This document shows, one piece after another, positions 1 to 64,000 of a DNA stretch of 64,000 bases (its first letter is position 1; each line of letters begins with the position of its first letter). Source of the stretch: Pimelobacter simplex (lineage in GTDB: Bacteria; Actinomycetota; Actinomycetes; Propionibacteriales; Nocardioidaceae); contig NZ_CP096276.1 of NCBI RefSeq assembly GCF_024662235.1, positions 5,456,001 through 5,520,000 on the forward strand, written 5' to 3'. The notes under the pieces are model-generated. The model made no database searches, was not told the DNA's origin, and saw only the letters and a program-made list of their open reading frames with translations. Position numbers and translations under genes: made by a program.

Positions 1-1205
1 TCCCGGGCTTCGTGGACACCCACCGTCACACCTGGCAGTCCGTCGTCCGCAATATCGCCTCGGACTGGTCCCTGACCGAGTACCTGGCCGGCCTCCACAC
101 CGGGATGAGCCGCCACTACCGCGCCGAGGACACCTATGCGGGCAACTACCTCGGTGCGCTCGAGGCCCTCGACTCGGGGATCACGACCCTCGTCGACTGG
201 TCCCACAACCTGTTCACCCCGGAGCACGCCGACGCGGCGATCCAGGCCCTGCGCGACGCAGGGCTCCGTGCGGTCTTCGCCCACGGCGGCGGCGCGCAGC
301 AGTGGGGAGCGCCACTGCCGTCCGCTGTCCCGCACCCGGACGACGCGCGCCGTGTGCGCAACCAGCACTTCACCTCGGAGAACGACCTCGTCACGATGGC
401 GCTGGCCCTCCGGGGGCCGCAGTTCACGACGCCCGAGGTCAACCTGCACGACTTCGGGCTCGCGAAGGAGCTCGACCTCGATGTCACGGTGCACGTCGGC
501 GACGGCTACTGGGGCAAGTCGGGGCCGATCCGCGCGATGCAGCGCGACGGCTTGCTGTCCGACCGGACCACCTACGTCCACTGCTGCACGCTCGGCGACG
601 ACGAGCTCGCCATGATCGCGGACTCCGGAGGCAAGGCCTCGGTCGCGCCTGACGTCGAGATGCAGATGGGACACGGCTTCCCGGCGACGGGCCGCCTGAT
701 CCGGGCGGGGGTGCGCCCGAGCTTCTCGATCGACGTGTGCAGCAGCAACGGCGGCGACATGTTCGGGACCATGCGCTCGGCGATCGGTGTCCAGCGTGCG
801 CTCGACAACGCGCCGGCGGTCGAGACCGGCGAGGTCATCGAGCGGATCGGCCTGACCTGCAGCGAGGTGCTGATGTTCGCCACCCGCGACGGCGCCGTCG
901 CCGCCGGTCTGGGTGATCGCACCGGCTCGATCGAGGTCGGGAAGGCGGCCGACATCGTCGCGCTCCGCGGCGACTCGCTGGCGATGCTGCCGATGAACAA
1001 CCCGATCGGTGCGGTCGTCTACAACGCCCACCCCGGACTGGTCCAGGACGTCTGGGTGGACGGGCGCCGGGTGAAGGAGGACGGACGCCTGGTCGGCGTC
1101 GACGTCGCCGCCGTCCGTGCGCTCGCCGAGCGCACCCGGGACCACGTCGTCAGCGCCTACCCCGAGGCATCCCTCGGTGGTGGTTGGCACCCGGAGCTCG
1201 GATGA
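1..1205 (+). CDS. Amidohydrolase / cytosine-deaminase-like hydrolase (5' partial)
   Basis: The reading frame is open from base 3, so the N-terminus lies outside the window. The visible part starts at the metal-binding motif D-T-H-R-H (His-x-His, about bases 15-29). It continues with V-H-V-G (about base 490), Y-V-H-C-C (about base 575) and S-I-D-V-C (about base 730), the His, His and Asp ligands expected of COG0402-type TIM-barrel amidohydrolases. The C-terminal stretch G-S-I-E-V-G-K-A-A-D-I-V is the usual composite-domain signature. The family deaminates or dechlorinates heterocyclic amines (guanine, cytosine, triazines); the substrate here cannot be read from sequence. The stop overlaps the next start (ATGA, 1202), so it is co-translated with a ribose-type ABC importer and probably acts on what that importer brings in. 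Confidence 0.87.
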   Translation, partial: PGFVDTHRHTWQSVVRNIASDWSLTEYLAGLHTGMSRHYRAEDTYAGNYLGALEALDSGITTLVDWSHNLFTPEHADAAIQALRDAGLRAVFAHGGGAQQWGAPLPSAVPHPDDARRVRNQHFTSENDLVTMALALRGPQFTTPEVNLHDFGLAKELDLDVTVHVGDGYWGKSGPIRAMQRDGLLSDRTTYVHCCTLGDDELAMIADSGGKASVAPDVEMQMGHGFPATGRLIRAGVRPSFSIDVCSSNGGDMFGTMRSAIGVQRALDNAPAVETGEVIERIGLTCSEVLMFATRDGAVAAGLGDRTGSIEVGKAADIVALRGDSLAMLPMNNPIGAVVYNAHPGLVQDVWVDGRRVKEDGRLVGVDVAAVRALAERTRDHVVSAYPEASLGGGWHPELG

Positions 1206-2257
1206 CCACCGCACCGGCGTCCGCCGTACCGGCTGCGGCGCCACGGCCCCGGATCCCCGACAACGTGGCGCGCCTGAGCCAGGTACTCGCCTGGCCCGCG
1301 ACCCGCGCCTTCCTCGCCCTGGCCGTGCTCCTGGTGATCAGCCCCCTCGTCGCTTCCGGAAGCATCAGCAGCACCGCGCTCTACTCGATGCTGCCGTTCG
1401 CGGCGATCACCACTCTGGTGGCGGTGGGGCAGACCCTGGTCATCCAACAGGGCGGTCTCGATCTCTCGGTGCCCGGCGCGGTCACGCTCGGCGCACTCAT
1501 CGTCGCCAAGTTCGGCAACGACCAGTCCTGGGGACTCCCGGTCGCGGTCGTGGTCGCGATCCTCGGAACCTCGCTGTTCGGGCTCCTGAGCGGAGTGGTC
1601 GTGACCGCCTTCAGGCTCCCGCCGCTGGTGGTCACCATCGCGACCAACGCACTGCTGATCGGCGTCGTCCAGGTCGTCTCGGGCGGCTTCGGGGCGCAGG
1701 CCGACCCGCGACTCAGCGACTTCGCCCTGGGCCGCTTCCTCGGTGTCCCGGTCCTGGTCTGGATCGCCGCAGCGGTGGTGATCGCGGCGCAGGTGCTGCT
1801 CAAGCTGAGCCGTACCGGGCGGCGGTTCGAGCTGGTCGGCGAGAGCCGGCGTGCTGCCGACGTCCTCGGTCTCCTCAGCCTCGGGTACGGCGTCGCGGCC
1901 TACTGGTTCTCCGCGCTGGCGGCCGGCGCCGCGGGCGTCATGCTCGCCGGGCTGTTGCGCTCGCCGACCCTGACGGCCGGCGACAGCTACCTCCTGCCGT
2001 CGATCGCTGCGGTCGTCCTGGGTGGCACCGCGCTGACCGGTGGCCGCGGAAGCCTGGTCGGAACCGCCCTGGGGGCGGTGTTCCTCGCCCAGCTCGCCCA
2101 GCTCGTCCAGACGTTCACCTCGCTGACCGCGGTCCAGAACGTCGTCACGGCTCTGATCATCGGTGTGGGCATCGTGCTCCAGCTCCGCCTGGGCCAGTCT
2201 CCCGCCCGTCTGATCGCGCTGTTCCGGCCGAGACGGGGCGAGCCCGTCCGGACCTGA
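1202..2257 (+). CDS. ABC transporter permease, ribose/BPD_transp_2 type
   Basis: A 351-aa polytopic membrane protein of the RbsC family. It has about eight or more hydrophobic segments and the family motif G-G-L-D-L-S-V near residue 83, just after the first cytoplasmic turn. A longer reading from base 1184 is open, but ATG 1202 overlaps the amidohydrolase stop as ATGA and is preferred. It should form half of the transmembrane channel of an importer for a sugar-, nucleoside- or autoinducer-like solute. The lipoprotein at 2380 and the ATPase-permease fusion at 3563 supply the other parts. Because the fusion carries a second permease domain, the channel is probably a heterodimer of this protein and the fused domain. 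Confidence 0.9.
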   Translation: MTTAPASAVPAAAPRPRIPDNVARLSQVLAWPATRAFLALAVLLVISPLVASGSISSTALYSMLPFAAITTLVAVGQTLVIQQGGLDLSVPGAVTLGALIVAKFGNDQSWGLPVAVVVAILGTSLFGLLSGVVVTAFRLPPLVVTIATNALLIGVVQVVSGGFGAQADPRLSDFALGRFLGVPVLVWIAAAVVIAAQVLLKLSRTGRRFELVGESRRAADVLGLLSLGYGVAAYWFSALAAGAAGVMLAGLLRSPTLTAGDSYLLPSIAAVVLGGTALTGGRGSLVGTALGAVFLAQLAQLVQTFTSLTAVQNVVTALIIGVGIVLQLRLGQSPARLIALFRPRRGEPVRT

Positions 2258-2379
2258 GGCGAGGCGCTCCCGCGCCGGCCTTCCCCGAAAGCTCCTCCAC
2301 CTTCAACGGCGCCGCCCGGCGGCCGCCGCGATCAGCCCTGCCCGGACGCGGTGTCCGAGCCCCAACCAAAGGAAGCGTC

Positions 2380-3555
2380 ATGCACCTCACCATCTCCGAC
2401 CGACGCGTCTCGCGAGCGTTCCTCGCGGCCTCGGCGGTCACCGTCCTGGGACTCAGTGCCTGCTCCTCGGTGAACGACACCTCGTCCTCGGGCTCGTCCA
2501 CGAGCAAGGCCGACATCTCCGTGGGCAAGGTCGGGACCACCGACGAGTTCACCGACATCGCCGACGTCTGCGGCGGGAAGGACCTGAGCGTCGGGATCGT
2601 CGACGGCTTCGGGACCAACTCCTGGTCGAAGACGGTCAAGGCCGAGATCGAGAGCGAGGCCGCCAAGTGTGACGCGATCACCTCGGTCGACTACGCCGCT
2701 GGTCGCGGTGACGTGCAGGCGACCAACCAGGCGATCGTCAGCATGGCGGCCAAGGGCACCGACATCATCCTGGTCATCCCCGACGCCGGCCCCGGAGAGG
2801 CACACCTCCCCGCGCTGCGCAGCGCCACCAAGTCCGGGTCGACGGTCGTGGCGTTCGCATCGGACCCGACGGGCAGCCCCGGCGCGGACTACCTGGACTA
2901 CACCGACTGGCAGCCGGCGAACAGCGGCAAGGTCTGGGCGCAGTGGGTGGTGGACAACCTCGGCGATGACGGCGGGAATGTCGTCTTCCTCGGTGGGCCG
3001 GCTGGAGCGAGCGTCACGGCGCAGGAGCTCACCGGCATCAAGGAGGTCCTGGCGGCGAACCCCCAGGTCAAGCTCCTCAATGACGAGCCCGTCGTGACCA
3101 ACTGGGACCCGGCCGTCGCGCAGCAGGCGATGTCCGGTCTGCTCTCGCGCTACGACGACATCGATGCGGTGATCGTCGACTACGGCACCGCGGCCGGCGG
3201 CGTGATCCGGGCCTACGAGAGTGCCGGCAAGAAGCTCCCCCCGGTCGCCAGCACCGACGACAACGCGCTCAGCTGTGGGTACGCCGGTCTCAAGGCCAAG
3301 AACCCCGGCTACGAGCTCGCGACCGTCTCGAGCCGCACCTGGGTGGGACGTGTCGCCCTGCGCAAGGCGCTCGGCGCGCTCGCCGAGCGGGACGACGCGG
3401 AGCCGTCGATCTACCAGCTCTCGCTCTTCGAGGACTCCACGGGCGCGACCGACGGCAGCGTGGCCCCCACGGACGCCTGCTTGTCCGGAGCGCCTTCCGA
3501 CGCCTCCCCGTCCTCGCTGCTGACCGCGGACGAGTTCGACGCGCTCTTCAAGTGA
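2380..3555 (+). CDS. Sugar-type ABC transporter substrate-binding lipoprotein
   Basis: A 391-aa exported protein. The N-terminus has basic residues, a hydrophobic stretch and a lipobox ending L-S-A-C, so it should be lipidated on Cys and anchored outside the membrane. A Ser/Thr-rich linker follows, then a periplasmic-binding-protein type 1 fold (Peripla_BP_4, as in ribose-binding proteins), seen in D-L-S-V-G-I-V-D-G-F, A-K-G-T-D-I-I-L-V-I-P-D and D-A-V-I-V-D-Y-G. AAAGGAAG at 2368-2375 is the ribosome site for ATG 2380. It lies between the permease and the ATPase-permease gene. The 122-nt gap upstream shows no obvious terminator, so it may be an mRNA-processing or internal promoter region. Confidence 0.9.
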   Translation: MHLTISDRRVSRAFLAASAVTVLGLSACSSVNDTSSSGSSTSKADISVGKVGTTDEFTDIADVCGGKDLSVGIVDGFGTNSWSKTVKAEIESEAAKCDAITSVDYAAGRGDVQATNQAIVSMAAKGTDIILVIPDAGPGEAHLPALRSATKSGSTVVAFASDPTGSPGADYLDYTDWQPANSGKVWAQWVVDNLGDDGGNVVFLGGPAGASVTAQELTGIKEVLAANPQVKLLNDEPVVTNWDPAVAQQAMSGLLSRYDDIDAVIVDYGTAAGGVIRAYESAGKKLPPVASTDDNALSCGYAGLKAKNPGYELATVSSRTWVGRVALRKALGALAERDDAEPSIYQLSLFEDSTGATDGSVAPTDACLSGAPSDASPSSLLTADEFDALFK

Positions 3556-3562
3556 TCGCCCG

Positions 3563-6103
3563 ATGACCACGACGACGACCACGACCGCCATGACGACCGA
3601 CCAGTCGGCGGCCCTGCGCCTCGACGGCATCGGCAAGAGCTATCCGGGTGTGCGCGCGCTCGACGGCGTCAGCCTCGAGCTGCTGCCGGGGCGCGTGCAC
3701 GCCATCCTCGGTGAGAACGGCGCCGGCAAGTCGACCCTCGTGGGCATCGCGGCCGGCTCGGTGGTTCCCGACCAGGGAACCATCGACCTCGCCGGTCAGA
3801 CGCACCGTCGCCTGCAGCCGGGGCAGGCGCGCGCCCAGGGCCTGGCCATCGTGTACCAGACCCCTGCCCTCGCTCCGACGCTCACGGTCGTCGATGCCGT
3901 GCTCACCCTGCTCCCCGCCGACAAGAAGCCGGCCCGGGGCAACGCGACTGCGTGGCTGGCCGGTCTCTTCACGGATCTCGGGCTCCCGATCGACCCGGGG
4001 GCCGTCGTCGGTGACCTCAGCCAACGAGAGGCCCACCTGATCGAGATCGCGGCCGCCCTGGCCTGCGATCCGCAGGTGCTGGTCCTCGACGAACCGACCG
4101 AGGCACTGGGTGCCGAGGAGACCTCGTGGCTGTTCGACAAGGTCGCCGAGCTCCAGGGGCGTGGGACGGCGATCGCCTACATCACGCACCGGATCCCGGA
4201 GGTCATGTCGATCGCGCAGGACCAGACGGTGCTGCGCGACGGCCGGGTGGTCGGCCGGGGTGACGTCTCCGAGTTCACCGCCGACGAGATCGTCACCATG
4301 ATCATCGGGCGATCGCTCGAGACCACGTTCCCGGACAAGGCGAGCGCCGATCCCGGGACCCCGGTGCTCGCCGTCCAGGGCCTCGCCGGTCCCGGCTTCC
4401 GCGACGTCTCGTTCGAGGTGCCGCGCGGCCAGATCCTCGGGCTGGCCGGTGTCGAGGGAAACGGGCAGCGAGAGCTGCTCCACGCTCTCGGCGGCAGCGG
4501 CACGGTCCAGGGAGTGGTGCGGGTGAACGGCGCAGAGGTGTCGATCCGCAGCCACCGCGCCGCCACGGCCTCGGGGGTCGTCCTGCTTCCCGGTGATCGG
4601 CTGGGCACCGCCATGTTCGGCAACCTCTCGATCCGGGAGAACGTGGTGGCCTCCGCGCTCGGCGACGCGATGCCCGCGGGCTGGACCCGCCGTGCGCGCG
4701 AGTACGAGCTCACCCGGGAGGCCATCGACGACTTCGCCGTCAAGACGGCGACACTCGAGAGCACCGTCGTCTCGCTGTCGGGTGGCAGCCAGCAGAAGGT
4801 GCTGCTGGCCCGAGCCAGGCTGGCGAACCCACGCGTCCTGTTGGTGGAGGACCCGACCCAGGGTGTCGACGCCGGGGCGCGGGTGGAGATCTACAGCTGC
4901 CTGCGTGAGCTGGCCAGCTCCGGCGTCGCGGTCGTCGTGCTGTCGACGGACGCGGTCGAGCTGGAAGGCCTGTGCGATCGCGTCCTCGTCCTCTCCCGGG
5001 GAGCTGTCGCGGCGGACCTCCGGGCCGGTGAGATCACCGAGCGCGCCATCATCGGCGGCGCCCTGCTCGCCGATCATGCGACCTCCGAGGCCGGCGAGAT
5101 GGCGGTCGCCACACAGGGCGCGCGGGCGCGGGGCCAGGCTCCGGGTCGGCGCCGCCGGCGCGGCGCGATGATCCAGCCGGTGGCACTGCTGGCCCTGACC
5201 GGGCTCGTCGCCCTCGCCACAGCGAGTCGGGACGCCGCCTTCCTGCAACCGCTCAACCTCAGCCAGCTGTTGCTCGCCTCCGCCGTCCTGATGCTGGTCG
5301 GCCTCGCGCAGCTGGTCGTCGTCATCACCGGCGGCATCGACCTCAGTGTCGGATCGGTCGTCGCGCTCTCAGGCGTGGTGGTCTCGTACCACGCGGACGG
5401 TGGCGCGGGTGCCCTGGCGATCGGCGCAGTTCTGGCCATCGCCGCCGGCGCGGCCGTCGGTACCGTCAACGGTCTGCTCGTCACGCGCCTCCAGGTGCCG
5501 GCGGTCATCGCGACGCTGGTCTCGTCGGTTGCCGTGCTGGGTCTTGCGCAGGTGCTGCGGCCCCAACCTGGTGGTGCGGCCGGACTGGACGTGCTCAACC
5601 TTCTGGGGGCGACGATCGCCACCGTCCCGGTCCTGCTCGTGCTCGGCCTGCTCGTCACTGCGGGCATGGCGCAGGTCCTGCAGCACACCTCGCTCGGCCG
5701 CGGGCTGCGGGCGGTGGGCGCCGACGCGGTCAAGGCGAACCGCATGGGTGTCCCCGTCCTGCGCACCCGGGTGATCGCGATGGCGATGTCCGGTGCCTTG
5801 AGCGCAGGCGCAGGTATTGCCCTGTTCGCCCAGACGGGCATCGGGGATGCGAACAGCGGTCAGGCACTGACCCTGGCGTCGGTCACGGTGATCGTGATCG
5901 CCGGCGTCAGCATCTTCGGTGGCTCGGGGTCCGCGGTCAGCGTCGCCGCGGCGGCGCTCCTGCTCCAGGTCATCACCAATGCGCTCGCCTTCCTCTCGTG
6001 GAGCATCGCCTGGCAGTACTGGATCCAGGGGATCTTCGTGATCGTGGCGGCGGTCCTGCCGATGCTGGCTCGCCGGGCGAGGATGCGGAGCGGGCAGTCA
6101 TGA
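3563..6103 (+). CDS. Fused ABC ATPase (two domains) plus permease, ribose type
   Basis: An 846-aa protein joining what are normally two genes (RbsA-like and RbsC-like). Residues about 15-255 are ATPase domain 1, with Walker A G-E-N-G-A-G-K-S-T and Walker B V-L-V-L-D-E-P-T. Its signature is degenerate (L-S-Q-R-E instead of LSGGQ/LSVGQ). Residues about 265-510 are ATPase domain 2, with the usual degenerate Walker A (G-V-E-G-N-G-Q-R-E), an intact L-S-G-G-S-Q-Q-K and L-L-V-E-D-P-T. A basic linker (R-R-R-R-R) leads to a permease domain (residues about 535-840) with G-G-I-D-L-S-V-G-S and many hydrophobic segments. The N-terminus is a run of Thr codons; ATG 3590 is an alternative start. The stop overlaps the next start (ATGA). 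Confidence 0.9.
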   Translation: MTTTTTTTAMTTDQSAALRLDGIGKSYPGVRALDGVSLELLPGRVHAILGENGAGKSTLVGIAAGSVVPDQGTIDLAGQTHRRLQPGQARAQGLAIVYQTPALAPTLTVVDAVLTLLPADKKPARGNATAWLAGLFTDLGLPIDPGAVVGDLSQREAHLIEIAAALACDPQVLVLDEPTEALGAEETSWLFDKVAELQGRGTAIAYITHRIPEVMSIAQDQTVLRDGRVVGRGDVSEFTADEIVTMIIGRSLETTFPDKASADPGTPVLAVQGLAGPGFRDVSFEVPRGQILGLAGVEGNGQRELLHALGGSGTVQGVVRVNGAEVSIRSHRAATASGVVLLPGDRLGTAMFGNLSIRENVVASALGDAMPAGWTRRAREYELTREAIDDFAVKTATLESTVVSLSGGSQQKVLLARARLANPRVLLVEDPTQGVDAGARVEIYSCLRELASSGVAVVVLSTDAVELEGLCDRVLVLSRGAVAADLRAGEITERAIIGGALLADHATSEAGEMAVATQGARARGQAPGRRRRRGAMIQPVALLALTGLVALATASRDAAFLQPLNLSQLLLASAVLMLVGLAQLVVVITGGIDLSVGSVVALSGVVVSYHADGGAGALAIGAVLAIAAGAAVGTVNGLLVTRLQVPAVIATLVSSVAVLGLAQVLRPQPGGAAGLDVLNLLGATIATVPVLLVLGLLVTAGMAQVLQHTSLGRGLRAVGADAVKANRMGVPVLRTRVIAMAMSGALSAGAGIALFAQTGIGDANSGQALTLASVTVIVIAGVSIFGGSGSAVSVAAAALLLQVITNALAFLSWSIAWQYWIQGIFVIVAAVLPMLARRARMRSGQS

Positions 6104-6420
6104 TCCTCCACCTCGCACTCTTCACCTGGGCGGACGACGTCACGGCGGAGGACATCGCCGGCGCGAGCGCCGACCTCCACCTGATGGCGGACCAGCTCGA
6201 CGCGATCGTGCAGTACTCCTGCGGACCGAACCTCGGCATCACGCCGAGCACCGCGGACTTCGTCGTCGCAGCGGCTGTCCGCGACGAGGACGGACTCCGC
6301 GAGTACCTCACGCACCCGCTGCACCAGGCCGTCCAGGCGCGGTGGCTCACGCGGATGACGGCGTCGCGGACGGCTGCCCAGCTGCCCATGCCGTTCTCCG
6401 TCGCGCTCGCCGCGCGCTGA
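6100..6420 (+). CDS. Dabb (stress-responsive A/B barrel) domain protein
   Basis: A 106-aa protein starting at ATG 6100, which overlaps the previous stop. The opening M-I-L-H-L-A-L-F and the closing pattern Y-L-T-H-P-L-H-Q-A-V match the Dabb ferredoxin-like fold (PF07876), a small dimeric barrel. Members are found beside catabolic genes, and some act as cyclases or monooxygenase-like proteins, but most have no proven activity. Its coupling to the importer and to the M24 enzyme 52 nt downstream suggests an accessory catalytic step or substrate handling in this pathway (inference). Confidence 0.8.
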   Translation: MILHLALFTWADDVTAEDIAGASADLHLMADQLDAIVQYSCGPNLGITPSTADFVVAAAVRDEDGLREYLTHPLHQAVQARWLTRMTASRTAAQLPMPFSVALAAR

Positions 6421-6472
6421 CGCGCCACCCACCCCACCCAACCCACAGGCCGGACCGGCCGAGGAGGAACTC

Positions 6473-7855
6473 ATGTCGAACACCGCCACCACCGGCAGCA
6501 ACGCCGTCGACTGGGAGGCCCGGATCGACTTCGACCGCCTGCGGACCGAGCGGCTCGCTCGGTTGAAGGCCCAGCTGGAGAAGTCCGACTGCGGCGCGAT
6601 CCTCGCCTTCGACTTCTCCAACATCCGCTACATGACGGCGACCCACATCGGGACGTGGGCGATGGACAAGCTGATCAGGTTCTCCCTCCTGACCAGGGAG
6701 ACCGACCCGATCTCGTGGGACTTCGGATCCGCGGCCAAGCACCACGCGTTGTACAACCCGTGGTTGAACACGACGACGGCGGAGGCTGACGCCGACCCGC
6801 ACGCCCCTCACCACGGCGCGGTCCGGCCGCGTCTGGAGTCCGGTGCCCGCGCCGGCATCTCCACGCTGCGTGGGGCGTTCACGCCCGACGCGGGCGTGGC
6901 CGAGGACGTCGCCCGCAAGATCAAGCGCGAGCTCGAGAAGTTCGGCGTCGCGGACCAGCCGCTCGGGGTCGACGTGATCGAGCTGCCGATCCTGTTCGCC
7001 CTCCAGCAGCAGGGCATCGACGTCGTCGACGGCCAGCAGATCTTCTTGGAGGCCCGTCGGATCAAGACCGACGACGAGATCGGGCTCCTCACGCACGCGG
7101 CGTCGATGGTCGACGCCGCCTACGAGGAGCTCTACCGCTTCCTGCGCCCGGGAGTGCGGGAGAACGAGTGTGTCGGCCTGGTCGCCAAGACCCTCTACGA
7201 CCTCGGCTCGGAGTACGTCGAGGGCGTCAACGCGATCTCGGGCGAGCGGTGCTCGCCGCACCCCCACGTCTTCTCCGACCGCCTTATCCGGCCCGGCGAT
7301 CCGGCGTTCTTCGACATCCTGCACAGCTTCAACGGCTACCGAACCTGCTACTACCGGACCTTCGCGGTCGGTTCGGCGAGCCGGGCGCAGCGCGATGCCT
7401 ACACCCGCGCCCGGGAGTACATGGACCGGGCCATCGCGCTCGTGCGCCCTGGAGCGACGACGGCGGACATCGTGAGCGTCTGGCCCAAGGCGCAGGAGTT
7501 CGGGTTCCCGGACGAGGAGGCGGCGTTCGCCCTGCAGTACGGGCACGGCGTCGGCCTCTCGATCTGGGAGAAGCCGATCTTCTCCCGCCTCGTGTCGCTC
7601 GACCACCCCGAGGTGCTCGAGGAGGGCATGGTGTTCGCCCTGGAGACCTACTGGCCCTCCGCCGACGGCATCGGGGCCGCGCGGATCGAGGAGGAGGTGG
7701 TCGTCACCCGCGACGGGTGCCAGGTCATCACGAAGTTCCCGGCGGAGGACCTCATCGTCGCCGGGCGCAAGTACTACACCGTCGGCGGCGAGCTCGGCAC
7801 GCTGCGGGACTCGCAGTCGCACCGCAACACGCCCTGGGGAAGTCCGCCGGCGTGA
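6473..7855 (+). CDS. M24-family (aminopeptidase P / creatinase fold) enzyme
   Basis: A 460-aa cytoplasmic enzyme preceded by GAGGAGGAA (6459-6467). The N-terminal creatinase_N-like half contains N-I-R-Y-M-T. The C-terminal pita-bread domain starts near residue 200. Metal ligands expected for M24 are Asp281 (F-F-D), His358 (G-H-G-V-G), Glu391 (F-A-L-E-T) and Glu406 (R-I-E-E). The second Asp, normally 11 residues after the first, is Cys292 in N-G-Y-R-T-C-Y-Y-R-T. Either metal binding is altered or this is a non-peptidase member; creatinase, DMSP lyase DddP and ectoine hydrolase are known non-peptidase relatives. It overlaps the next gene by GTGA. A hydrolase for an imported amidine, amide or Xaa-Pro-like compound is the cautious call. 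Confidence 0.85.
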   Translation: MSNTATTGSNAVDWEARIDFDRLRTERLARLKAQLEKSDCGAILAFDFSNIRYMTATHIGTWAMDKLIRFSLLTRETDPISWDFGSAAKHHALYNPWLNTTTAEADADPHAPHHGAVRPRLESGARAGISTLRGAFTPDAGVAEDVARKIKRELEKFGVADQPLGVDVIELPILFALQQQGIDVVDGQQIFLEARRIKTDDEIGLLTHAASMVDAAYEELYRFLRPGVRENECVGLVAKTLYDLGSEYVEGVNAISGERCSPHPHVFSDRLIRPGDPAFFDILHSFNGYRTCYYRTFAVGSASRAQRDAYTRAREYMDRAIALVRPGATTADIVSVWPKAQEFGFPDEEAAFALQYGHGVGLSIWEKPIFSRLVSLDHPEVLEEGMVFALETYWPSADGIGAARIEEEVVVTRDGCQVITKFPAEDLIVAGRKYYTVGGELGTLRDSQSHRNTPWGSPPA

Positions 7856-8781
7856 GCAGCGTCCACGACCCGGGAACGGTCGGGTTTCTCGGGCTGGGGT
7901 CGATGGGTTCGGCCATGGCCGGGCGACTCGTCGCGGCGGGGCACCGGGTGCGGGTGTGGAACCGCAGCCCCGCGGCGGGCGTGCGGCTGGCCGAGCAGGG
8001 GGCGGAGCTCGCGGCCGACGCCGCGCTTGCCCTCCAGGCACCGGTGTCCTTCTCGATGCTCGCCGACGACGAGGCGGCCCAGGCGGTCCTCTCGCCGGCC
8101 GCGCTCGACGGTCCAGCGGGCCGGCTGCACGTCTCCATGGCGTCCTTGAGCCCGCGCGCCAGCCGGGAGCTGGGCCGGCGCTGCGCCGACGCGGGCATGG
8201 ACTACCTGGCGGCGCCCGTGCTCGGCCGGCCGGCCGTCGCTGCGTCCGGAGGGCTGAACATCCTCGTCGGCGGCAGGAACGAGGTGCTGGAGAGGGCTCG
8301 ACCGCTGCTCGAGACGATCGGTGCCCGGGTCTGGCCGATCTCGGAGCGGCCCGAGGTCGCCAACGTCGTGAAGATCGCGGTCAACCTGCAGATCATCCAT
8401 GCACTCCAGGCGCTCGCGGAGTCGATCGCGCTCGTGGAGGCGCACGAGGTGGCGCCGGACCTGTTCGCCGAGCTGCTGGGCGCGACGCTGTTCGGCGGCG
8501 TGGTGCACCGCACGTACGGGCAGCTGATCGCCGAGCGCGCCTACCGGCCGGCGGGGTTCACGGTTCCTCTGGGAGCCAAGGACCTCCGGCTGGCTGCCGA
8601 GGTCGCCGAGGACGGCGGCGTGGTGCTGCCGTCGCTGCCCGCGCTCCAGGGCGTCTTCGCCGCGGCGCTGGAGCGACCGGGGGCGGAGAGCCTCGACTGG
8701 GCGGCGATCGCCGAGGTCACCCGCCACCCCGAACTCCCGGCGCCGGAGCGCCGGACCATCACCGAGCTGGAGGAGAACTGA
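7852..8781 (+). CDS. NAD(P)-dependent dehydrogenase, 3-hydroxyisobutyrate dehydrogenase family
   Basis: A 309-aa protein starting at GTG 7852 inside the stop of the M24 gene. The N-terminus is a Rossmann fold, V-G-F-L-G-L-G-S-M-G-S-A-M-A. It is followed by the family middle motif (A-P-V-L-G-R-P) and the catalytic-helix region K-I-A-V-N-L-Q, where the Lys is the conserved catalytic residue. The C-terminal all-helical NAD_binding_11 domain ends with S-L-P-A-L. The family oxidises beta-hydroxyacids or reduces imines; the substrate is unknown. The tandem arrangement with a ketopantoate-reductase-like enzyme (start 8781, one-base overlap) suggests two consecutive redox steps on the skeleton released by the upstream hydrolases. 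Confidence 0.88.
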   Translation: MSSVHDPGTVGFLGLGSMGSAMAGRLVAAGHRVRVWNRSPAAGVRLAEQGAELAADAALALQAPVSFSMLADDEAAQAVLSPAALDGPAGRLHVSMASLSPRASRELGRRCADAGMDYLAAPVLGRPAVAASGGLNILVGGRNEVLERARPLLETIGARVWPISERPEVANVVKIAVNLQIIHALQALAESIALVEAHEVAPDLFAELLGATLFGGVVHRTYGQLIAERAYRPAGFTVPLGAKDLRLAAEVAEDGGVVLPSLPALQGVFAAALERPGAESLDWAAIAEVTRHPELPAPERRTITELEEN

Positions 8782-9815
8782 TGACCATCGAACGAATCGC
8801 CGTCCTCGGCACCGGGGCCAACGGGGCGGGAATCGGGGCCGACCTCGTCCGTGCCGGGTACGACGTGACCTACATCGAGCAGTGGCCGGCACATGTCGAG
8901 GCCATCCGCGCGCAGGGGCTCACCGTCGTGTGCCAGGGCGAGCGCACCGTCACCGAGGTGCGGGCGCACCACCTGTGCGAGGTCGCAGAGATGCGGGAGA
9001 GCTTCGATCTCGTCTTCCTGCTCGTCAAGGCGTACGACGCGCGCTGGGCCACGGAGCTGATCAAGCCGCGCCTGGCGCCGGACGGCCTCGTGGTGGGACT
9101 GCAGAACGGCATGGTGGCCGACGAGATCGCCTCGATCGTCGGGGTCGAGCGGACGCTGGGCGCCGTCATCGAGATGGCCTCCAACATGTTCGAGCCCGGC
9201 GTGGTCAACCGGGACACCCCGAAGGAGACGGCCTGGTTCGCCCTCGGTGCGCTCGACGGTGGTCCCCAGGACCGTGCCGAGGAGGTCGCCGCGATCCTCC
9301 GCTCGGCCGGAAACGTGGAGGTCGTCGACGACATCCTGTCCGCCAAGTGGATGAAGCTGGTCGTCAACGCGACCGAGCTGGTCAGTGCGGGTGTGGTCGA
9401 CCTCCCCATGGTCGAGGCCGCCGACCTGCCGGGCATGCGTGCCTTCATGGTGCAGGCGGGCGTCGAGGCGCTCGAGGCGGCGATCGATCTGGGTCACCGC
9501 GCTCTGCCGATGTTCGGGCTGACCGGAGGCGTCGAGGACGGGGCTGAGGCGTACGTCAACGCGCTGATCGACGCGGTCTACCAGCACTACGCGATCCCGA
9601 CCACGCTCACCACGGTCCACCAGGACTGGATCAAGGGCCGCCGCAGCGAGGTCGAGGAGATCAACGGCCTCGTGGTGCGGGAGCGGGCCGCGAAGGGCAA
9701 GCGCGCACCGGCCAACGCGGTCCTGAGCGAGATCGCCCGGGAGATCGAGGCGGGCACCGAGAAGCCCGGGCAGCACCACCTTCCGCGCCTGATGGCGGCC
9801 GTGACGACGTCCTGA
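8781..9815 (+). CDS. Ketopantoate reductase (ApbA/PanE) family oxidoreductase
   Basis: A 344-aa protein; TGATG couples it to the preceding dehydrogenase. The N-terminal Rossmann domain has I-A-V-L-G-T-G-A-N-G-A-G-I-G and the motif V-G-L-Q-N-G-M typical of ApbA. The C-terminal domain has K-W-M-K-L-V-V-N-A (catalytic Lys and Asn region) and E-I-N-G-L-V-V. True PanE reduces ketopantoate for pantothenate synthesis. Location at the end of a catabolic operon and length slightly above PanE argue for a different 2-oxo or 2-hydroxy acid here (inference). The gene ends 6 nt before the convergent GntR gene. Confidence 0.87.
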   Translation: MTIERIAVLGTGANGAGIGADLVRAGYDVTYIEQWPAHVEAIRAQGLTVVCQGERTVTEVRAHHLCEVAEMRESFDLVFLLVKAYDARWATELIKPRLAPDGLVVGLQNGMVADEIASIVGVERTLGAVIEMASNMFEPGVVNRDTPKETAWFALGALDGGPQDRAEEVAAILRSAGNVEVVDDILSAKWMKLVVNATELVSAGVVDLPMVEAADLPGMRAFMVQAGVEALEAAIDLGHRALPMFGLTGGVEDGAEAYVNALIDAVYQHYAIPTTLTTVHQDWIKGRRSEVEEINGLVVRERAAKGKRAPANAVLSEIAREIEAGTEKPGQHHLPRLMAAVTTS

Positions 9816-9821
9816 CCTCGC

Positions 9822-10499
9822 TCACCCCGCGGTCGTCGGTGCCTGGCCCTGCTCGATCACCTCGGGGTGGTCGAGCAGCGCCAACCGGGTGCGGCGGATG
9901 TGGACGGTCAGCATCCGGGTGGCGATGTCGACGTCGCGCCGGGAGACCGCGTCGAGCAGCAGGTCGTGCTCGGCCGCGATCACCCACGACTCCTGGGCTC
10001 CGGCGCGCCGGACGAACGCACGTCGGTAGGGCTGCGTGGTGTCCCACAGCCCGCGCACCATGCCGGCCAGCTGGGTGGCCTCGCTGCCCGCGTACGACGA
10101 CTCGTGGAACGCGCGGTCGAGGACCAGGAACCGCTCCACGTCGTCGTTCGCCGCGATCTCCTCCTGGAGGGAGCGCATGCGATCGACGTGCAGGTCGGTG
10201 AGCCGGGGGATGCTGTCGGCCAGGAGCAACGGCTCGATGCGCTCGCGGATCTCGTAGGACATCTCGAGGTCGGCGAGGCTCAGCGACATCACCCAGGCGC
10301 CGCTGTTGGCGCGAAGCGTGACCAGACCGCGCGTCTCGAGGATGCGCAGCGCCTCGCGCACCGGGATCCGGCTCGTCGCGAGCTCATCGGCGAGCTCGTC
10401 CTGCTTGATCCGGCTCCCGGGGGCGAGCGTGCCGTCGAGGATCCGCTCGGCCAGGACGTCGGCGATGCGTTGACTGGCGACCGGGCTGGGCGTGCTCAC
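9822..10499 (-). CDS. GntR-family regulator, FCD subfamily
   Basis: A 225-aa protein started at GTG 10499, which leaves the normal few residues before the winged helix; the frame is open upstream but only into the VOC gene. The HTH is at residues about 10-75 (D-E-L-A-D-E-L-A-T-S-R-I-P-V-R-E-A-L). The FCD ligand domain follows, with metal/ligand His residues in F-H-E-S-S, A-E-H-D-L-L and V-H-I-R-R-T. FCD regulators usually repress catabolic operons and release DNA on binding a small carboxylate. It starts 12 nt after the VOC stop, so the two form one transcript. Likely operators are the AATGTATCCATT boxes at 11045 and 11121. Confidence 0.9.
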   Translation of the reverse strand: MSTPSPVASQRIADVLAERILDGTLAPGSRIKQDELADELATSRIPVREALRILETRGLVTLRANSGAWVMSLSLADLEMSYEIRERIEPLLLADSIPRLTDLHVDRMRSLQEEIAANDDVERFLVLDRAFHESSYAGSEATQLAGMVRGLWDTTQPYRRAFVRRAGAQESWVIAAEHDLLLDAVSRRDVDIATRMLTVHIRRTRLALLDHPEVIEQGQAPTTAG

Positions 10500-10510
10500 G
10501 GAAGGTGACC

Positions 10511-11038
10511 CTACGGTCGGTCGAGGTCGGCGCGGTAGCGCGCGGGCTCGACGTCGACCGCCCGTCCGGTCGGGTACGAGACCAGCTCGAGCTGCAGACC
10601 CCACGGGGCTCGCACGTAGACCCACCGCTGCCCGAGGTGGGCGCCCGTGCTCGCCGTCGGTGCGCCCATGACCTCGATCCCGGCAGCCCGCAGCTGGTCG
10701 ACCGCGAGATCGAGGTCGTCGACGTACAGCGCGAGGTGGTGCCCGCCGACGTCGCTGTTGCGCGGCGGCGTACGTCGTTGGTCCGGTGCCTCCCAGGCGA
10801 ACACCTCGAGGATCAGCCCCCCGAGCTCGAAGAAGCGGATCTCCGCGATGGCAGCCGTCGCGTCGACGCCCAGGTGCGTGCGCATCCAGTCGCCGCTGCC
10901 CTCGCGCCGGGGGAGGGCGTAGCGGTAGGTGGCTCCGAGCACGTCGACGAGGAAGGCATGCGCCTGATCGAGGTCCGGAACGGTCAGCCCGACGTGGTCA
11001 GCGCGTCGGACCCCGGTCAGCACAGGAGGAGGATTCAT
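10511..11038 (-). CDS. VOC / glyoxalase-fold protein
   Basis: A 175-aa protein starting at ATG 11038 (M-N-P-P-P-V-L). Two beta-alpha-beta-beta-beta modules are visible: A-D-H-V-G-L-T-V-P-D-L with first metal ligand His, then G-H-H-L-A-L-Y-V-D-D-L and the terminal L-Q-L-E-L-V-S with Glu ligand. This pattern fits methylmalonyl-CoA epimerase, glyoxalase or dioxygenase relatives. An upstream ATG at 11086 is in frame, but that reading would put the operator box inside the coding region. The start at 11038 lies 6 nt after a TACATT -10 box, which suggests a leaderless mRNA. It is divergent from the E1-E2 genes and co-transcribed with the GntR gene. Confidence 0.83.
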   Translation of the reverse strand: MNPPPVLTGVRRADHVGLTVPDLDQAHAFLVDVLGATYRYALPRREGSGDWMRTHLGVDATAAIAEIRFFELGGLILEVFAWEAPDQRRTPPRNSDVGGHHLALYVDDLDLAVDQLRAAGIEVMGAPTASTGAHLGQRWVYVRAPWGLQLELVSYPTGRAVDVEPARYRADLDRP

Positions 11039-11044
11039 GAATCC

Positions 11045-11056
11045 AATGTATCCATT
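11045..11056 (-). promoter_or_regulatory. Operator box 1 overlapping the VOC-GntR -10 region
   Basis: AATGTATCCATT is an imperfect palindrome (arms AATG and CATT, two central mismatches). On the minus strand it contains TACATT (11050-11045), a TANNNT -10 box exactly 6 nt before ATG 11038. A weak -35 (TCGCCA, 18-nt spacing) lies upstream. Binding here would block the VOC-GntR promoter and give autoregulation. Confidence 0.6.
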
Positions 11057-11096
11057 GAGCGCGAGGTATGGCGAGCGCGGAGGCATTCTTGTGCGC

Positions 11097-11132
11097 TAGA
11101 CAGGCAGATCGATCTCTTCTAATGTATCCATT
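11097..11132 (+). promoter_or_regulatory. Promoter of the E1-E2 operon with operator box 2
   Basis: TAGACA (11097-11102) and TAATGT (11120-11125) are separated by 17 nt, a good sigma-70-type promoter pointing to the E1 gene. The same 12-base palindrome AATGTATCCATT as at 11045 covers 11121-11132, overlapping the -10. The two identical boxes sit 76 bp apart in a divergent gap beside a GntR gene, the classical layout of a local repressor. Confidence 0.62.
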
Positions 11133-11161
11133 CGACTACTCGCGATGAGGAGAACCAGCGG

Positions 11162-13345
11162 ATGCCGAAGCACGTCAATCTCAAGCCGGTCTCGCCGTGG
11201 GTCGAGGTGACGCTCGGCCGGCGAGACCGTGACACCGCCGAGCCGCAGGTGCTCCTCGACCTCCTCGGTCGGATGCAGTGGGTGCGGACCTTCGAGGAGT
11301 ACGTCCTGGAGCTCGCCGGCCAGGGCCTCGTGCACGGACCCGCGCACTCCAGCATCGGCCAGGAGGGCGGCGCGATCGGCTCGATCCTCCCGCTGCGCAC
11401 GGACGACATGATCAATGGCTCGCACCGGGGCCATCACCAGTTCCTGGCCAAGGCCTTCGGACACGTGCTCCCCGCAGGCGGCACCGGAGTGCCGCGCGTC
11501 ACCGGTGAGGTCCGAGAGGTGCTGCGCCGCACCCTGGCGGAGATCTGTGGTCTCGCGGACGGCTACTGCCGTGGTCGCGGCGGTTCGATGCACCTGCAGT
11601 GGCGCGAGGCCGGGGCGATGGGCACCAACGCCATCGTCGGCGGCGGCGTGCCCCAGGCGGCGGGCTTCGCCTGGGCGATGCGCAATGCCGGCACTGACGC
11701 GGTGAGCGTGACCTACTTCGGTGACGGCGCGGTCAACATCGGCTCGGTCCTGGAGACCTTCAACCTCGCGGCGGCATGGAAGCTGCCCGTCTGCTTCTTC
11801 ATCGAGAACAACCTCTACGCCGTCTCCACGCACGTCGATGCCGCGACAGCCGAGCCTCGGCTGTCCGCCCGCGGGCTCGGGTTCAACATCCCGTCGTGGC
11901 GTGTGGATGGAATGGACCCCCTCGCCGTGCACGTGGCGATGACCGAGGCGCTGGAACACATGCGTGCGGGCAACGGTCCGACGATCATCGAGGCCGAGGT
12001 CTACCGCTACTTCCACCAGAACGGCCCCTTCCCGGGTTCCGCGTTCGGCTACCGCGACAAGGCGGAGGAAGCCGCGTGGCGCGAGCGCGACCCGATCGCC
12101 CAGCTGCGGAGCGAGGTCCTGCGACGCGAGCTGGCGACCCAGGAGGAGCTCGACGCCCAGGTCGACGAGGTCGAAGGCGTCCTGCGCGAGCTCGGTGAGC
12201 AGTTCCTCGAGGCCGACCCGGACGGAAAGCCCGGACAGCGGCGGATCATCGCCGGCGCGTGGCCTGACCCGGGGTTCGTCGACGTCGGGATCCGCGGCGA
12301 CCTGAGTGAGCTGGCCGGCTCGCGGTACGAGGAGCAGGAGACGTTCTCCGGCGAGCTCGCCGAGCGCCGGTTCATCGACGTCGTCAGTGAGGTCATGGCG
12401 CGCCGGATGGAGACGGACCCGTCCGTCGTCGTGATGGGTGAGGACGTCGACGGCCTCAAGGGAGGCACCAACGGCGCGACACGCGCTCCGCTGGCGGCCT
12501 TCCCGGACCGCGTGCTGGGCACGCCCATCAGCGAGAACGCCTTCGCCGGGCTGGCCGGCGGCATGGCTCTCGACGGCCGGGTCCGCCCGGTGGTGGAGTT
12601 CATGTACGCCGACTTCATGTGGGTGGCCGCCGACCAACTCTTCAACCAGGTCGCCAAGGCGCGTCACATGTTCGGTGGCGAAGCGGCCGTGCCGTTCGTG
12701 CTGCGCAGCAAGCTCGCGGCGGGCACCGGCTACGGCTCCCAGCACTCGATGGATCCCGCGGGCGTGCTCGCCACGGCTCCCGGGCTGCGGATCGTCGCAC
12801 CGTCCAACCCCTTCGACTACGTCGGCCTGATGAACACAGCGTTGGCCTGCGACGACCCGGTCGTCGTCCTCGAGCACGTCGACCTCTACGCATCCTCCGG
12901 GCAGGGGCCGGTCGACGACCTCGACTACCGCCTCCCGGTGGGCAAGGCGGCCGTGCGGCGCACGGGTGACGACCTCACGATCATCAGCTACCTCAGCATG
13001 GTGGGGCACTGCCTCGATGCGCTGGACGTCGTCGGTGACCGGATCTCGGCGGACCTGATCGACCTGCGCTGGCTCGACCGCGCCTCTCTGGACTGGGACA
13101 CCATCGAGGCCAGCGTGCGCAAGACGAACCAGGTGCTGATCGTCGAGCAGGGCGCCGCGGGGACGTCCTACGGCGGATGGCTCGCGGACGAGATCCAGCG
13201 CCGCCTCTTCGACTGGCTCGACGCACCGGTCCACCGCGTGCACGGGTCCGAGGCCTCGCCGAGCATCAGCAAGGTGCTCGAGCGGGCGGCGATCGCGCGG
13301 ACCGACGAGGTGGTCGCGGCCCTGAACGACATTGCAGCGGGCTGA
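11162..13345 (+). CDS. 2-Oxoacid dehydrogenase E1 component, fused alpha and beta
   Basis: A 727-aa thiamine-diphosphate enzyme. Residues about 25-370 are E1-alpha: T-F-E-E-Y near the start, H-R-G-H-H (active-site His region), and the ThDP motif G-D-G-A-V-N with F-I-E-N-N 24 residues later. Residues about 395-727 are E1-beta: V-M-G-E-D-V-D, P-I-S-E-N-A-F, the transketolase middle and C-terminal domain. GAGGAG (11147-11152) is the ribosome site. It should decarboxylate a 2-oxoacid and pass the acyl group to the lipoyl E2 35 nt downstream. No E3 gene follows, so a lipoamide dehydrogenase encoded elsewhere is needed. Substrate could be a branched-chain, acetoin-like or pathway-specific 2-oxoacid. 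Confidence 0.9.
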   Translation: MPKHVNLKPVSPWVEVTLGRRDRDTAEPQVLLDLLGRMQWVRTFEEYVLELAGQGLVHGPAHSSIGQEGGAIGSILPLRTDDMINGSHRGHHQFLAKAFGHVLPAGGTGVPRVTGEVREVLRRTLAEICGLADGYCRGRGGSMHLQWREAGAMGTNAIVGGGVPQAAGFAWAMRNAGTDAVSVTYFGDGAVNIGSVLETFNLAAAWKLPVCFFIENNLYAVSTHVDAATAEPRLSARGLGFNIPSWRVDGMDPLAVHVAMTEALEHMRAGNGPTIIEAEVYRYFHQNGPFPGSAFGYRDKAEEAAWRERDPIAQLRSEVLRRELATQEELDAQVDEVEGVLRELGEQFLEADPDGKPGQRRIIAGAWPDPGFVDVGIRGDLSELAGSRYEEQETFSGELAERRFIDVVSEVMARRMETDPSVVVMGEDVDGLKGGTNGATRAPLAAFPDRVLGTPISENAFAGLAGGMALDGRVRPVVEFMYADFMWVAADQLFNQVAKARHMFGGEAAVPFVLRSKLAAGTGYGSQHSMDPAGVLATAPGLRIVAPSNPFDYVGLMNTALACDDPVVVLEHVDLYASSGQGPVDDLDYRLPVGKAAVRRTGDDLTIISYLSMVGHCLDALDVVGDRISADLIDLRWLDRASLDWDTIEASVRKTNQVLIVEQGAAGTSYGGWLADEIQRRLFDWLDAPVHRVHGSEASPSISKVLERAAIARTDEVVAALNDIAAG

Positions 13346-13380
13346 CGAGCCAAGGCACGACGAGGAGACGAGGGTTCGAG

Positions 13381-14661
13381 ATGGTGCAGTTGATGTCGGT
13401 GCCCGAGGTGGCGGCTGGCGCGACCGAGGTGCAGCTGGCGGAGTGGAGTGTCTCCGCCGGGGCCGAGGTGAGCCGTGGTGATGTCATCGCGGTGGCCGAG
13501 ACCGACAAGGCGGTGGTCGAGGTCGAGGCCGAGTTCGACGGTGTCGTGGTGGGTCTGCTCGCGACCGTCGGCGAGACGATCGGCGTCGGCGCCCCGCTGA
13601 TGCTGGTCGGGGACAGCAGCGATGTCGGCAGGGAGCTGGATGCGCTGCTCGCCGAGGTGGGCGTGGCTCCGCCGAACCCGAGCGCGGACCCTGTGCCCGA
13701 TCCTGGTCCTGTCCCTTCCGTCGCCTCGGACCCGGTGACCGCCGCCCCCGCGGTACGCCGCTTCTCGAGCCCGCTGGCGCGACGCCTCCTGCAGGAGGCC
13801 GGTCTCGACATCGCGGACGTGACCGGGACGGGGCCACGTGGGCGCGTGCGCAAGCGTGACGTCGAGCGCCTCATCGCCCAGCGCGACGCGGTTCCGGCAG
13901 GTGCCGTCGCGGCAACGGCGGAGCCGGCGACCGCGGTCGCGGACACCGCCGATGTGGTCGAGGTCGCCGCCGGGACCTCGCTCGAGCCCCACACGCGCCT
14001 GCGCCGGTCGATCGCCCAGCGGCTCACGCGGGCGAAGCAGGAGATCCCCCACTTCTACGTCACCCGGAGCGTCCGCGTCGACGAGCTCCTGGCGCTGCGG
14101 GCACAGATCAACGAGCACTCGCAGGTGCGGGTGTCGGTCAACGACCTCGTGCTCCGCGCCGTCGCCGTCACCCATCGCGCGGTTCCGGAGGCCAACGTCG
14201 TGTGGTCCGAGGAAGGCATGGTGCGGCACGAGTCCGTCGACGTGGCCGTGGCGGTCGCGTCCGAGCGAGGACTGGTGACGCCGGTGGTGCGCGGTGTGGA
14301 CCAGCTGTCCCTGTCGAGCTTGGCGCGTCGAGTCGGTGACTACGTCGAGCAGGCCAACGCGGGCCGGCTGCAGCAGCGCGACCTCGACGGCGGGTCGATC
14401 ACGGTGACCAACCTCGGCATGTACGGCGTCGAGGAGTTCTCCGCGATCATCAACCCGCCGCACTCCGCGATCCTCGCGGTCGGCGCGGCGCGCCCTGAGG
14501 CCGTCGTGGAGAGGGCCGGCGACGACCAGCGGATCGAGATCCGCACGATTCTGCGCCTGGTGCTGTCCGTCGACCACAGGGCGATCGACGGCGCTCTCGC
14601 CGCTCGGTGGATGGCCCGGCTCGTCGAGGCGCTCGAGCGTCCGATGACGCTGCTGGTCTGA
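13381..14661 (+). CDS. Dihydrolipoamide acyltransferase (E2) of 2-oxoacid dehydrogenase
   Basis: A 426-aa protein. The lipoyl domain spans residues 1-78 with the attachment Lys43 in E-T-D-K-A. A Pro/Asp-rich linker follows, then the peripheral E3-binding domain near residues 122-162 (S-S-P-L-A-R-R and G-P-R-G-R-V). A second Ala-rich linker leads to the catalytic domain with the C-terminal H-x-x-x-D-G motif (D-H-R-A-I-D-G-A). It is a single-lipoyl E2, typical of branched-chain or acetoin-type complexes. It moves the acyl group from the E1 made by the gene just upstream to CoA. A palindromic hairpin at 14667 ends the operon. Confidence 0.92.
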   Translation: MVQLMSVPEVAAGATEVQLAEWSVSAGAEVSRGDVIAVAETDKAVVEVEAEFDGVVVGLLATVGETIGVGAPLMLVGDSSDVGRELDALLAEVGVAPPNPSADPVPDPGPVPSVASDPVTAAPAVRRFSSPLARRLLQEAGLDIADVTGTGPRGRVRKRDVERLIAQRDAVPAGAVAATAEPATAVADTADVVEVAAGTSLEPHTRLRRSIAQRLTRAKQEIPHFYVTRSVRVDELLALRAQINEHSQVRVSVNDLVLRAVAVTHRAVPEANVVWSEEGMVRHESVDVAVAVASERGLVTPVVRGVDQLSLSSLARRVGDYVEQANAGRLQQRDLDGGSITVTNLGMYGVEEFSAIINPPHSAILAVGAARPEAVVERAGDDQRIEIRTILRLVLSVDHRAIDGALAARWMARLVEALERPMTLLV

Positions 14662-14666
14662 CGGCA

Positions 14667-14698
14667 GTAGGGGCACCTCCGTGCGGAGGCGCCCCTAC
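14667..14698. terminator. Bidirectional hairpin terminator
   Basis: GTAGGGGC (14667-14674) pairs perfectly with GCCCCTAC (14691-14698). CCTCC/GGAGG extends the stem inside, with a single A-C mismatch and a GTGC loop. It lies between two convergent genes, 5 nt after the E2 stop and 29 nt from the stop of the minus-strand CARDB gene. There is no T-run, as is common in actinobacteria. Confidence 0.75.
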
Positions 14699-14727
14699 GG
14701 GATGTCGCCGATGCCGGCCCGGCCGGA

Positions 14728-15768
14728 TCAGCGCAGGGTCAGCGTGAGCGTCCCCTCGACCTTGTCCCAGTCCGACGGAGTGCCCTGCTCGGCCACCCAG
14801 CCCACCACGCGGTAGGTGGACGTGCGGCTGTCTCGCGCGACCTCCTTGAGCTCGATGTCGCTCACGTCGAGCCCAGTGCCGGTGGTGGTCCGCGACGTGT
14901 TCTCGCAGGGGAACTGACCCTGGCCGGTCTGCTTGCTGGTGTCGGTCCAGGCGGCGCGCATGAACAGCCCGATCCGTACGCCGCTCAGGTCGGTGCGCGT
15001 GAAGTGACCGAAGATGTCGTCGGTGAAGCGGTCGCCGGTGTAGCGCAGCGTTCCGCTGCCGGCCTCCTTGCGCTCGCGGTCGTAGACGCACGAGGGCGTC
15101 ACCTCGCGGCCCACGACCGAGCCCGTCCGCGCGTAGGTACTGTGGGTGCTGGCGAACGTCGGATTCTGGCGCGGGCCGTCGATCCGCATCGAGATCTCGG
15201 CGGTCGCCGTGTGCGTCCAGGTCTCGGTCCGGCCGGTCGCCGGGTCGGTGCGCTGGCCCGTGTCGCTGAACGTGAGGTCGCCGGTGAGGACGGCGTGGAG
15301 GTCCGCGCCGACGGTGACCTGCGTCCTCGAGGCTTGGCAGTTGTTGGATTCCTTGGACTCCTTGACCCGGTTGGTCGCGTCGGCGCAGGCGAGCACCCAG
15401 TACTTCCCGTCGGCCGCTCCGAAGGGGACGGCGACCCGGCCGCTGATGGTCTGCTTCTTGCGCGGCTTGAGCTTCTTCACCGCGACGTTGCCGCCGGCAG
15501 CCAGGTCGCTGCGGCCGCGGCTCCGGTCCTGGGAGAGGTAGAAGCGCAGCGTGCTCGGCTTGGCCGCGGCGCGCCCCTTGTTGGCCACGGTGGTGCTGAG
15601 GTCGAAGCGGCCGCCCGGGCGCACCTTCGCCGGCGGTGTGCCGACCGCGGTGACGACGAGGTCGGGACCGCGGGGCGCCGCGCCTGCGCTCGGTCCGGCG
15701 CCGACCGCCATCAGCGAGGCGCCGAGCGCCATGGCTGCGGCAACGGCCGCCCTCCGTCGAGCCTGCAT
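14728..15768 (-). CDS. Secreted CARDB-domain protein of unknown function
   Basis: A 346-aa protein with a Sec signal peptide (R-R-R, then an Ala-rich hydrophobic core, cleavage likely after G-A-A). Residues about 34-150 form a CARDB (cell-adhesion-related, Ig-like) domain: P-D-L-V-V-T-A-V-G, V-R-P-G-G-R-F-D, N-K-G, K-E-S-K-E-S-N-N-C. The C-terminal 190 residues, with repeated Thr-rich strands, resemble nothing I recognise. There is no membrane anchor or sorting motif, so it should be released or loosely bound at the surface. GGAGAGG precedes the start by about 10 nt. It may be transcribed with the kinase-like gene 81 nt upstream. Confidence 0.75.
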   Translation of the reverse strand: MQARRRAAVAAAMALGASLMAVGAGPSAGAAPRGPDLVVTAVGTPPAKVRPGGRFDLSTTVANKGRAAAKPSTLRFYLSQDRSRGRSDLAAGGNVAVKKLKPRKKQTISGRVAVPFGAADGKYWVLACADATNRVKESKESNNCQASRTQVTVGADLHAVLTGDLTFSDTGQRTDPATGRTETWTHTATAEISMRIDGPRQNPTFASTHSTYARTGSVVGREVTPSCVYDRERKEAGSGTLRYTGDRFTDDIFGHFTRTDLSGVRIGLFMRAAWTDTSKQTGQGQFPCENTSRTTTGTGLDVSDIELKEVARDSRTSTYRVVGWVAEQGTPSDWDKVEGTLTLTLR

Positions 15769-15849
15769 CGTCTGTCGTCCTCTCCGTCGTCGTTCCTGGT
15801 CCGGTCGACGATGCCGGGCCGGGCGACCCGGGCGGCAGAGGCAGGCGTC

Positions 15850-16395
15850 CTACTTGTCCCGGACGTCGACCCGGGCGCGCAGCGCGGCGAGGCGGACCTC
15901 CGGGGGACCGGTCAGCTCGACCACCTCCGTGCCGCCGGTCAGGTCGGTGTCGTCGGACAGCTCGAGCAGGACCTCGTCCATGACCTCGCGCAGCTCGGGG
16001 TCCTCGTCCGGCGGTACGTCGATCGGCGAGGTCGGGTCGAGGGGGAGCAGCACCAGCAGGTCGGCGTGGCGCATCGCCGCGGCGCAGAGCTCGGCGCCCC
16101 GGCGGAGGTGGTCGGACGACGGTACGGGGCGGCCGAGCCGGTCGGCGGCCTCGAGGTAGGCCAGGAAGTCGAGGGGGCCGCGCTCGGCGATCACCGAGTG
16201 GTCGACCGGTGCGAGCAGGCGTGCCGCCGCGACCTGGAGCTGCTGGAAGAAGACGCCCGCACCGGGATCGGTGGGGTACTCGCCGAGCTCCTCGATCGGG
16301 TCGGGCCAGACCTCGACGTCCGGGTGCGCGGAGGAGAAGTCGCCGATCAGCGAGCTCTTGCCGCTCGCATGGGTTCCCGACACGACGATGAGCAT
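15850..16395 (-). CDS. P-loop ATPase / kinase-like protein
   Basis: A 181-aa cytoplasmic protein beginning directly with a Walker A motif, V-V-S-G-T-H-A-S-G-K-S-S. It continues with an E-R-G-P-L-D-F-L motif and the hydrophobic strand D-L-L-V-L-L-P-L, as in AAA_28-type ATPases and small nucleoside or metabolite kinases. No specific substrate motif is clear. A TAAGGT box ends 7 nt upstream of the ATG on the minus strand, so the mRNA is probably leaderless. It is divergent from the MerR-clamp gene. Confidence 0.7.
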   Translation of the reverse strand: MLIVVSGTHASGKSSLIGDFSSAHPDVEVWPDPIEELGEYPTDPGAGVFFQQLQVAAARLLAPVDHSVIAERGPLDFLAYLEAADRLGRPVPSSDHLRRGAELCAAAMRHADLLVLLPLDPTSPIDVPPDEDPELREVMDEVLLELSDDTDLTGGTEVVELTGPPEVRLAALRARVDVRDK

Positions 16396-16402
16396 GGGGG
16401 TG

Positions 16403-16408
16403 ACCTTA
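16403..16408 (-). promoter_or_regulatory. -10 box of a probably leaderless transcript (P-loop protein)
   Basis: On the minus strand TAAGGT is followed by 7 nt and then ATG 16395. There is no room or sequence for a ribosome site, so translation from the 5' end is expected. Confidence 0.5.
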
Positions 16409-16455
16409 GGGTCCTCGCCGTTGCGGGGCGAGACGTCGTCGACGGCCGGCGCGGG

Positions 16456-16487
16456 CTTGACCTTCGAGTTGGTCGAGGCCGGACGAT
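16456..16487 (+). promoter_or_regulatory. MerR-type promoter with dyad between -35 and -10
   Basis: CTTGACC (16456-16462) and GGTCGAG (16471-16477) form an inverted repeat with one mismatch and 8 nt between the arms. TTGACC serves as -35, and GACGAT (16482-16487) fits a -10 at 19-nt spacing, the long spacer typical of MerR-controlled promoters. This predicts that the downstream MerR-clamp protein regulates its own gene. Confidence 0.5.
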
Positions 16488-17549
16488 GTGGGGGTGGCTG
16501 ACCCGGAGTTGATGTCGATCGGCGCGTTCGCCAAGCGCGCCGGGCTGACGGCGAGCGCGTTGCGGTTCTACGACGATGCCGGTCTGATGCGTCCCGAGCA
16601 GGTCGACCCGATGACGGGATACCGGTTCTACAGCGAGTCGCAGCTGGTGCGTGCTTCGCAGCTGCGTCAGCTGCGTGAGATGGGGATGCCGCTGTCCACG
16701 ATCGGCCGGTTCTTCACCGCCGGTGCCGCGGAGGCTGCCCGGCTCATCGACGAGCAGGTGGGCCAGGTCACCGCGGAGGCCAAGGAGATCCAGCAGACCG
16801 CGGCAACGCTCAAGGCGTCTCTCGGTGAGGATGCCTCCCTCACGCTGTGCGCCCTGCCGGGTCCGGTCCTCGCGGCGGCCGTCGATCAGGTCCTGGCCAC
16901 CACGACGCGCGACCCCGAGGTCCCGGTGCTGGCCGGTGTCCACCTGGAGGCAGGTCCCGATGCGATCTCCCTGACCGCGACCGATCGCTACCGCCTCGCC
17001 ACCCGGACGCTGGTGCCCATCCGGCCGTCGACCGTCTCGTGGGCAGGAACGCTGGCCGGGGACGATCTCCAGAGCGCCGTCTCGTGGCTCCGGCGACGTC
17101 CCACCGTGACCTTGGAGGCGGGCGAGCGGACGCTGGCCCTCCGCACCGCCGACGGTGCCGTGGCCCGGTGCCGCGTGCTGACGGAGGTCTTCCCTGACCA
17201 CAGGCTCCTGATCGGGTCCCTCCCCGCCGTGACCCATCGCGTGACCGTCCAGGCGCAGCAGGTCCTCGCGGCGCTGGGGCAAGCGCCGGCGACCGTCGGA
17301 CTGCGGACCGCGGACGGCCGGCCGAGTCTCCTGCTCTCCGGGACCGCCATGGCGCTGCACGGCACCGCGACCGGTCCCGACCTGACGGTCTGGTTCGAGC
17401 TGGCCACGCTGTACCCCGCGTTGAGCCAGGCGCTCGGCAACGACGTGATGGTCGATCTTCGCGGTCCTGACCTGCCCGCCACGGTCCGGTCGGCGGACGA
17501 CGGCGACCTCACCGCGCTCGTCATGCCCTGCCGGTCCGATCCCTCATGA
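16488..17549 (+). CDS. MerR-family regulator fused to DnaN-like sliding-clamp domains
   Basis: A 353-aa protein. Residues 9-78 are a MerR winged helix (M-S-I-G-A-F-A-K-R-A-G, L-R-F-Y-D-D-A-G-L), then a short coiled helix. Residues about 118-345 resemble domains 2 and 3 of the DNA polymerase III beta clamp: P-V-L-A-G-V-H-L-E and T-A-T-D-R-Y-R-L-A (compare L-x-G-x-L-F and A-T-D-x-x-R-L in clamps), F-P-D-H-R-L-L, and the terminal A-L-V-M-P. The true clamp has three such domains; the first is replaced by the HTH. GTG 16488 has GAGG at good spacing, while ATG 16512 starts exactly at the MerR domain and fits the promoter better. The stop overlaps the next gene by ATGA. Ligand and targets are unknown. 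Confidence 0.85.
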   Translation: MGVADPELMSIGAFAKRAGLTASALRFYDDAGLMRPEQVDPMTGYRFYSESQLVRASQLRQLREMGMPLSTIGRFFTAGAAEAARLIDEQVGQVTAEAKEIQQTAATLKASLGEDASLTLCALPGPVLAAAVDQVLATTTRDPEVPVLAGVHLEAGPDAISLTATDRYRLATRTLVPIRPSTVSWAGTLAGDDLQSAVSWLRRRPTVTLEAGERTLALRTADGAVARCRVLTEVFPDHRLLIGSLPAVTHRVTVQAQQVLAALGQAPATVGLRTADGRPSLLLSGTAMALHGTATGPDLTVWFELATLYPALSQALGNDVMVDLRGPDLPATVRSADDGDLTALVMPCRSDPS

Positions 17550-18064
17550 CCGACCCTGCCGCGACGCCCGATCCGACGATGGAGGCGATCGGCGACGCTG
17601 TGCTCCTCGGGCGCGAGGGCGACCCCGAACCGGCGCGGCGCGCACTGCTCGCCCTCTGGCGACAGATCGGGGTCGCGGGCGACCCGTTCCACCGCTGCAC
17701 GCTCGCTCACTACCTGGCGGACCTCCACGAGGATCCCGCATCGGCGCTCATGTGGGACGTCCGCGCCCTCGACGCAGCCGATGCGCTCACCGACGAACGG
17801 GCCCAGCAGCACCACGCCGGCCTCCGCGTGGCCGGGTTCTACCCGAGCCTCTACCTCAACATCGCCGACAACCTCCGCCGCCTGGGCGCGTTCGAAGCGG
17901 CTGCCGAGTACATCGACCGCGCCGAGCAGCACACCTCCGCCCTGCCCGACGACGCCTACGGCACCACCGTCCGCTCCGCCGTCAGCGAGGTCCGCCAGGC
18001 CATCGACGACCGCGACCCGGCTCCTCGAGCGTCAGCGCCCGGGGCGGCCCGGTCCTCCGCCTAG
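17546..18064 (+). CDS. Small helical (TPR-like) protein coupled to the MerR-clamp gene
   Basis: A 172-aa soluble protein of unknown function, started by the ATGA overlap with the regulator. Helix pairs such as A-L-T-D-E-R-A-Q-Q-H-H and L-Y-L-N-I-A-D-N-L-R-R-L-G with A-A-E-Y-I-D-R-A-E look like tetratricopeptide repeats, so it may be a protein-binding adaptor. No catalytic motif or signal peptide is visible. Strict coupling suggests it works with, or is controlled by, the clamp-fused regulator. Its stop shares the palindrome CTAG with the stop of the convergent LysR gene. Confidence 0.72.
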   Translation: MTDPAATPDPTMEAIGDAVLLGREGDPEPARRALLALWRQIGVAGDPFHRCTLAHYLADLHEDPASALMWDVRALDAADALTDERAQQHHAGLRVAGFYPSLYLNIADNLRRLGAFEAAAEYIDRAEQHTSALPDDAYGTTVRSAVSEVRQAIDDRDPAPRASAPGAARSSA

Positions 18065-18960
18065 GTCCCGAGCGAGGCGACGACCTGGCGCACGAAGGCG
18101 TCGACCGCCGGTGGGAGGGTACGCCGCGCCATCGTCTGCACCTGCAGGGTCCGGCGGCGCAGCTCGGGATTGCTCAAGGGGACGGTGCGGAAGCCGTCCC
18201 CGACCAGGTGCCGCGCGCTGAGGAGCCCGGTCAGCGTCACCGCTCCCGTACGCCGGGCCAGGGCGTTGAGCGCGGCCGACGAGTTGCTGGTCAGCACGGG
18301 CCCCAGGTGCAGTCCCTCCGCGGCGCACCCGATGTCGACGAGCTCGCGCAGGGTGCTGCCCCCGTCCATCAGCGCGAGCGGGTGCTCCCGGAGGTCGGCC
18401 AGCGAGATGCTGTCGCGGTCGCCGAGGGGGTGGCCGTCGGGGACCAGGGCGACGATCGGCTCGGCCGACGAGAACGCGACGTGGACCCCGAACGCCGGCG
18501 CCAGGCTGAAGGTCAGGGCGACGTCCGCCGTGCCGGTCGCGACGGCCTCGGTAGCGGCGGCCGGGTCGGTCACGGTCAGGTGCACGCGGGCGGCGGGGAA
18601 GTGCTCGCGGAAGCGCGCGATCTCGGCCGGGACGAAGTCCTCGACGAAGCCCTCGGTGCACGCCACGGTGACCAGGGCGCGGCCGGACTCGTGGAGGTCG
18701 CGGATCCGCTCCAGCAGGTCGCTCTCCTCGAGCAGCGTGCGGCGGGCGTGGTCGGCCAGCAGCCGGCCGGCCTCGGTCGGGACCATCCCGCGCGGATGCC
18801 GGTCGAACAGCCGGGTGCCGGTCTCCTGCTCCAGCCGGGCGATGTGCCGGCTGATCGCCGAGGCCGCGATGTGCAGGCTCTCCGAGGCCTCCGCGATCGA
18901 ACCGGTGCGCGCCACCTCGACGAAGTAGCGGAGCGAGTCGCTGACGAGGTGCACGCGCAC
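18061..18960 (-). CDS. LysR-family transcriptional regulator
   Basis: A 299-aa protein when started at GTG 18960 (GTG 18954 is equally possible); the open frame extends further upstream but without LysR-like sequence. The HTH is at residues about 5-62: L-R-Y-F-V-E-V-A-R-T-G-S-I-A-E-A-S-E-S-L-H-I-A-A-S-A-I-S-R-H-I. A LysR substrate-binding domain follows to the C-terminus (V-A-C-T-E-G-F, P-D-G-H-P-L, R-T-G-A-V-T-L-T-G-L). It is divergent from the M20 dipeptidase, with only about 43 nt between starts, so it probably controls that gene. Confidence 0.88.
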   Translation of the reverse strand: MRVHLVSDSLRYFVEVARTGSIAEASESLHIAASAISRHIARLEQETGTRLFDRHPRGMVPTEAGRLLADHARRTLLEESDLLERIRDLHESGRALVTVACTEGFVEDFVPAEIARFREHFPAARVHLTVTDPAAATEAVATGTADVALTFSLAPAFGVHVAFSSAEPIVALVPDGHPLGDRDSISLADLREHPLALMDGGSTLRELVDIGCAAEGLHLGPVLTSNSSAALNALARRTGAVTLTGLLSARHLVGDGFRTVPLSNPELRRRTLQVQTMARRTLPPAVDAFVRQVVASLGT

Positions 18961-19003
18961 ACAGTAGTTCTCGGATCGGCAACGGGGGCTTCGGGAATCG
19001 GCG

Positions 19004-20443
19004 ATGGTCACGCGACCGTGGCTGCGCTTGGCTGGACGGGTGGAGAGTGCCCTGACCCGTGCGCGGGCGATCGAGCTCGCCGAGGACCACCTCGAGTCGG
19101 GCGCGCTGCTGCGCGAGCTGGAGCGCAAGGTCGCCTACCCGACCGAGAGCGAGTCCGGCGAGCGCGGTGACGTGCACCGCGACTACCTGCGCGAGGAGAT
19201 CGTGCCGGGCCTGGAGCGTTGCGGGTTCACGTGGCGCCTCGTGGACAACCCGGTGGCGGAGCGGCCGCCGTACCTGGTGGCGCGGCGGGTCGAGGACCCC
19301 GCGCTGCGCACGGTGCTCGTCTACGGCCACGGCGACGTCGTCCTGGGCGACGCCGAGCGGTGGACCGCGCCGTGGTCGCCCTGGCGGCTCGTGGTGGACG
19401 GCGACCGCTGGTACGGCCGCGGCTCGTGCGACAACAAGGGCCAGCACGCGATCAACCTCGCCGCGCTGGAGCAGGTGCTGCGCGTGCGGGAGGGACGGCT
19501 CGGGTTCAACGTCACGGTGCTGATGGACATGGGGGAGGAGATCGGCTCGCCCGGTCTGCGCGAGGTCTGCACGGCGCTGGCCGGCGACGAGCTCGCCGCC
19601 GACGTGCTCATCGCCTCGGACGGGACCCGGGTCGCGGAGGCCAGCCCGACGCTCGTGCTCGGCACCCGGGGCGAGGTGTCGTTCACGCTGCGCGCGGCGC
19701 TGCGTCCGCGCGGCTACCACTCGGGCAACTGGGGCGGCCTGCTCGCCAATCCCGCGGTCCTGCTGGCGAACGCGCTCGCCACGATGGTCGACGCGCGGGG
19801 CCGGATCCTCGTCGAGGAACTGCGCCCGCCGGCGATCCCGGACCCGGTCCGGGCGATCCTGGGCACGATCGAGATCGACGGCGGGCCCTCGGCGCCGCCG
19901 ATCGAGGAGTGGGGCGAGCCCGGCCTGAGCGCCCCCGAGCAGCTCTACGGCTGGAACACGCTCGAGGTGCTGGGCCTGTCGGCGGGCGCGGCGACCGGGC
20001 CCCAGAACGCCATCCCCGGCACGGCCTCGGCGCGGTGCCAGCTGCGGTTCGTCGTGGGCACCGACCACACCGCGGTCGGTACGACGGTCCGAGCGCACCT
20101 CGACGCGCACGGGTTCGAGCAGGTGGTGGTCGAGGTCGATCCCGAGATCACCGCCGCGACCCGCCTGGACCACGACGACCCGTGGGTCGGGTGGGCGGCG
20201 GCGTCGGTGGAGCGGACGACCGGGAAGGTGCCGACGATCCTCCCGAACCTCGGCGGCACCTTCCCCAACGACTGCTTCGCCGACGTCCTCGGCATCCCGA
20301 CGATCTGGGTTCCGCACTCCTACCCGGGGTGCTCGCAGCACGCGCCCGACGAGCACCTGCTGGCGAGCCTGGCCAAGGAGGCGCTCGGCATCATGGCCGG
20401 ACTGTTCTGGGACCTCGGGGAGACGCCGACTCCCTTGCGCTAA
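19004..20443 (+). CDS. M20-family metallopeptidase (dipeptidase-like)
   Basis: A 479-aa zinc peptidase (467 aa if GTG 19040 is the start). Zinc ligands and catalytic residues follow the M20 order: Y-G-H-G-D-V-V (His, Asp), R-G-S-C-D-N-K-G-Q (bridging Asp), M-D-M-G-E-E-I-G-S (catalytic Glu, ligand Glu), S-D-G-T (Asp) and P-H-S-Y near the end (His). The lid domain carries R-P-R-G-Y-H-S-G. The family cleaves dipeptides, N-acyl or N-carbamoyl amino acids. No signal peptide, so it is cytoplasmic. It lies between the divergent LysR gene and the operator that begins right after its stop. Confidence 0.87.
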   Translation: MVTRPWLRLAGRVESALTRARAIELAEDHLESGALLRELERKVAYPTESESGERGDVHRDYLREEIVPGLERCGFTWRLVDNPVAERPPYLVARRVEDPALRTVLVYGHGDVVLGDAERWTAPWSPWRLVVDGDRWYGRGSCDNKGQHAINLAALEQVLRVREGRLGFNVTVLMDMGEEIGSPGLREVCTALAGDELAADVLIASDGTRVAEASPTLVLGTRGEVSFTLRAALRPRGYHSGNWGGLLANPAVLLANALATMVDARGRILVEELRPPAIPDPVRAILGTIEIDGGPSAPPIEEWGEPGLSAPEQLYGWNTLEVLGLSAGAATGPQNAIPGTASARCQLRFVVGTDHTAVGTTVRAHLDAHGFEQVVVEVDPEITAATRLDHDDPWVGWAAASVERTTGKVPTILPNLGGTFPNDCFADVLGIPTIWVPHSYPGCSQHAPDEHLLASLAKEALGIMAGLFWDLGETPTPLR

Positions 20444-20459
20444 CATGTTTATCAACATG
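20444..20459 (+). promoter_or_regulatory. Operator upstream of the S9 peptidase-BAAT-GntR operon
   Basis: CATGTTTATCAACATG is an inverted repeat (CATGTT/AACATG, 4 nt apart). The surrounding 17 bases ACATGTTTATCAACATG recur exactly at 26441-26457 before the dipeptide importer. It begins right after the TAA of the M20 gene, 21 nt before the S9 start. The GntR protein encoded in this operon is the obvious candidate binder. Confidence 0.65.
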
Positions 20460-20479
20460 GCAAGCAAGGGAGTCGCACG

Positions 20480-22411
20480 ATGAAGGCAGCCGACCTCGGG
20501 TTGATCCAGGTGCTCGGCTCGCCGACCCTGTCCCCGGACGGGCACTGCGCGGTGGTCTCGGTCGAGCGGGCCGACCTGGCGACGGACCGCTACCTCGCGG
20601 ACCTGTGGCGGGTGCCTGTCGACGGCGCGGAGCCCTCCCGGATCACCTCCGGCGAGCTCGATCGCGAGCCGCGCTGGTCGCCCGACGGCCGCTGGCTCGC
20701 GTTCACGCGCTCGGTGCCGGGCTCGGGACCCCAGCTCCACCTCCTCCCGCACGACGGCGGCACGCCCCGCGTGCTCACCAGCCATCCCCTCGGCGTCTCC
20801 TCGCCGCAGTGGTCGCCGGACTCGACGGCGATCGCGTACGTCGCGCGCGTGCCCGAGCCGGGCCGCTACGTCGCGCCGATCGCGCGGACGGCATCCTCCG
20901 AGCCGCCGCGCCGGATCACCGGACTGCGCTACCGCGAGGACGGCATCGGCTACGTGCTCGACCGTCCGAAGCAGGTCTTCACCGTCGCCGTCGCCGACGG
21001 CGCGGTCACCCAGCACACCACCGAGGCCGCCGACCACGACGGCCCCGCGTGGAGCCCGGACGGCACGCGGCTGGCGTTCGTCGCGGCTCGGCACGCCGAC
21101 CGGGACACGGTGCCGGCGCGCGACGTCTTCGTGCGGGACCTGGGCGAGCGCCGGACGACCGTGGTGACGCGGACCGACCTGCGCGCGAGCCATCCCGCCT
21201 TCAGCGCGGACGGCGACCACGTCTACTTCCTCGGCACCGAGACCGGCGGGGAGCTCAACGAGACGTACTTCAACCCGACCTCGCTCTGGGTCACCGCGCT
21301 GGGCGGGGCCGAGCCGGCGCCGGCGACCCGCCTGACCGACGCGGACACGACGGACCTGGTCCCGCAGCCGCTCACCGTGACCGGCACGGGCGTGCTGGCG
21401 CTGGTCGGGAGGCGCGGGGCCGTCGACCTGGTGCAGGTGGCGCCGGACGGCGCCGTCGCCGACGTGGTCGCCGGGCCCACCCACGTCCTCGGGTACGACG
21501 TCCGCGACGGGCTGGTCGTGGCCGCCGTCGCGAGCGACACCGAGGCCGGCGAGCTCCACGCCGTCACGCCCGACGGCTCGCGCCGCCTCACGTCGTTCGG
21601 CGCACCGCTCGTCGCCGCCGGCCCGCTCGCGCGGATGCACGAGGTGAGCGGCACGGCCGCCGACGGCTACCCGGTGCACGGGTGGGTGCTGCGTCCCGAG
21701 GGCGACGGTCCGTTCCCGGTCGTCCTCGCCGTGCACGGCGGACCGTTCCGCGCCTTCGGCTGGCGCCTGCTCGACCAGGCTCAGGCCTGCGTCGACGCGG
21801 GCTACGTCGTGGTGATGGGCAACCCGCGCGGCTCCTCCGGCTACGGCGCCGAGCACGGCCGGGCGGTACGCCACGCCTTCGGCGACGTCGACGTCCAGGA
21901 CCTGACCGCGCTCGTCGACCTCGCCGTCGAGGAGTTCGCCGGCGACCCCGACCGGGTCGGCGTGATCGGGGCGTCGTACGGCGGCTTCATGGCCGCCTGG
22001 CTCGCCGCGCGCTCCGACCGCTTCGCCTCGGCGATCGTCGACCGCGCCACCGTGGAGTGGAACGACGCCGACATCGACGACGACGTGGACTACACGCACC
22101 TCTACATCGGGACCGACCCGGAGGTGCAGCGGCTGAAGTCGCCGCTGACCTACGCCGAGGACGTCGCGATCCCGGTCCTGGTGGTGGTCGCCGAGCAGGA
22201 CCTGCGCTGCCCGCCGGCCCAGGGCCGCCGGTTCTTCTCGGCGCTGCACCGCGCGGGGAAGCGCACCGAGCTGCTGTCGTTCCCGGGCGCCAGCCACATG
22301 TTCCACGACAGCGGGCTGCCGCGGCACCGGCAGGCCCGCCTCGACGCGATCATCGCGTGGTTCGACGAGACCCTGAAGCCTGGTGGCAACGGCCGGAGCG
22401 ACGCCGGATGA
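20480..22411 (+). CDS. S9-family serine peptidase (acylaminoacyl / dipeptidyl peptidase-like)
   Basis: A 643-aa cytoplasmic protein with AAGGGAG 7 nt before the ATG. Residues about 1-380 are a beta-propeller with PD40-type blades (S-P-D-G-H, W-S-P-D-G-R-W-L-A-F, W-S-P-D-S-T). The C-terminal alpha/beta-hydrolase domain has the nucleophile Ser499 in G-A-S-Y-G-G-F, Asp574 in E-Q-D-L-R-C-P and His606 in G-A-S-H-M-F. The family removes short acyl-amino acids, dipeptides or prolyl dipeptides from oligopeptides. The stop overlaps the BAAT-type gene (ATGA). It is expected to process peptides brought in by the Dpp-type importer at 26526. Confidence 0.9.
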   Translation: MKAADLGLIQVLGSPTLSPDGHCAVVSVERADLATDRYLADLWRVPVDGAEPSRITSGELDREPRWSPDGRWLAFTRSVPGSGPQLHLLPHDGGTPRVLTSHPLGVSSPQWSPDSTAIAYVARVPEPGRYVAPIARTASSEPPRRITGLRYREDGIGYVLDRPKQVFTVAVADGAVTQHTTEAADHDGPAWSPDGTRLAFVAARHADRDTVPARDVFVRDLGERRTTVVTRTDLRASHPAFSADGDHVYFLGTETGGELNETYFNPTSLWVTALGGAEPAPATRLTDADTTDLVPQPLTVTGTGVLALVGRRGAVDLVQVAPDGAVADVVAGPTHVLGYDVRDGLVVAAVASDTEAGELHAVTPDGSRRLTSFGAPLVAAGPLARMHEVSGTAADGYPVHGWVLRPEGDGPFPVVLAVHGGPFRAFGWRLLDQAQACVDAGYVVVMGNPRGSSGYGAEHGRAVRHAFGDVDVQDLTALVDLAVEEFAGDPDRVGVIGASYGGFMAAWLAARSDRFASAIVDRATVEWNDADIDDDVDYTHLYIGTDPEVQRLKSPLTYAEDVAIPVLVVVAEQDLRCPPAQGRRFFSALHRAGKRTELLSFPGASHMFHDSGLPRHRQARLDAIIAWFDETLKPGGNGRSDAG

Positions 22412-23658
22412 GCCTGGCGATCGACGGCCCGGCGGCGCGCTCGCTCGCCGACACGGCGTTCGACGTACGGATCACCGGTGCGGTGCCGGGGGAGTCCGTC
22501 GCCCTCGTGGTCGACCTGCCGTCGTACCAGGGGGCTGACTGGTCGGGCCGGTTCACCGCCACGGCCGACGAACACGGTGTGGTCGACCTCGCGACCACCG
22601 CTCTCGACGGGTTCGCGGACGCCGATCCCACCACCCTGCTGTGGGCGCTGGAGGCGCGACCGGGCTCCGCGGCCGGACCGGCGCCGGCCGAGCACGAGCT
22701 CGGCTGGACCCTCCGCGTGGAGCAGGGCGACCGCTCCGCCGTCGCGCACTACGCCCGCGAGCTCCGCGGTCCCGGGGTGCGCGTCGAGGATCTCCCGTCA
22801 CCCCTGGCCGGGCGGCTGTTCCTCCCGGCCGAGCCCGGTCCGCGGCCCGCGGTGATCAGCCTGTCCGGGTCCGGCGGCGGCATCAACGAGGAGGAGGCCG
22901 CGCTGCTCGCCAGCCGTGGCTTCGTGTGCCTCGCCCTCGCCTGCTTCAACTACCCCAGCCGGCCCGACGACCTCTACGAGCTCCCCCTCGAGTACGTCGC
23001 CGACGCCGTCGCCTGGCTCGCGGCCCGCGACGAGGTGCGCGCGGACGCGATCGCGGTCAAGGGTCAGTCGCGCGGAGCCGAGCTCAGCCTGCTCGTCGCC
23101 GCGCACGTCCCCGGCATCCGGGCCGCGGCCGCCGTCGTCCCCTCCGGCTACGTCTGGGGATCGTTCACCTCCGACGGCCGCGACGGCGCCGCGTGGACGC
23201 TCGCCGGCCACCCCGTACCGCCCGTCCCCGACGACGGCCTGGTCTCCGGCGGGTCCACGACGACACCGACCGGCATCGCCGCCGCGCCGGGCTTCCGAGC
23301 CGCGGTCGCGGCGGCCGCACCGGACGACCTGGACCGGGCGACGATCCCCATCGAGCGGTTCGCCGGCCCGGTGCTGCTGCTCTGCGGAGGTGCCGACCTG
23401 ATGTGGGACTCGGCCGAGCTGAGCGACGTCCTGCTGCGCCGCCGGCTCGCCGCGGGCACCGCGGCGGTGACCCGCCGGCTGGTGTTCCCGGACGCCGGTC
23501 ACAACCTCGGTCTGCCCTTCACACCGGTCGTCACGAGGTCGGTCCACCCGGTCAACGACGTCGCCTACGCCTATGGCGGGACCCGCCCCGGGACCGCACG
23601 GGCGCGTGCCGACGCGTGGAGCGCATTGATCGACTTCCTGAAGACGTCGCTGTCATGA
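22408..23658 (+). CDS. Acyl-CoA thioesterase / bile-acid-CoA:amino-acid N-acyltransferase family hydrolase
   Basis: A 416-aa protein. The N-terminal beta-sandwich (residues about 10-120) matches Bile_Hydr_Trans. The C-terminal alpha/beta hydrolase is BAAT_C-like: P-A-V-I-S-L-S-G-S-G-G-G, nucleophile Ser221 in G-Q-S-R-G-A-E-L, Asp in G-G-A-D-L-M-W-D and His in D-A-G-H-N-L. In mammals a Cys nucleophile favours amidation of acyl-CoA with glycine/taurine and a Ser favours thioester hydrolysis; Ser is present here. Position between a peptidase and its regulator suggests it releases or transfers an acyl group on an N-acyl amino acid or peptide (inference). No signal peptide. Confidence 0.85.
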   Translation: MSLAIDGPAARSLADTAFDVRITGAVPGESVALVVDLPSYQGADWSGRFTATADEHGVVDLATTALDGFADADPTTLLWALEARPGSAAGPAPAEHELGWTLRVEQGDRSAVAHYARELRGPGVRVEDLPSPLAGRLFLPAEPGPRPAVISLSGSGGGINEEEAALLASRGFVCLALACFNYPSRPDDLYELPLEYVADAVAWLAARDEVRADAIAVKGQSRGAELSLLVAAHVPGIRAAAAVVPSGYVWGSFTSDGRDGAAWTLAGHPVPPVPDDGLVSGGSTTTPTGIAAAPGFRAAVAAAAPDDLDRATIPIERFAGPVLLLCGGADLMWDSAELSDVLLRRRLAAGTAAVTRRLVFPDAGHNLGLPFTPVVTRSVHPVNDVAYAYGGTRPGTARARADAWSALIDFLKTSLS

Positions 23659-23695
23659 TGGGCGCGCTCGTACGTCGGAAGTGGGAGAAGGCACG

Positions 23696-24469
23696 ATGAG
23701 GGACGCCGCGCACGGTGGTCTGGCCGCCATGGTCTACGCCGACATCAAGGCCCGGATCCTGACCGGACAGGTCCGCCCGGGCGACGTCCTGGCGGCCCAC
23801 CAGATCGCCCAGGAGATGGAGGTCAGCCGCACCCCCGCCCACGAGGCGCTCAAGCGGCTGGTCGCCGAGGGCTACCTCGTCGCACAGCCCCGCATCGGCT
23901 ACACCGTCACCCCGATCAACCTCGACGAGATCCGCGACCTGTTCCAGATCCGGGTCCGCCTCGAGTGCCTCGCCGCCGAGCTGGCCGCGGCCGCCTTCAC
24001 CCCGGCCGACGCCGCCGCCTTCGAGTCCGCCCACGCCAACGCCATGGCCGAGGTCAAGCGCCTCGAAGGACGCTCGCCCAACGACCCCGAGGTCGTCGAG
24101 ACGATGAGTGGACTGCACCGGCAGTTCCACCAGATGGTCGCGGGCATGTCCGGCAACCGCCGCCTGACCGCGATGATCGGCACGCTCCAGGACGAGATGC
24201 AGCGGTTCTGGGCGCTGGTGCCCGGCTACCTGAGCCAGTCCTACGTGTTCTTCAACGACCCCGAGCACCAGGAGACCTACGACGCGATCGCGGCCAAGGA
24301 CGCGGACCGGGCCCGGGCGTCCGTCGTACGGCATCTGCGGGACAACCTGCGCCACCTCTTCGACGCGCTCTTCCCGGACGAGCCGGCCGGTGGGCCGATC
24401 GACCCGCCGTGGGACGTCACCGACGACCCGCGCTGGCTCGCGGCGACGGCCCGGGACAAGAGCTCCTAG
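23696..24469 (+). CDS. GntR-family regulator, FCD subfamily
   Basis: A 257-aa protein; ATG 23696 follows GGGAGAAGG (23683-23691), better than the in-frame GTG 23681. The HTH covers residues about 10-75 (Q-I-A-Q-E-M-E-V-S-R-T-P-A-H-E-A-L-K-R-L). The FCD helical domain has R-L-E-C-L-A-A-E-L-A, H-R-Q-F-H-Q-M-V and the late His region V-V-R-H-L-R-D-N. The C-terminal D-P-R-W-L-A tail is extra. It starts 37 nt after the BAAT-type gene, so it is part of the operon that begins at 20480. It probably binds the paired CATGTT-N4-AACATG boxes and controls both its own operon and the importer. Confidence 0.9.
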   Translation: MRDAAHGGLAAMVYADIKARILTGQVRPGDVLAAHQIAQEMEVSRTPAHEALKRLVAEGYLVAQPRIGYTVTPINLDEIRDLFQIRVRLECLAAELAAAAFTPADAAAFESAHANAMAEVKRLEGRSPNDPEVVETMSGLHRQFHQMVAGMSGNRRLTAMIGTLQDEMQRFWALVPGYLSQSYVFFNDPEHQETYDAIAAKDADRARASVVRHLRDNLRHLFDALFPDEPAGGPIDPPWDVTDDPRWLAATARDKSS

Positions 24470-24481
24470 CCGCTCCGTCTC

Positions 24482-24504
24482 AACCTTCTCGGCGTCCCGG
24501 TCGT
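24482..24504 (+). promoter_or_regulatory. Candidate ECF-type promoter of the sigma factor gene
   Basis: AACC (24482-24485) and CGT (24502-24504) are separated by 16 nt, the AAC...CGT pattern of ECF sigma promoters. They lie 32 nt upstream of the sigma gene start. This suggests that the sigma factor drives its own gene. Confidence 0.5.
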
Positions 24505-24535
24505 ATCAGTGCTGACAGGGCGTGGAGAGGGAGCG

Positions 24536-25045
24536 ATGCAGCAGCACGAGTTCGACGCGTTCGTGGACGGGGAGCTGCCCCGGCTGCTCGGCTACGCCCG
24601 GGCGCTGACGGGCTCCGACCACGACGCGTGGGACCTCGTCCAGGACGCGCTGGTCCGGATGTCGCGGCACTGGTCGCGCATCCGCCGCGACGGGAACCCC
24701 GCGGCGTACGCCCGGACCACGCTGGTGCGGCTCCACATCGACAGTCGCCGGCGGCGCCGGCGTGAGGTGCTGACCGACGCCGTCCCGGAGATGGTGGGTG
24801 TGGAGGCGGCCGAGGCGGCGGTGGGCGGGCTCGACGAGTGGGTGCTCGCGGCCCTGGCCGAGCTGACCCCGCGCCAGCGCACGGCCGTGCTGCTGCGGCA
24901 CCTCGACGACCTGGACCTCGCCTCGATCGCCGAGGTCATGAGCTGCTCGACCGGTACGGCGAAGAGCCACCTCTCGCGCGGCATGGAACGGCTCCGCGCC
25001 CACGTCCCCGCGGCCGGGCTCTCCGAGGAGGATCGCCATGGATGA
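24536..25045 (+). CDS. ECF RNA polymerase sigma factor, SigE family
   Basis: A 169-aa protein; ATG 24536 has GGAGAGGGAG just upstream. Region 2 covers residues about 5-75 (L-L-G-Y-A-R-A-L-T-G and D-L-V-Q-D-A-L-V-R, then R-D-G-N-P-A-A-Y-A-R-T). Region 4 covers residues about 100-155 (L-A-E-L-T-P-R-Q-R-T-A-V-L-L-R and S-C-S-T-G-T-A-K-S-H-L-S-R-G). The spacing and the L-R-H-L-D-D-L motif are those of the actinobacterial SigE/SigE50 family. It overlaps the next gene by 8 nt, the usual arrangement with a cognate membrane regulator. Confidence 0.92.
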   Translation: MQQHEFDAFVDGELPRLLGYARALTGSDHDAWDLVQDALVRMSRHWSRIRRDGNPAAYARTTLVRLHIDSRRRRRREVLTDAVPEMVGVEAAEAAVGGLDEWVLAALAELTPRQRTAVLLRHLDDLDLASIAEVMSCSTGTAKSHLSRGMERLRAHVPAAGLSEEDRHG

Positions 25046-26351
25046 CCGGCTGCACGAGGCGTTGCGGGCCGCGGCCGCGCCGCGCGGGGTGGACGACGCC
25101 GACCGGGAGCGGATGCGGGCGGCGGTGGCAGCGGCCCGGCACCGGCGCTCGGTGCGGATGACCGTGCTGGGGGCGGTGGCGGCGGTGCTGGTGATCGTGG
25201 CGGCCGGGACGGTGCTGGGGGTGGTCGGGCCGGACGGGCGCGACGACCAGACCCGGCCGGCCGGACCCTCCGGCCGGGACGTGGCGCCGACCGGGGACTG
25301 GGCGCCGATCGCGGCCTCGCCGCTGGCGGGCAGTGCGAACGCCGTGGGGGTGTGGACCGGCACCGAGCTGGTCGTCGCGGGTGGGGAGGAAGGGCCCGTG
25401 TGCCCGCCGATCGCCGACTGCTACCGGTCCGGTACGCCGTCCGCGCAGGCCGCCGCCTACGACCCGGCCGCAGACACCTGGCGGCTGCTGCCGCCGGCGC
25501 CGCAGCCGCTCGGGCCCGGGTTCGGGGCCTGGCTCGGGGACCGCGCCCTGCTCGTCGGCGCGGCCTCGGGGGTGACCCTGCTCCTCGACCCGGCGACGGG
25601 GACGTGGGAGCAGGTCCAGGACGTCCCCGGGCACGTGATCGACGGCGGGCTGGTCGTCATCCCCAGCAAGGACGTCAAGGACGGCGCCGACGATGCCGTC
25701 CGCTTCTCCTACGACAAGCGCGGCACCGCGTCGCCCGACTACCGCTTCGACGGCGCGACCGGGACCTGGGCGCCGCTGCCGGCCGACCCGTTCGGGGAGT
25801 CCTACGACCGGAGCATGGCGTGGTTCGACGGGCGGCTGTGGCTGCTCTCGATGGCGGCCGAGAACCACGTCGGCGCCTACGACGGGAAGCCGTCCCGGCT
25901 CGCCGTGCTCGAGGGCGACCGGTGGCGGGTCGTGGACCCCGCGACGCCCGACCTGACCCAGGGGCAGTGGTTGATCCCGCAGGGGGACCTGCTCGTCGCT
26001 GCCGAGAACTCCGACCCTCCGGCACGCAACCAGGCCTACGACCCCGCGACCGGTACGTGGCGCGAGTTCGTGCCCGCCGACCACGGCCACCCCGGGCTGC
26101 CCGACGCGCCGGACGCCGGCTGCCTCCTCGGAGCCGCTGCCGCCGGGCCTGCGTGGATCACCGCGGGTGACCGGCTGGTCTCCGCGCTCCCGCCCGACGC
26201 GCTGGAGGTCCCGCGCTGCCCCGGCCACGCGGCGTACCAGGTCGTCGCGTGGGCCGGCGAGCGGCTGATCCTGTGGGGCGGTCTGCCTGCGCAGGACTCG
26301 TCGGAGCCGGTCAACGACGGCCTGGTCTGGGTGCCCCGACGCCCCCGGTGA
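25038..26351 (+). CDS. Membrane-anchored Kelch-like protein, probable partner of the sigma factor
   Basis: A 437-aa protein. The first 40 residues are a charged cytoplasmic segment, residues about 41-64 a single membrane helix, and the rest extracytoplasmic. The outer part carries repeated D-P-A-T-G-T-W and D-A-A-D-T-W-type blades (A-A-Y-D-P-A-A-D-T-W, F-D-G-A-T-G-T-W, Y-D-P-A-T-G-T-W) with G-G turns, i.e. a Kelch or galactose-oxidase-like propeller. Co-translation with the sigma gene and the short cytoplasmic tail fit an anti-sigma or signal-receiving role, although no zinc-binding anti-sigma motif is present. Two hairpins follow. Confidence 0.78.
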   Translation: MDDRLHEALRAAAAPRGVDDADRERMRAAVAAARHRRSVRMTVLGAVAAVLVIVAAGTVLGVVGPDGRDDQTRPAGPSGRDVAPTGDWAPIAASPLAGSANAVGVWTGTELVVAGGEEGPVCPPIADCYRSGTPSAQAAAYDPAADTWRLLPPAPQPLGPGFGAWLGDRALLVGAASGVTLLLDPATGTWEQVQDVPGHVIDGGLVVIPSKDVKDGADDAVRFSYDKRGTASPDYRFDGATGTWAPLPADPFGESYDRSMAWFDGRLWLLSMAAENHVGAYDGKPSRLAVLEGDRWRVVDPATPDLTQGQWLIPQGDLLVAAENSDPPARNQAYDPATGTWREFVPADHGHPGLPDAPDAGCLLGAAAAGPAWITAGDRLVSALPPDALEVPRCPGHAAYQVVAWAGERLILWGGLPAQDSSEPVNDGLVWVPRRPR

Positions 26352-26365
26352 CGCCTGCCGGTGCA

Positions 26366-26390
26366 CCGGTCAGCCTCGCAGGCTGACCGG
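26366..26390 (+). terminator. Hairpin after the Kelch gene
   Basis: CCGGTCAGCC (26366-26375) and GGCTGACCGG (26381-26390) form a perfect 10-bp stem with a 5-base loop, 15 nt after the stop. Confidence 0.65.
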
Positions 26391-26402
26391 ACTCTCCGTT
26401 CG

Positions 26403-26423
26403 CCCCCATTTCATGGGGGTTTT
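26403..26423 (+). terminator. Intrinsic terminator with T-tail
   Basis: CCCCCAT (26403-26409), loop TTC, ATGGGGG (26413-26419), then TTTT (26420-26423). This is a compact stem followed by a T-run, so it should stop transcription before the importer promoter. Confidence 0.8.
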
Positions 26424-26437
26424 CGTTGTCGGATCCG

Positions 26438-26467
26438 TTGACATGTTTATCAACATGCTAGTACGTT
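26438..26467 (+). promoter_or_regulatory. Promoter and operator of the dipeptide-type importer operon
   Basis: TTGACA (26438-26443) and TACGTT (26462-26467) are separated by 18 nt. Between and over them lies CATGTTTATCAACATG (26442-26457), identical to the box at 20444-20459. A repressor bound here would cover the -35 and spacer. The 5' leader to ATG 26526 is about 50 nt. Confidence 0.65.
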
Positions 26468-26525
26468 CACACGACGCCGCCGCGGCGCGAAGCACCCTCC
26501 CGTCCACGAAGAGAGCGATCGATCC

Positions 26526-27491
26526 ATGACCTTGCGCTCCACACTCCGATACGTCCTCGGACGTCTCGCTGGAGCGGCCATCCTGCTGGTCGTCTACTCC
26601 TTCGGGATCTACTCGCTGCTGGCGCTCGCGCCCGGCGACCCGGTGCGTCTGCTGCTGGGCAACCTCCCGGCGACGCCGGAGACGATGGAGGCCATCCGGG
26701 CGCGCTACAACCTCGACGACCCGTTCCTCCTGCAGTACTGGAACTGGCTCACGGACGCCGTGCACCTCGACCTGGGGCAGTCGGTCCTCACCGGCCAGGG
26801 CGTCTCGTCCGCGATCGTGGAGCGGGCCGGGGTCACCGTGCAGCTGGGTGCGCTGACCTTCCTGATCACCATGGCGCTGGGCATCCCGCTCGGGATGGTG
26901 GCCGGCCTGCGGCGCGGGCGGTTCGCCGACCGGCTGGTCTCGCAGCTGTCGATGATCTCGGTGAGCGCGCCGTCGTTCGCCGTCGGCATCCTGCTGATCA
27001 TCGTGTTCGCCGGTCAGCTCAACTGGCTGCCGGCGATCGGTGCGGGTGACCCCGGGAGCGACCGGCTGCGGCACCTGATCCTGCCGGCGGTCGCGTTGAG
27101 CACGGCGACGATCGCGCTGGTGGTGCGCTACACGAGGACCGCCGTCATCGAGGTGGCCGGTCAGGACTACATCATCGCGGCCCGGGCGCGCGGGGTGAAG
27201 CCGTCGCGGCTGCTGTTCAACTACGTCCTGCGCAACTCGCTGGTCCCGGTGATCACCGCCGCGGGCGTGGTCCTGAGCTTCGTGATGGTCGGCGCCGTCG
27301 TGGTCGAGGCCACCTTCGCGCTGCCGGGCCTGGGCAGCCTGCTCGTCAGCGCGGTCCAGCAGAAGGACCTCCCGATCGTGCAAGGAGTGACGCTGGTGAT
27401 CGCGGCGACCGTCTTCCTCATCAACCTGGTCACCGACCTCGCCTACCTCGCGGTCGACCCGCGCATCGCCGTGAGCGGAGAGAGCCGATGA
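26526..27491 (+). CDS. Dipeptide/oligopeptide ABC transporter permease, DppB type
   Basis: A 321-aa inner-membrane protein. It has a TM1 near residues 10-32, then the family motif L-A-P-G-D-P-V and R-A-R-Y-N-L-D-D-P-F-L-L-Q-Y-W-N-W-L. Five further membrane segments follow, with the EAA loop A-R-A-R-G-V-K-P-S-R-L-L. It is the first gene of a five-gene transporter operon under the CATGTT box. Overlap with the next permease is ATGA. Substrate class (di-/oligopeptides or small amide-containing compounds) is inferred from family only. Confidence 0.92.
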   Translation: MTLRSTLRYVLGRLAGAAILLVVYSFGIYSLLALAPGDPVRLLLGNLPATPETMEAIRARYNLDDPFLLQYWNWLTDAVHLDLGQSVLTGQGVSSAIVERAGVTVQLGALTFLITMALGIPLGMVAGLRRGRFADRLVSQLSMISVSAPSFAVGILLIIVFAGQLNWLPAIGAGDPGSDRLRHLILPAVALSTATIALVVRYTRTAVIEVAGQDYIIAARARGVKPSRLLFNYVLRNSLVPVITAAGVVLSFVMVGAVVVEATFALPGLGSLLVSAVQQKDLPIVQGVTLVIAATVFLINLVTDLAYLAVDPRIAVSGESR

Positions 27492-28363
27492 GCATCGAGC
27501 TGACCGCCGGTTCCGACGCGCCGGCCCCGACCGTACGGCGTACCCGCCGCCGGCTCCCGTCGATCAGCGTCCTGCTGTGCATCGCCTACCTGTCGTGCAT
27601 CGTCGTCGCCGGCCTGTTCGGCTCGATGCTGGTGCCGAACGCCAACGTGCAGTCCCTGACCGACGGTCTCCAGGGGATGTCCGGTGCGCACTGGCTGGGC
27701 ACCGACGACCTGGGTCGCGACATCTTCGAGCGGGTCGTGCTCGGCGCGCGCACCGCGCTCTACGGACCGCTCATCATCGCGATCGGCGCGTTCGTCATCG
27801 GCTGCGTCCTGGGCCTGATCGCCGGCTACGTCGGCGGCCTGCCCGGCGGGATCATCATGCGCTGGGTCGACCTCATGTACGCCCTGCCCGGCGTGCTCGT
27901 CGCGATCGTCGCGATCGGTGTCCTGGGCGGCGGCTACTGGGTCGCGGTCGCGGTGATCATGATCCTCTCCGCGCCCTACGACACCCGCCTGGTGCGGGCG
28001 GCCGCGATCGAGCAGAAGTCGCGCCCGTACGTCGAAGCGGCCCGCACGCTCGGCATGTCCCGCACGCGCATCATGTTCCGCCACCTGCTGCCCAACGTGC
28101 TGCCGCTGGCCATCTCGCAGGCGTTCCTGAGCTTCGCCTTCGCCCTCATCAACCTGTCGGCGCTGTCGTTCCTCGGCCTCGGCTCGACGCCGGGCAGTGC
28201 CGACTGGGGAACCATGCTGGCCGAGAGCCAGGCCGTCCTGCTCGACAACCCGCTCACCGCGATCGGCCCGGCCCTCGCGATCATCTTCGCCGCCGTCAGC
28301 GTGAACGTCCTGGGCGACTACGTCTACGACCGCCTCTCCACGAAGGAAGGCCGCAATGACTGA
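27488..28363 (+). CDS. Dipeptide/oligopeptide ABC transporter permease, DppC type
   Basis: A 291-aa membrane protein, partner of the DppB-type subunit. The N-terminus has an OppC_N segment and the hallmark H-W-L-G-T-D-D-L-G-R-D-I-F. The EAA loop reads E-A-A-R-T-L-G-M-S-R-T-R-I. About six hydrophobic segments are present, ending with V-N-V-L-G-D-Y-V-Y-D-R. It overlaps the ATPase gene by 8 nt. Confidence 0.92.
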   Translation: MSIELTAGSDAPAPTVRRTRRRLPSISVLLCIAYLSCIVVAGLFGSMLVPNANVQSLTDGLQGMSGAHWLGTDDLGRDIFERVVLGARTALYGPLIIAIGAFVIGCVLGLIAGYVGGLPGGIIMRWVDLMYALPGVLVAIVAIGVLGGGYWVAVAVIMILSAPYDTRLVRAAAIEQKSRPYVEAARTLGMSRTRIMFRHLLPNVLPLAISQAFLSFAFALINLSALSFLGLGSTPGSADWGTMLAESQAVLLDNPLTAIGPALAIIFAAVSVNVLGDYVYDRLSTKEGRND

Positions 28364-30221
28364 GCCCGCCTCCCGCCTCCTCGACGTCGCCGGCCTGACG
28401 ATCAGCCTGCGCACCGGCGACGAGGACCGGATCCTCGTCGACGGGGTCGACCTCCACGTCGACCGTGGCGAGACGATCGGCATCGTCGGCGAGTCCGGCA
28501 GCGGCAAGTCGCTGTCGGTCCGCTCCCTCCTGCAGCTGCTGCCGTCGGGGTTCACCGCGACCGGAACCGCGCAGCTGAGCGGGATCAACGTGCTCACCGC
28601 GTCCGAGCGCGACATGCGCAAGGTGGTGCGCGGCCGTGAGGCCAGCATGATCCTCCAGGACCCGTTCACGATGCTGAACCCGCTCATGCGGGTGGGTCGG
28701 CACCTCGAGGAGGTGCTGCGCGAGAAGCCCGAGTACCAGGCGATGTCGAAGCCGGAGCGCCAGGCCGAGGTGCAGCGCCGGCTCGAGGAGGTCGGCATCA
28801 CCGACCCGTCCGTCGCGCGCCGCTACCCGTTCCAGCTCTCCGGTGGCATGCGCCAGCGGGTCGGCATCGCCGCGACGCTGGCGACCGACCCGGCGATGAT
28901 CATCGCCGACGAGCCGACCACCGCACTGGACGCCGTGACGCAGCAGGAGATCCTCGAGCTGCTCATCTCGATCCAGCGGCAGCGCCGGATGTCGATGATC
29001 ATGATCACCCACGACCTGCGGGTCGCGTTCGCGGCCTGCGACCGCGTCTATGTGATGTACGCCGGCGCCATGATGGAGGCCGGTCCCTCCGACGAGCTCT
29101 CCCGCTCGCCGCGACACCCCTACACACTGGGCCTCCTGGCCTCGGAGCCCCCGCTGGACCGCCGGCTCGCCCGGCTCCCCGTGATCAAGGGCGAGCTGCC
29201 GAGCGTGCGCGAGCGCCAGGTCGGCTGCCGCTTCGCCGAGCGCTGTGAGTGGGCGACCCCCGACTGCTCGCAGGAGCGCGTCCAGCTGGCGCCGATCGGC
29301 GACGACCGCGCGTCGGCCTGCCTGCGGGTCGGCGAGATCGGTGCCGAGCTCGACACCCGGTTCACGACGGTCGAGCACGGCGCGGAGGAGGTCGTCGCGC
29401 AGGACCTGTCCGCGCCCGTCATCGTCTCGCTCCAGGGCATCTCCAAGCAGTACGGCCACGGCAACACCGCGGTGTCGGCCCTCCGGGACGTCTCGCTCAC
29501 GGTCCGCAAGGGGCAGGCCGTCGCCCTCGTCGGCGAGTCCGGCTCGGGCAAGACCACCCTGGGCCGCTGCCTGGTCGGGCTCGAGACCGTGACCACCGGC
29601 GCGGCCGAGGTGTTCGGGATCGACATCACCCAGGGCAGCCGGCTGCCGCGCTCCGACGTCCGGGCCTGGCGCTCGAAGGTGCAGTACGTCTTCCAGGACC
29701 CCTACTCCTCGCTCAACCCGCGGATGACCATCGGTCAGACCCTCGCGGAGGCCGGCCGCCAGGCCGCGCTGTTCGGCGACGAGAACGTGCTGTCGGTGCC
29801 CGAGGTGCTCGAGCGCGTCGGGCTCCGGCCCCAGTACGCCGCCCGGCGTCCCTCCGCGCTCTCCGGCGGTGAGCGCCAGCGGGTCGCGATCGGCCGCGCG
29901 CTGGCGCTCAACCCCGAGCTGCTGATCTGCGACGAGCCGGTCTCCGCCCTGGACGTGTCGGTCCAGGCGCAGGTGCTCAACCTGCTCAACGACATCCGCC
30001 GGGAGACAGGCATCGCCCTGCTCTTCATCACGCACGACCTGGCCGTGGTGCGCCAGGTTGCGGACACCGTCTACGTGCTCGAAAAGGGCCGGGTCGTGGA
30101 GACGGGGTCCGCGGAGATCTTGGACTCTCCGACCTCGGGATACACGAAGCAGCTGCTCGAAGCAGTGCCCAGAACGTCATCCGACTGGCTGGGGAAGCGC
30201 TCACAGATGGGTAAGGCATGA
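28356..30221 (+). CDS. Dipeptide ABC transporter ATP-binding protein, fused DppD-DppF
   Basis: A 621-aa protein with two complete ATPase domains. Domain 1 (residues about 5-260) has G-E-S-G-S-G-K-S, signature L-S-G-G-M-R-Q-R and I-I-A-D-E-P-T. It is followed by the oligopeptide C-terminal module with the conserved cysteines G-C-R-F-A-E-R-C-x7-C. Domain 2 (residues about 350-600) has G-E-S-G-S-G-K-T-T, L-S-G-G-E-R-Q-R and L-I-C-D-E-P-V-S. Both sites look catalytically intact. The domain-2 oligo_HPY tail is shortened. It starts inside the DppC-type gene and overlaps the binding-protein gene by ATGA. Confidence 0.92.
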   Translation: MTEPASRLLDVAGLTISLRTGDEDRILVDGVDLHVDRGETIGIVGESGSGKSLSVRSLLQLLPSGFTATGTAQLSGINVLTASERDMRKVVRGREASMILQDPFTMLNPLMRVGRHLEEVLREKPEYQAMSKPERQAEVQRRLEEVGITDPSVARRYPFQLSGGMRQRVGIAATLATDPAMIIADEPTTALDAVTQQEILELLISIQRQRRMSMIMITHDLRVAFAACDRVYVMYAGAMMEAGPSDELSRSPRHPYTLGLLASEPPLDRRLARLPVIKGELPSVRERQVGCRFAERCEWATPDCSQERVQLAPIGDDRASACLRVGEIGAELDTRFTTVEHGAEEVVAQDLSAPVIVSLQGISKQYGHGNTAVSALRDVSLTVRKGQAVALVGESGSGKTTLGRCLVGLETVTTGAAEVFGIDITQGSRLPRSDVRAWRSKVQYVFQDPYSSLNPRMTIGQTLAEAGRQAALFGDENVLSVPEVLERVGLRPQYAARRPSALSGGERQRVAIGRALALNPELLICDEPVSALDVSVQAQVLNLLNDIRRETGIALLFITHDLAVVRQVADTVYVLEKGRVVETGSAEILDSPTSGYTKQLLEAVPRTSSDWLGKRSQMGKA

Positions 30222-31804
30222 AAAGATCCGTCCGCACGCTCCGCATGGGTATCGCTGCCCTGGGGATCGTCCTGATCGCAGGTGCATGTGGCTCGTCCTC
30301 GGACGACAGCACCGGCGGAGACCACTCCGACGGCACCCTGACGATCGCCACCAGTGGCATCCGCAGCATGGACCCCGCGCGTCAGTACGACCAGCCGGCG
30401 CTCTGGGTCAACGGGCTCGCGCTCGAGGGCCTGATCAAGCTCGACAGCACCGGCAAGGTGCAGCCGGCGCTCGCGACCAAGGTCGACAACCCCGACCCGC
30501 TGACCTACGTCTACACCCTGCGTGAGGGCGTGAAGTTCTGGAACGGCGCCGAGGTCACCCCCGAGGACGTCGTCTACTCGCTCGACCGCTACCGCGACGA
30601 GACCGCCCAGACCGCGAGCAAGTACGCGTCGGTCGCCTCGGTCACCGCGACGGGGCCGATGGAGGTCACCGTCAAGCTCAAGCAGGCCGACTCGTCCTGG
30701 CAGTACACCCCGGCGTACGCCGGCCAGATCGTCGAGAAGAAGTTCGGCGAGGCCCATGACAAGGACCTCGGTGGACCGGGCGTCCTGACCATGGGCACCG
30801 GCCCGTGGCAGCCCAAGGACTTCAACTCCAGCGCCGGCATGACGTTCGTCAAGAACGACGCGTGGTGGGGTGCCGGCGAGGCCGGCACCGACTTCAAGGA
30901 GTCGTGGAAGACGGTCAAGCTCGTCTTCGCCGCGGCCGTCCCCGGTGCGGCCGCCGTCCGTGCGGGCGACGTCGACGGTGTCGTCGGCGGCGACGGTACG
31001 GCGTTCTCGGGCTCGAACGTCAAGCTCACCAAGGCGCCGACCGAGACGCTCGGCTACATCACGCTGCTGACCGACAAGGGCCCCCTGGCCGACGTGCACG
31101 TGCGTCGCGCCATCGCCCACCTGGTCGACCGCGAGGCGATCATCAAGTCGGCCCTCAAGGGCTTCGGTGACCCGGCGACGCAGATGGTCTCCGAGCGGGT
31201 GTGGACCGAGCTGCCGAAGGACGAGGTCTCCGCGGCCTACGACCAGATCGAGACCTACGACTACGACCTCGACGCCGCCAAGAGCGAGCTGGAGCAGTCG
31301 TCGTACAAGAAGGGCGAAAAGGTCGTGGCCGAGGTCATCTCGACCTACCCGTCGTTCGTGCGGTCGACCGAGATCCTCAAGGAGGAGGCTGCCAAGATCG
31401 GTCTCGAGATCGAGATCAAGGGCCTGCCCGGTGCCGAGTGGCTGACCAACTCGAGCAACCACACGACGGAGATGACGGTGTCGACGTACTCCAGTCTCTC
31501 GCCGGACCCGAACTTCTACCCGAACACGCTCATGCGTGCCGACGGCATCCCGGTGGGCGGCTCGAACTACGCCAACCTCGACGCGCCCGGGCTCGACGGG
31601 TTCGTCCGGGCCGCCAGCACGACGACGGCGCAGAGCAAGGAGCAGCTCGCCGCGGTCGTGGGTGCGCTCAAGGCGAACGCGTCGGAGGCGGCGTACATCC
31701 CGATCTACACGCAGCAGGCCGTGTTCGCGCACGACCCGAAGCTGTCGTTCGAGGGCTTCTCGCAGTACGCGATGGGCTCGCCGTACCCGCTCTACATCAA
31801 GTAG
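30218..31804 (+). CDS. Peptide-type ABC transporter substrate-binding lipoprotein (SBP family 5)
   Basis: A 528-aa exported lipoprotein. The signal peptide is K-R-S-V-R-T-L-R-M followed by a hydrophobic core and lipobox I-A-G-A-C. The mature part is SBP_bac_5: A-T-S-G-I-R-S-M-D-P-A, L-R-E-G-V-K-F-W-N-G-A and D-V-V-Y-S-L-D-R-Y. Near the C-terminus Y-I-P-I-Y-T-Q-Q-A-V-F is the usual late motif. It binds the transported solute outside the membrane and delivers it to the DppB/C-like channel. A very strong 16-bp hairpin follows. Confidence 0.92.
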   Translation: MKRSVRTLRMGIAALGIVLIAGACGSSSDDSTGGDHSDGTLTIATSGIRSMDPARQYDQPALWVNGLALEGLIKLDSTGKVQPALATKVDNPDPLTYVYTLREGVKFWNGAEVTPEDVVYSLDRYRDETAQTASKYASVASVTATGPMEVTVKLKQADSSWQYTPAYAGQIVEKKFGEAHDKDLGGPGVLTMGTGPWQPKDFNSSAGMTFVKNDAWWGAGEAGTDFKESWKTVKLVFAAAVPGAAAVRAGDVDGVVGGDGTAFSGSNVKLTKAPTETLGYITLLTDKGPLADVHVRRAIAHLVDREAIIKSALKGFGDPATQMVSERVWTELPKDEVSAAYDQIETYDYDLDAAKSELEQSSYKKGEKVVAEVISTYPSFVRSTEILKEEAAKIGLEIEIKGLPGAEWLTNSSNHTTEMTVSTYSSLSPDPNFYPNTLMRADGIPVGGSNYANLDAPGLDGFVRAASTTTAQSKEQLAAVVGALKANASEAAYIPIYTQQAVFAHDPKLSFEGFSQYAMGSPYPLYIK

Positions 31805-31821
31805 GCATCGCAGCAAGGCGT

Positions 31822-31857
31822 CGGTGTGCCGGTCCCCGAGCGGGGACCGGCACACCG
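31822..31857 (+). terminator. Strong hairpin between binding protein and acyl-CoA ligase genes
   Basis: CGGTGTGCCGGTCCCC (31822-31837) pairs perfectly with 31842-31857 across the loop GAGC, a 16-bp G/C stem. There is no T-run. It may end the transporter transcript, or act as a 3' stabiliser that lowers expression of the downstream genes relative to the binding protein. Confidence 0.7.
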
Positions 31858-31884
31858 GCGTCACCCAGCACAGGAGGAGGGTTG

Positions 31885-33420
31885 ATGGAGACGGTTGCCA
31901 ACCTCGGCGATCTCGCCGAGGTGCACGCAGGATCAACGGACCGGCTCGCGTTCGTGGACCTGCGGGTCCCGGACGCACCGGTGGGCTACACCTACCCCGA
32001 GCTCAGCAGGATGGTCACGGCGCTCGCCTCGCGGCTCGCCGGCGGCCCCTGGGCCGGCGGTGACCGGGTGGGGATCATGTCGGCCAACCGGTTCGAGTAC
32101 GTCGTGGCGTACCTCGCCATCATGAAGGCCGGCCTGGTGGCCGTCCCGATCAACGTGCGCGCCGGCAGCGACGTGCTCGACCACGTCGTCGAGGACGCCG
32201 GCCTGGTGCTGACGTTCGTCGACGCCGCCGGGCGCGAGGCACTGGCCGGGCGGACGCCGAGCATCGACTTCGACGACCCGCAGGCACCGCTCCTCGCCGA
32301 CCTGGCCGCCGTCCCCCACGACGCGGCGCTCGCCGCCCTCGCCGGGATCGGCCTGCCCGCGGACGGCCTCGCCGAGATCCTCTACACCTCCGGGTCGAGC
32401 GGACTGCCCAAGGGCGTGCCGCTGACCCACGAGGGTCAGCTGTGGGCGCTCCGCACCATCTCCGCCGAGCAGCCCCGCCGCATCGAGACCCAGATCATCG
32501 CCCAGCCGCTGTTCCACATGAACGGCCTCGTCACCCTGGGCCGGGGCCTCGCGCTGGGCTTCACGACCGTGATCTGCCCACGGTTCGACGCCGCGGCCTA
32601 TGTCGACGCCATCGAGCGGTACGGCGTGACCGCGGTCGCCGCCGTCCCGACGATGTGGATCCGGGTACTGCGCGTGGTCGGCGACGACCCGTCCCCGCTG
32701 CGGTCCGTGCGGGCGCTGTCGCTCGGCTCGGCGCCGATCACCGAGGAGCAGGTGGGCCGGATCGCCGACGCGATCCCGGACGCCGCGGTCGTGGTCTCCT
32801 ACGGCACGACCGAGACCGGACCGGCGATCTTCGGCGCGCACCCCGACGGGATCCCGCGGCCGCCGCTCGCGCTCGGTCACCCGCTCCCCGGCTCCGAGGT
32901 GCGCCTCGTCGACGGCCCGGACGACGACCACGGCGTGCTGACGATGCGCAACCCCGCCGTGACCGGCGGCTACCGCGGTCTGCCGCAGCTGACGGAGCGC
33001 GCGTTCGCGGGCGGCTGGTACTACAGCGGCGACGTGATGCGCCGCGACGAGCAGGGCTTCTACTACTTCGTGGGCCGCGCCGACGACATGTTCGTGTGCG
33101 GCGGCGAGAACATCTACCCGGGTGAGCTCGAGACGATCCTCGAGCGGCACCCGTCCATCGCCCATGCGGCCGTCGTGTCCCTCCCGGACGACGAGCGCGG
33201 GCGGATCCCGGTCGCCTTCCTCGTGACGAGCGCGGGCTCGCACCTGACCGCCGACGCGGTGAAGGCGTTCGTGATCGAGCAGGCGCCGGCGTACCTGTAC
33301 CCGCGGCGCGTCGCGATCGTCGACGAGCTGCCCCTGGCCGGGACCAACAAGATCGACAAGCGGCGGCTCCACGAGATCGCGGAGCAGCTGGAGACGAGCA
33401 ACGAAGGATGGTTGGCATGA
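31885..33420 (+). CDS. Adenylate-forming acyl-CoA ligase
   Basis: A 511-aa ANL-superfamily enzyme with a perfect AGGAGGAGG ribosome site (31872-31880). Motifs in order: A3 L-Y-T-S-G-S-S-G-L-P-K-G, A5 Y-G-T-T-E-T-G, A7 Y-Y-S-G-D-V, A8 G-R-A-D-D-M, and A10 N-K-I-D-K with the catalytic Lys. It should activate a carboxylic acid to its CoA thioester through an acyl-adenylate. It is shorter and simpler than long-chain ligases; the acid is unknown. The stop overlaps the thioesterase start (ATGA). The pairing suggests entry of an acid released from an imported conjugate. Confidence 0.9.
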   Translation: METVANLGDLAEVHAGSTDRLAFVDLRVPDAPVGYTYPELSRMVTALASRLAGGPWAGGDRVGIMSANRFEYVVAYLAIMKAGLVAVPINVRAGSDVLDHVVEDAGLVLTFVDAAGREALAGRTPSIDFDDPQAPLLADLAAVPHDAALAALAGIGLPADGLAEILYTSGSSGLPKGVPLTHEGQLWALRTISAEQPRRIETQIIAQPLFHMNGLVTLGRGLALGFTTVICPRFDAAAYVDAIERYGVTAVAAVPTMWIRVLRVVGDDPSPLRSVRALSLGSAPITEEQVGRIADAIPDAAVVVSYGTTETGPAIFGAHPDGIPRPPLALGHPLPGSEVRLVDGPDDDHGVLTMRNPAVTGGYRGLPQLTERAFAGGWYYSGDVMRRDEQGFYYFVGRADDMFVCGGENIYPGELETILERHPSIAHAAVVSLPDDERGRIPVAFLVTSAGSHLTADAVKAFVIEQAPAYLYPRRVAIVDELPLAGTNKIDKRRLHEIAEQLETSNEGWLA

Positions 33421-33848
33421 CGAGCACCGAGACGTTGGACCGCAGCCCGGCCGGGCTGGACGCACTGCTCCGGACCTCGCCCTACAACGAGTTCCTGGGG
33501 CTGCGGTGCACGGCCGCCGACCCCGAGGCGGGCACGCTGGTGCTGGAGATGCCGCTGCGCCCCGAGCTGGAGCGCATCGGTGGCGAGCCGCAGTTCCACG
33601 GCGGCCCCGTCGCCTCGCTGATCGACACCGCGGCCGTGTTCGCGACGATCGTGGCGACCGGCGTCGTACCGCCGACGGTGAACCTGCGGGTCGACTACCT
33701 GCGGCCCTCCAGCGGGTCGCGGCTCATCGCCACGGCGACCGTACGACGGGCGGGCCGCAGCGTCGGCGTCGCCGACGTCGACGTCACCGACGAGCAGGGC
33801 CGGCTGACCGCGATCGGGCGGGCCACGTTGAGCACCGCCACCGGCTAG
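33417..33848 (+). CDS. PaaI-family hotdog thioesterase
   Basis: A 143-aa protein with the PaaI/4HBT motif Q-F-H-G-G-P-V-A-S-L-I-D-T-A-A-V-F-A. The Gly-Gly and the Asp in L-I-D-T-A are the usual active-site region, and N-L-R-V-D-Y-L-R-P is the second strand motif. It hydrolyses acyl-CoA thioesters, often rescuing CoA from dead-end aromatic or hydroxyl acyl-CoAs. It is translationally coupled to the acyl-CoA ligase. Confidence 0.88.
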   Translation: MTSTETLDRSPAGLDALLRTSPYNEFLGLRCTAADPEAGTLVLEMPLRPELERIGGEPQFHGGPVASLIDTAAVFATIVATGVVPPTVNLRVDYLRPSSGSRLIATATVRRAGRSVGVADVDVTDEQGRLTAIGRATLSTATG

Positions 33849-33898
33849 CCCCCCGCGCACCACCCCAGCATCTGCACCATCCACGGAAAGGAAGCAGC

Positions 33899-34909
33899 GT
33901 GAGGGCTGCAGTCATCAGCGAGCACGGCGGTTCGGACCTGATCACGGTCCACGACGACTGGGCGGACCCGGTCGCCGGGGACGGCCAGGTCGTCGTCCGG
34001 GTCCGGGCCTGTGCGCTGAACTACCACGACCTGTTCACCCTGCACGGGATGCCCGGGATCACCATCCCCTTCCCGCTGATCATGGGCATCGACATCGCCG
34101 GCGAGATCGCCGAGGTCGGGGCCGGGGTCGCGGACTGGAAGGTCGGCGACCGGGTGCTCATCGACCCCTGGGACGCGGTCGAGAACAAGCTCGTCGGCGA
34201 GATGATGGACGGCGGACTGGCCGAGCTCGTCGCCGTCCACTCCCGGACGCTGATCCGGCTGCCGGACGACGTCTCGTTCGCCGATGCCGCCGCGCTGCCG
34301 GTGGCCTTCGGCACGGCGTACCGGATGATGGTGACGCGCGGCGAGGTCGGGCCCGGCGACAAGGTGCTGGTCCTCGGTGCGTCCGGCGGCGTCGGCACGG
34401 GCTGCGTGCAGCTCGCCAGCCTGGCCGGGGCGCACGTCATCGCGGCGGCGTCGACCGACGCCAAGCTCGAGCAGCTCGCGGCGCTCGGTGCCGACGAGGG
34501 CATCAACTACAAGGACGCCGACTTCATGAAGGTCGTCCACGAGCGCCACGGCAAGCCGCGGGTCTCGGGGACCGGTGGTCTCGACGTGGTCGTCAACTTC
34601 ACCGGTGGCGACACCTGGGGTCCCTCGCTGCGCTCGCTGCGCAAGGGCGGCCGGCTGCTCAACTGCGGCGCGACCGCGGGCTTCGCGGTCGAGACGGACC
34701 TGCGCTACGTCTGGTCCTACGAGCTCGACATCCGTGGCTCCGACGGCTGGCTCCGTTCGGACCTGGAGGCCCTGATCGAGCTGGTCCGGGTCGGCAAGCT
34801 GCGTCCGCCCGTCGACCGGGTGCTGCCGCTCTCGGAGGTCCGGACGGCGTTCGACCTGCTCGAGCAGCGCCAGGTCCTCGGCAAGATCGTCGTGGCTCCG
34901 GACCGGTGA
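33899..34909 (+). CDS. MDR-family NAD(P)H-dependent oxidoreductase (quinone reductase / crotonyl-CoA reductase-like)
   Basis: A 336-aa protein started at GTG 33899 after GGAAAGGAAG. The N-terminal GroES-like part has A-L-N-Y-H-D-L-F and M-G-I-D-I-A-G-E-I-A-E-V-G. The Rossmann motif is G-A-S-G-G-V-G-T-G-C. The Cys-rich structural zinc loop of classical alcohol dehydrogenases is absent, which favours a zinc-free enoyl or quinone reductase. Overlap with the next gene is GTGA. In this operon it could reduce an enoyl-CoA made from the ligase product (inference). Confidence 0.87.
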   Translation: MRAAVISEHGGSDLITVHDDWADPVAGDGQVVVRVRACALNYHDLFTLHGMPGITIPFPLIMGIDIAGEIAEVGAGVADWKVGDRVLIDPWDAVENKLVGEMMDGGLAELVAVHSRTLIRLPDDVSFADAAALPVAFGTAYRMMVTRGEVGPGDKVLVLGASGGVGTGCVQLASLAGAHVIAAASTDAKLEQLAALGADEGINYKDADFMKVVHERHGKPRVSGTGGLDVVVNFTGGDTWGPSLRSLRKGGRLLNCGATAGFAVETDLRYVWSYELDIRGSDGWLRSDLEALIELVRVGKLRPPVDRVLPLSEVRTAFDLLEQRQVLGKIVVAPDR

Positions 34910-35646
34910 GGCGCACAGATGCCGCAGGCAGGCAGAGCAAGGTCGACCACGTCGTCGTCTCCGTGCGCGGACTCGACGACGCCATCGGACGCTGGAGCCG
35001 GGCGGGCCTTCCCGCCGTCCCGGGCGGCGCCCACCCCACCGGTACGGCGAACGCGCTGGTGCGCGGCCCGCGGGACGCGTACCTGGAGCTGATCGACGTC
35101 GTCGTCGAGGACTCCGAGCACGCCACGGCGCGCGCCGTCCGCGCGCGTCCGGGCCCGCTGACGTGGGCGATCAGCGTGCCCGAGCTGGAGGTCTGCCGCG
35201 AGCGGCTCCTCGAGCTCGGCCTCGAGACCGGTGAGCCGGTCGAGAGTAGCCGGGTCGCCCCGGACGGCGAGACCTACGTCTGGGAGACCTGCGAGATCGC
35301 CGGGCACACCCTGCACCCGTTCGTCCCCTTCCTGATCCGCTGGAAGTCGGGGATGCCGCTCGGTCCGGTCGGCGGTCCGGTGATCAGCTCGATGGACCTG
35401 GAGGTGCCCGACCCGGCCTGGCTGCGGGAGGTGCTCGTCCGCTGCGGGCTCGCACCCGACGAGAGCGTGCCCGGGACCGCGGCAGTGACCGACGGCGACC
35501 TCACCGTCCGGCTGCGCGAGGGGAGCGCCGGCGTCGTCGCCGTCGACTGGGCGATCGGCCCGCCCGAGCCGCACGTGCTCCTCGACGGCCTCGTGTGCAA
35601 CGTCCGGTGGCAGGCCGACCCCGTAGGCTCGATGCCTCATGGCTAG
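34906..35646 (+). CDS. Glyoxalase-like (VOC superfamily) protein
   Basis: A 246-aa protein started at GTG 34906 inside the previous stop. The N-terminal [15 protein letters not shown] and [15 protein letters not shown] fit the Glyoxalase_3 fold. A second module begins near [10 protein letters not shown]. Function is unknown; members include lyases and isomerases. It overlaps the PLP enzyme by 8 nt, so it is likely to act in the same pathway. Confidence 0.78.
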
Positions 35647-36703
35647 GGAGAGCAGCGAGCAGCGGGCCTGGATCGCCGAGGCGGTCCGGCGGCTCGACGC
35701 CGACGCGACCCGGAGCGCGGACACGCACCTGCACGTCGTACCGCTGCCGGTGGAGGGGATCGACCTCTACCTCAAGGACGAGTCGGTCCACCCGACCGGC
35801 AGCCTGAAGCACCGACTGGCGCGCTCGCTGTTCCTCTACGCGTTGTGCAACGGCTGGATCCACCGCGACAGCACCATCATCGAGGCGTCCAGCGGCTCGA
35901 CGGCCGTGAGCGAGGCCTACTTCGCCCGGCTGATCGGGCTGCCGTTCGTCGCGGTGATGCCGCGCTCGACGAGCCCCGAGAAGATCGCGCTGATCGAGTT
36001 CTACGGCGGCCGCTGCCACCTCGTCGACCGCGCGTCCACCGTGTACGACGAGGCGCGCCGTCTCGAGGCCGAGACCGGCGGTCACTACCTCGACCAGTTC
36101 ACCTATGCCGAGCGGGCGACCGACTGGCGCGGCAACAACAACATCGCCGAGTCGATCTTCGAGCAGATGCGCGCCGAGCGGCACCCGTGCCCGTCCTGGA
36201 TCGTGGTCGGCGCCGGCACCGGCGGCACGTCGGCCACCATCGGCCGCTTCGTCCGCTACCGCGGCTTCGACACCCAGGTCCTCGTGGCCGACCCGGAGAA
36301 CTCGGCGTTCCTCGACGGCTGGACCCGGGACACCTCGGACGCGACCACCTCGGTGCCCTCCCGCATCGAGGGCATCGGCCGGATGCGGGTCGAGCCGTCG
36401 TTCGTGGGCGGCGTCGTCGACGACATGCTCCGGGTCCCGGACGCCGCCTCCATCGCCGCGGCCCGCTGGATCTCCGGCGTCCTGGGCCGCACCGTCGGCG
36501 GCTCCACCGGCACCAACGTGTGGGCGAGCCTGCAGGTGGTGGAGCGGATGCGCGCCGCCGGTCAGACCGGCAGCATCGTCACGCTGCTCTGCGACGGCGG
36601 CGAGCGCTATGCGCACACCTACTACAACGACGCGTGGCTGCGCGAGCAGGAGCTCGACCTCGCGCCGTACCAGGAGTTCCTGGCGGGCTTCGACACGCCC
36701 TAG
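35639..36703 (+). CDS. PLP-dependent enzyme of the cysteine synthase / cysteine desulfhydrase family
   Basis: A 354-aa fold-type II PLP enzyme. The Schiff-base Lys is in H-P-T-G-S-L-K-H-R, the phosphate/substrate loop is A-S-S-G-S-T-A, and the PLP-phosphate glycine loop is G-A-G-T-G-G-T-S. The P-T-G-S-L-K-H-R context and length resemble the actinobacterial L-cysteine desulfhydrase Cds1 (cysteine to pyruvate, H2S and ammonia) more than CysK/CysM biosynthetic enzymes, but this rests on memory. TAGGCT at 35624-35629 lies 9 nt before the ATG and could give a second, internal promoter. It is the last gene of the run that begins at 31885. Confidence 0.82.
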
Positions 36704-36719
36704 CCGCACGGGACGAGCA

Positions 36720-36744
36720 GGCTCGCGCCCTCGGGGGCGGAGCC
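36720..36744 (+). terminator. Hairpin after the PLP enzyme gene
   Basis: GGCTC, then CGCCC after one unpaired G, loop TCGG, GGGCG, GAGCC. The stem of 10 bp lies 16 nt after the stop and should end the operon. Confidence 0.6.
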
Positions 36745-36870
36745 GGCTCGCCGCCCCGAGCCAACTGATCTTGTCGACCCCTCTGTCAATTGCGCGGAAC
36801 CTCGGACAGCGACGCTCGTTGCAGGGTTAGCCTCCGCGAGCAGTCGTCTGCTCCACCTCGGACGGCGCAG

Positions 36871-39800
36871 ATGACGATGGGGACTCGCATGATGCTGACG
36901 TACGCCCGCGGACCGGTGGTCCGCCTGCTCACCGCGGTGCTGGCCACCGCCCTGACCCTGGCCGGGCTGGTGGCGCTGTCCACCGCCACCGCGCCTGCGG
37001 CGCACGCCGCGGCGGGCACCGTGCGGGGCACGGTGACGGCCGCGGACACGGGGGCGCCGCTGGTCGGCATGACCGTGGTGGCGTACTGCCAGGAGAGCGG
37101 GGCGTGGGCCCGGTGCGAGGAGACGACCAGCGGGGCGGGTGGGGCGTACACGCTCGCGCTGCCGGCGGGGACGTTCCACATCGGGGCGAGCAGCGGTGAC
37201 AACCAGTTCGCCGAGACCTTCTTCGGAGGTACGACGCGCGCGAACGCCGCGGACGTCGTCCCGCCGGCGAGCGACATCGACCTGGCGATGGCGCGCAACG
37301 CGTCGGTCAAGGGCCGGGTCGGCCAGGGTCTGCTCAACGCGGCGGTCCCCAATGTCGACGTGTGCCTCTACGGCCAGGTGACCACGGGCGGCACGACCTC
37401 GTGGAAGTGCCTCACCGAGGCCAAGACGACGACGCGCTCCGACGGCACCTACACGGTGTGGGCCAAGCCGGGCACCTACCGGGTCGGCTTCTCGGTCGCG
37501 GACAACCGGATGCGCGAGGTGTTCTACCCCAACGCGGCGACGGTCGCGGCGGCCACCAACCTGGCGCTCACCAGCGCCGGGCGCACCGGCATCAACGTCA
37601 AGATGGTCGGCAACGGCAAGGTCACCGGCTCGGTCCGGGTCCAGGGCACCAACGCCGCCGTTCCGGGCGCGCAGGTCAAGGCCTTCGAGCTCGTCGGCTC
37701 GGCCTGGCAGCCGACGCACACGGCGACCGCGGACGCGGCCGGCGGCTACGAGCTCTACCTCGCCAACGGCACCTACCGGTTCTCCTTCGACGGCGGCGCG
37801 ACGTACCAGGCGGAGTTCTGGAACGACAAGGCCACCGTCGAGACCGCGACCGACGTGGTCGTCGCCAACGGCGCCACCGTCACCGGCATCAGCCCGCTGC
37901 TCGCGCGCAACGCCCGGATCACCGGCAAGGTGACCGCCGAGGACGGCGGCGCGCCGATCGCCGGCGCCCAGGTCGCGGCGCTGCGTCAGGTGACCAAGCA
38001 GGTCGGCGGCCAGACCCGCACCGTGTGGGACGCCGTGGCGTGGGCGACCGCGGACGGCGCCGGCGCCTACCAGCTGGCCGTCACGCCGGGCACCTACCGG
38101 GTCTCGTTCGACGACCCGTGCGACCCGACGGCCTGTGCCGACGTCTACCAGGCCGAGTACTGGAACGACGCCGCCGACGTCGAGGACGCCGACAACGTCG
38201 TGGTCGCCGGCTCGGGCACCTACCCCGAGCGCAACGCGGCCCTGGCCGCCAACGGCCACATCACGGGCACCGTGACCGCGGCGGACGGCGGCGCGCCGCT
38301 GCGCGGCATCGCCGTCACCGCACTCGACCAGAAGACCTACCAGGCCGGCGGCCAGACCCGCACCGAGTGGGTCGTGGTCGGCCGCGCGACGACCGACGTC
38401 GACGGCGAGTACACGCTGCCGGCCGCGCCGGGCACCCACAAGATCGAGTTCGCGGAGACCTGCTCGGGCGCGGGCTGCCGCTACCTCGGCGAGTTCTACG
38501 ACGACGCGGCGTCCGCCGAGACCGGCGCCGGTGTCACGATCACCGCTCCCGGGGCCACCACCTCGGGCATCGACGCCGAGCTGGCCGCGGGCGCGCTGGT
38601 CTCCGGCAAGCTGACCGGTGCCGCCGACGCCGCGGTCGCCGGCGCCAAGGTCACCGTCTACACCCAGCAGGCCGGAGCCTGGAAGCCGCTCACCAGCGTC
38701 ACGTCCGGCGCCGACGGCCGGTACGCCGTCCTGGTGGCCGGCGGCAACGTCCGCGTGGGCTTCTCCGACGCCGACGCCCGCTTCACCGAGGAGTTCTTCG
38801 ACGACAGCCGCACCCTGGCCGGTGCCGACACGATCGCCGTCACCGGCGCCGACGTGCCGAACATCAACGCCACGCTCGGGCTGCAGGTCGTCAACACCGC
38901 GGTGCCGACGATCCCGGACGCCGACCCGCAGGTCGGCGAGACGATCACCGCCGGCAACGGCACCTGGGCGGTCACGCCCGACAGCTACACCTACAAGTGG
39001 TTCCAGTCCGGCACGGTCGCCCCGATCGGCACCGAGCAGGCCCTGGTCGTCCCCGCGGGCGCCCTGGGCAAGACGCTGACCGTCGAGGTGACGGCCAAGA
39101 AGGCCGCGCACGCCGACGGCGTCGCGACCTCCGCGCCGTCCGCCGCGGTCGCGCTCGGCACGCTGACCAGCTCGGCCAAGCCGACGGTCTCAGGTGCGGT
39201 GACGGTCGGCAGCACGGTCCAGGCCCTCGAGGGCACCTGGTCCGCGACGCCCGACAGCTACACCTACAAGTGGTTCCAGTCCGGTACGGCAACCCCGATC
39301 GGCACCGGCAAGGAGCTCGTGGTCCCGGTCGGCGCGGTCGGCAAGACCCTCAGCGTCGAGGTCACTGCGAAGCGGGCCGGCCACACCGACGGTGTCGCCA
39401 CCTCGGACCCGACGGCGGCGGTCGCCCCCGGCGGCCTGGTCAACAGCGCGAAGCCCACGATCAGCGGCGACCTCAAGGTCGGCAGCACGGTCACGGCAGG
39501 TGACGGCACCTGGGCCCCGGCTCCGGACGGCTTCACCTACCGCTGGTTCCAGGCCGGCAGCACCGACGCGATCGGCACCGGCAAGGACCTCGTGATCCCG
39601 GTCGGCGCGGTCGGCAAGACGCTCACCGTCGAGGTCACCGCGGCCAAGGCCGGCTACGGCAACAGCACGGCGGTCTCGGACCCGTCGGCGGCCGTCGGGT
39701 TCGGCACGCTGACCAGCACGGCCAAGCCGACCATCACCGGCGCGGTCAAGGTCGGTGGCACGGTCGCCGCGGTCGAGGGCACCTGGTCCTCGACCCCCGG

Positions 39801-41346
39801 CTCGTACACCTACCGCTGGTTCCAGGAGGGCTCGACCGACCCGATCGGCACGACCAAGACCCTCGTGGTCCCGGCCGGCGCCTTCGGCAAGAAGCTGACC
39901 GTCGAGGTCACGGCGCGCAAGCTCGGCTACACCGCCGGCGTGGCGTCGTCCGACCCGTCGGCGGCCGTCGCCAAGGGCGACCTGGCCAACACCGCGGCGC
40001 CGACGATCACCGGCACCGCCCAGGTGGGCAAGACCGTCACGGCGGAGCCCGGCACCTGGACGCCGGCTGCCGAGGGGCACACCTACCGCTGGTTCCAGGA
40101 CGGCAGCACCGACCCGATCGGCACCGGCAAGGACCTCGTCGTCCCGGCCGGCGCCGCGGGCAAGAAGGTGCGGGTCGAGGTCACCGCGACCGCCGCCGGG
40201 TACGCCGACGGCGTGGCCTCCTCGGCCGCCACCGACGACGTCGCCCTGGGCGAGCTCGCCAGCTCGGCCGAGCCGACGATCACCGGCACCGTCCAGGTGG
40301 GCAAGACCGTCACCGCGGAGCCCGGCACCTGGACGCCGGCCGCCGAGGGTCACACCTACCGCTGGTTCCGCTCCGGCGCCACCGACCCGATCGGCACCGG
40401 CAAGGACCTCGTCGTCCCGGCCGCCGCCGCGGGCGAGACGCTGACGGTCGAGGTCACCGCCTCCGCCGCCGGGTACGCCGACAGCGCCGCCGTCTCCGAG
40501 CCGACCGCCGCGGTCGCCAAGGGCCAGCTCGCCAACACCGCGAAGCCGACCGTCACCGGCACGGTGGCGGTGGGCGGCACGGTCCAGCCGAACGACGGCA
40601 CCTGGTCGCAGACGCCCGACAGCTACACCTACAAGTGGTTCCTGTCCGGCGCGAGCGCCCCGATCAGCACCGACCGCCAGCTCGTCATCCCGAGCGGCGC
40701 GGCGGGCAAGACCCTGCGCGTCGAGGTGACCGCGACCAAGGCCGGCTACACCGACGCCTCGGCGAGCTCGGACCCGCTCTCGGTGGCGGTGCCCGCGGCC
40801 CAGCCGCCGGTCAACACGGTCAAGCCGACCATCACCGGCAAGGTCCAGGTCGGCAAGACGCTCACCGTGAACCCGGGCACCTGGTCGCCGACCCCGACCA
40901 ACCACGGGTACCAGTGGTTCGCCAACGGCGTCCGGCTCCAGGACGTCACCGGCAACCGGCTCACCCTGACCCCGGCCCTGGCCGGCAAGGTGATCCAGGT
41001 CCTGGTCGGCGCGAGCGTCCCCGGCGCCATCGGCTGGGAGTGGAGCGCGGCTACCAAGCCGGTCGCCCTCGGCACCCTGACGGTCACCGGTCGCCCGACC
41101 CTGACCGGCACCGCCAAGGTCGGCAAGAAGCTCAAGGTCGTCGTCCCCCGGACGACGGCGCCGGCTGGCGCGACCGTCACGATCCAGTGGCTGGTGGGCG
41201 GCAAGGCGATCCCGAAGGCCACCGGCAAGGCGCTCAAGCTCGGCAGCGTGCTCTACCGCGGCAAGAAGGTGCAGGCCCGGGTGACCTACACGCTCAAGGG
41301 CTACGCGCCGGTGGTGCGGACCACCGCCAAGGTCAAGGTGAAGTAG
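36871..41346 (+). CDS. Giant secreted repeat protein: six carboxypeptidase-regulatory-like and nine Ig-like repeats
   Basis: About 1,491 aa from ATG 36871 (ATG 36886/36889, nearer a GGGGA site, is also possible). The signal peptide (V-V-R-L-L-T-A-V-L-A core) ends near A-H-A-A-A. Residues about 50-670 hold six copies of a ~100-residue CarboxypepD_reg/SdrD-B-like beta-sandwich, with recurring G-x-V-T-A-x-D-G-G-A-P and G-T-Y-R-V-S-F plus a E-F-W-N-D-K-like turn. Residues about 673-1491 hold nine copies of a ~90-residue Ig-like repeat (N-T-x-K-P-T-I-T-G, G-T-W, Y-x-Y-K-W-F, V-E-V-T-A). No LPxTG, membrane anchor or catalytic domain is visible, so attachment is unexplained. It is likely a stalk, adhesin or matrix protein. 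Confidence 0.85.
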   Translation: MTMGTRMMLTYARGPVVRLLTAVLATALTLAGLVALSTATAPAAHAAAGTVRGTVTAADTGAPLVGMTVVAYCQESGAWARCEETTSGAGGAYTLALPAGTFHIGASSGDNQFAETFFGGTTRANAADVVPPASDIDLAMARNASVKGRVGQGLLNAAVPNVDVCLYGQVTTGGTTSWKCLTEAKTTTRSDGTYTVWAKPGTYRVGFSVADNRMREVFYPNAATVAAATNLALTSAGRTGINVKMVGNGKVTGSVRVQGTNAAVPGAQVKAFELVGSAWQPTHTATADAAGGYELYLANGTYRFSFDGGATYQAEFWNDKATVETATDVVVANGATVTGISPLLARNARITGKVTAEDGGAPIAGAQVAALRQVTKQVGGQTRTVWDAVAWATADGAGAYQLAVTPGTYRVSFDDPCDPTACADVYQAEYWNDAADVEDADNVVVAGSGTYPERNAALAANGHITGTVTAADGGAPLRGIAVTALDQKTYQAGGQTRTEWVVVGRATTDVDGEYTLPAAPGTHKIEFAETCSGAGCRYLGEFYDDAASAETGAGVTITAPGATTSGIDAELAAGALVSGKLTGAADAAVAGAKVTVYTQQAGAWKPLTSVTSGADGRYAVLVAGGNVRVGFSDADARFTEEFFDDSRTLAGADTIAVTGADVPNINATLGLQVVNTAVPTIPDADPQVGETITAGNGTWAVTPDSYTYKWFQSGTVAPIGTEQALVVPAGALGKTLTVEVTAKKAAHADGVATSAPSAAVALGTLTSSAKPTVSGAVTVGSTVQALEGTWSATPDSYTYKWFQSGTATPIGTGKELVVPVGAVGKTLSVEVTAKRAGHTDGVATSDPTAAVAPGGLVNSAKPTISGDLKVGSTVTAGDGTWAPAPDGFTYRWFQAGSTDAIGTGKDLVIPVGAVGKTLTVEVTAAKAGYGNSTAVSDPSAAVGFGTLTSTAKPTITGAVKVGGTVAAVEGTWSSTPGSYTYRWFQEGSTDPIGTTKTLVVPAGAFGKKLTVEVTARKLGYTAGVASSDPSAAVAKGDLANTAAPTITGTAQVGKTVTAEPGTWTPAAEGHTYRWFQDGSTDPIGTGKDLVVPAGAAGKKVRVEVTATAAGYADGVASSAATDDVALGELASSAEPTITGTVQVGKTVTAEPGTWTPAAEGHTYRWFRSGATDPIGTGKDLVVPAAAAGETLTVEVTASAAGYADSAAVSEPTAAVAKGQLANTAKPTVTGTVAVGGTVQPNDGTWSQTPDSYTYKWFLSGASAPISTDRQLVIPSGAAGKTLRVEVTATKAGYTDASASSDPLSVAVPAAQPPVNTVKPTITGKVQVGKTLTVNPGTWSPTPTNHGYQWFANGVRLQDVTGNRLTLTPALAGKVIQVLVGASVPGAIGWEWSAATKPVALGTLTVTGRPTLTGTAKVGKKLKVVVPRTTAPAGATVTIQWLVGGKAIPKATGKALKLGSVLYRGKKVQARVTYTLKGYAPVVRTTAKVKVK
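38887..41343 (+). repeat. Nine tandem ~270-bp repeats encoding Ig-like domains
   Basis: In-frame repeats of about 90 codons. Neighbouring copies share long identical DNA stretches, for instance around CTACACCTACAAGTGGTTCC (38986, 39256, 40626), with CACACCTACCGCTGGTTCC at 40079 and 40349. The last two copies have diverged. Such repeats can recombine, so copy number may vary between strains or be miscounted in short-read assemblies. Confidence 0.85.
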
Positions 41347-41356
41347 CCGCGCGGCA

Positions 41357-41403
41357 CGACGACGAGGCCTCCGCCGGGTTCGCCCGGCGGGGGCCTGTCG
41401 TCG
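41357..41403 (+). terminator. Long hairpin after the giant repeat protein
   Basis: CGACGAC (41357-41363) pairs with GTCGTCG (41397-41403), and inside it AGGCC/GGCCT and CCGCCGGG/CCCGGCGG pair around a TTCG loop. The UUCG tetraloop makes it very stable. It lies 11 nt after the stop. Confidence 0.8.
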
Positions 41404-41408
41404 TTCGC

Positions 41409-41488
41409 GCTCATGTAACTACGTGTTACGTGCGCAACAGCGCCCGGGTAGATGCCAAAACCGGTACCTAACACGTAGTTACATGAGC
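41409..41488. repeat. Perfect 20-bp inverted repeat around a 40-bp spacer
   Basis: GCTCATGTAACTACGTGTTA (41409-41428) is the exact reverse complement of 41469-41488. Each arm contains a small palindrome of its own, TAAC-N5-GTTA. The right arm covers the last codons and stop of the LuxR gene. The block is poorer in G/C than its surroundings. It could be a bidirectional terminator, a pair of operator sites, or the remnant of a short mobile element. Confidence 0.75.
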
Positions 41489-43149
41489 TCGCCCCGCAGC
41501 AGCCCGAGCTGGCGCGCCCGGACGACGACCTCGTCGCGGGAGCGGGCGTCGAGCTTGCGGCGCAGGTTGGCCAGGTGGGTGCGCGTGGTGTTGATCGAGA
41601 CGTAGTTGGCCTTGGCGATCTCGGTGAGGGAGATCCCCGAGCTCAGGTCGCTCAGCAGGTCGCGCTCGCGCTTGGTCACCGTGATCAGGGAGACCGCCGC
41701 GGGATAGACGTCGACGACCCCGCGCTCGTCGAGGACCGCCAGCAGTGCCGCCAGCGCGGGGACGTCGGAGGCGAGGTCGTCGAGCGCCGTACGGGGCACG
41801 GTCGCGAGCGCGCGGGCGAGGTCCTGCTCCTGCACCCGCCCGACGGCCCGGCGCAGGGCCGCCACGGCACCGGGCCGGTCGCCCGCGGCGTGCCGGGCGG
41901 CGGCCACCACGAGGAGCGCCTCGGTGACGGCCCGCGGACTCGCGGTGTCGTCCTGGACGACGAGCTCGGCCTCGTGCAGCGCGGGCGTCGGGTCGCCGCT
42001 GAGCAGCAGGGTCCGGGCCCGGACGACGCGCGCCGCACCGGCGATGTCGGGCGCCCCGTCGAGCTCGGCGAGCGCCTGGTTCGCCTGGCCCAGCGCGAGG
42101 TGGACGTCGGCGCGCAGCAGGCGGACGAGACCGGCGGCCAGGCCGCTCCCGGACACCTCGTCCCGCTGGGCCTCCAGGGCGTCGTCGAGGTACCGGCTCG
42201 CCCGGCCGGCGTCCCCGCGGGCCAGCGCGTGGCTGACGTGGATCCACAGGAACACTGCCCACTGCTCGCCGCGCTGGGTCGGGTGGGGCATCGCGCCGAG
42301 CCGGCTCTCGGCCTGCGGGTCCAGGGCGTCGCTGGCCCGGATGGCCGCGGTCGCGGTCAGGTTCGACTCGACGAAGCGGTCGATCCACAGGTCCGGACGG
42401 CGGGTCTGCTCCCCGGCCCGCTCCAGCCAGGTCGCGCTCGCGACGTGGTCGCCGCGGACGGCGTCCACGAGGGCGAGCTTGCCGGCGATGGCCCGGGCGA
42501 CGAAGCCGTAGGGGTCCCGCGTGTGGTGGGTCCAGGCGCTGAGGAACCAGCGGCGGGCGGCGTCGAGGTCGCCCGCGACCTGGGCGGTGATGCCCGCCTG
42601 GAGGTGCCAGTAGGGGAGGATCCGGCCGCGCTCGCCGTACCAGGGGTAGACGCTGGCCTCGGCCAGCGGCACCGCGGCCCGCACGATCGCCATCGCCTCG
42701 TCGAACCGGCCCAGGCGGCGCCGGGTGACCAGCGGCAGCAGGGCCTGGCGCAGCCGCAGGTCGCCGTGGCGGGCGAACTCCGCCTCGGCCTCCCGTGCGG
42801 TGCGCGGCAGGCCGATCGGGGTGGTGCCGATCGGCAACCGGCCGATGTCCTCGAACCGGAAGCCCAGGCCGGGCAGCGACGTCGCGAGGTCGAGCGGCAG
42901 CTCGGCCGCGATCTCGAACATCAGCGCGCCGTGGGCGCTGTGCGCCAGGTCGACGCCCCACCGGTCGATGATCCGGCCCATCCGGTCCGGGTCGCCGAGC
43001 GCGTGGGCCGCGGTGAGGCCGCAGTCGTCGGTGCCGGTCCGGAAGCGGTGGTCGGCCTGCTGCTCGAGCTCGGCGATCTCGGCAGGCTCCCGCGCGGCGA
43101 CCGGTTGGGTCTCCGTCGGGATCGCGGGTTCGAGGTCGACCTCGAGCAC
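41479..43149 (-). CDS. LuxR-family transcriptional regulator with TPR-like N-terminal region
   Basis: A 556-aa protein started at GTG 43149, 7 nt after AAGGAG; an ATG at 43191 is in frame but lacks a ribosome site. The C-terminal 65 residues are a LuxR HTH (T-K-R-E-R-D-L-L, I-S-L-T-E-I-A-K, V-S-I-N-T-T-R-T-H-L-A-N-L-R-R-K-L). The long N-terminal part is helical with Ala/Leu/Arg pairs as in MalT-type TPR regions. The MalT-like P-loop ATPase is absent. It is divergent from the MFS gene and lies between the two giant surface-protein genes, which are candidate targets. Its 3' end lies inside the 20-bp inverted repeat. Confidence 0.83.
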   Translation of the reverse strand: MLEVDLEPAIPTETQPVAAREPAEIAELEQQADHRFRTGTDDCGLTAAHALGDPDRMGRIIDRWGVDLAHSAHGALMFEIAAELPLDLATSLPGLGFRFEDIGRLPIGTTPIGLPRTAREAEAEFARHGDLRLRQALLPLVTRRRLGRFDEAMAIVRAAVPLAEASVYPWYGERGRILPYWHLQAGITAQVAGDLDAARRWFLSAWTHHTRDPYGFVARAIAGKLALVDAVRGDHVASATWLERAGEQTRRPDLWIDRFVESNLTATAAIRASDALDPQAESRLGAMPHPTQRGEQWAVFLWIHVSHALARGDAGRASRYLDDALEAQRDEVSGSGLAAGLVRLLRADVHLALGQANQALAELDGAPDIAGAARVVRARTLLLSGDPTPALHEAELVVQDDTASPRAVTEALLVVAAARHAAGDRPGAVAALRRAVGRVQEQDLARALATVPRTALDDLASDVPALAALLAVLDERGVVDVYPAAVSLITVTKRERDLLSDLSSGISLTEIAKANYVSINTTRTHLANLRRKLDARSRDEVVVRARQLGLLRGELM

Positions 43150-43354
43150 GGGTGCACTCCTTATGTCCGCGGTTCCCCACCACCGGAACAAGGGCCTGTC
43201 CAGGGTAGTCCGGGACCGCCCTCGCCCGCGGTGACTTTCGGACTCTGGACGATGGTCTGGACCGGGATGAGGCCCTGGACATGCGCGTGCGCGGCGCCCC
43301 GACGGGCGCTAGCGTGCGGCTGCGACCGTCGCCCCCCGCCTGGTCAGGAGAGCC

Positions 43355-44680
43355 GTGGACACCGAGCAACGCCTGAGCCGGACGACCGTCGCGGCCCTCT
43401 GCGTCACCGAGTTCTGCGCCCTCGGCGCGCTCGTCATCCCGCTCGTGGTGGGCCTGAGCCTGCTCGTGCGCGGGGTCGAGTCCGGGCTCGCGCTGGAGAC
43501 CCGGCTCAGCTGGGTCGAGACGGCCGGCGCCCTGACCGCGATGTCGCTCAACCCGGTGTGGGGCTGGCTCAGCGACCGCACCGTGCGCCGCAGCGGCCAC
43601 CGCACGCCGTGGATCGTGGGTGGCACCGTCGTCGGCTGCGCCGCGGTCGTGACGGCGACCTACATGACCACCCTGCCCGCGCTGGTCCTCGTGTGGGCCT
43701 GCGCGCAGATGTCTTACAGCGCGACCTTCGCCGCGCTCTACGGCACCCTCTCCGACGTGGTGCACCCGGCAGACCGGGCGCGCGTGTCCGGCTGGTTCGC
43801 GGCTGCGGCGACCGGAGCGATCAGCTTCGGCGGCCTGGTCGGCTACGCGCTGCTCACCGGGCACCTCGGCGTCGCGCTCAGCGAGCCCCGCGTGGCGTTC
43901 GTGCTCCTGGCGTTCGTCGCGGTGCCGGTGGCGATCGTCGCGAGCCTGCACCTGCGCACCCTCACGCCGCGGACCCGCGTCGCCGAGCCCGAGCCCGCGC
44001 CGGTGGCCGCGCCGCTGGCGGGCGCGGGCTCGGCGTACTGGTGGCTGTGGCTGCAGCGCCTGTTCGCCCAGGCCTCCTACAGCTGCCTGACGGTCTACGG
44101 CGTCTTCTTCCTCATCCGCCGTGCGGGCGAGGAAGCCCACGACGCGGCCGCCACGGTCGCCCTGGTCACGGCCATCGGTGCCGCGCTCGGCATGGCGATG
44201 GCGGTCGGCGGCTCCCGGGCCCTGGCCCGCCGGATCGGCTACCGCCCGGTGATGGCCGCCGGCATCCTGCTCCTGCTCGGCGCCAACGTGCTGCTCGCGC
44301 TGTCGGCCAGCACCCCTGCGTTCGTGATCGCCCTCCTCTGCGCCGGCACCGGCCTCGGCACGTACGTCGCCCTCGACCTCGCCGTCGCGCTGACCGTGCT
44401 CCCGCCGACCGCGAACGGCCGGTTCCTCGGCTACTTCAACATCGCCCGGACCCTGCCGCAGTCGGTGGTCCCGGCGCTCGGCCCGCTCTTCCTGGCGCTC
44501 GGCTCCGGGGACCTGCTCGGTGCGGACCGGTCGCGCAACTACTTCGCCTTCTTCGCGTTCGGCAGCGTGCTCTCGCTGGTCGCGCTGGTGCTCCTCGCCC
44601 GGCTCACCGTCCCGGACCACCGCGACCCCCGAAAGGGGGGTGAGATGCGGGATGAGGTTCCCGCCTCGCCCGTGTCCTGA
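43355..44680 (+). CDS. MFS transporter
   Basis: A 441-aa membrane protein started at GTG 43355 after CAGGAGAG. About twelve hydrophobic segments are visible. The loop 2-3 motif reads G-W-L-S-D-R-T-V-R-R-S-G-H-R, the MFS signature G-x-x-x-D-R-x-G-R-R in modified form. The later half has G-S-R-A-L-A-R-R-I-G-Y-R-P and R-F-L-G-Y-F-N-I-A-R. The pattern resembles glycoside-pentoside-type (GPH/SweetMFS-like) or unknown drug/sugar carriers. Substrate cannot be told. Three CTGGAC direct repeats lie in the region shared with the LuxR gene. Confidence 0.85.
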   Translation: MDTEQRLSRTTVAALCVTEFCALGALVIPLVVGLSLLVRGVESGLALETRLSWVETAGALTAMSLNPVWGWLSDRTVRRSGHRTPWIVGGTVVGCAAVVTATYMTTLPALVLVWACAQMSYSATFAALYGTLSDVVHPADRARVSGWFAAAATGAISFGGLVGYALLTGHLGVALSEPRVAFVLLAFVAVPVAIVASLHLRTLTPRTRVAEPEPAPVAAPLAGAGSAYWWLWLQRLFAQASYSCLTVYGVFFLIRRAGEEAHDAAATVALVTAIGAALGMAMAVGGSRALARRIGYRPVMAAGILLLLGANVLLALSASTPAFVIALLCAGTGLGTYVALDLAVALTVLPPTANGRFLGYFNIARTLPQSVVPALGPLFLALGSGDLLGADRSRNYFAFFAFGSVLSLVALVLLARLTVPDHRDPRKGGEMRDEVPASPVS

Positions 44681-44781
44681 GACCTTCCCGATCGATTCTT
44701 CACCTTGCGACGAGAACGGCCGTCCGAGGGGAGAGGCCGCCTCACCGCACTCTCATGCCCCCCGGTGGAAGGTCTCCTGCC

Positions 44782-47700
44782 ATGAAGATGTCCGTGCCCG
44801 AACGCGGGACGGCGAGGCGCGCAGCGGCGCGCTCGCGCGTCCCGCTCGTCGTGACGATGGTGCTCGCCGTCGTCACCGCAGGCGTGGGGCTGCTGTGGCC
44901 CTCCGCCGCGTCGGCCGCGGGGTCCGGCGTGCTCGACATCGTGATCACGCCGGTCGACCTGAGCAACGGCGCGACCATCACCGACATCGAGGACGGGACG
45001 CACGACAACAAGGTCACCTACCGGGTGCAGTACTCCTGCACCACCGCCGCGTGCGACGGCACCCAGGTGCAGTTCTCCACGCCGCCCACCGACCCCCACG
45101 GGCTGCTGCCGGCCGGCCAGTTCATCCTGATGTACGGCTCGTGGGTCCAGCCCGGCGCGGGCGGCACCATCGGCGGCACCGACGCGACCGGCAAGGTCGT
45201 CGACCTCGGCAACCTCGCCGCCGGTACGTCGGGCACCTTCTCGGTGACCTACGGCTACCAGGCCTCGCGCAACCGCGAGATCCCGAACGGCTCCTTCTAC
45301 CCCGAGGGCACCTCGGTGCCGATGTCCGCGACGATCAGCTCCGACTCCGCGACCGGCCCGAAGACCTCGAACAGCGCCGTCACCTGGCACATCGGCACCC
45401 CGACGGCGGTGACGTCCGGCCTCGGTGTCTCGAACCCGACCTTCGACACCGACGTCCAGGAGTCGTACCGGATCGCCGTCAACCCCGGCAACATGCGCAC
45501 CAACCCGGGCTCCAACGTCGCGGGTGACGCGTCGTTGGTCGCCACGGGCAACTACAAGATCGTCTACACCGTCCCGGCCGAGGCCGTGATCGACGAGGCC
45601 AGCGACGACGGGGTCATCGACAACGCCAACCACACGGTCACCTGGACCAAGGGCACCGCGGCGACCCCGTCGTACGGCGCTCGCGGTGGCTGGGGTCTCG
45701 CGGCCCTGAGCGGCTTCAACAGCGGCGGCGCCGCGACCAACAACGGCCTGGTCGGCCCGGCCGACGCGGCCACCTGGGGCCCGCGGACCGTCAAGGTGAC
45801 CTTCCCGGGCAGCAACTTCCCCGAGGCGGACCCGACCGGCTGCAACTTCGTCAAGGACGTGACGTCGAACCTCGCGGTGACCGTCAACTACCTCGACAGC
45901 GCTCGCACGCAGCGGACGCTCAACCGCGACCTGACGACCAAGGTCGCCTGCACCAACCCCTTCGGCGGGATCCTGACCGCCAAGACCGTCTCGAACGGCG
46001 TCACCACCAACGAGGGTGACGGCGACCTGGGCGGCGGCATCCTCGCCGTCAACACCCCGGCTCCGGGTGAGGCCGACACGGGCAACCGCGAGTGGCGGGT
46101 CTCGGCCGGCAACGTCGGCAATGTCGACGCCACGGCCGTGATCGACGAGCCGAACCTCGACCAGGACCACATCAAGGTGCAGCGGATCATCGCCTACCAG
46201 TTCTCGGGCGCGCCCGCGGGCTGGGAGGCGAGCGTCGACTGGGTCGACAACACCGGAGCGACCGGCACCGCCCAGCTGGGCAACGCCGCCTTCGTCGACG
46301 CGCAGCCGGGCCGTTGGTTCGTCAGCGCCAAGACCACCGCGCCGCTCCCGGCCGGGCGGATCCTGCCGAGCGACAACACCGCGACCACGATGCAGATGGG
46401 CTACCGCTTCAAGATCGACGACGGGGCCATCCCGCTGACCGGCCAGGAGCGCACCAACACCGCCGACGTCTCCATGTCCTACCCGGCCGACGCCGACGGC
46501 GACGGCACCCCGGACGACTACACCAACCTGCAGGGTCAGCCCCTGCCGACGCGGAAGGTCGAGCAGTCGCGCTCGCGCACGGTCCGCTACACCCAGCCGC
46601 TGGCCACGCTGACCCCGGGCTTCGTGGGCACCCCCGTCGTGGCCGGCGGTGGCAACCCGATGCCGGGCACCGAGGTGACCTTCTCGATGCGCGCGCTGAC
46701 CTCCAACGTCTGGCCCGGTACGTCGGTCCAGCCGCAGCTGGTCTTCGTCGCGCCGGTCGGGTGGGAGGTCGTCCCGGGCTCGGCGTCGTTCACCGCGAAC
46801 GGCACGGGCGCGACGGCGACGGCGCCCGCCGGCGTCACGTACGACTACCGCACCGTCACCATCGGTGGCGAGCAGCGCTCGGTCGCCGTGGCGACGTACC
46901 CGAGCCAGGTCGCACTGAGCGCGGCGACCAACGACTACTGGCCGACGCTCTCGGTCAAGGCCAAGCCGACCCTCGCGGCGGTGCCGGGCGTGCAGCCGAT
47001 CGGTGCGGTCTGGGCCGGTGACCAGAGCGGCACCTGGCGCGACGCGACCGGCCAGGGCTTCGTGTCCGGGCCGAACCAGTTCCGGGTCACCGCGCTGGCG
47101 GCCGACTCCGGAGACGTCGACGCCGACGGGGACACGACCGAGGAGTACGCGGTCCAGAACAACACCTTCAACCTCGCTGTCGGCGCCTCCGACGGCCTGA
47201 GCGTCCTCAAGGAGCTGTGCATCCCCGACGAGAGCGCGGCCGACGGTTGCGCGTGGGTCGCCGACCCGTCGCAGGTCCACGAGATCCCGGTCGCGGAGTC
47301 GACCGTGAAGTACCGGATCACGCTGCGCAACGCGGGCAACACGACCCTCCACGACGTCGTCGCGTACGACGTCCTGCCGTACGTCGGCGACACCGGCCTG
47401 CTGGCCAACCCGCCGGCCCGCGGCTCGCAGTTCAACCTGCTCGTCGACTCGATCGCCTCGAGCTCGCCGAACCTCCAGCTCGCCTACTCGGCCTCGACCA
47501 ACCCGGCGCGCCCGCAGGTCAACCCGGGTGCGGCCGGCACGGTCGACGACTGGGGCGCCGGTGCCGCCGGCAAGAAGGCGATCCGGATGACCGTCGACGG
47601 CGACCTCGCCGCCGGCGCGACCGCCGAGGTGGTCCTCGTGGCCGCCGTGGCGCCGGGCTCGCCGACCAACAAGACCGCCTGCAACACGGTCGCCGCGGAC

Positions 47701-50700
47701 TCGAACGAGACGCTGCCGGCCGAGCCGCTCGCGGTGTGCGTGATCCGCGCGGCGGGGGAGCCGGGCCTCACGCTCGCCAAGACCGCGGCGCTGACCACCG
47801 ACCACGGCACGCCGGGGGTGGCCGACAAGGGGGACGTGATCACGTACACCTTCACCGCCGACAACAGCGGCAACGTCCCGCTGTCCGACGTGTCGATCGA
47901 CGACACCAAGGCGGGGCTCTCGGCGATCACGCCGGCGAGCGTGGCCACGCTGGCTCCGGGCGACGACACCACGTTCACCGCGACGTACACGGTGACGCAG
48001 GCGGACGTCGACAACGGCGCGGCGATCACCAACACCGCGACCGCCGAGGCGACGGACCCGGACGACGGTGCGGTCGTCTCGCCGCCCGACTCCGCGTCGA
48101 CCAACGTCGTGACGGCGGCGCCGAGCCTGCTGACGGACAAGGAGGCCGAGCTCGACGACACGAACGGCAACGGCAAGGCCGACAAGGGCGAGAAGATCGC
48201 CTACTCGTTCACGGTGCGCAACAACGGCAACGTGACGGTGAGCGGTGTTGCGGTCGACGACCCGATGGTCTCGGGGATCAGCCCGGCGTCGGCGACGATC
48301 GCGCCGGGTGGTCAGCAGGTGTTCACCGCGGGTGACTACACGGTGACCCAGGCGGACGTCGACAGTGGTGGTCCGATCGTGAACCGGGCGTCCGCGTCCG
48401 GTACGGCGCCCGGTGGTGGCGAGGTCACCTCGCCGGACGACACCACGTCGACCGACACAGTGGCCCGTGCGCCGGGTCTGTCGGTGGACAAGTCCGCGGC
48501 GCTGACGACCGATCACGGCGCGGCCGGCAAGGCGGACAAGGACGACGTCATCACCTACACGTTCGTGGTGGAGAACACCGGGAACGTGACGATGACGAAC
48601 GTCGCGATCGCCGATGCCCTGCCGGGTCTCTCGCCGACGACGCCGCTGCAGGTCGCCACGCTGGCGCCGGGTGCGGACACGACGTTCACCGCGACGTACA
48701 CGGTGACCCAGGCCGACGTGGACGCTGGTACGCCGGTGCACAACTCGGCCGTCGCCCAGGGCAAGGCGCCCGACGGCACGACGTCGAGCTCGACGCCGGA
48801 CACGACCGACACCGACGTGGTGGCGGCCGACCCGGACCTGTCGATCGACAAGACCGCCGTGCTGGACGACACGAACGGCAACGGTGCCGCGGACAAGGAC
48901 GAGGAGATCGCCTACACGTTCACGGTGCACAACGCCGGCAATGTCACCCTCAGCGGCGTGAAGGTCACCGACCTGCTGCCCGGCCTGAGCGCCGTCAGCC
49001 CGGTGAGCGTCGCGACGCTGGCCCCGGGTGCGGACGCGGTGTTCACCGCGTCGTACACGACGACCCAGGGCGACGTGGACCGCGGCGGCTCGATCGACAA
49101 CTCCGCCACCGCGTCCGCGAAGGCGCCGAACGACGCCCCGGTGACCTCGGTCCCCGACACGACCAGCACCAACCTGGTGCCCGGTGCGCCGGGGATCGTG
49201 CTGGACAAGAAGTCGGTGCTCGACGACACCAACGGCAACGGCAAGGCCGACGTGGGTGAGGAGATCGCCTACACGTTCGAGGTGGAGAACACCGGCAACG
49301 TGACCGCGACGGACGTCGAGGTCACCGACCCCGAGGTCACCGGCATCACGCCGGCCAGCGCGACCATCGCCCCGGACGACACCGTGGTGTTCACCGCCGA
49401 TCCCTACGTGGTGACGCAGGGTGACGTCGACGACGGCGTCGTGCACAACGTCGCGGCCGCCTCGGCGAAGGTGCCGGGTGGCGCGACCGTGACCAGCGAG
49501 GACGTCGACGACGTCGACACCGTCGAGGCCCACCCGGACCTGGGTGTCGTGAAGTCCGCGGAGATCACGGTGGACGCGGCCACGGCCGGCAAGGCCGACG
49601 TGGACGATGTCGTCACCTACACCTTCACGGTGCGCAACGACGGCGGTGCCACGGCGTTCGACGTCTCGGTCGCGGACGCCCTGCCGGGTCTGTCGGCGGT
49701 CTCGCCGGCCTCGGTGGCGACGCTCGCCCCGGGCGCGGAGACCGAGTTCACCGCGACGTACACGGTGAGGCGGGCGGACGTGGTGCGTGGCGGGATCGAG
49801 AACACCGCGTCGGTGACCTACCGCGGCCCCGTCCGCGGCGGCCAGCAGCCGGCTCCGGTCACGGACGACTCCAACACCGTCACCACCCCGACCGGCAGCA
49901 TCGGTGCGCCGACGCTGACCACGAAGGCGTCGTCGGCCAAGGTCGCGATGAGTGTCGGCAAGGGTGGTGTCCCGAACGGGGTGCGGTTGCACGACGTGGT
50001 GACGATCAGCGGTTTCGTGACCGGTGGTGACGCGTCGGGTACGGCCACGCTGTACGGGCCGGTGGCGAAGCGTTCGGCGGGGATGTGCACGCCGGGGCGC
50101 AAGGTCGGTTCGGTGGCGTTCGTGCCGCGTAACGGCACGGTGCGTACGCCGGCGATCACGGTCCGCAAGCCGGGCTACTACACCTGGGTGGTCGCTACCA
50201 GTGAGGACCGGCGCAACGACGCTGCTTCGCATGCCTGTGGGTTGGCGGCGGAGACGACGCTGGTGCACCGTGCGGAGGTCGGCAAGGTCAAGATCGAGAC
50301 CGGGTTCACCGGTCCGGTGGTCGCGGGCCGCCAGGTGCGTCCGGCGAGTGTGTCGATCCCGGCGATCGGGATGAAGGCTCCGTTGGACGTGGTGGGTGTG
50401 CGCAAGGGGTCAATGGTGATCCCGGAGAACGTGCGCCGTGGTGGCTGGCTGCAGCAGTCGGCTGCTCCTGGTGAGGTGGTCGGTGCGACCGTCATCGCCG
50501 GTCACGTCTCTGATCGTCATGACCGGCCGGGTGCGTTCGGGAAGCTGAACAAGGCCAAGGTGGGTCAGGTCGTCACCGTGCGGGGCACGGACGGCAAGGT
50601 GCAGAAGTACCGGATCACCAAGGTCTACACGCAGAAGCGGACCAAGGGCTTCACCGGTGCTCCGGTGTCGACCACCGGTGCCCACCAGCTCACGTTGGTG

Positions 50701-50784
50701 ACCTGCACGGGCAAGGTCCGCTACAGCAGCGGCCGGTTCCACTACACGAAGAACCAGGTCGTGATCGCGACCCCGATCGGCTGA
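44782..50784 (+). CDS. Giant exported repeat protein with C-terminal sortase domain
   Basis: A 2,000-aa protein (ATG 44755 is an alternative). A signal peptide with basic n-region (R-R-A-A-A-R-S-R) and a core ending S-A-A-S-A-A is present. Residues about 35-985 are beta-rich, unassigned, with a Ca-type loop D-A-D-G-D-G-T-P-D-D. Residues about 992-1700 hold six DUF11/DUF7507-like repeats, some with D-D-T-N-G-N-G-K-A-D. After a ~125-residue Cys-containing module, residues about 1856-2000 match a class F-type sortase: V-S-I-P-A-I-G-M, G-G-W, His1908 in A-G-H-V, Cys1975 in L-V-T-C-T-G, Arg1980 or Arg1985, and the final V-V-I-A-T-P. All three catalytic residue types are present. No C-terminal anchor. 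Confidence 0.87.
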   Translation: MKMSVPERGTARRAAARSRVPLVVTMVLAVVTAGVGLLWPSAASAAGSGVLDIVITPVDLSNGATITDIEDGTHDNKVTYRVQYSCTTAACDGTQVQFSTPPTDPHGLLPAGQFILMYGSWVQPGAGGTIGGTDATGKVVDLGNLAAGTSGTFSVTYGYQASRNREIPNGSFYPEGTSVPMSATISSDSATGPKTSNSAVTWHIGTPTAVTSGLGVSNPTFDTDVQESYRIAVNPGNMRTNPGSNVAGDASLVATGNYKIVYTVPAEAVIDEASDDGVIDNANHTVTWTKGTAATPSYGARGGWGLAALSGFNSGGAATNNGLVGPADAATWGPRTVKVTFPGSNFPEADPTGCNFVKDVTSNLAVTVNYLDSARTQRTLNRDLTTKVACTNPFGGILTAKTVSNGVTTNEGDGDLGGGILAVNTPAPGEADTGNREWRVSAGNVGNVDATAVIDEPNLDQDHIKVQRIIAYQFSGAPAGWEASVDWVDNTGATGTAQLGNAAFVDAQPGRWFVSAKTTAPLPAGRILPSDNTATTMQMGYRFKIDDGAIPLTGQERTNTADVSMSYPADADGDGTPDDYTNLQGQPLPTRKVEQSRSRTVRYTQPLATLTPGFVGTPVVAGGGNPMPGTEVTFSMRALTSNVWPGTSVQPQLVFVAPVGWEVVPGSASFTANGTGATATAPAGVTYDYRTVTIGGEQRSVAVATYPSQVALSAATNDYWPTLSVKAKPTLAAVPGVQPIGAVWAGDQSGTWRDATGQGFVSGPNQFRVTALAADSGDVDADGDTTEEYAVQNNTFNLAVGASDGLSVLKELCIPDESAADGCAWVADPSQVHEIPVAESTVKYRITLRNAGNTTLHDVVAYDVLPYVGDTGLLANPPARGSQFNLLVDSIASSSPNLQLAYSASTNPARPQVNPGAAGTVDDWGAGAAGKKAIRMTVDGDLAAGATAEVVLVAAVAPGSPTNKTACNTVAADSNETLPAEPLAVCVIRAAGEPGLTLAKTAALTTDHGTPGVADKGDVITYTFTADNSGNVPLSDVSIDDTKAGLSAITPASVATLAPGDDTTFTATYTVTQADVDNGAAITNTATAEATDPDDGAVVSPPDSASTNVVTAAPSLLTDKEAELDDTNGNGKADKGEKIAYSFTVRNNGNVTVSGVAVDDPMVSGISPASATIAPGGQQVFTAGDYTVTQADVDSGGPIVNRASASGTAPGGGEVTSPDDTTSTDTVARAPGLSVDKSAALTTDHGAAGKADKDDVITYTFVVENTGNVTMTNVAIADALPGLSPTTPLQVATLAPGADTTFTATYTVTQADVDAGTPVHNSAVAQGKAPDGTTSSSTPDTTDTDVVAADPDLSIDKTAVLDDTNGNGAADKDEEIAYTFTVHNAGNVTLSGVKVTDLLPGLSAVSPVSVATLAPGADAVFTASYTTTQGDVDRGGSIDNSATASAKAPNDAPVTSVPDTTSTNLVPGAPGIVLDKKSVLDDTNGNGKADVGEEIAYTFEVENTGNVTATDVEVTDPEVTGITPASATIAPDDTVVFTADPYVVTQGDVDDGVVHNVAAASAKVPGGATVTSEDVDDVDTVEAHPDLGVVKSAEITVDAATAGKADVDDVVTYTFTVRNDGGATAFDVSVADALPGLSAVSPASVATLAPGAETEFTATYTVRRADVVRGGIENTASVTYRGPVRGGQQPAPVTDDSNTVTTPTGSIGAPTLTTKASSAKVAMSVGKGGVPNGVRLHDVVTISGFVTGGDASGTATLYGPVAKRSAGMCTPGRKVGSVAFVPRNGTVRTPAITVRKPGYYTWVVATSEDRRNDAASHACGLAAETTLVHRAEVGKVKIETGFTGPVVAGRQVRPASVSIPAIGMKAPLDVVGVRKGSMVIPENVRRGGWLQQSAAPGEVVGATVIAGHVSDRHDRPGAFGKLNKAKVGQVVTVRGTDGKVQKYRITKVYTQKRTKGFTGAPVSTTGAHQLTLVTCTGKVRYSSGRFHYTKNQVVIATPIG
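47755..49890 (+). repeat. Six tandem ~355-bp repeats encoding DUF11-type domains
   Basis: Each unit of about 118 codons carries A-Y-T-F-T-V-x-N-x-G-N-V-T, A-T-L-A-P-G and Y-T-V-T-Q-A-D-V-D. Two sub-types occur: one opening with T-T-D-H-G (units 1 and 3, with a relative in unit 6) and one with D-D-T-N-G-N-G (units 2, 4, 5). This suggests duplication of a two-domain cassette. Confidence 0.8.
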
Positions 50785-50801
50785 TCCCCAGCCGTCGGGA
50801 C

Positions 50802-50835
50802 GAGGCCCTCACCGGAACCATCCGGTGGGGGCCTC
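50802..50835 (+). terminator. Hairpin after the sortase-tailed giant protein
   Basis: GAGGCCCT-CACCGGA (50802-50816), loop ACCA, TCCGGTG-GGGGCCTC (50821-50835). The stem is 15 bp with one G-U pair, 17 nt after the stop. Confidence 0.8.
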
Positions 50836-50884
50836 GGCGTCCCGGGGCCGGCGACGGGAGGGCCGCCGTCCTGCCGCCGACCGT

Positions 50885-51538
50885 CTAGAGGCGAGCGATC
50901 CAGGGGTGTCCGGGGACCACCGAGGTCAGGGCGTCGCGCAGCCACTCCCTGCGGTCGTCCGTCAGGAGCGGAAGGGTCGCGGCGAAGTCAGGCTCGTCCT
51001 TCGGCCGCCGCAGTCGCGCCTTGTAGGCGAGCACGATCTCCGGCGAGAGATAGCGGATGCCGTCCTCGGCCCGCCAGGTCACCTCGTCGACGGCAGCCGT
51101 GTGCCCGGCAAGGACCTTGTTCGTCCAGAGGCCGTCGGCGTCGGGGGTCAGCGGGATGTCGACGACCCACGGATCCTTCGCACTCGCCCGCAGCCACAGC
51201 TGACTCCGCGGCTCATCGACGTCCGGCCAGCGCTCTCCGAGCGGGTGGAGGACGCCGCCCACGTTGTTCCACACGTGCCAGCGCCCTCTCATGAACTCCA
51301 CGAACGCCGGCACGTCGCACGCGAGGATCGACATGTCGGTGTCTTCGTGCTCGCGGCGGAAGCCGGTCGCCGCCTCGATCGCCCACCCGCCGACGATCCA
51401 CCAGGGGCGGTCGAATCCGCGCATCTGCTCGGCCAGCTCGGCGGGCGGCAGGGGAGCCCACGCTCCGTAGAGCGCCAGGAACGCGTCTTCTTCCGCCTGT
51501 TCCTCGGGCGTGCGGCCGAGCGGGACGCGATCGCTCAT
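50885..51538 (-). CDS. Nucleotidyltransferase-like protein (aminoglycoside adenylyltransferase fold)
   Basis: A 217-aa protein from ATG 51538 (ATG 51550 is also in frame). The core W-W-I-V-G-G-W-A-I-E-A, followed by R-E-H-E-D-T-D-M-S-I, is the G-G...h-x-D-h-D pattern of nucleotidyltransferase folds, as in the ANT(2'') family. The third acidic residue may be in W-V-V-D-I-P-L. Y-L-S-P-E-I-V-L-A-Y-K-A-R-L is the conserved helix with Lys. It could modify a small molecule; whether aminoglycosides are involved cannot be said. It stands alone on the minus strand. Confidence 0.75.
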   Translation of the reverse strand: MSDRVPLGRTPEEQAEEDAFLALYGAWAPLPPAELAEQMRGFDRPWWIVGGWAIEAATGFRREHEDTDMSILACDVPAFVEFMRGRWHVWNNVGGVLHPLGERWPDVDEPRSQLWLRASAKDPWVVDIPLTPDADGLWTNKVLAGHTAAVDEVTWRAEDGIRYLSPEIVLAYKARLRRPKDEPDFAATLPLLTDDRREWLRDALTSVVPGHPWIARL

Positions 51539-51599
51539 GACGCGGAGCATCCCACGAGGGCGTCCCGGGGCGCGGCTCAGGCACGCGGAGACCCGGCGC

Positions 51600-51605
51600 T
51601 AGCCT
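51600..51605 (+). promoter_or_regulatory. -10 box of a probably leaderless transcript (DUF1275 gene)
   Basis: TAGCCT is followed by exactly 6 nt and the GTG start at 51612, with no ribosome site in between. Confidence 0.5.
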
Positions 51606-51611
51606 CGATCG

Positions 51612-52319
51612 GTGATCGCCCGCCTCTCCGCCGTCCCCCACGAGCGCTTCCACCTCGGTGCCCTGCTCGTGCTGACCTTCTCGACCGGGATCATCGACGC
51701 CGTCGGCTACCTCGGCCTCGACCGCGTCTTCACCGGCAACATGACGGGCAATGTCGTCATCCTCGGCATGGGTCTGGCGGGCGCCGACGACCTGCCGGTG
51801 GTCGGCCCGCTGCTCGCCCTGGTGGGCTTCATGGTCGGGGCGGCGCTGGCCGGCCGGGTGCTGCGCGCGGCCGCCGCCGGCTGGAGCGGGCGGACGACGG
51901 CGCTGTTCGCGGCGGTGGGCGTCGTCGTCCTCGGGCTCGCGGTGGTGCTGATGGTGGTCGGGGACGAGCCGGGGCGTGAGGTCCAGGTGGTGCTCACCAC
52001 CGTCCTCGGTACGGCGATGGGGGTGCAGGCCGCGACCGCGCGCTTCCTCGCGGTCAAGGACGTCACGACGGTCGTCGTCACCTCGACGATCACCGGGCTG
52101 GCCTCGGACTCCGTGTTCGGCAGCGGCGACGGCAAGGGCTCGGGGCGGCGGGTGCTGGCGGTCGCGCTGATCCTGGTCGGGGCGCTCGTCGGCGCCGCGC
52201 TGCTCAAGGCCGGACTCGGGGTCGCGCTGGTGGTCGCCGGCCTGGTGATCCTCGTCCCGACCCTCGCCGGAGCCCTGCGCGCTCGCAGGATCGCGGTGAC
52301 CAGCCCCGTGGGAGGGTGA
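51612..52319 (+). CDS. DUF1275 (YoaK-like) membrane protein
   Basis: A 235-aa polytopic membrane protein with GTG start. The family signature G-I-I-D-A-V-G-Y-L-G-L-D-R-V-F-T-G-N-M-T-G-N-V-V is complete (residues about 26-49, given here residue by residue in outline). A second motif, A-M-G-V-Q-A-A-T-A-R-F and T-S-T-I-T-G-L-A-S-D, follows. About six membrane segments. Function of the family is unknown. It ends 4 nt before the amphi-Trp gene, so the two form one transcript. Confidence 0.88.
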   Translation: MIARLSAVPHERFHLGALLVLTFSTGIIDAVGYLGLDRVFTGNMTGNVVILGMGLAGADDLPVVGPLLALVGFMVGAALAGRVLRAAAAGWSGRTTALFAAVGVVVLGLAVVLMVVGDEPGREVQVVLTTVLGTAMGVQAATARFLAVKDVTTVVVTSTITGLASDSVFGSGDGKGSGRRVLAVALILVGALVGAALLKAGLGVALVVAGLVILVPTLAGALRARRIAVTSPVGG

Positions 52320-52323
52320 GCCC

Positions 52324-52539
52324 ATGGACCTCTTCGAGACCGACCACGCCGAGCGCATCAGCCGCGAGGCCGCTGCCGACCGCCTCCGGGCCATCGCCGA
52401 CGCGCTCTCGCGCCACAACTCCCTCGAGATCGACAAGAACGGCCGCCGGATCACGGTCAGCGTGCCGGACGAGGTCGAGCTCAAGGTCGAGATCGAGGTG
52501 GGTGACGAGAACGAGCTGGAGATCGAGATCAGCTGGTGA
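52324..52539 (+). CDS. Amphi-Trp domain protein
   Basis: A 71-aa acidic protein. It has a helical first half (S-R-E-A-A-A-D-R-L-R-A-I-A-D-A-L) and alternating charged beta strands (V-E-L-K-V-E-I-E-V), and ends in I-E-I-S-W. The terminal Trp and strand pattern define the small amphi-Trp family, found in archaea and actinobacteria, of unknown role. It is coupled to the DUF1275 gene. Confidence 0.8.
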   Translation: MDLFETDHAERISREAAADRLRAIADALSRHNSLEIDKNGRRITVSVPDEVELKVEIEVGDENELEIEISW

Positions 52540-52593
52540 TCGGCTGAGCCAGGCCTCGGGGCGCCGGAAATTCGGCGGCCCGAACCTGGCGAC

Positions 52594-52617
52594 AAAGTTA
52601 CAAGAAGGTTGTAGGTT
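52594..52617 (+). promoter_or_regulatory. Regulatory element and -10 of the NCS1 transporter gene
   Basis: The 21 bases 52594-52614 match 55345-55365 at 18 of 21 positions. The core TACAA-GAAGG-TTGTA is a perfect 5-bp dyad. TAGGTT (52612-52617) is a TANNNT -10, placed at the same point of the element as TAGAGT in the second copy. The MerR+XRE+cupin protein encoded nearby is the likely binder. Confidence 0.6.
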
Positions 52618-52661
52618 ATCGCCGAACGGCTGAACGGTACGGCCGAGCGAGAGGTGGAGCG

Positions 52662-54140
52662 ATGGCGGCGACCGAAGACATCGACGCAGGGACGACGCGG
52701 CCGGCTGCGGGACGCAGGATGGAGCCGGAGACCCGGTCCATCGACTACGTGCCGCAGTCCGAGCGGCACGGGAAGGCCTGGCAGCAGGCGCCCTTCTGGT
52801 TCACCGGCCAGTTCGTGCCGACCACCATGGTCGTCGGCTTCGTCGGTCCGGTGCTGGGGCTCTCGCTCGCCTGGTCGCTCGTCGCGACGATCGCGGGCGT
52901 GCTCTTCGGCACCTGCTTCATGGCGTTCCACGCCAACCAGGGCCCCACGATGGGCCTGCCCCAGATGATCCAGTCCCGCGCGCAGTTCGGCCTGCGCGGC
53001 GCGAGCGTGCCGATGATCGCGGTGATCGGCGTCTACCTCGGGTTCAGCTCGTTCGGCGTGCTGCTCGGGTCGCAGGTCCTGGCGTCGTACCTCGGCTGGA
53101 CGACGCTCGGCTGGAGCGTGGTCATCGTCGGGCTGGCGACCGGTCTCGCGATCTTCGGCTACGACCTGCTCCACGTCGTGCTCCGCTGGCTGCCCTACCT
53201 CGTGGTGCCGGTCTTCGGCGTCCTCACGGTGCTCGCGCTCGCGAACCTGACGCCCGCCGCTCCGGCGGTGGGCGACGGCTTCTCGTGGGCGGGGCTGCTC
53301 GCGCAGTTCGTGGCGGCGACCGGCTACCAGCTCGGGTACGCCGTCTACGTCTCCGACTACTCGCGCTACCTGCCGGCCGACACCTCGCAGCGCGCGGTCA
53401 TCGGCTGGACCTACCTCGGCGCCTGCCTGTCCGCGCTGTGGCTGATGTCGCTGGGCAACTTCATCGCGGCGTCGGTGCCGGTGCCCGACGCCCTGACCAA
53501 CCTCCAGTACGTCGGCGACCAGTGGTTCGACGGCTTCGGCGAGCTCGCGGTGGTGCTGGTGCTCATCCCCGGCGCGATCGCGCTCATGGGCGTCAACCTG
53601 TACGGCGCCATGCTGTCCTCGCTGAGCATCGTCCAGTCGTTCCGCCCCAGCCTGCAGGCCTCGGCCCGCAACCGCGCGCTCGGCATCGTGGGCGGCGCCG
53701 TCGCGGTGTTCGCGGTCGCGCAGTGGCTGCCGGCGTCGTACCTCGGGAGCTTCAACGACTTCGTCACGATCATGCTCTACGTGCTCGTGCCGTGGACCGC
53801 GGTCAACCTGGTCGACTACTACTTCGTGCGCCGCGGGCACTACGCGGTGACCGAGATCTTCCGTCCCGACGGGATCTACGGCCTGTGGGGCTGGCGCGGG
53901 CTCCTCGCCTACGTCCTCGGTCTGCTCGCGCTGGCGCCCTTCGTGCGGGTCGGGACGATCGAGGGACCGCTGCTGGACGACGTGGGCGGGGTCGACCTCG
54001 CCTTCGTGATCGGCCTCGTCGTGCCGGGCCTCGTCTACGGGCTGCTCACCCGCGGCCACGACGTGGCCCGCGAGGAGGCGGCCGTGGCGCGCAGCCGGCA
54101 CCAGCTCGACGGCGACCTCGGCGTGAGCCGGGGGCGTTGA
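52662..54140 (+). CDS. NCS1-family nucleobase/cytosine-type permease
   Basis: A 492-aa membrane protein after GAGGTGGAG. About twelve hydrophobic segments. NCS1 features: R-S-I-D-Y-V-P before TM1, G-x-x-M-A-F-H-A-N-Q-G-P (TM2-3), S-R-A-Q-F-G-L-R-G and Y-V-S-D-Y-S-R-Y-L-P (TM6-7). Near the end V-N-L-V-D-Y-Y-F-V-R-R-G-H-Y is the usual TM10 motif. The family imports cytosine, allantoin, hydantoins, thiamin precursors or purines by cation symport. The operator shared with the catabolic operon at 55377 suggests it imports that operon's substrate. Confidence 0.9.
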   Translation: MAATEDIDAGTTRPAAGRRMEPETRSIDYVPQSERHGKAWQQAPFWFTGQFVPTTMVVGFVGPVLGLSLAWSLVATIAGVLFGTCFMAFHANQGPTMGLPQMIQSRAQFGLRGASVPMIAVIGVYLGFSSFGVLLGSQVLASYLGWTTLGWSVVIVGLATGLAIFGYDLLHVVLRWLPYLVVPVFGVLTVLALANLTPAAPAVGDGFSWAGLLAQFVAATGYQLGYAVYVSDYSRYLPADTSQRAVIGWTYLGACLSALWLMSLGNFIAASVPVPDALTNLQYVGDQWFDGFGELAVVLVLIPGAIALMGVNLYGAMLSSLSIVQSFRPSLQASARNRALGIVGGAVAVFAVAQWLPASYLGSFNDFVTIMLYVLVPWTAVNLVDYYFVRRGHYAVTEIFRPDGIYGLWGWRGLLAYVLGLLALAPFVRVGTIEGPLLDDVGGVDLAFVIGLVVPGLVYGLLTRGHDVAREEAAVARSRHQLDGDLGVSRGR

Positions 54141-54143
54141 GCG

Positions 54144-54421
54144 GTGTGGTGGGACGCGGCCGAGTGCCTGTGGGAGGACCCCGAGCTCTTCTTCCCCGAC
54201 GGCAGCCTGGGGCGCACCGCGCGCAACCTGGCGGCGATCGCGCGGACGGTGTGCGCCGCTGCCCGGTGCGCGAGGAGTGCCTGGGGATGGCGCTCGAGCT
54301 GGGTGCCGAGTTCGGGGTGTGGGGTGGCACCACGCCCGAGGAGCGCCGCCGGATGGCCCGCGCGACGGCGGGACGCCGTACGCGCGAGCTGTTCGAGGCG
54401 CCGCTCAGCCGACCGGCGTGA
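54144..54421 (+). pseudogene. WhiB-family iron-sulfur regulator, frameshifted
   Basis: Starting at GTG 54144 the first frame gives W-W-D-A-A-E-C, E-D-P-E-L-F-F-P and T-V-C, typical of WhiB. Near 54255-54260 one base appears missing (TGC GCC GC|TGC). From TGC 54260 the next frame continues C-P-V-R-E-E-C, G-V-W-G-G-T-T and E-E-R-R-R to TGA 54419. With one added base the protein would be 92 aa with the complete C-x-x-C-x5-C cluster. The total of 278 nt is not divisible by three. Either a real single-base deletion or a sequencing error in a G/C run; I cannot tell which. The tail overlaps the convergent regulator gene by 17 nt. Confidence 0.85.
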
Positions 54422-55301
54422 CGCCGGAGGCGGCCCGCACGATGCGCTGGGTCATCGGGTCGGACCACGCGTGCGGCGGGAGCAGCTCGATCCACAGGCA
54501 CCGGGCCGGGACGTCGCCGGGGTTGCGCCACGACAGGAAGATGTTGGGCGGCACCGTGATCGAGTCGCCGGGCCCGACGGTCGCGGTGTCGGCCGCCTGC
54601 TCGTGGTCGTGGGAGGTCCCGCCGAGCCGGAACTCGACCTCGCCCTCGAGCACGTGCGCGAAGGTCTCGCCCGGCCGGGAGTAGGGGCCGCCGCTCGACC
54701 CGCTGGGCGCGATCGTGAGCATCGCCGGCTCGAGCTGGTGCCCGGGCATCGAGAGCTCCTCCCAGTGGGCGCCGTTCTCGAGCTCGACGGGCGCCCGGTC
54801 CTCCTCGCGTACGACGGTCGCGTCGGTCGCGTGGAAGTCCGCCAGGCCGCTCATCGGGATGCCCAGAGCGTCGGTGAGCCGGGCGACGAGCTGGGTGGAG
54901 GGCCGGTCGAGGCCGCGCTCGATCGACGACAGGTGCGCGGTCGAGGTCTCCGCCTCGCGGGCCAGCGCGGCTAGGGAGAGCCCCCGGGCGAGCCGGGCGC
55001 GGCGCAGCCGGGCGCCGTCGGGCTGGGGTGCCGCGGCGGGCTGCTGCTCGACCGGGTCGGTGGTGCCGTCGTCGGGCAGCGAGATCCGGATCGCCGCGGG
55101 GTTCCAGCCGTGCCGGCGCCGGAGCTCGGCGATCTGGCGGGCCCGGGCGACGTGCTCGGGCGCGTAGCGCCGCTGGCCGCCGCCGGTGCGGTCGGGGACG
55201 AGGAGCTCCTGCTTCTCCCACACGCGCAGGGTCTGGGGGCTCACGCCGATCTCGGCGGCGACGTCACCGATCGTGCGCCAGCTCTCCGCGGGGTCGGTCA
55301 T
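54405..55301 (-). CDS. Regulator with MerR HTH, XRE HTH and cupin domain
   Basis: A 298-aa protein with three modules. Residues about 9-75 are a MerR-type winged helix (I-G-D-V-A-A-E-I-G-V-S-P-Q-T-L-R-V-W-E-K). Residues about 98-155 are an XRE/HTH_3 domain (L-R-R-A-R-L-A-R-G-L-S-L-A-A-L-A, S-S-I-E-R-G-L-D-R-P). Residues about 200-285 are a cupin (P-G-E-T-F-A-H-V-L-E-G-E-V-E-F, G-D-S-I-T-V-P). XRE+cupin regulators usually sense small catabolic metabolites; an additional MerR head is uncommon. TAGGGT lies 6 nt before the ATG, suggesting a leaderless transcript. It is divergent from the operon at 55377. Confidence 0.88.
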   Translation of the reverse strand: MTDPAESWRTIGDVAAEIGVSPQTLRVWEKQELLVPDRTGGGQRRYAPEHVARARQIAELRRRHGWNPAAIRISLPDDGTTDPVEQQPAAAPQPDGARLRRARLARGLSLAALAREAETSTAHLSSIERGLDRPSTQLVARLTDALGIPMSGLADFHATDATVVREEDRAPVELENGAHWEELSMPGHQLEPAMLTIAPSGSSGGPYSRPGETFAHVLEGEVEFRLGGTSHDHEQAADTATVGPGDSITVPPNIFLSWRNPGDVPARCLWIELLPPHAWSDPMTQRIVRAASGVTPVG

Positions 55302-55307
55302 CGCGCC

Positions 55308-55313
55308 ACCCTA
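55308..55313 (-). promoter_or_regulatory. -10 box of a probably leaderless transcript (MerR-XRE-cupin regulator)
   Basis: On the minus strand TAGGGT is followed by 6 nt and then ATG 55301; no ribosome site fits. Confidence 0.5.
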
Positions 55314-55344
55314 TCGGCCGGTTCCTGGTGATTCGTCATGGACC

Positions 55345-55368
55345 AAACTTACAAGAAAGATGTAGAGT
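55345..55368 (+). promoter_or_regulatory. Regulatory element and -10 of the hydrolase-LLM-DUF1028-M20 operon
   Basis: Bases 55345-55365 repeat the element found before the NCS1 gene, including TTACAAGAA and TGTAG. TAGAGT (55363-55368) is the -10; ATG 55377 follows after 8 nt, so the mRNA is leaderless or nearly so. The element sits in the gap shared with the divergent regulator gene. Confidence 0.6.
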
Positions 55369-55376
55369 CTCGAATC

Positions 55377-56180
55377 ATGCGCACCCCCGCCGAGGTCCTC
55401 CCACGACGCGTCGAGCTGCGTGGCGGCGTGTCCGTCCTGCTCCGCGAGGCGGCCGGTCCGGCCGGTCGGCCGGCCCCCCGGGTGCTCCTCGTGCACCCGG
55501 CCAACATGCAGGCGACGAGCTGGGACCGGGTCGTCGCGCGCCTCCCCGCGGACTGGTCCTGCGCCGCCGTCGACCTGCCCGGCCACGGCCGCTCCGCTCC
55601 GCGCGCCGGCTACGACCTCGCGACCTGGACGGCGTCCTGCCGGCACGTGCTCGACGAGCTCGGCTGGCCCGCCGCCCACGGCGTCGGCGCCTCGGTCGGC
55701 GCCGCGGTGCTCGCCGCCCTCGCCGCGACGGACCCGGCCCGGGTCCGCACGCTCACCACCGTGGGCGGCGCCTGCCGGGCCGCGAGCGCCGCCGACACCG
55801 CGGAGTTCCTCGCCGAGCTCGACCGCCTCGGCGCGGGCGAGCTGCTCCGCGCGATCGTCGCCGGCGAGCCCGGGCTCACCCCCGAGCAGGCCGCCGACGC
55901 GGTCGCGCACACCGTGCCCGGCGCGGTCCGCGCCCAGGTCGCCGCGATCTGGCGGGCTGCGGCTGCGAGCGCCGCGCTCGACCACGCCGACCGGATCACC
56001 TGCCCGGTGCTCGCCGTCGTCGGCGAGCACGACCAGGGCTGCCCGGTCGCGGACTCGGCCGAGCTCGCCCGGCGTACCGGAGGACGGCTCGCGGTGCTCG
56101 CGGGCCAGGGCCACCTCCCCCTCTACGGCGCCGCCGGCGACGTCGCGGACCTGGTCCGCGCCCACGTCACCGGCCGCTGA
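55377..56180 (+). CDS. Alpha/beta hydrolase
   Basis: A 267-aa protein started at ATG 55377, because the in-frame ATG 55338 lies upstream of and across the operator. Motifs: oxyanion strand L-L-V-H-P-A-N, D-L-P-G-H-G-R-S, nucleophile elbow G-A-S-V-G, Asp in G-E-H-D-Q-G and His in G-Q-G-H-L-P-L. The V-H-P-A variant of the usual H-G motif is notable. It is a cytoplasmic esterase, carbamate hydrolase or C-C hydrolase. RutD-like helpers in pyrimidine breakdown belong to the same fold, an analogy only. Confidence 0.85.
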   Translation: MRTPAEVLPRRVELRGGVSVLLREAAGPAGRPAPRVLLVHPANMQATSWDRVVARLPADWSCAAVDLPGHGRSAPRAGYDLATWTASCRHVLDELGWPAAHGVGASVGAAVLAALAATDPARVRTLTTVGGACRAASAADTAEFLAELDRLGAGELLRAIVAGEPGLTPEQAADAVAHTVPGAVRAQVAAIWRAAAASAALDHADRITCPVLAVVGEHDQGCPVADSAELARRTGGRLAVLAGQGHLPLYGAAGDVADLVRAHVTGR

Positions 56181-56217
56181 CCGACCGCTCCACCCCCATC
56201 AGAGAGGAACCACCCGC

Positions 56218-56766
56218 ATGACCGCACCGACCTTCGCCCGCCGTACCGCACCGCAGGAGGACATCGACCAGATCCTGCACCTGCACCGGGAGTGGTGGGA
56301 GTCCAACCTGGACTGGGACATCCCGCGCATGAGCAAGGTCTTCCCGGAGCCCGGCGAGGAGTACCTCATGTTCAACTTCAACGGGCACCCCTACTTCAAC
56401 ATGCGCGAGAAGGTCGCCCTCTGGGAGTTCTACCGCGACCTCATCGACCAGTCCGGCGGCATGACCACCCGGGTCATGCGCCTGGAGATCAAGGGCGACA
56501 TGGCCTGGCTCGCCTGCGAGTTCTCGATCGAGGCCGAGATGCGCGACGGCGGCGAGTGGACCGCCGACAACGTCGATGCGACGGTCGGGCGGGCCACCGA
56601 GATCTACCACCGCGACAACGGCTCCGGCGCGCCCGAGTGGCGGATGTGGCACACCCAGATCACCGCCCTGCCCGAGCTCGACGAGGAGCGTCCCGGCCTC
56701 GGCGGCTCGACGTCGTCGCGCGGCCTCGGCTGGGTGCCGTGGAACCCGCTCCCCGAGGGGGTCTGA
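56218..56766 (+). CDS. SnoaL/NTF2-like protein
   Basis: A 182-aa protein with AGAGAGGAA upstream. The cone-fold pattern is visible: an N-terminal helix pair (D-I-D-Q-I-L-H-L-H-R-E-W-W-E), Y-F-N-M-R-E-K-V-A-L-W-E-F-Y, and long strands (M-A-W-L-A-C-E-F-S-I-E, W-R-M-W-H-T-Q-I). The family covers small isomerases, dehydratases and hydrolases as well as non-catalytic proteins. It ends one base before the LLM gene start. It may act on the product of the flavin enzyme (inference). Confidence 0.78.
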   Translation: MTAPTFARRTAPQEDIDQILHLHREWWESNLDWDIPRMSKVFPEPGEEYLMFNFNGHPYFNMREKVALWEFYRDLIDQSGGMTTRVMRLEIKGDMAWLACEFSIEAEMRDGGEWTADNVDATVGRATEIYHRDNGSGAPEWRMWHTQITALPELDEERPGLGGSTSSRGLGWVPWNPLPEGV

Positions 56767-56767
56767 G

Positions 56768-57763
56768 ATGAGGACGACGAGCAGCCGCGGCCCCCGCATC
56801 GGCCTGGTCCTCGGCAGCGCGCAGCCCCCGGGCGAGACCGTCGCCCTGGCCCGCGCGGCCGAGCAGGGCGGCTTCGACGAGCTGTGGGTCGGCGAGGACT
56901 ACTTCTTCACCGGCGGCATCGCCACCGCCGGCGCCGCGCTCGCGCACACCACCCTGCCGGTCGGCATCGGCATCCTGCCGACCACCTCGCGCCATCCCGC
57001 GCTCCTGGCGATGGAGCTCGCGACGATGGCCGAGATCTACCCGGGCCGGCTCACCGCCGGTGTCGGCGTCGGCGTCCCGGACTGGCTGGAGCAGATGGGC
57101 ATCGGCCCGGCCAAGCCGCTGACCGCGCTCAAGAACACCCTCGGCGCACTGCGCCTCCTGCTCGAGGGCGGCGAGCTCACCACGGCCAACGACGACTTCG
57201 TCGCCTCCGGCGTACGCCTGGAGCACGCGCCGGCCACCCCGCCCGCGCTCTTCCTGGGCGTCGGCGGCCCCAAGGCGCTGCGCACCGCGGGCGGGATCGC
57301 CGACGGCGCGATCCTCTCGGTCCTCGCCGGTGAGGAGTACGTCCGCTGGGCGGCCGCCGCGGTCGCCGAGGGCGGGGCGGGGGAGGACTTCGACCTCGTC
57401 GCCTACACCTTCGTGAGCATGGCCGACGACGCGCTGGAGGCCCGGGAGCGGCTGCGCGAGCTGTTCGCCATCTACCTGCTGGCGGGGCCGCGCAACCCGA
57501 TGACCGAGGCGCACGGGATCGCCGACGAGGCGGCCCACCTCGCCACCTTGCCGTTCGAGGAGGCGGTCGCCAAGATCCCCGACGCCTGGATCGACGACCT
57601 CGCCATCGTCGGCGACCCGGACACCTGCGCCCGCAAGATCCGGCGGCTGGGCGAGGCCGGGGCCACGGCGGTCAGCTTCTGCCTGGTCCCCGGCGACGAC
57701 GCCGAGGCCGAGGTGGCGCGGCTCGCGACCGAGCTGCTCCCGCGGGTCCGGGGCGAGCGATGA
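56768..57763 (+). CDS. LLM-class flavin-dependent oxidoreductase
   Basis: A 331-aa TIM-barrel protein of the luciferase-like family, cofactor FMN or F420. Landmarks: I-G-L-V-L-G, F-D-E-L-W-V-G-E-D, P-V-G-I-G-I-L-P-T-T-S-R-H-P, A-G-V-G-V-G-V-P-D-W, and the late G-D-P-D-T-C-A-R-K-I. The H-P-A-L-L-A-M-E motif is common in F420-dependent members. RutA-type ring-opening monooxygenases also belong to this class. Together with the NCS1 carrier, a flavin-dependent oxidation of an imported heterocycle is a reasonable guess, not shown. The stop overlaps a 44-codon ORF (ATGA). Confidence 0.87.
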   Translation: MRTTSSRGPRIGLVLGSAQPPGETVALARAAEQGGFDELWVGEDYFFTGGIATAGAALAHTTLPVGIGILPTTSRHPALLAMELATMAEIYPGRLTAGVGVGVPDWLEQMGIGPAKPLTALKNTLGALRLLLEGGELTTANDDFVASGVRLEHAPATPPALFLGVGGPKALRTAGGIADGAILSVLAGEEYVRWAAAAVAEGGAGEDFDLVAYTFVSMADDALEARERLRELFAIYLLAGPRNPMTEAHGIADEAAHLATLPFEEAVAKIPDAWIDDLAIVGDPDTCARKIRRLGEAGATAVSFCLVPGDDAEAEVARLATELLPRVRGER

Positions 57764-57894
57764 CCGGGGTCATCCCGGGGGCCAGCCTGGCGCTCGTCGG
57801 CCTCCGGGTCCGGGAGGCGGCCGCGCCGCGCCCGGCCCGGCGGGCCGGGAGGCTGGGCCCGGCCCGGCGAGCCGGGAGGGTGGGCGCCCGATGA
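57760..57894 (+). CDS. Small ORF of 44 codons bridging the LLM and DUF1028 genes
   Basis: Starts with ATGA over the LLM stop and ends with ATGA over the DUF1028 start, so coupled translation through it is possible. The product begins M-T-G-V-I-P-G-A-S-L and is then rich in Arg, Ala and Gly. The DNA contains two near-copies of CCCGGCCCGGCGNGCCGGGA. It may be a translational bridge across a repeat, a remnant of a longer gene, or not a protein at all. Confidence 0.3.
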   Translation: MTGVIPGASLALVGLRVREAAAPRPARRAGRLGPARRAGRVGAR

Positions 57895-58793
57895 CGTTCT
57901 CGGTGATCGGGTTCGACCCCCGCGACGGCTCGCTCGGCTTCGCCTCGCAGTCGCACTTCTTCGGCGTCGGCTCGGTCGTGGGCCGGGCCGAGGCCGGGGT
58001 CGGCGCCGTGGTCAGCCAGGCGTTCGCGAACACCGACTGGCCGCACCTGGGCCTCGGCCTGCTCCGCGAGGGCGGCTCGCCGGACGAGGTGGTGCGCCTC
58101 CTCGTCGCCGGCGACGAGCTCGCCGAGCACCGGCAGCTGCTGGTCATGGACGCCACCGGACGCAGTGCCGCCCACCACGGGCGCGCCTGCGCCCCGGTCG
58201 TGAGCACTGCCGCGGACGCGACGTCCGTCGCGGGCGGCAACATGCTCGCCTCGGCCGACGTCGCGCCGGCGCTGCTGCTCGGAGCACCCGGCGGCCCGTC
58301 CCTGGCGCGACAGCTCGTCGCCGCCCTGCGTGCGGGCGAGGACGCCGGTGGTGACGTCCGCGGCACGCAGTCCGCGGTGGTCACCGTCGTCAGCGGCCGC
58401 CGTACGGCGACGCCGTGGCGCGAGGTCCACGCCGACCTCCGGGTCGACGACCATCCCGACCCGGTGGCCGAGCTGGAGCGGATGCTGCCGCTCCACGAGG
58501 GCTTCGGAGCCGTCGGTGCCGCGCTCTTCGCGGCCCCGCTGGTGATCGGTGCCCGCGCCGCCGTCGACCCGGCTCAGGCCGACGCGATGCTCCACAGGCT
58601 CGCCGCGGCCGAGGACCTCCTGGGCGACAACCGCGAGGCCGCCCTGTGGCGTGCGGTGGTCGCCCTCCGCGCCGGGCGGACCTCGCTCGGCCGCGAGGTC
58701 CTGACCGCCCTGCTCCGCGAGCGCCCCGCACTGGGTGGGTTCGTCGACGGTCTGGTCGAGGTCGGCATCCTGGATGCGGCGGACATCCGGTGA
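57891..58793 (+). CDS. DUF1028 (Ntn-hydrolase-like) protein
   Basis: A 300-aa protein whose first 200 residues match DUF1028: M-T-F-S-V-I-G-F-D-P, G-F-A-S-Q-S-H-F-F-G-V-G, V-S-Q-A-F-A-N and V-A-G-G-N-M-L. The internal order resembles self-processing Ntn hydrolases such as glycosylasparaginase-like enzymes. The usual N-terminal nucleophile would have to come from processing; Ser5 or Thr3 are the nearest candidates, not proven. A C-terminal helical extension (residues about 205-300) follows. An amidase-like role in the pathway is likely. GTGA overlap with the next gene. Confidence 0.85.
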   Translation: MTFSVIGFDPRDGSLGFASQSHFFGVGSVVGRAEAGVGAVVSQAFANTDWPHLGLGLLREGGSPDEVVRLLVAGDELAEHRQLLVMDATGRSAAHHGRACAPVVSTAADATSVAGGNMLASADVAPALLLGAPGGPSLARQLVAALRAGEDAGGDVRGTQSAVVTVVSGRRTATPWREVHADLRVDDHPDPVAELERMLPLHEGFGAVGAALFAAPLVIGARAAVDPAQADAMLHRLAAAEDLLGDNREAALWRAVVALRAGRTSLGREVLTALLRERPALGGFVDGLVEVGILDAADIR

Positions 58794-59977
58794 GCGCCGA
58801 CGCAGCCGCCGCCGCTGTCTCCCCGGAGCGCGTGGTCGCGCTGACCGAGGCCCTCGTCCGGTGCGACACCCAGAACCCGCCGGGCCGCGAGACCTCCGTC
58901 GTCCCGGCCCTGGTCGGCGTCCTCGAGGGCCTCGGCTGCGCGGTCGAGGTCGTCGAGCCCGTCCCCGGGCGCCCGTCGGTCCTCGCGACCTACCGGCCCG
59001 GGTCCGGCTCGGCGGGGACCCTCCTGGTCAACGGGCACATCGACGTCGTCCCGGTGGTCGCGGCGGACTGGACCCACCCGCCGTTCGAGCCGACCCTGGT
59101 CGGCACCCGCCTCCACGGCCGGGGCACGGCCGACATGAAGGGCGGGATCGCCGCCGCCATCGAGGGTCTCGCCGCCTGCCGGGACGCGGGCGTCGAGCCA
59201 CCGGCCACGATCGTGCTGCACCTCGTCGCCGACGAGGAGACCGGGGGAGCCCATGGCACCGAGGCGCTCGTCGCCGCCGGCCGGGTCCGGGCCGACGCCT
59301 GCCTCGTCCCGGAGCCGACCGAGCTCGCGATCTCCGTCGCCGAGCGCGGCACGGTCCAGGTGCGGGTCCGGGTCGAGGGCGAGGCCGGGCACGGCTCCGA
59401 GCCGGGCGCCGCCCGGTCGGCGATCGCCGACGCGGCGCGGATGATCACCGCCCTGCACGACGGCGCCGTCTCCGCCGCCGCCCACCCCTACGTCGGTACG
59501 CCGACGTGCAATGTCGCGCTGGTCGAGGGCGGGGTGGCGCGCAATGTCATCGCGCCGTGGTGCACGTTCGTGCTCGACCGTCGTACGGCGCCGGGGGAGA
59601 GCGTCGCCGACGTCCTCGCCGGGCTGCGCCGGGTGATCGACGCGGCCTGCCCCGGCGCGGTCTACGACCTCGAGACGCTCGTCGTGGTGGAGCCCTCCGA
59701 GGTGCCCGCCGACCACCCGTTCCCCCGCTTCGTCGCGGGGCTGACGGGTGCCGACGACTTCGTGGGGCTCTCGCTCGCCACCGACGGGCGCTTCCTCCGC
59801 AACCAGCTCGCCATCCCGACCGTCATCTACGGTCCGGGCTCGATCCGTCAGGCCCACACGGCCGACGAGTGGGTCGAGGTCGGCGAGCTGGTCGCGGCGG
59901 CGCGTACCTTCGCGCGGGCCTACGCGAGCTTCACGGCCGGGGGCGTCACGCCCAGCTCGGCCAGCTCGGCCACGTAG
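58790..59977 (+). CDS. M20-family deacylase (ArgE/DapE-like)
   Basis: A 395-aa enzyme started at GTG 58790. Zinc-site motifs: N-G-H-I-D-V-V-P (His, Asp), G-R-G-T-A-D-M-K-G (bridging Asp), V-A-D-E-E-T-G-G (catalytic and ligand Glu), P-E-P-T-E (Glu position), and the late Y-G-P-G-S-I-R-Q-A-H-T (His). The lid carries G-E-A-G-H-G-S-E-P. It removes acyl or carbamoyl groups from amino-acid-like substrates and would be the last hydrolytic step of the operon. Its final 58 nt overlap the 3' end of the convergent IOR gene. Confidence 0.88.
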   Translation: MSADAAAAAVSPERVVALTEALVRCDTQNPPGRETSVVPALVGVLEGLGCAVEVVEPVPGRPSVLATYRPGSGSAGTLLVNGHIDVVPVVAADWTHPPFEPTLVGTRLHGRGTADMKGGIAAAIEGLAACRDAGVEPPATIVLHLVADEETGGAHGTEALVAAGRVRADACLVPEPTELAISVAERGTVQVRVRVEGEAGHGSEPGAARSAIADAARMITALHDGAVSAAAHPYVGTPTCNVALVEGGVARNVIAPWCTFVLDRRTAPGESVADVLAGLRRVIDAACPGAVYDLETLVVVEPSEVPADHPFPRFVAGLTGADDFVGLSLATDGRFLRNQLAIPTVIYGPGSIRQAHTADEWVEVGELVAAARTFARAYASFTAGGVTPSSASSAT

Positions 59978-62900
59978 CGCTCCACGTTGCGCAGCTTGAC
60001 GCCCTCGTAGCCGCGGACCAGGTCCGGGAGCTCCGCCAGACGCACCGCCCGGTCGTACCCGGCGGGCGTGAGCTCCCGGGCCAGGTCGGCGACCAGCGTG
60101 CGGTAGTGGTCGCGCAGGTCGCGCTCCACCCGCCGTACGTGGGCGTAGCCGAACGGGTCGGCCGCCGTGCCGCGCAGGAACTTCATCCGGGCCAGGGCCC
60201 GCAGCGTGACGTGCGAGCGCGGGCCGAAGCCGACCTTCTTCTTGCGGCCCAGGGCGCGCAGCGCCGGCGGGTGCAGCTGGAAGGACACCGTGCCGCCGGG
60301 GTACGCCGCACCGGTCGACGCGACGAACGCCGGGTCGGTGAGCAGCCGGGCGACCTCGTACTCGTCCTTGTAGGCGGTCAGCTTGAACAGGTGACGCGCG
60401 ACGGCCTCGCTGAAGCGGGTCTCCGTCGTCACCGCCTGCTCGGCCCGGGCGATCGCGGCGACCACGTCGACGTAGGCGTCGGCGAGCCGCTCGTCCTGGT
60501 AGCCGACGAGGTCCGCGGCGCGGCGCTCGACCAGCCGCAGGACCTCGCCCTGCAGGCCCGAGGCGGCGACCGACGCGGGCACGACCGGCGTGCTCGCCGG
60601 GACCGGCGCGGCCGCGGCGGCGCCGGCGGCGTTGGCGGCGTGGAAGGCGGCCGGGTCGGTGACCGCGACGCGTCCCCAGCGGAAGGCGGCGACGTTGGCG
60701 GCGACGGCGGTGCCGTTGATCTCGATGGCCTCCTCGATCGCCGCGGCCGGCAGCAGCAGCGCACCGGTCTGGTAGGCGGCGCCGACCAGCAGGAAGTTGG
60801 CCGCGACCGTGTTGCCGAAGATCCGGTCCGCCGCCTCGAGGGCGTCGAAGTCGAAGAGCTCCTTGCTCGCCGTGCGGACCCGGGTGAGGAGGTCGCCGTC
60901 GTCGGGGTGCTGCACCGACGGGTCGTAGACCATGGCGCCCGTGGGGGTGCGGCTGGTCGAGACCACCGTGCGGGTCAGCGCCGTCGCGCCGTAGGCGAGG
61001 TTGCGGTCCTCGGCGAGGGTCAGCAGGTCGAAGCCGAGGAAGCAGTCGGCCGAGCCCGGGGTGAGCCGGTTGGCCGGCTCGAGCTCGCCGTCGGCGAACC
61101 GCAGGTGACCGGTGACCGGGCCCGCCTTCTGGCTCAGGCCGGTCTGGTCGAGCGACTCGACGCCGTAGCCGGCGCGCAGGGCGGCGGTGGCGAGCACCTG
61201 GTTGACGGTGACGATGCCGGTGCCGCCGATGCCGACCATGAAGACGTTCTGGGTCGTGGTGACCCGCTGCTCGGCGACGCTGGGGGCGGCGCTCGGCGGG
61301 GTCGGGTACGAGCGCTTGGCCTTGGCGGCCTTGGCGGTCTTGCCCGCCTGGGGTGCCTTGCGCCGGCGGCGGGGGGCGGTCTCGACCGTGACGAACGACG
61401 GGCAGTCGCCCTCGAGGCAGCTGTAGTCGGTGTTGCAGGAGGTCTGCTCGATGCGGGTCTTGCGGCCGTATTCGGTCTCGACGGGCTGCACCGAGAGGCA
61501 GTTGCTCTTGACGCCGCAGTCGCCGCAGCCCTCGCACACGGCCTCGTTGATGACGACGCGCTTGGTGCGGGTGGGCAGGGCGCCCCGCTTGCGCTGGCGG
61601 CGGGCGTCCGCGGCGCAGTGCTGGTCGTAGATCAGCACGGTGACGCCGGGGACCTCGCGCAGCATCTTCTGCGCCTCGTCGAGCCGGGTGCGGTCCCACA
61701 GCAGCGTGCCGGGGGCCAGGTCGCGGCGCTTGTGCCGGCTCGGCTCGTCGGCGCACACGACGATCTTGCGCACGCCCTCGGTGTGCAGCTTGCGGGTGAG
61801 CTGGGGGACGGTGAGCGCGCCCTCGGCGTCCTGGGCGCCGGTCATCGCGACGACGTCGTTGTAGAGCACCTTGTAGGTGATGTTGACGCCGGCCGCGATG
61901 CAGGCCTGGACGGCGAGCTGGGCGGAGTGGAAGAACGTGCCGTCGCCGACGTTCTGGAAGACGTGGCCGGCGTCGGTGAACCAGGCCTGGCCGATCCACT
62001 GCGCGCCCTCGCCGCCCATCTGGGTCAGGCCGGTGACCGCGCTGTCGTCGCGGTCGGAGACGGTGACCATGGCGTGGCAGCCGATGCCGCCGCCGCCCAT
62101 CGAGCCGTCGGGGATCGCGGTGGAGCGGTTGTGCGGGCAGCCGCTGCAGAAGTACGCCGACCGGCTGGTCGACAGCAGCGGCAGCGGGATCCGCTTGGCC
62201 GGCGGCGGCTGGAGCGCCACGGTGCCCTGGAGCAGGTGGCGCATCGGCGCCAGCAGGCGACCCGAGGTGAGCTCGCCGTCGGCGGGCACCAGCGTGAGGC
62301 CGGTGCTGTCCTTCTTGCCGAGCACCTGGGGTGCACCGGCCGTGCCGTAGAGGATGTCGCGGATCTGGGTCTCGACGAAGGACGTCTTGTCCTCGATCAC
62401 CACGAGGCGGTCGAGTCCCGCCGCGAACCGTCGTACGACGCCGGGCTCGACGGGGCTCATCAGGCCCAGCCGGAGCACCCGGATGCCGGCCGCGTGCAGC
62501 GCCTCGTCGGTGATGCCGAGGTCGGTCATCGCCTGGCGCATCGAGTCGTAGCAGCTGCCGGTGGCGACGAAGCCGGTCGTCGCGTGCGGCGGGTCGATCT
62601 CGACGCGGTCGATCCCGTTGGCCGCGGCGTAGGCGCGCGCCAGCTCGGTGCGGGGGCCGACGAGCTCGGCCTCGGTGGCCACGATCGCGGTCGGGCTGAC
62701 CACGAGGGGCTGCTGGCGGTAGGTGTAGGGGGCGCCGTTCCACTCGATCGAGGGGATGACCGGCGCGAGGTCGCCCACGGACGGGTCGACGACCCAGGCA
62801 CCGTCGGCGACGTCGGCGACGATCTTGAGCGCGACCACGCAGCCCGAGGTCCGCGACATCTCGATGCCGTGCAGGCCGAGGGTGACGATCTCCTCGGCGT

Positions 62901-63459
62901 TGCGCGGGAAGAGCACCGGGATGCCGAGCGCGGCCAGCGAGCGCTCGCTGACGGCCGGCACGGTCGACGACTTCGACGCCGGGTCGTCGCCGACCAGCAG
63001 CAGTGCGCCGCCGAGCGGGTGGACGCCGTACATGTTGGCGTGGCGGAGGGCGTCGGTGGCGCGGTCGAGGCCGGGGCCCTTGCCGTACCAGAAGCCGGTC
63101 ACGCCGTCGTGGGTGCGCCGGCCGAGCGGGAGCTCGATCTGGCTGCCCCACATCGAGGTGGCCGCGAGCTCCTCGTTGAGGCCGGGCACGAAGCGGATGT
63201 CGTTCTCGTCGAGCACGTCGCGCATCTCGCCGAGCATCTTGTCGAGACCGCCGAGCGGGCTGCCCTGGTAGCCGGAGATGAACGACGCCGTGCGCAGGCC
63301 GCGGCGCCGGTCGAGGGCGCGGTGCTCGACCAGGAGCCGGGCGATCGCCTGGACGCCGGTGAGCAGCATCGGCGGGCCGCCGGGGCGGTACCGGTCCGCG
63401 AGGTCGTACGACGCCGCGGGCTCGGGGCTCGTCGTGGGCCGGTCGATGAGCTCGGTCAT
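59920..63459 (-). CDS. Indolepyruvate:ferredoxin oxidoreductase family, single-chain (alpha plus gamma)
   Basis: A 1,179-aa ThDP and iron-sulfur enzyme. Residues about 25-420 are the IorA-type pyrimidine domain (F-I-S-G-Y-Q-G-S-P-L-G-G). Next comes the ThDP-binding part with G-G-G-G-I-G-C-H-A-M and N-V-G-D-G-T-F. A ferredoxin-like Cys cluster lies near residues 640-690 (C-E-G-C-G-D-C, C-N-T-D-Y-S-C, G-D-C). The gamma domain starts at V-F-M-V-G-I-G-G-T-G, and a C-terminal DUF6537-like region ends the protein. It oxidatively decarboxylates aryl- or branched-chain 2-oxoacids to acyl-CoA. It starts by ATGA overlap with the dehydrogenase upstream, which would supply 2-oxoacids from amino acids. 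Confidence 0.9.
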   Translation of the reverse strand: MTELIDRPTTSPEPAASYDLADRYRPGGPPMLLTGVQAIARLLVEHRALDRRRGLRTASFISGYQGSPLGGLDKMLGEMRDVLDENDIRFVPGLNEELAATSMWGSQIELPLGRRTHDGVTGFWYGKGPGLDRATDALRHANMYGVHPLGGALLLVGDDPASKSSTVPAVSERSLAALGIPVLFPRNAEEIVTLGLHGIEMSRTSGCVVALKIVADVADGAWVVDPSVGDLAPVIPSIEWNGAPYTYRQQPLVVSPTAIVATEAELVGPRTELARAYAAANGIDRVEIDPPHATTGFVATGSCYDSMRQAMTDLGITDEALHAAGIRVLRLGLMSPVEPGVVRRFAAGLDRLVVIEDKTSFVETQIRDILYGTAGAPQVLGKKDSTGLTLVPADGELTSGRLLAPMRHLLQGTVALQPPPAKRIPLPLLSTSRSAYFCSGCPHNRSTAIPDGSMGGGGIGCHAMVTVSDRDDSAVTGLTQMGGEGAQWIGQAWFTDAGHVFQNVGDGTFFHSAQLAVQACIAAGVNITYKVLYNDVVAMTGAQDAEGALTVPQLTRKLHTEGVRKIVVCADEPSRHKRRDLAPGTLLWDRTRLDEAQKMLREVPGVTVLIYDQHCAADARRQRKRGALPTRTKRVVINEAVCEGCGDCGVKSNCLSVQPVETEYGRKTRIEQTSCNTDYSCLEGDCPSFVTVETAPRRRRKAPQAGKTAKAAKAKRSYPTPPSAAPSVAEQRVTTTQNVFMVGIGGTGIVTVNQVLATAALRAGYGVESLDQTGLSQKAGPVTGHLRFADGELEPANRLTPGSADCFLGFDLLTLAEDRNLAYGATALTRTVVSTSRTPTGAMVYDPSVQHPDDGDLLTRVRTASKELFDFDALEAADRIFGNTVAANFLLVGAAYQTGALLLPAAAIEEAIEINGTAVAANVAAFRWGRVAVTDPAAFHAANAAGAAAAAPVPASTPVVPASVAASGLQGEVLRLVERRAADLVGYQDERLADAYVDVVAAIARAEQAVTTETRFSEAVARHLFKLTAYKDEYEVARLLTDPAFVASTGAAYPGGTVSFQLHPPALRALGRKKKVGFGPRSHVTLRALARMKFLRGTAADPFGYAHVRRVERDLRDHYRTLVADLARELTPAGYDRAVRLAELPDLVRGYEGVKLRNVERYVAELAELGVTPPAVKLA

Positions 63460-64000
63460 CCCCGCGCCTCCCGCGCCGGGGCCGCTGCCAGTCGCTCCGC
63501 GACCACCTCGGCCGCGACGTCGAGCGGGGTCCGGCCGCCGGCCGCCGAGCGGTCCAGGATGGTGCGGACCGTGTCGGCGATCGTGCCGACCTCGGCACGG
63601 ACCTCCTCGGGCGAGCGCTTCCAGATCTCGCCGCCGACCTGGATCAGGCCGCCGGCGTTGGCGACGTAGTCGGGGACCCAGGTGATCTCGCGGCCCTGGA
63701 GCAGGCCGGCGACCGAGGAGTCGAGCAGCTGGTTGTTGGCCGCGCCGCACACGACGGCGGCCTGCAGCGCCGCGACCGAGGCGGGCGTCAGGGTCGCGCC
63801 GAGCGCGCAGGGGGCGTAGACGTCGAGCGCCGCGTCGCGCACCGACGCCAGCACGGCGACCTCGGGGTGGCGCCCGACCAGGCGGGCGACCGAGTCGGCC
63901 GACGGGTCGGCCACGGAGACCCGGGCGCCCGCGTCGAGGAGCAGCGAGACCAGGTGGGTGCCGACCTTGCCGATGCCCTCGACGCCGACGGTGCGCCCGC
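63456..64000 (-). CDS. Leu/Phe/Val-type amino-acid dehydrogenase (5' part outside window)
   Basis: The frame is open to the window edge. On the minus strand the visible part begins in the NAD-binding domain (V-G-V-E-G-I-G-K-V-G-T-H-L), then Y-A-P-C-A-L-G-A-T-L, V-C-G-A-A-N-N-Q-L and V-P-D-Y-V-A-N-A-G-G, all hallmarks of leucine/phenylalanine dehydrogenases (ELFV family). The dimerisation and catalytic Lys region lies beyond base 64000. It deaminates an aliphatic or aromatic amino acid to the 2-oxoacid. Coupled to the IOR gene, it makes a two-step route from amino acid to acyl-CoA. Confidence 0.9.
   Translation of the reverse strand, partial: GRTVGVEGIGKVGTHLVSLLLDAGARVSVADPSADSVARLVGRHPEVAVLASVRDAALDVYAPCALGATLTPASVAALQAAVVCGAANNQLLDSSVAGLLQGREITWVPDYVANAGGLIQVGGEIWKRSPEEVRAEVGTIADTVRTILDRSAAGGRTPLDVAAEVVAERLAAAPAREARG

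Follow-up and report, generated by a model that had tools for sequence, protein, structure and literature searches.

P0001, a 2,000-residue protein encoded within the window (the whole 64,000-nucleotide stretch of Pimelobacter simplex DNA analysed), places a substrate, a candidate cut site and an enzyme on one chain. On balance, we lean towards the reading that its C-terminal sortase cuts directly upstream of its own domain and fixes its own adhesin to the cell wall, in place of a sorting tail. A conserved TG-type motif lies between the adhesin part and the sortase in the fused family; this upstream motif, together with relatives in which the two parts are separate genes, points to self-sorting.

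Gene and domain architecture

The frame is open from an ATG at 44782 to a stop ending at 50784 (2000 aa). A second in-frame ATG is located upstream, at 44755, and a GGAAGG-like ribosome site was recognized by eye 5' of 44782. GC3 was 0.947 for the whole gene and 0.847 for the sortase part, as compared to 0.977-0.978 in two neighbouring genes. That a base error or frameshift had hidden a separate sortase gene was ruled out for P0001 by codon-position GC, which gave no sign of a frameshift, and also by relatives of similar length and composition. The initial annotation, which had described one continuous 2,000-residue frame including the sortase, was thus borne out, as were its sortase domain, catalytic His and Cys, and repeats; its choice of catalytic Arg is the exception (below). 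The features of P0001 are as follows:

44782..44919, + strand: signal peptide, residues 1-46; hydrophobic segment 20-38 (hydrophobicity 2.44), then ...SAASAA; cleavage site placed by eye
44920..47766, + strand: N-terminal region, residues 47-995, without a strong Pfam match
47767..49902, + strand: stalk of six DUF11/DUF7507 repeats, residues 996-1707; a Lys, an Asp and an Asn align across the repeats
49903..50268, + strand: Ig domain of the ester-bond type, residues 1708-1829; Cys1769 and Cys1819 are conserved
50287..50313, + strand: candidate sorting motif VKIETGFTG, residues 1836-1844 (invariant G1841, fixed Ig spacing, absent after internal Ig copies, linker pLDDT 63-68)
50301/50302, + strand: putative cleavage point, T1840/G1841
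50338..50781, + strand: C-terminal sortase domain, residues 1853-2000 (Pfam, NCBIfam, AlphaFold2 and PDB comparisons)
50503..50505, + strand: catalytic His1908, H in 63/64 relatives
50638..50640, + strand: Arg1953, R in 64/64 fused relatives; speculative stand-in for the catalytic Arg
50704..50706, + strand: catalytic Cys1975, codon TGC, C in 63/64 relatives

Six DUF11-type repeats had been noted before, and six units were found; Pfam divides the same region into seven stretches. The available text of PMC12617251 reports the DUF11/DUF7507 families as isopeptide-bond formers, and the Lys, Asp and Asn of each P0001 repeat may form such a triad. The fold of the Ig domain is of the ester-bond (TQ) type, an assignment that rests on the second of two structure aligners: Foldseek, given the Ig domain alone, placed glycoside hydrolases on top and ester-bond domains from rank 5. 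A Pfam search of P0001 returned no PF18202 or TQ match. The initial annotation did not cover the Ig domain, the motif in the linker, the paralogues or the split form.

The signal peptide is the sole hydrophobic segment of P0001. No hydrophobic segment was detected in the last 330 residues of any of 56 full-length proteins (P0001 included), and P0001 had no match to the PF00746 sorting signal at E 1; the earlier description of an exported repeat protein lacking a membrane anchor therefore stands.

The sortase domain

Pfam Sortase (PF04203) matched residues 1858-1998 at 60.7 bits (E 1.5e-16). An AlphaFold2 model of residues 1708-2000 had a mean pLDDT of 92.9 and a pTM of 0.88, and in each of two structure comparisons with the PDB all 50 matches listed were sortases. 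The domain thus has the sortase beta-barrel fold, in line with the sortase outline described in the initial annotation. When the PDB was searched with the single P0001 sequence, no match was obtained at E 0.01; a five-row profile recovered class A and class C sortases. By structure comparison, the Z scores of class A and E sortases differed from those of class C by no more than about 2. The top-scoring named class was class F (NCBIfam NF033748, residues 1851-1997), at 78.6 bits and under the cut-off of 166. Nine fused or split members scored 45.6-78.6 bits against that cut-off. The low score is not peculiar to the fused group, since a stand-alone sortase, L061, scored 68.3 (two others, L044 and L036, reached 175 and 150.6). 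NCBI automatic naming calls some members 'sortase domain-bontaining protein', and the domain itself is therefore not unseen before.

His1908 and Cys1975 were both located where first reported, the latter within TLVTC, an instance of the sortase TLxTC motif. Both residues were kept in 93 of 94 distinct fused sequences, in 16 of the 17 below 50% identity, and in all five paralogues of the P. simplex genome. Two departures were observed: P0052 (L121) has Gln and Lys in place of His and Cys and still keeps TTG, and the frame of paralogue L013 is lost near the sortase end. Arg1980 and Arg1985, named earlier as the sortase Arg, were ruled out, as neither is conserved among 64 relatives (column 1980: T35 V12 R7; column 1985: R37 G14 H10) and neither occupies the canonical position. 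In a profile alignment the canonical Arg, on strand beta-8, aligns to T1989 of P0001; from structure-comparison ranges and sortase residue numbering, we take N1991 to be the alternative position. Position 1953 is R in 64/64 fused relatives, as compared to K27 R8 A1 in 36 stand-alone rows, and R1953 or the basic residue K1978 might substitute for the catalytic Arg.

The linker motif

Fused C-termini (115 rows, of which 94 were distinct, 64 at <80% identity and 17 below 50% identity) were collected using a profile in which the linker was included; this gives a mild bias to motif-bearing members. The residue at G1841 was Gly in 94/94 distinct sequences and in 64/64 at <80% identity, where it was always preceded by T, G, A or S; the remaining columns between 1832 and 1856 reached at most 44/64. 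Below 50% identity, G was kept in 17/17 and TG in 13/17. In P0001 the motif reads KIETGF and is located about 160 residues before the C-terminus. It departs from LPXTG in that V, I or F occupies the Pro position, and the Thr is replaced by Gly, Ala or Ser in 22/64.

Of 86 distinct tails, 73 showed the pattern [VIF]x[TASG]G[FY], defined post hoc once the data had been seen, after the sortase-adjacent Ig copy; it followed none of 28 internal Ig copies. Spacing from the Ig domain to the Gly was 12-15 residues (12 in 54/64), and from the Gly to the sortase 13-112 residues; because the former is fixed and the latter variable, the motif belongs with the substrate part. In the AlphaFold2 model the linker had a pLDDT of 63-68, and every other ten-residue block was at or above 90.

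Relatives, paralogues and genome setting

The search for other fusions of repeat proteins with sortases, suggested by the initial annotation, was productive: the 94 C-termini are borne on several stalk types (DUF7507, NHL/Big_9, SdrD_B, thioester) that have only the C-terminal module in common. At eight further loci, the adhesin and a sortase of the same group as the fused domain are two separate, adjoining genes; the L131 pair is plasmid-borne. Seven of the eight split adhesins end in IP[ST]GP, and the fused L124, L125 and L141 carry PE[IV]P[ST]GP in the linker. Fused L139 (a longer stretch of locus L124, as L140 is of L125) is 54% identical over 558 aa to the split adhesin of L137 and 53% over 177 aa to the separate sortase of that locus. 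An N-terminal hydrophobic anchor precedes the sortase in all eight split sortases and is lacking in the fused forms; the split L133 adhesin has a motif, a hydrophobic stretch and a basic end in sequence. Nine Ig-ending ORFs have no sortase; of their tails, none showed the strict pattern [VIF]x[TASG]G[FY], seven had IP[ST]GP, and those of L138 and the second L131 ORF had neither motif. The split motif was also sought in 294 family genomes with a degenerate DNA pattern. The pattern matched 20 of them (four at known split loci) and was discarded as too unspecific, a backwards control having matched several. The split pairs and the motif they share with fused linkers suggest that the fusion is a substrate joined to its own dedicated enzyme.

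The P. simplex paralogues are located away from the P0001 locus, and the genome also encodes stand-alone sortases and four LPXTG-type matches above the Pfam cut-off. Coupling of P0001 to the giant protein at 36871, one of the functions first suggested, found no support: the two are separated by at least two unrelated genes (a LuxR-type regulator and an MFS transporter), the giant protein matched no sortase or anchor family and contains carboxypeptidase-regulatory-like stretches, and the paralogues are at other places in the genome. An N-terminal Gly as nucleophile, for a head-to-tail polymer, was also rejected, as the mature N-termini, judged by eye and uncounted, were not consistently Gly.

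A proposed self-sorting adhesin

The proposed order of events is as follows: the stalk would be secreted N-terminus first, and the Ig domain, the linker with KIET|GF and the sortase would emerge last. Cys1975 would then attack the T1840-G1841 bond, in cis or between neighbouring copies, to form a thioacyl intermediate with the adhesin, which an amine of a wall precursor or cross-bridge would resolve; presumably this is the Gly on LL-diaminopimelate. The adhesin would end covalently wall-bound and the sortase domain would be released, having stood in, for a single use, for the membrane helix and basic tail of an LPXTG signal. Of the functions first suggested for the fused exported sortase, attachment of itself to the wall is thus the one we favour. 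Retention of His and Cys in 93 of 94 distinct sequences and in all five paralogues is in its favour, as a single enzyme acting in trans for all of them would leave the rest free to decay. Some features count against self-sorting: the motif is not canonical LPXTG, the canonical Arg appears not to be at its usual place in P0001, and the fused forms lack the anchor directly before the sortase that might hold the enzyme near lipid II. P0052, the frame loss of L013 and the strict pattern's absence from the nine sortase-less tails may be added to these.

The fused sortase might instead act in trans as a polymerase, joining the TG end to an amine of another copy or another surface protein in a covalent fibre like class C pili. 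We regard this as unlikely, given stalks of such differing kinds with the C-terminus alone in common, and a structural resemblance to class C that class A and E sortases nearly equal. Less probable still is that another, stand-alone sortase cuts the TG motif and the fused domain, catalytically dead or dying, serves as a handle or wall-binding part. The stand-alone sortases and LPXTG-type proteins of the genome, the missing canonical Arg and the one relative in 94 with TTG and neither His nor Cys would agree with this; the near-universal retention of both residues, even below 50% identity, and the split adhesins adjoining a sortase of the same group argue against it. We give slightly less credence again to the view that the linker motif caps the Ig domain structurally, with a stalk-displayed sortase acting on unrelated substrates. 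Its fixed distance from the Ig domain is what a cap would show, but the motif follows no internal Ig copy, lies in a low-confidence stretch of the model, and has a counterpart near the end of seven of eight split adhesins.

If self-sorting holds, the enzyme would itself be the sorting signal. We put at about even the chances of this broader account: one single-use transpeptidase per adhesin, which arose when a substrate became fused to a class F-like sortase dedicated to it and was then passed as a cassette to stalks of unrelated kinds, chiefly in Nocardioidaceae. This would give class F-like sortases a candidate substrate and motif. The split pairs likewise point to likely class F-like substrates and a testable motif, and a self-ligating module could find use in protein engineering.

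Comparison with known systems

Sortases are usually shared enzymes serving many substrates. In the open-access literature, as far as its text was available, no description of a sortase fused to an adhesin was found, in keeping with the earlier remark that no described system with this order is known. In the available part of one survey of fibrillar adhesins (PMC8286594), no known anchor could be given for 1,785 proteins, 'nearly half'. As far as their text was available, the motif search in that survey and two later ones was confined to the last 50 residues, and that survey and the first of the later two used anchor-domain profiles as well. At about 160 residues from its end, the P0001 motif would therefore be missed by such scans.

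Class F sortases are by definition stand-alone, with their own membrane anchor. They were reportedly first studied in Cutibacterium acnes, and their role in Actinoplanes is said to be unknown. P0001 shares with them its top named class, the His and TLVTC motifs and an actinobacterial host, but its domain is C-terminal to a 2000-aa adhesin, lacks its own anchor and scores under 166. The available text of PMC13251363 describes class F sortases as without an assigned physiological role. Like LPXTG wall-anchored fibrillar adhesins (PF00746), P0001 has a secreted stalk and a TG-type motif; unlike them, it has a sortase in place of the hydrophobic stretch and basic tail, and its motif is not LPXTG. 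Class C pilus sortases, membrane enzymes that stand alone and process other proteins, are about 20% identical to the P0001 domain. The P0001 Ig domain differs from ester-bond (TQ/VaFE) adhesin domains, of which Clostridium perfringens CPE0147 is an example, in having no TQ Pfam match and a conserved Cys pair. In Hedgehog-type autoprocessing, a C-terminal domain cuts itself off while passing the N-terminal part to an anchor; the logic proposed for P0001 is the same, with an unrelated fold and chemistry.

A sortase domain fused to a secreted repeat protein

P0001, the 2000-aa product of the window gene at 44782-50784 (+), is encoded in a single open frame and begins with a hydrophobic signal segment (residues 20-38). 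A Pfam Sortase match was located in its last 148 residues (E 1.5e-16), and the codon-position GC (0.947 for the whole gene, 0.847 for the sortase part) continues to the sortase end, upholding the in-frame union of repeat protein and sortase proposed in the initial annotation. Against the NCBIfam class F model the same region scored 78.6 bits, under the cut-off of 166 bits. The six DUF11-type domains were recovered as DUF11/DUF7507 repeats, each with aligned Lys, Asp, and Asn, in line with the intramolecular isopeptide bonds reported for these families in PMC12617251. Elsewhere in the window, 36790-41346 (+) encodes another secreted protein, some 1,500 residues long, in which five carboxypeptidase-regulatory-like stretches precede many KPTITGTVKVG...YKWF repeats; no recognized anchor was found in it.

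Repeats of P0001 and its paralogues in the same genome
P0001, residues 996-1707: six DUF11/DUF7507 repeats (domain matches and alignment)
L012: NHL and Big_9 stalk, C-terminal sortase
L013, G000:C1:4490211-4494230, - strand: DUF7507 stalk, C-terminal sortase
L014, L014:6455-9034, + strand: fused; thioester (PF08341, N-terminal) and TQ ester domains
L017: long secreted protein, C-terminal sortase

Relatives and distribution

When the genome that holds the window was searched with PF04203, 11 matches were returned, five of them in long secreted proteins with a C-terminal sortase (P0001, L012, L013, L014, and L017). The sortases of L013 and P0001 share 88% identity. The L013 reading frame is lost in its last residues, near the sortase end, through either natural decay or sequence error; intact relatives exist. 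L014, with a thioester N-terminus, a TQ ester domain, and a fused sortase, could possibly be attached covalently at both ends. In the same genome, the sortase-like proteins L016:7086-8116 (+) and L015 (G000:C1:427490-427798 and 1405601-1405912) read LTLVTA in the TLxTC region, lacking the Cys, and have hydrophobic segments at both ends, as judged by eye; they are probably pseudo-sortases that serve a different function.

Residues 1700-2000, used as the query of a protein search that considers only lengths 0.55 to 1.75 times the query, yielded 56 proteins including P0001 (E up to 1e-5; 1190-2476 aa), all from Pimelobacter or Nocardioides wherever an organism was given. They share the C-terminus and differ in their N-terminal domains; none of the 56 has a hydrophobic C-terminal anchor, as the initial annotation had held for P0001. 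By our own classification, 17 fused forms, one from Janibacter, occurred among the 80 loci of named genomes that were kept, out of 103 relatives found. At the family level, at least 150 of 198 genomes had some match, and the matches listed include at least 25 genomes that encode the Ig domain together with the sortase in a single frame, 25/25 classed as fused. In the class-level scan of 394 genomes, the listed matches that ran from profile column ≤20 to ≥285 all came from this family (G000, G006, G029, G108, and G063); a few others begin between columns 62 and 127.

A conserved glycine in the linker

Fused C-termini were gathered as 115 rows, giving 94 distinct sequences, of which 64 were kept at <80% identity. 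G1841 is Gly in 94/94 and 64/64, respectively, in sets seeded with a profile that covers the linker and may favour motif-bearing members; elsewhere in columns 1832 to 1856 conservation reaches at most 44/64. Neighbouring columns are more varied (1838: V34 I27 F3; 1840: T42 G14 A5 S3; 1842: F37 Y14 G5 P4 A2 V1 S1). The glycine lies 12-15 residues from the Ig domain, exactly 12 in 54 of the 64 rows, and 13-112 residues from the sortase. A pattern drawn up once the data had been seen, [VIF]x[TASG]G[FY], is present in 73 of the 86 distinct tails that precede a sortase, after 0/28 internal Ig copies, and in 0/9 tails of ORFs ending without a sortase. It fits 51 of the 64 nonredundant rows, and the other 13 keep [TSAG]G at the same place (e.g. 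VDTGG, IDTGA, PEIPSGP).

Split adhesin-sortase pairs

At eight loci in eight genomes (L131-L138), an Ig-bearing adhesin gene adjoins the gene of a sortase of the same group. All of these adhesins except that of L138 end in IP[ST]GP, and seven lack a hydrophobic tail; in L133 the motif is followed by a hydrophobic stretch and a basic end. Every split sortase has a hydrophobic segment ahead of its domain, and those of L136, L137, and L138 look lipoprotein-like, with a lipobox-like Cys (LVTAC, TTAC, and LAGC). L131 (G000:C3:12000-26000) lies on the window genome's own 61,745-base plasmid. On plasmid NZ_CP097986.1 of Pimelobacter simplex N39, of the same length and matching at 3332/3332 bases (100%), the paired genes lie 11 bases apart, and their annotations read hypothetical protein for one and class F sortase for the other. 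The same plasmid carries a further ORF (L131:2182-4767, -) with Ig copies of the family and no sortase.

The fused protein L139 resembles both partners of L132-L137 (48-56% over 533-576 aa for the adhesins, 48-55% over 174-216 aa for the sortases), and its linker, VPEIPSGP, holds the motif that terminates those adhesins. A quick tree built from 82 sortase domains places 47 fused, 7 split, and 1 stand-alone rows in one cluster (SH-aLRT 90), separate from 27 other stand-alone rows. Because fused and split rows interleave, with four changes of the fused label, fusion or fission may have occurred more than once, although strongly supported branches force only one change.

Catalytic residues

His and Cys are both kept in 93 of 94 distinct fused sequences. 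Their retention in all five paralogues of the window's genome speaks for every copy depending on an enzyme of its own, the frame loss of L013 notwithstanding. A fused relative, P0052 (the same sequence as L121), has Gln and Lys at the His and Cys positions and retains a TTG linker; it reads as a natural dead-enzyme version.

Arg1980 and Arg1985, offered earlier as the sortase Arg, are not conserved (T35 V12 R7 and R37 G14 H10 in 64 rows). In a profile alignment the Arg of Staphylococcus aureus SrtA falls on column 1989 (T45 R13 A5 in the family); by the ends of the structural alignments and the SrtA residue numbers, it would fall on N1991. R1953 is Arg in 64/64 fused rows (K27 R8 A1 in 36 stand-alone rows) and, speculatively, might substitute. 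A His-Cys-Arg triad is stated for all sortases in PMC13257024, so the absence of an Arg at the canonical place genuinely weighs against ordinary activity.

Proposed mechanism and known systems

The module order of stalk, Ig domain, linker motif, and sortase is directly observed. The simplest reading of these sequences is that an adhesin with the terminal motif would serve as substrate for its partner sortase, whether that enzyme comes from the adjoining gene or sits on the same chain. Where the two are fused, the sortase would stand in for the membrane helix and tail found in a usual sorting signal; cleavage would fall in cis between T and G of the linker motif (T1840-G1841 in P0001), the adhesin would be transferred to the wall, and the sortase would be released. 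P0052, with the motif kept and His and Cys gone, counts against this mechanism.

Our searches of an open-access library turned up no paper on sortase-adhesin fusions. In PMC13251363, class F roles are stated to be unknown, deletion of four class F genes is reported to have caused no phenotypic change, and two neighbours without a pentapeptide are named as possible substrates. The arrangement of P0001 belongs with sortase systems and, should self-cleavage be demonstrated, might represent a new way of anchoring.
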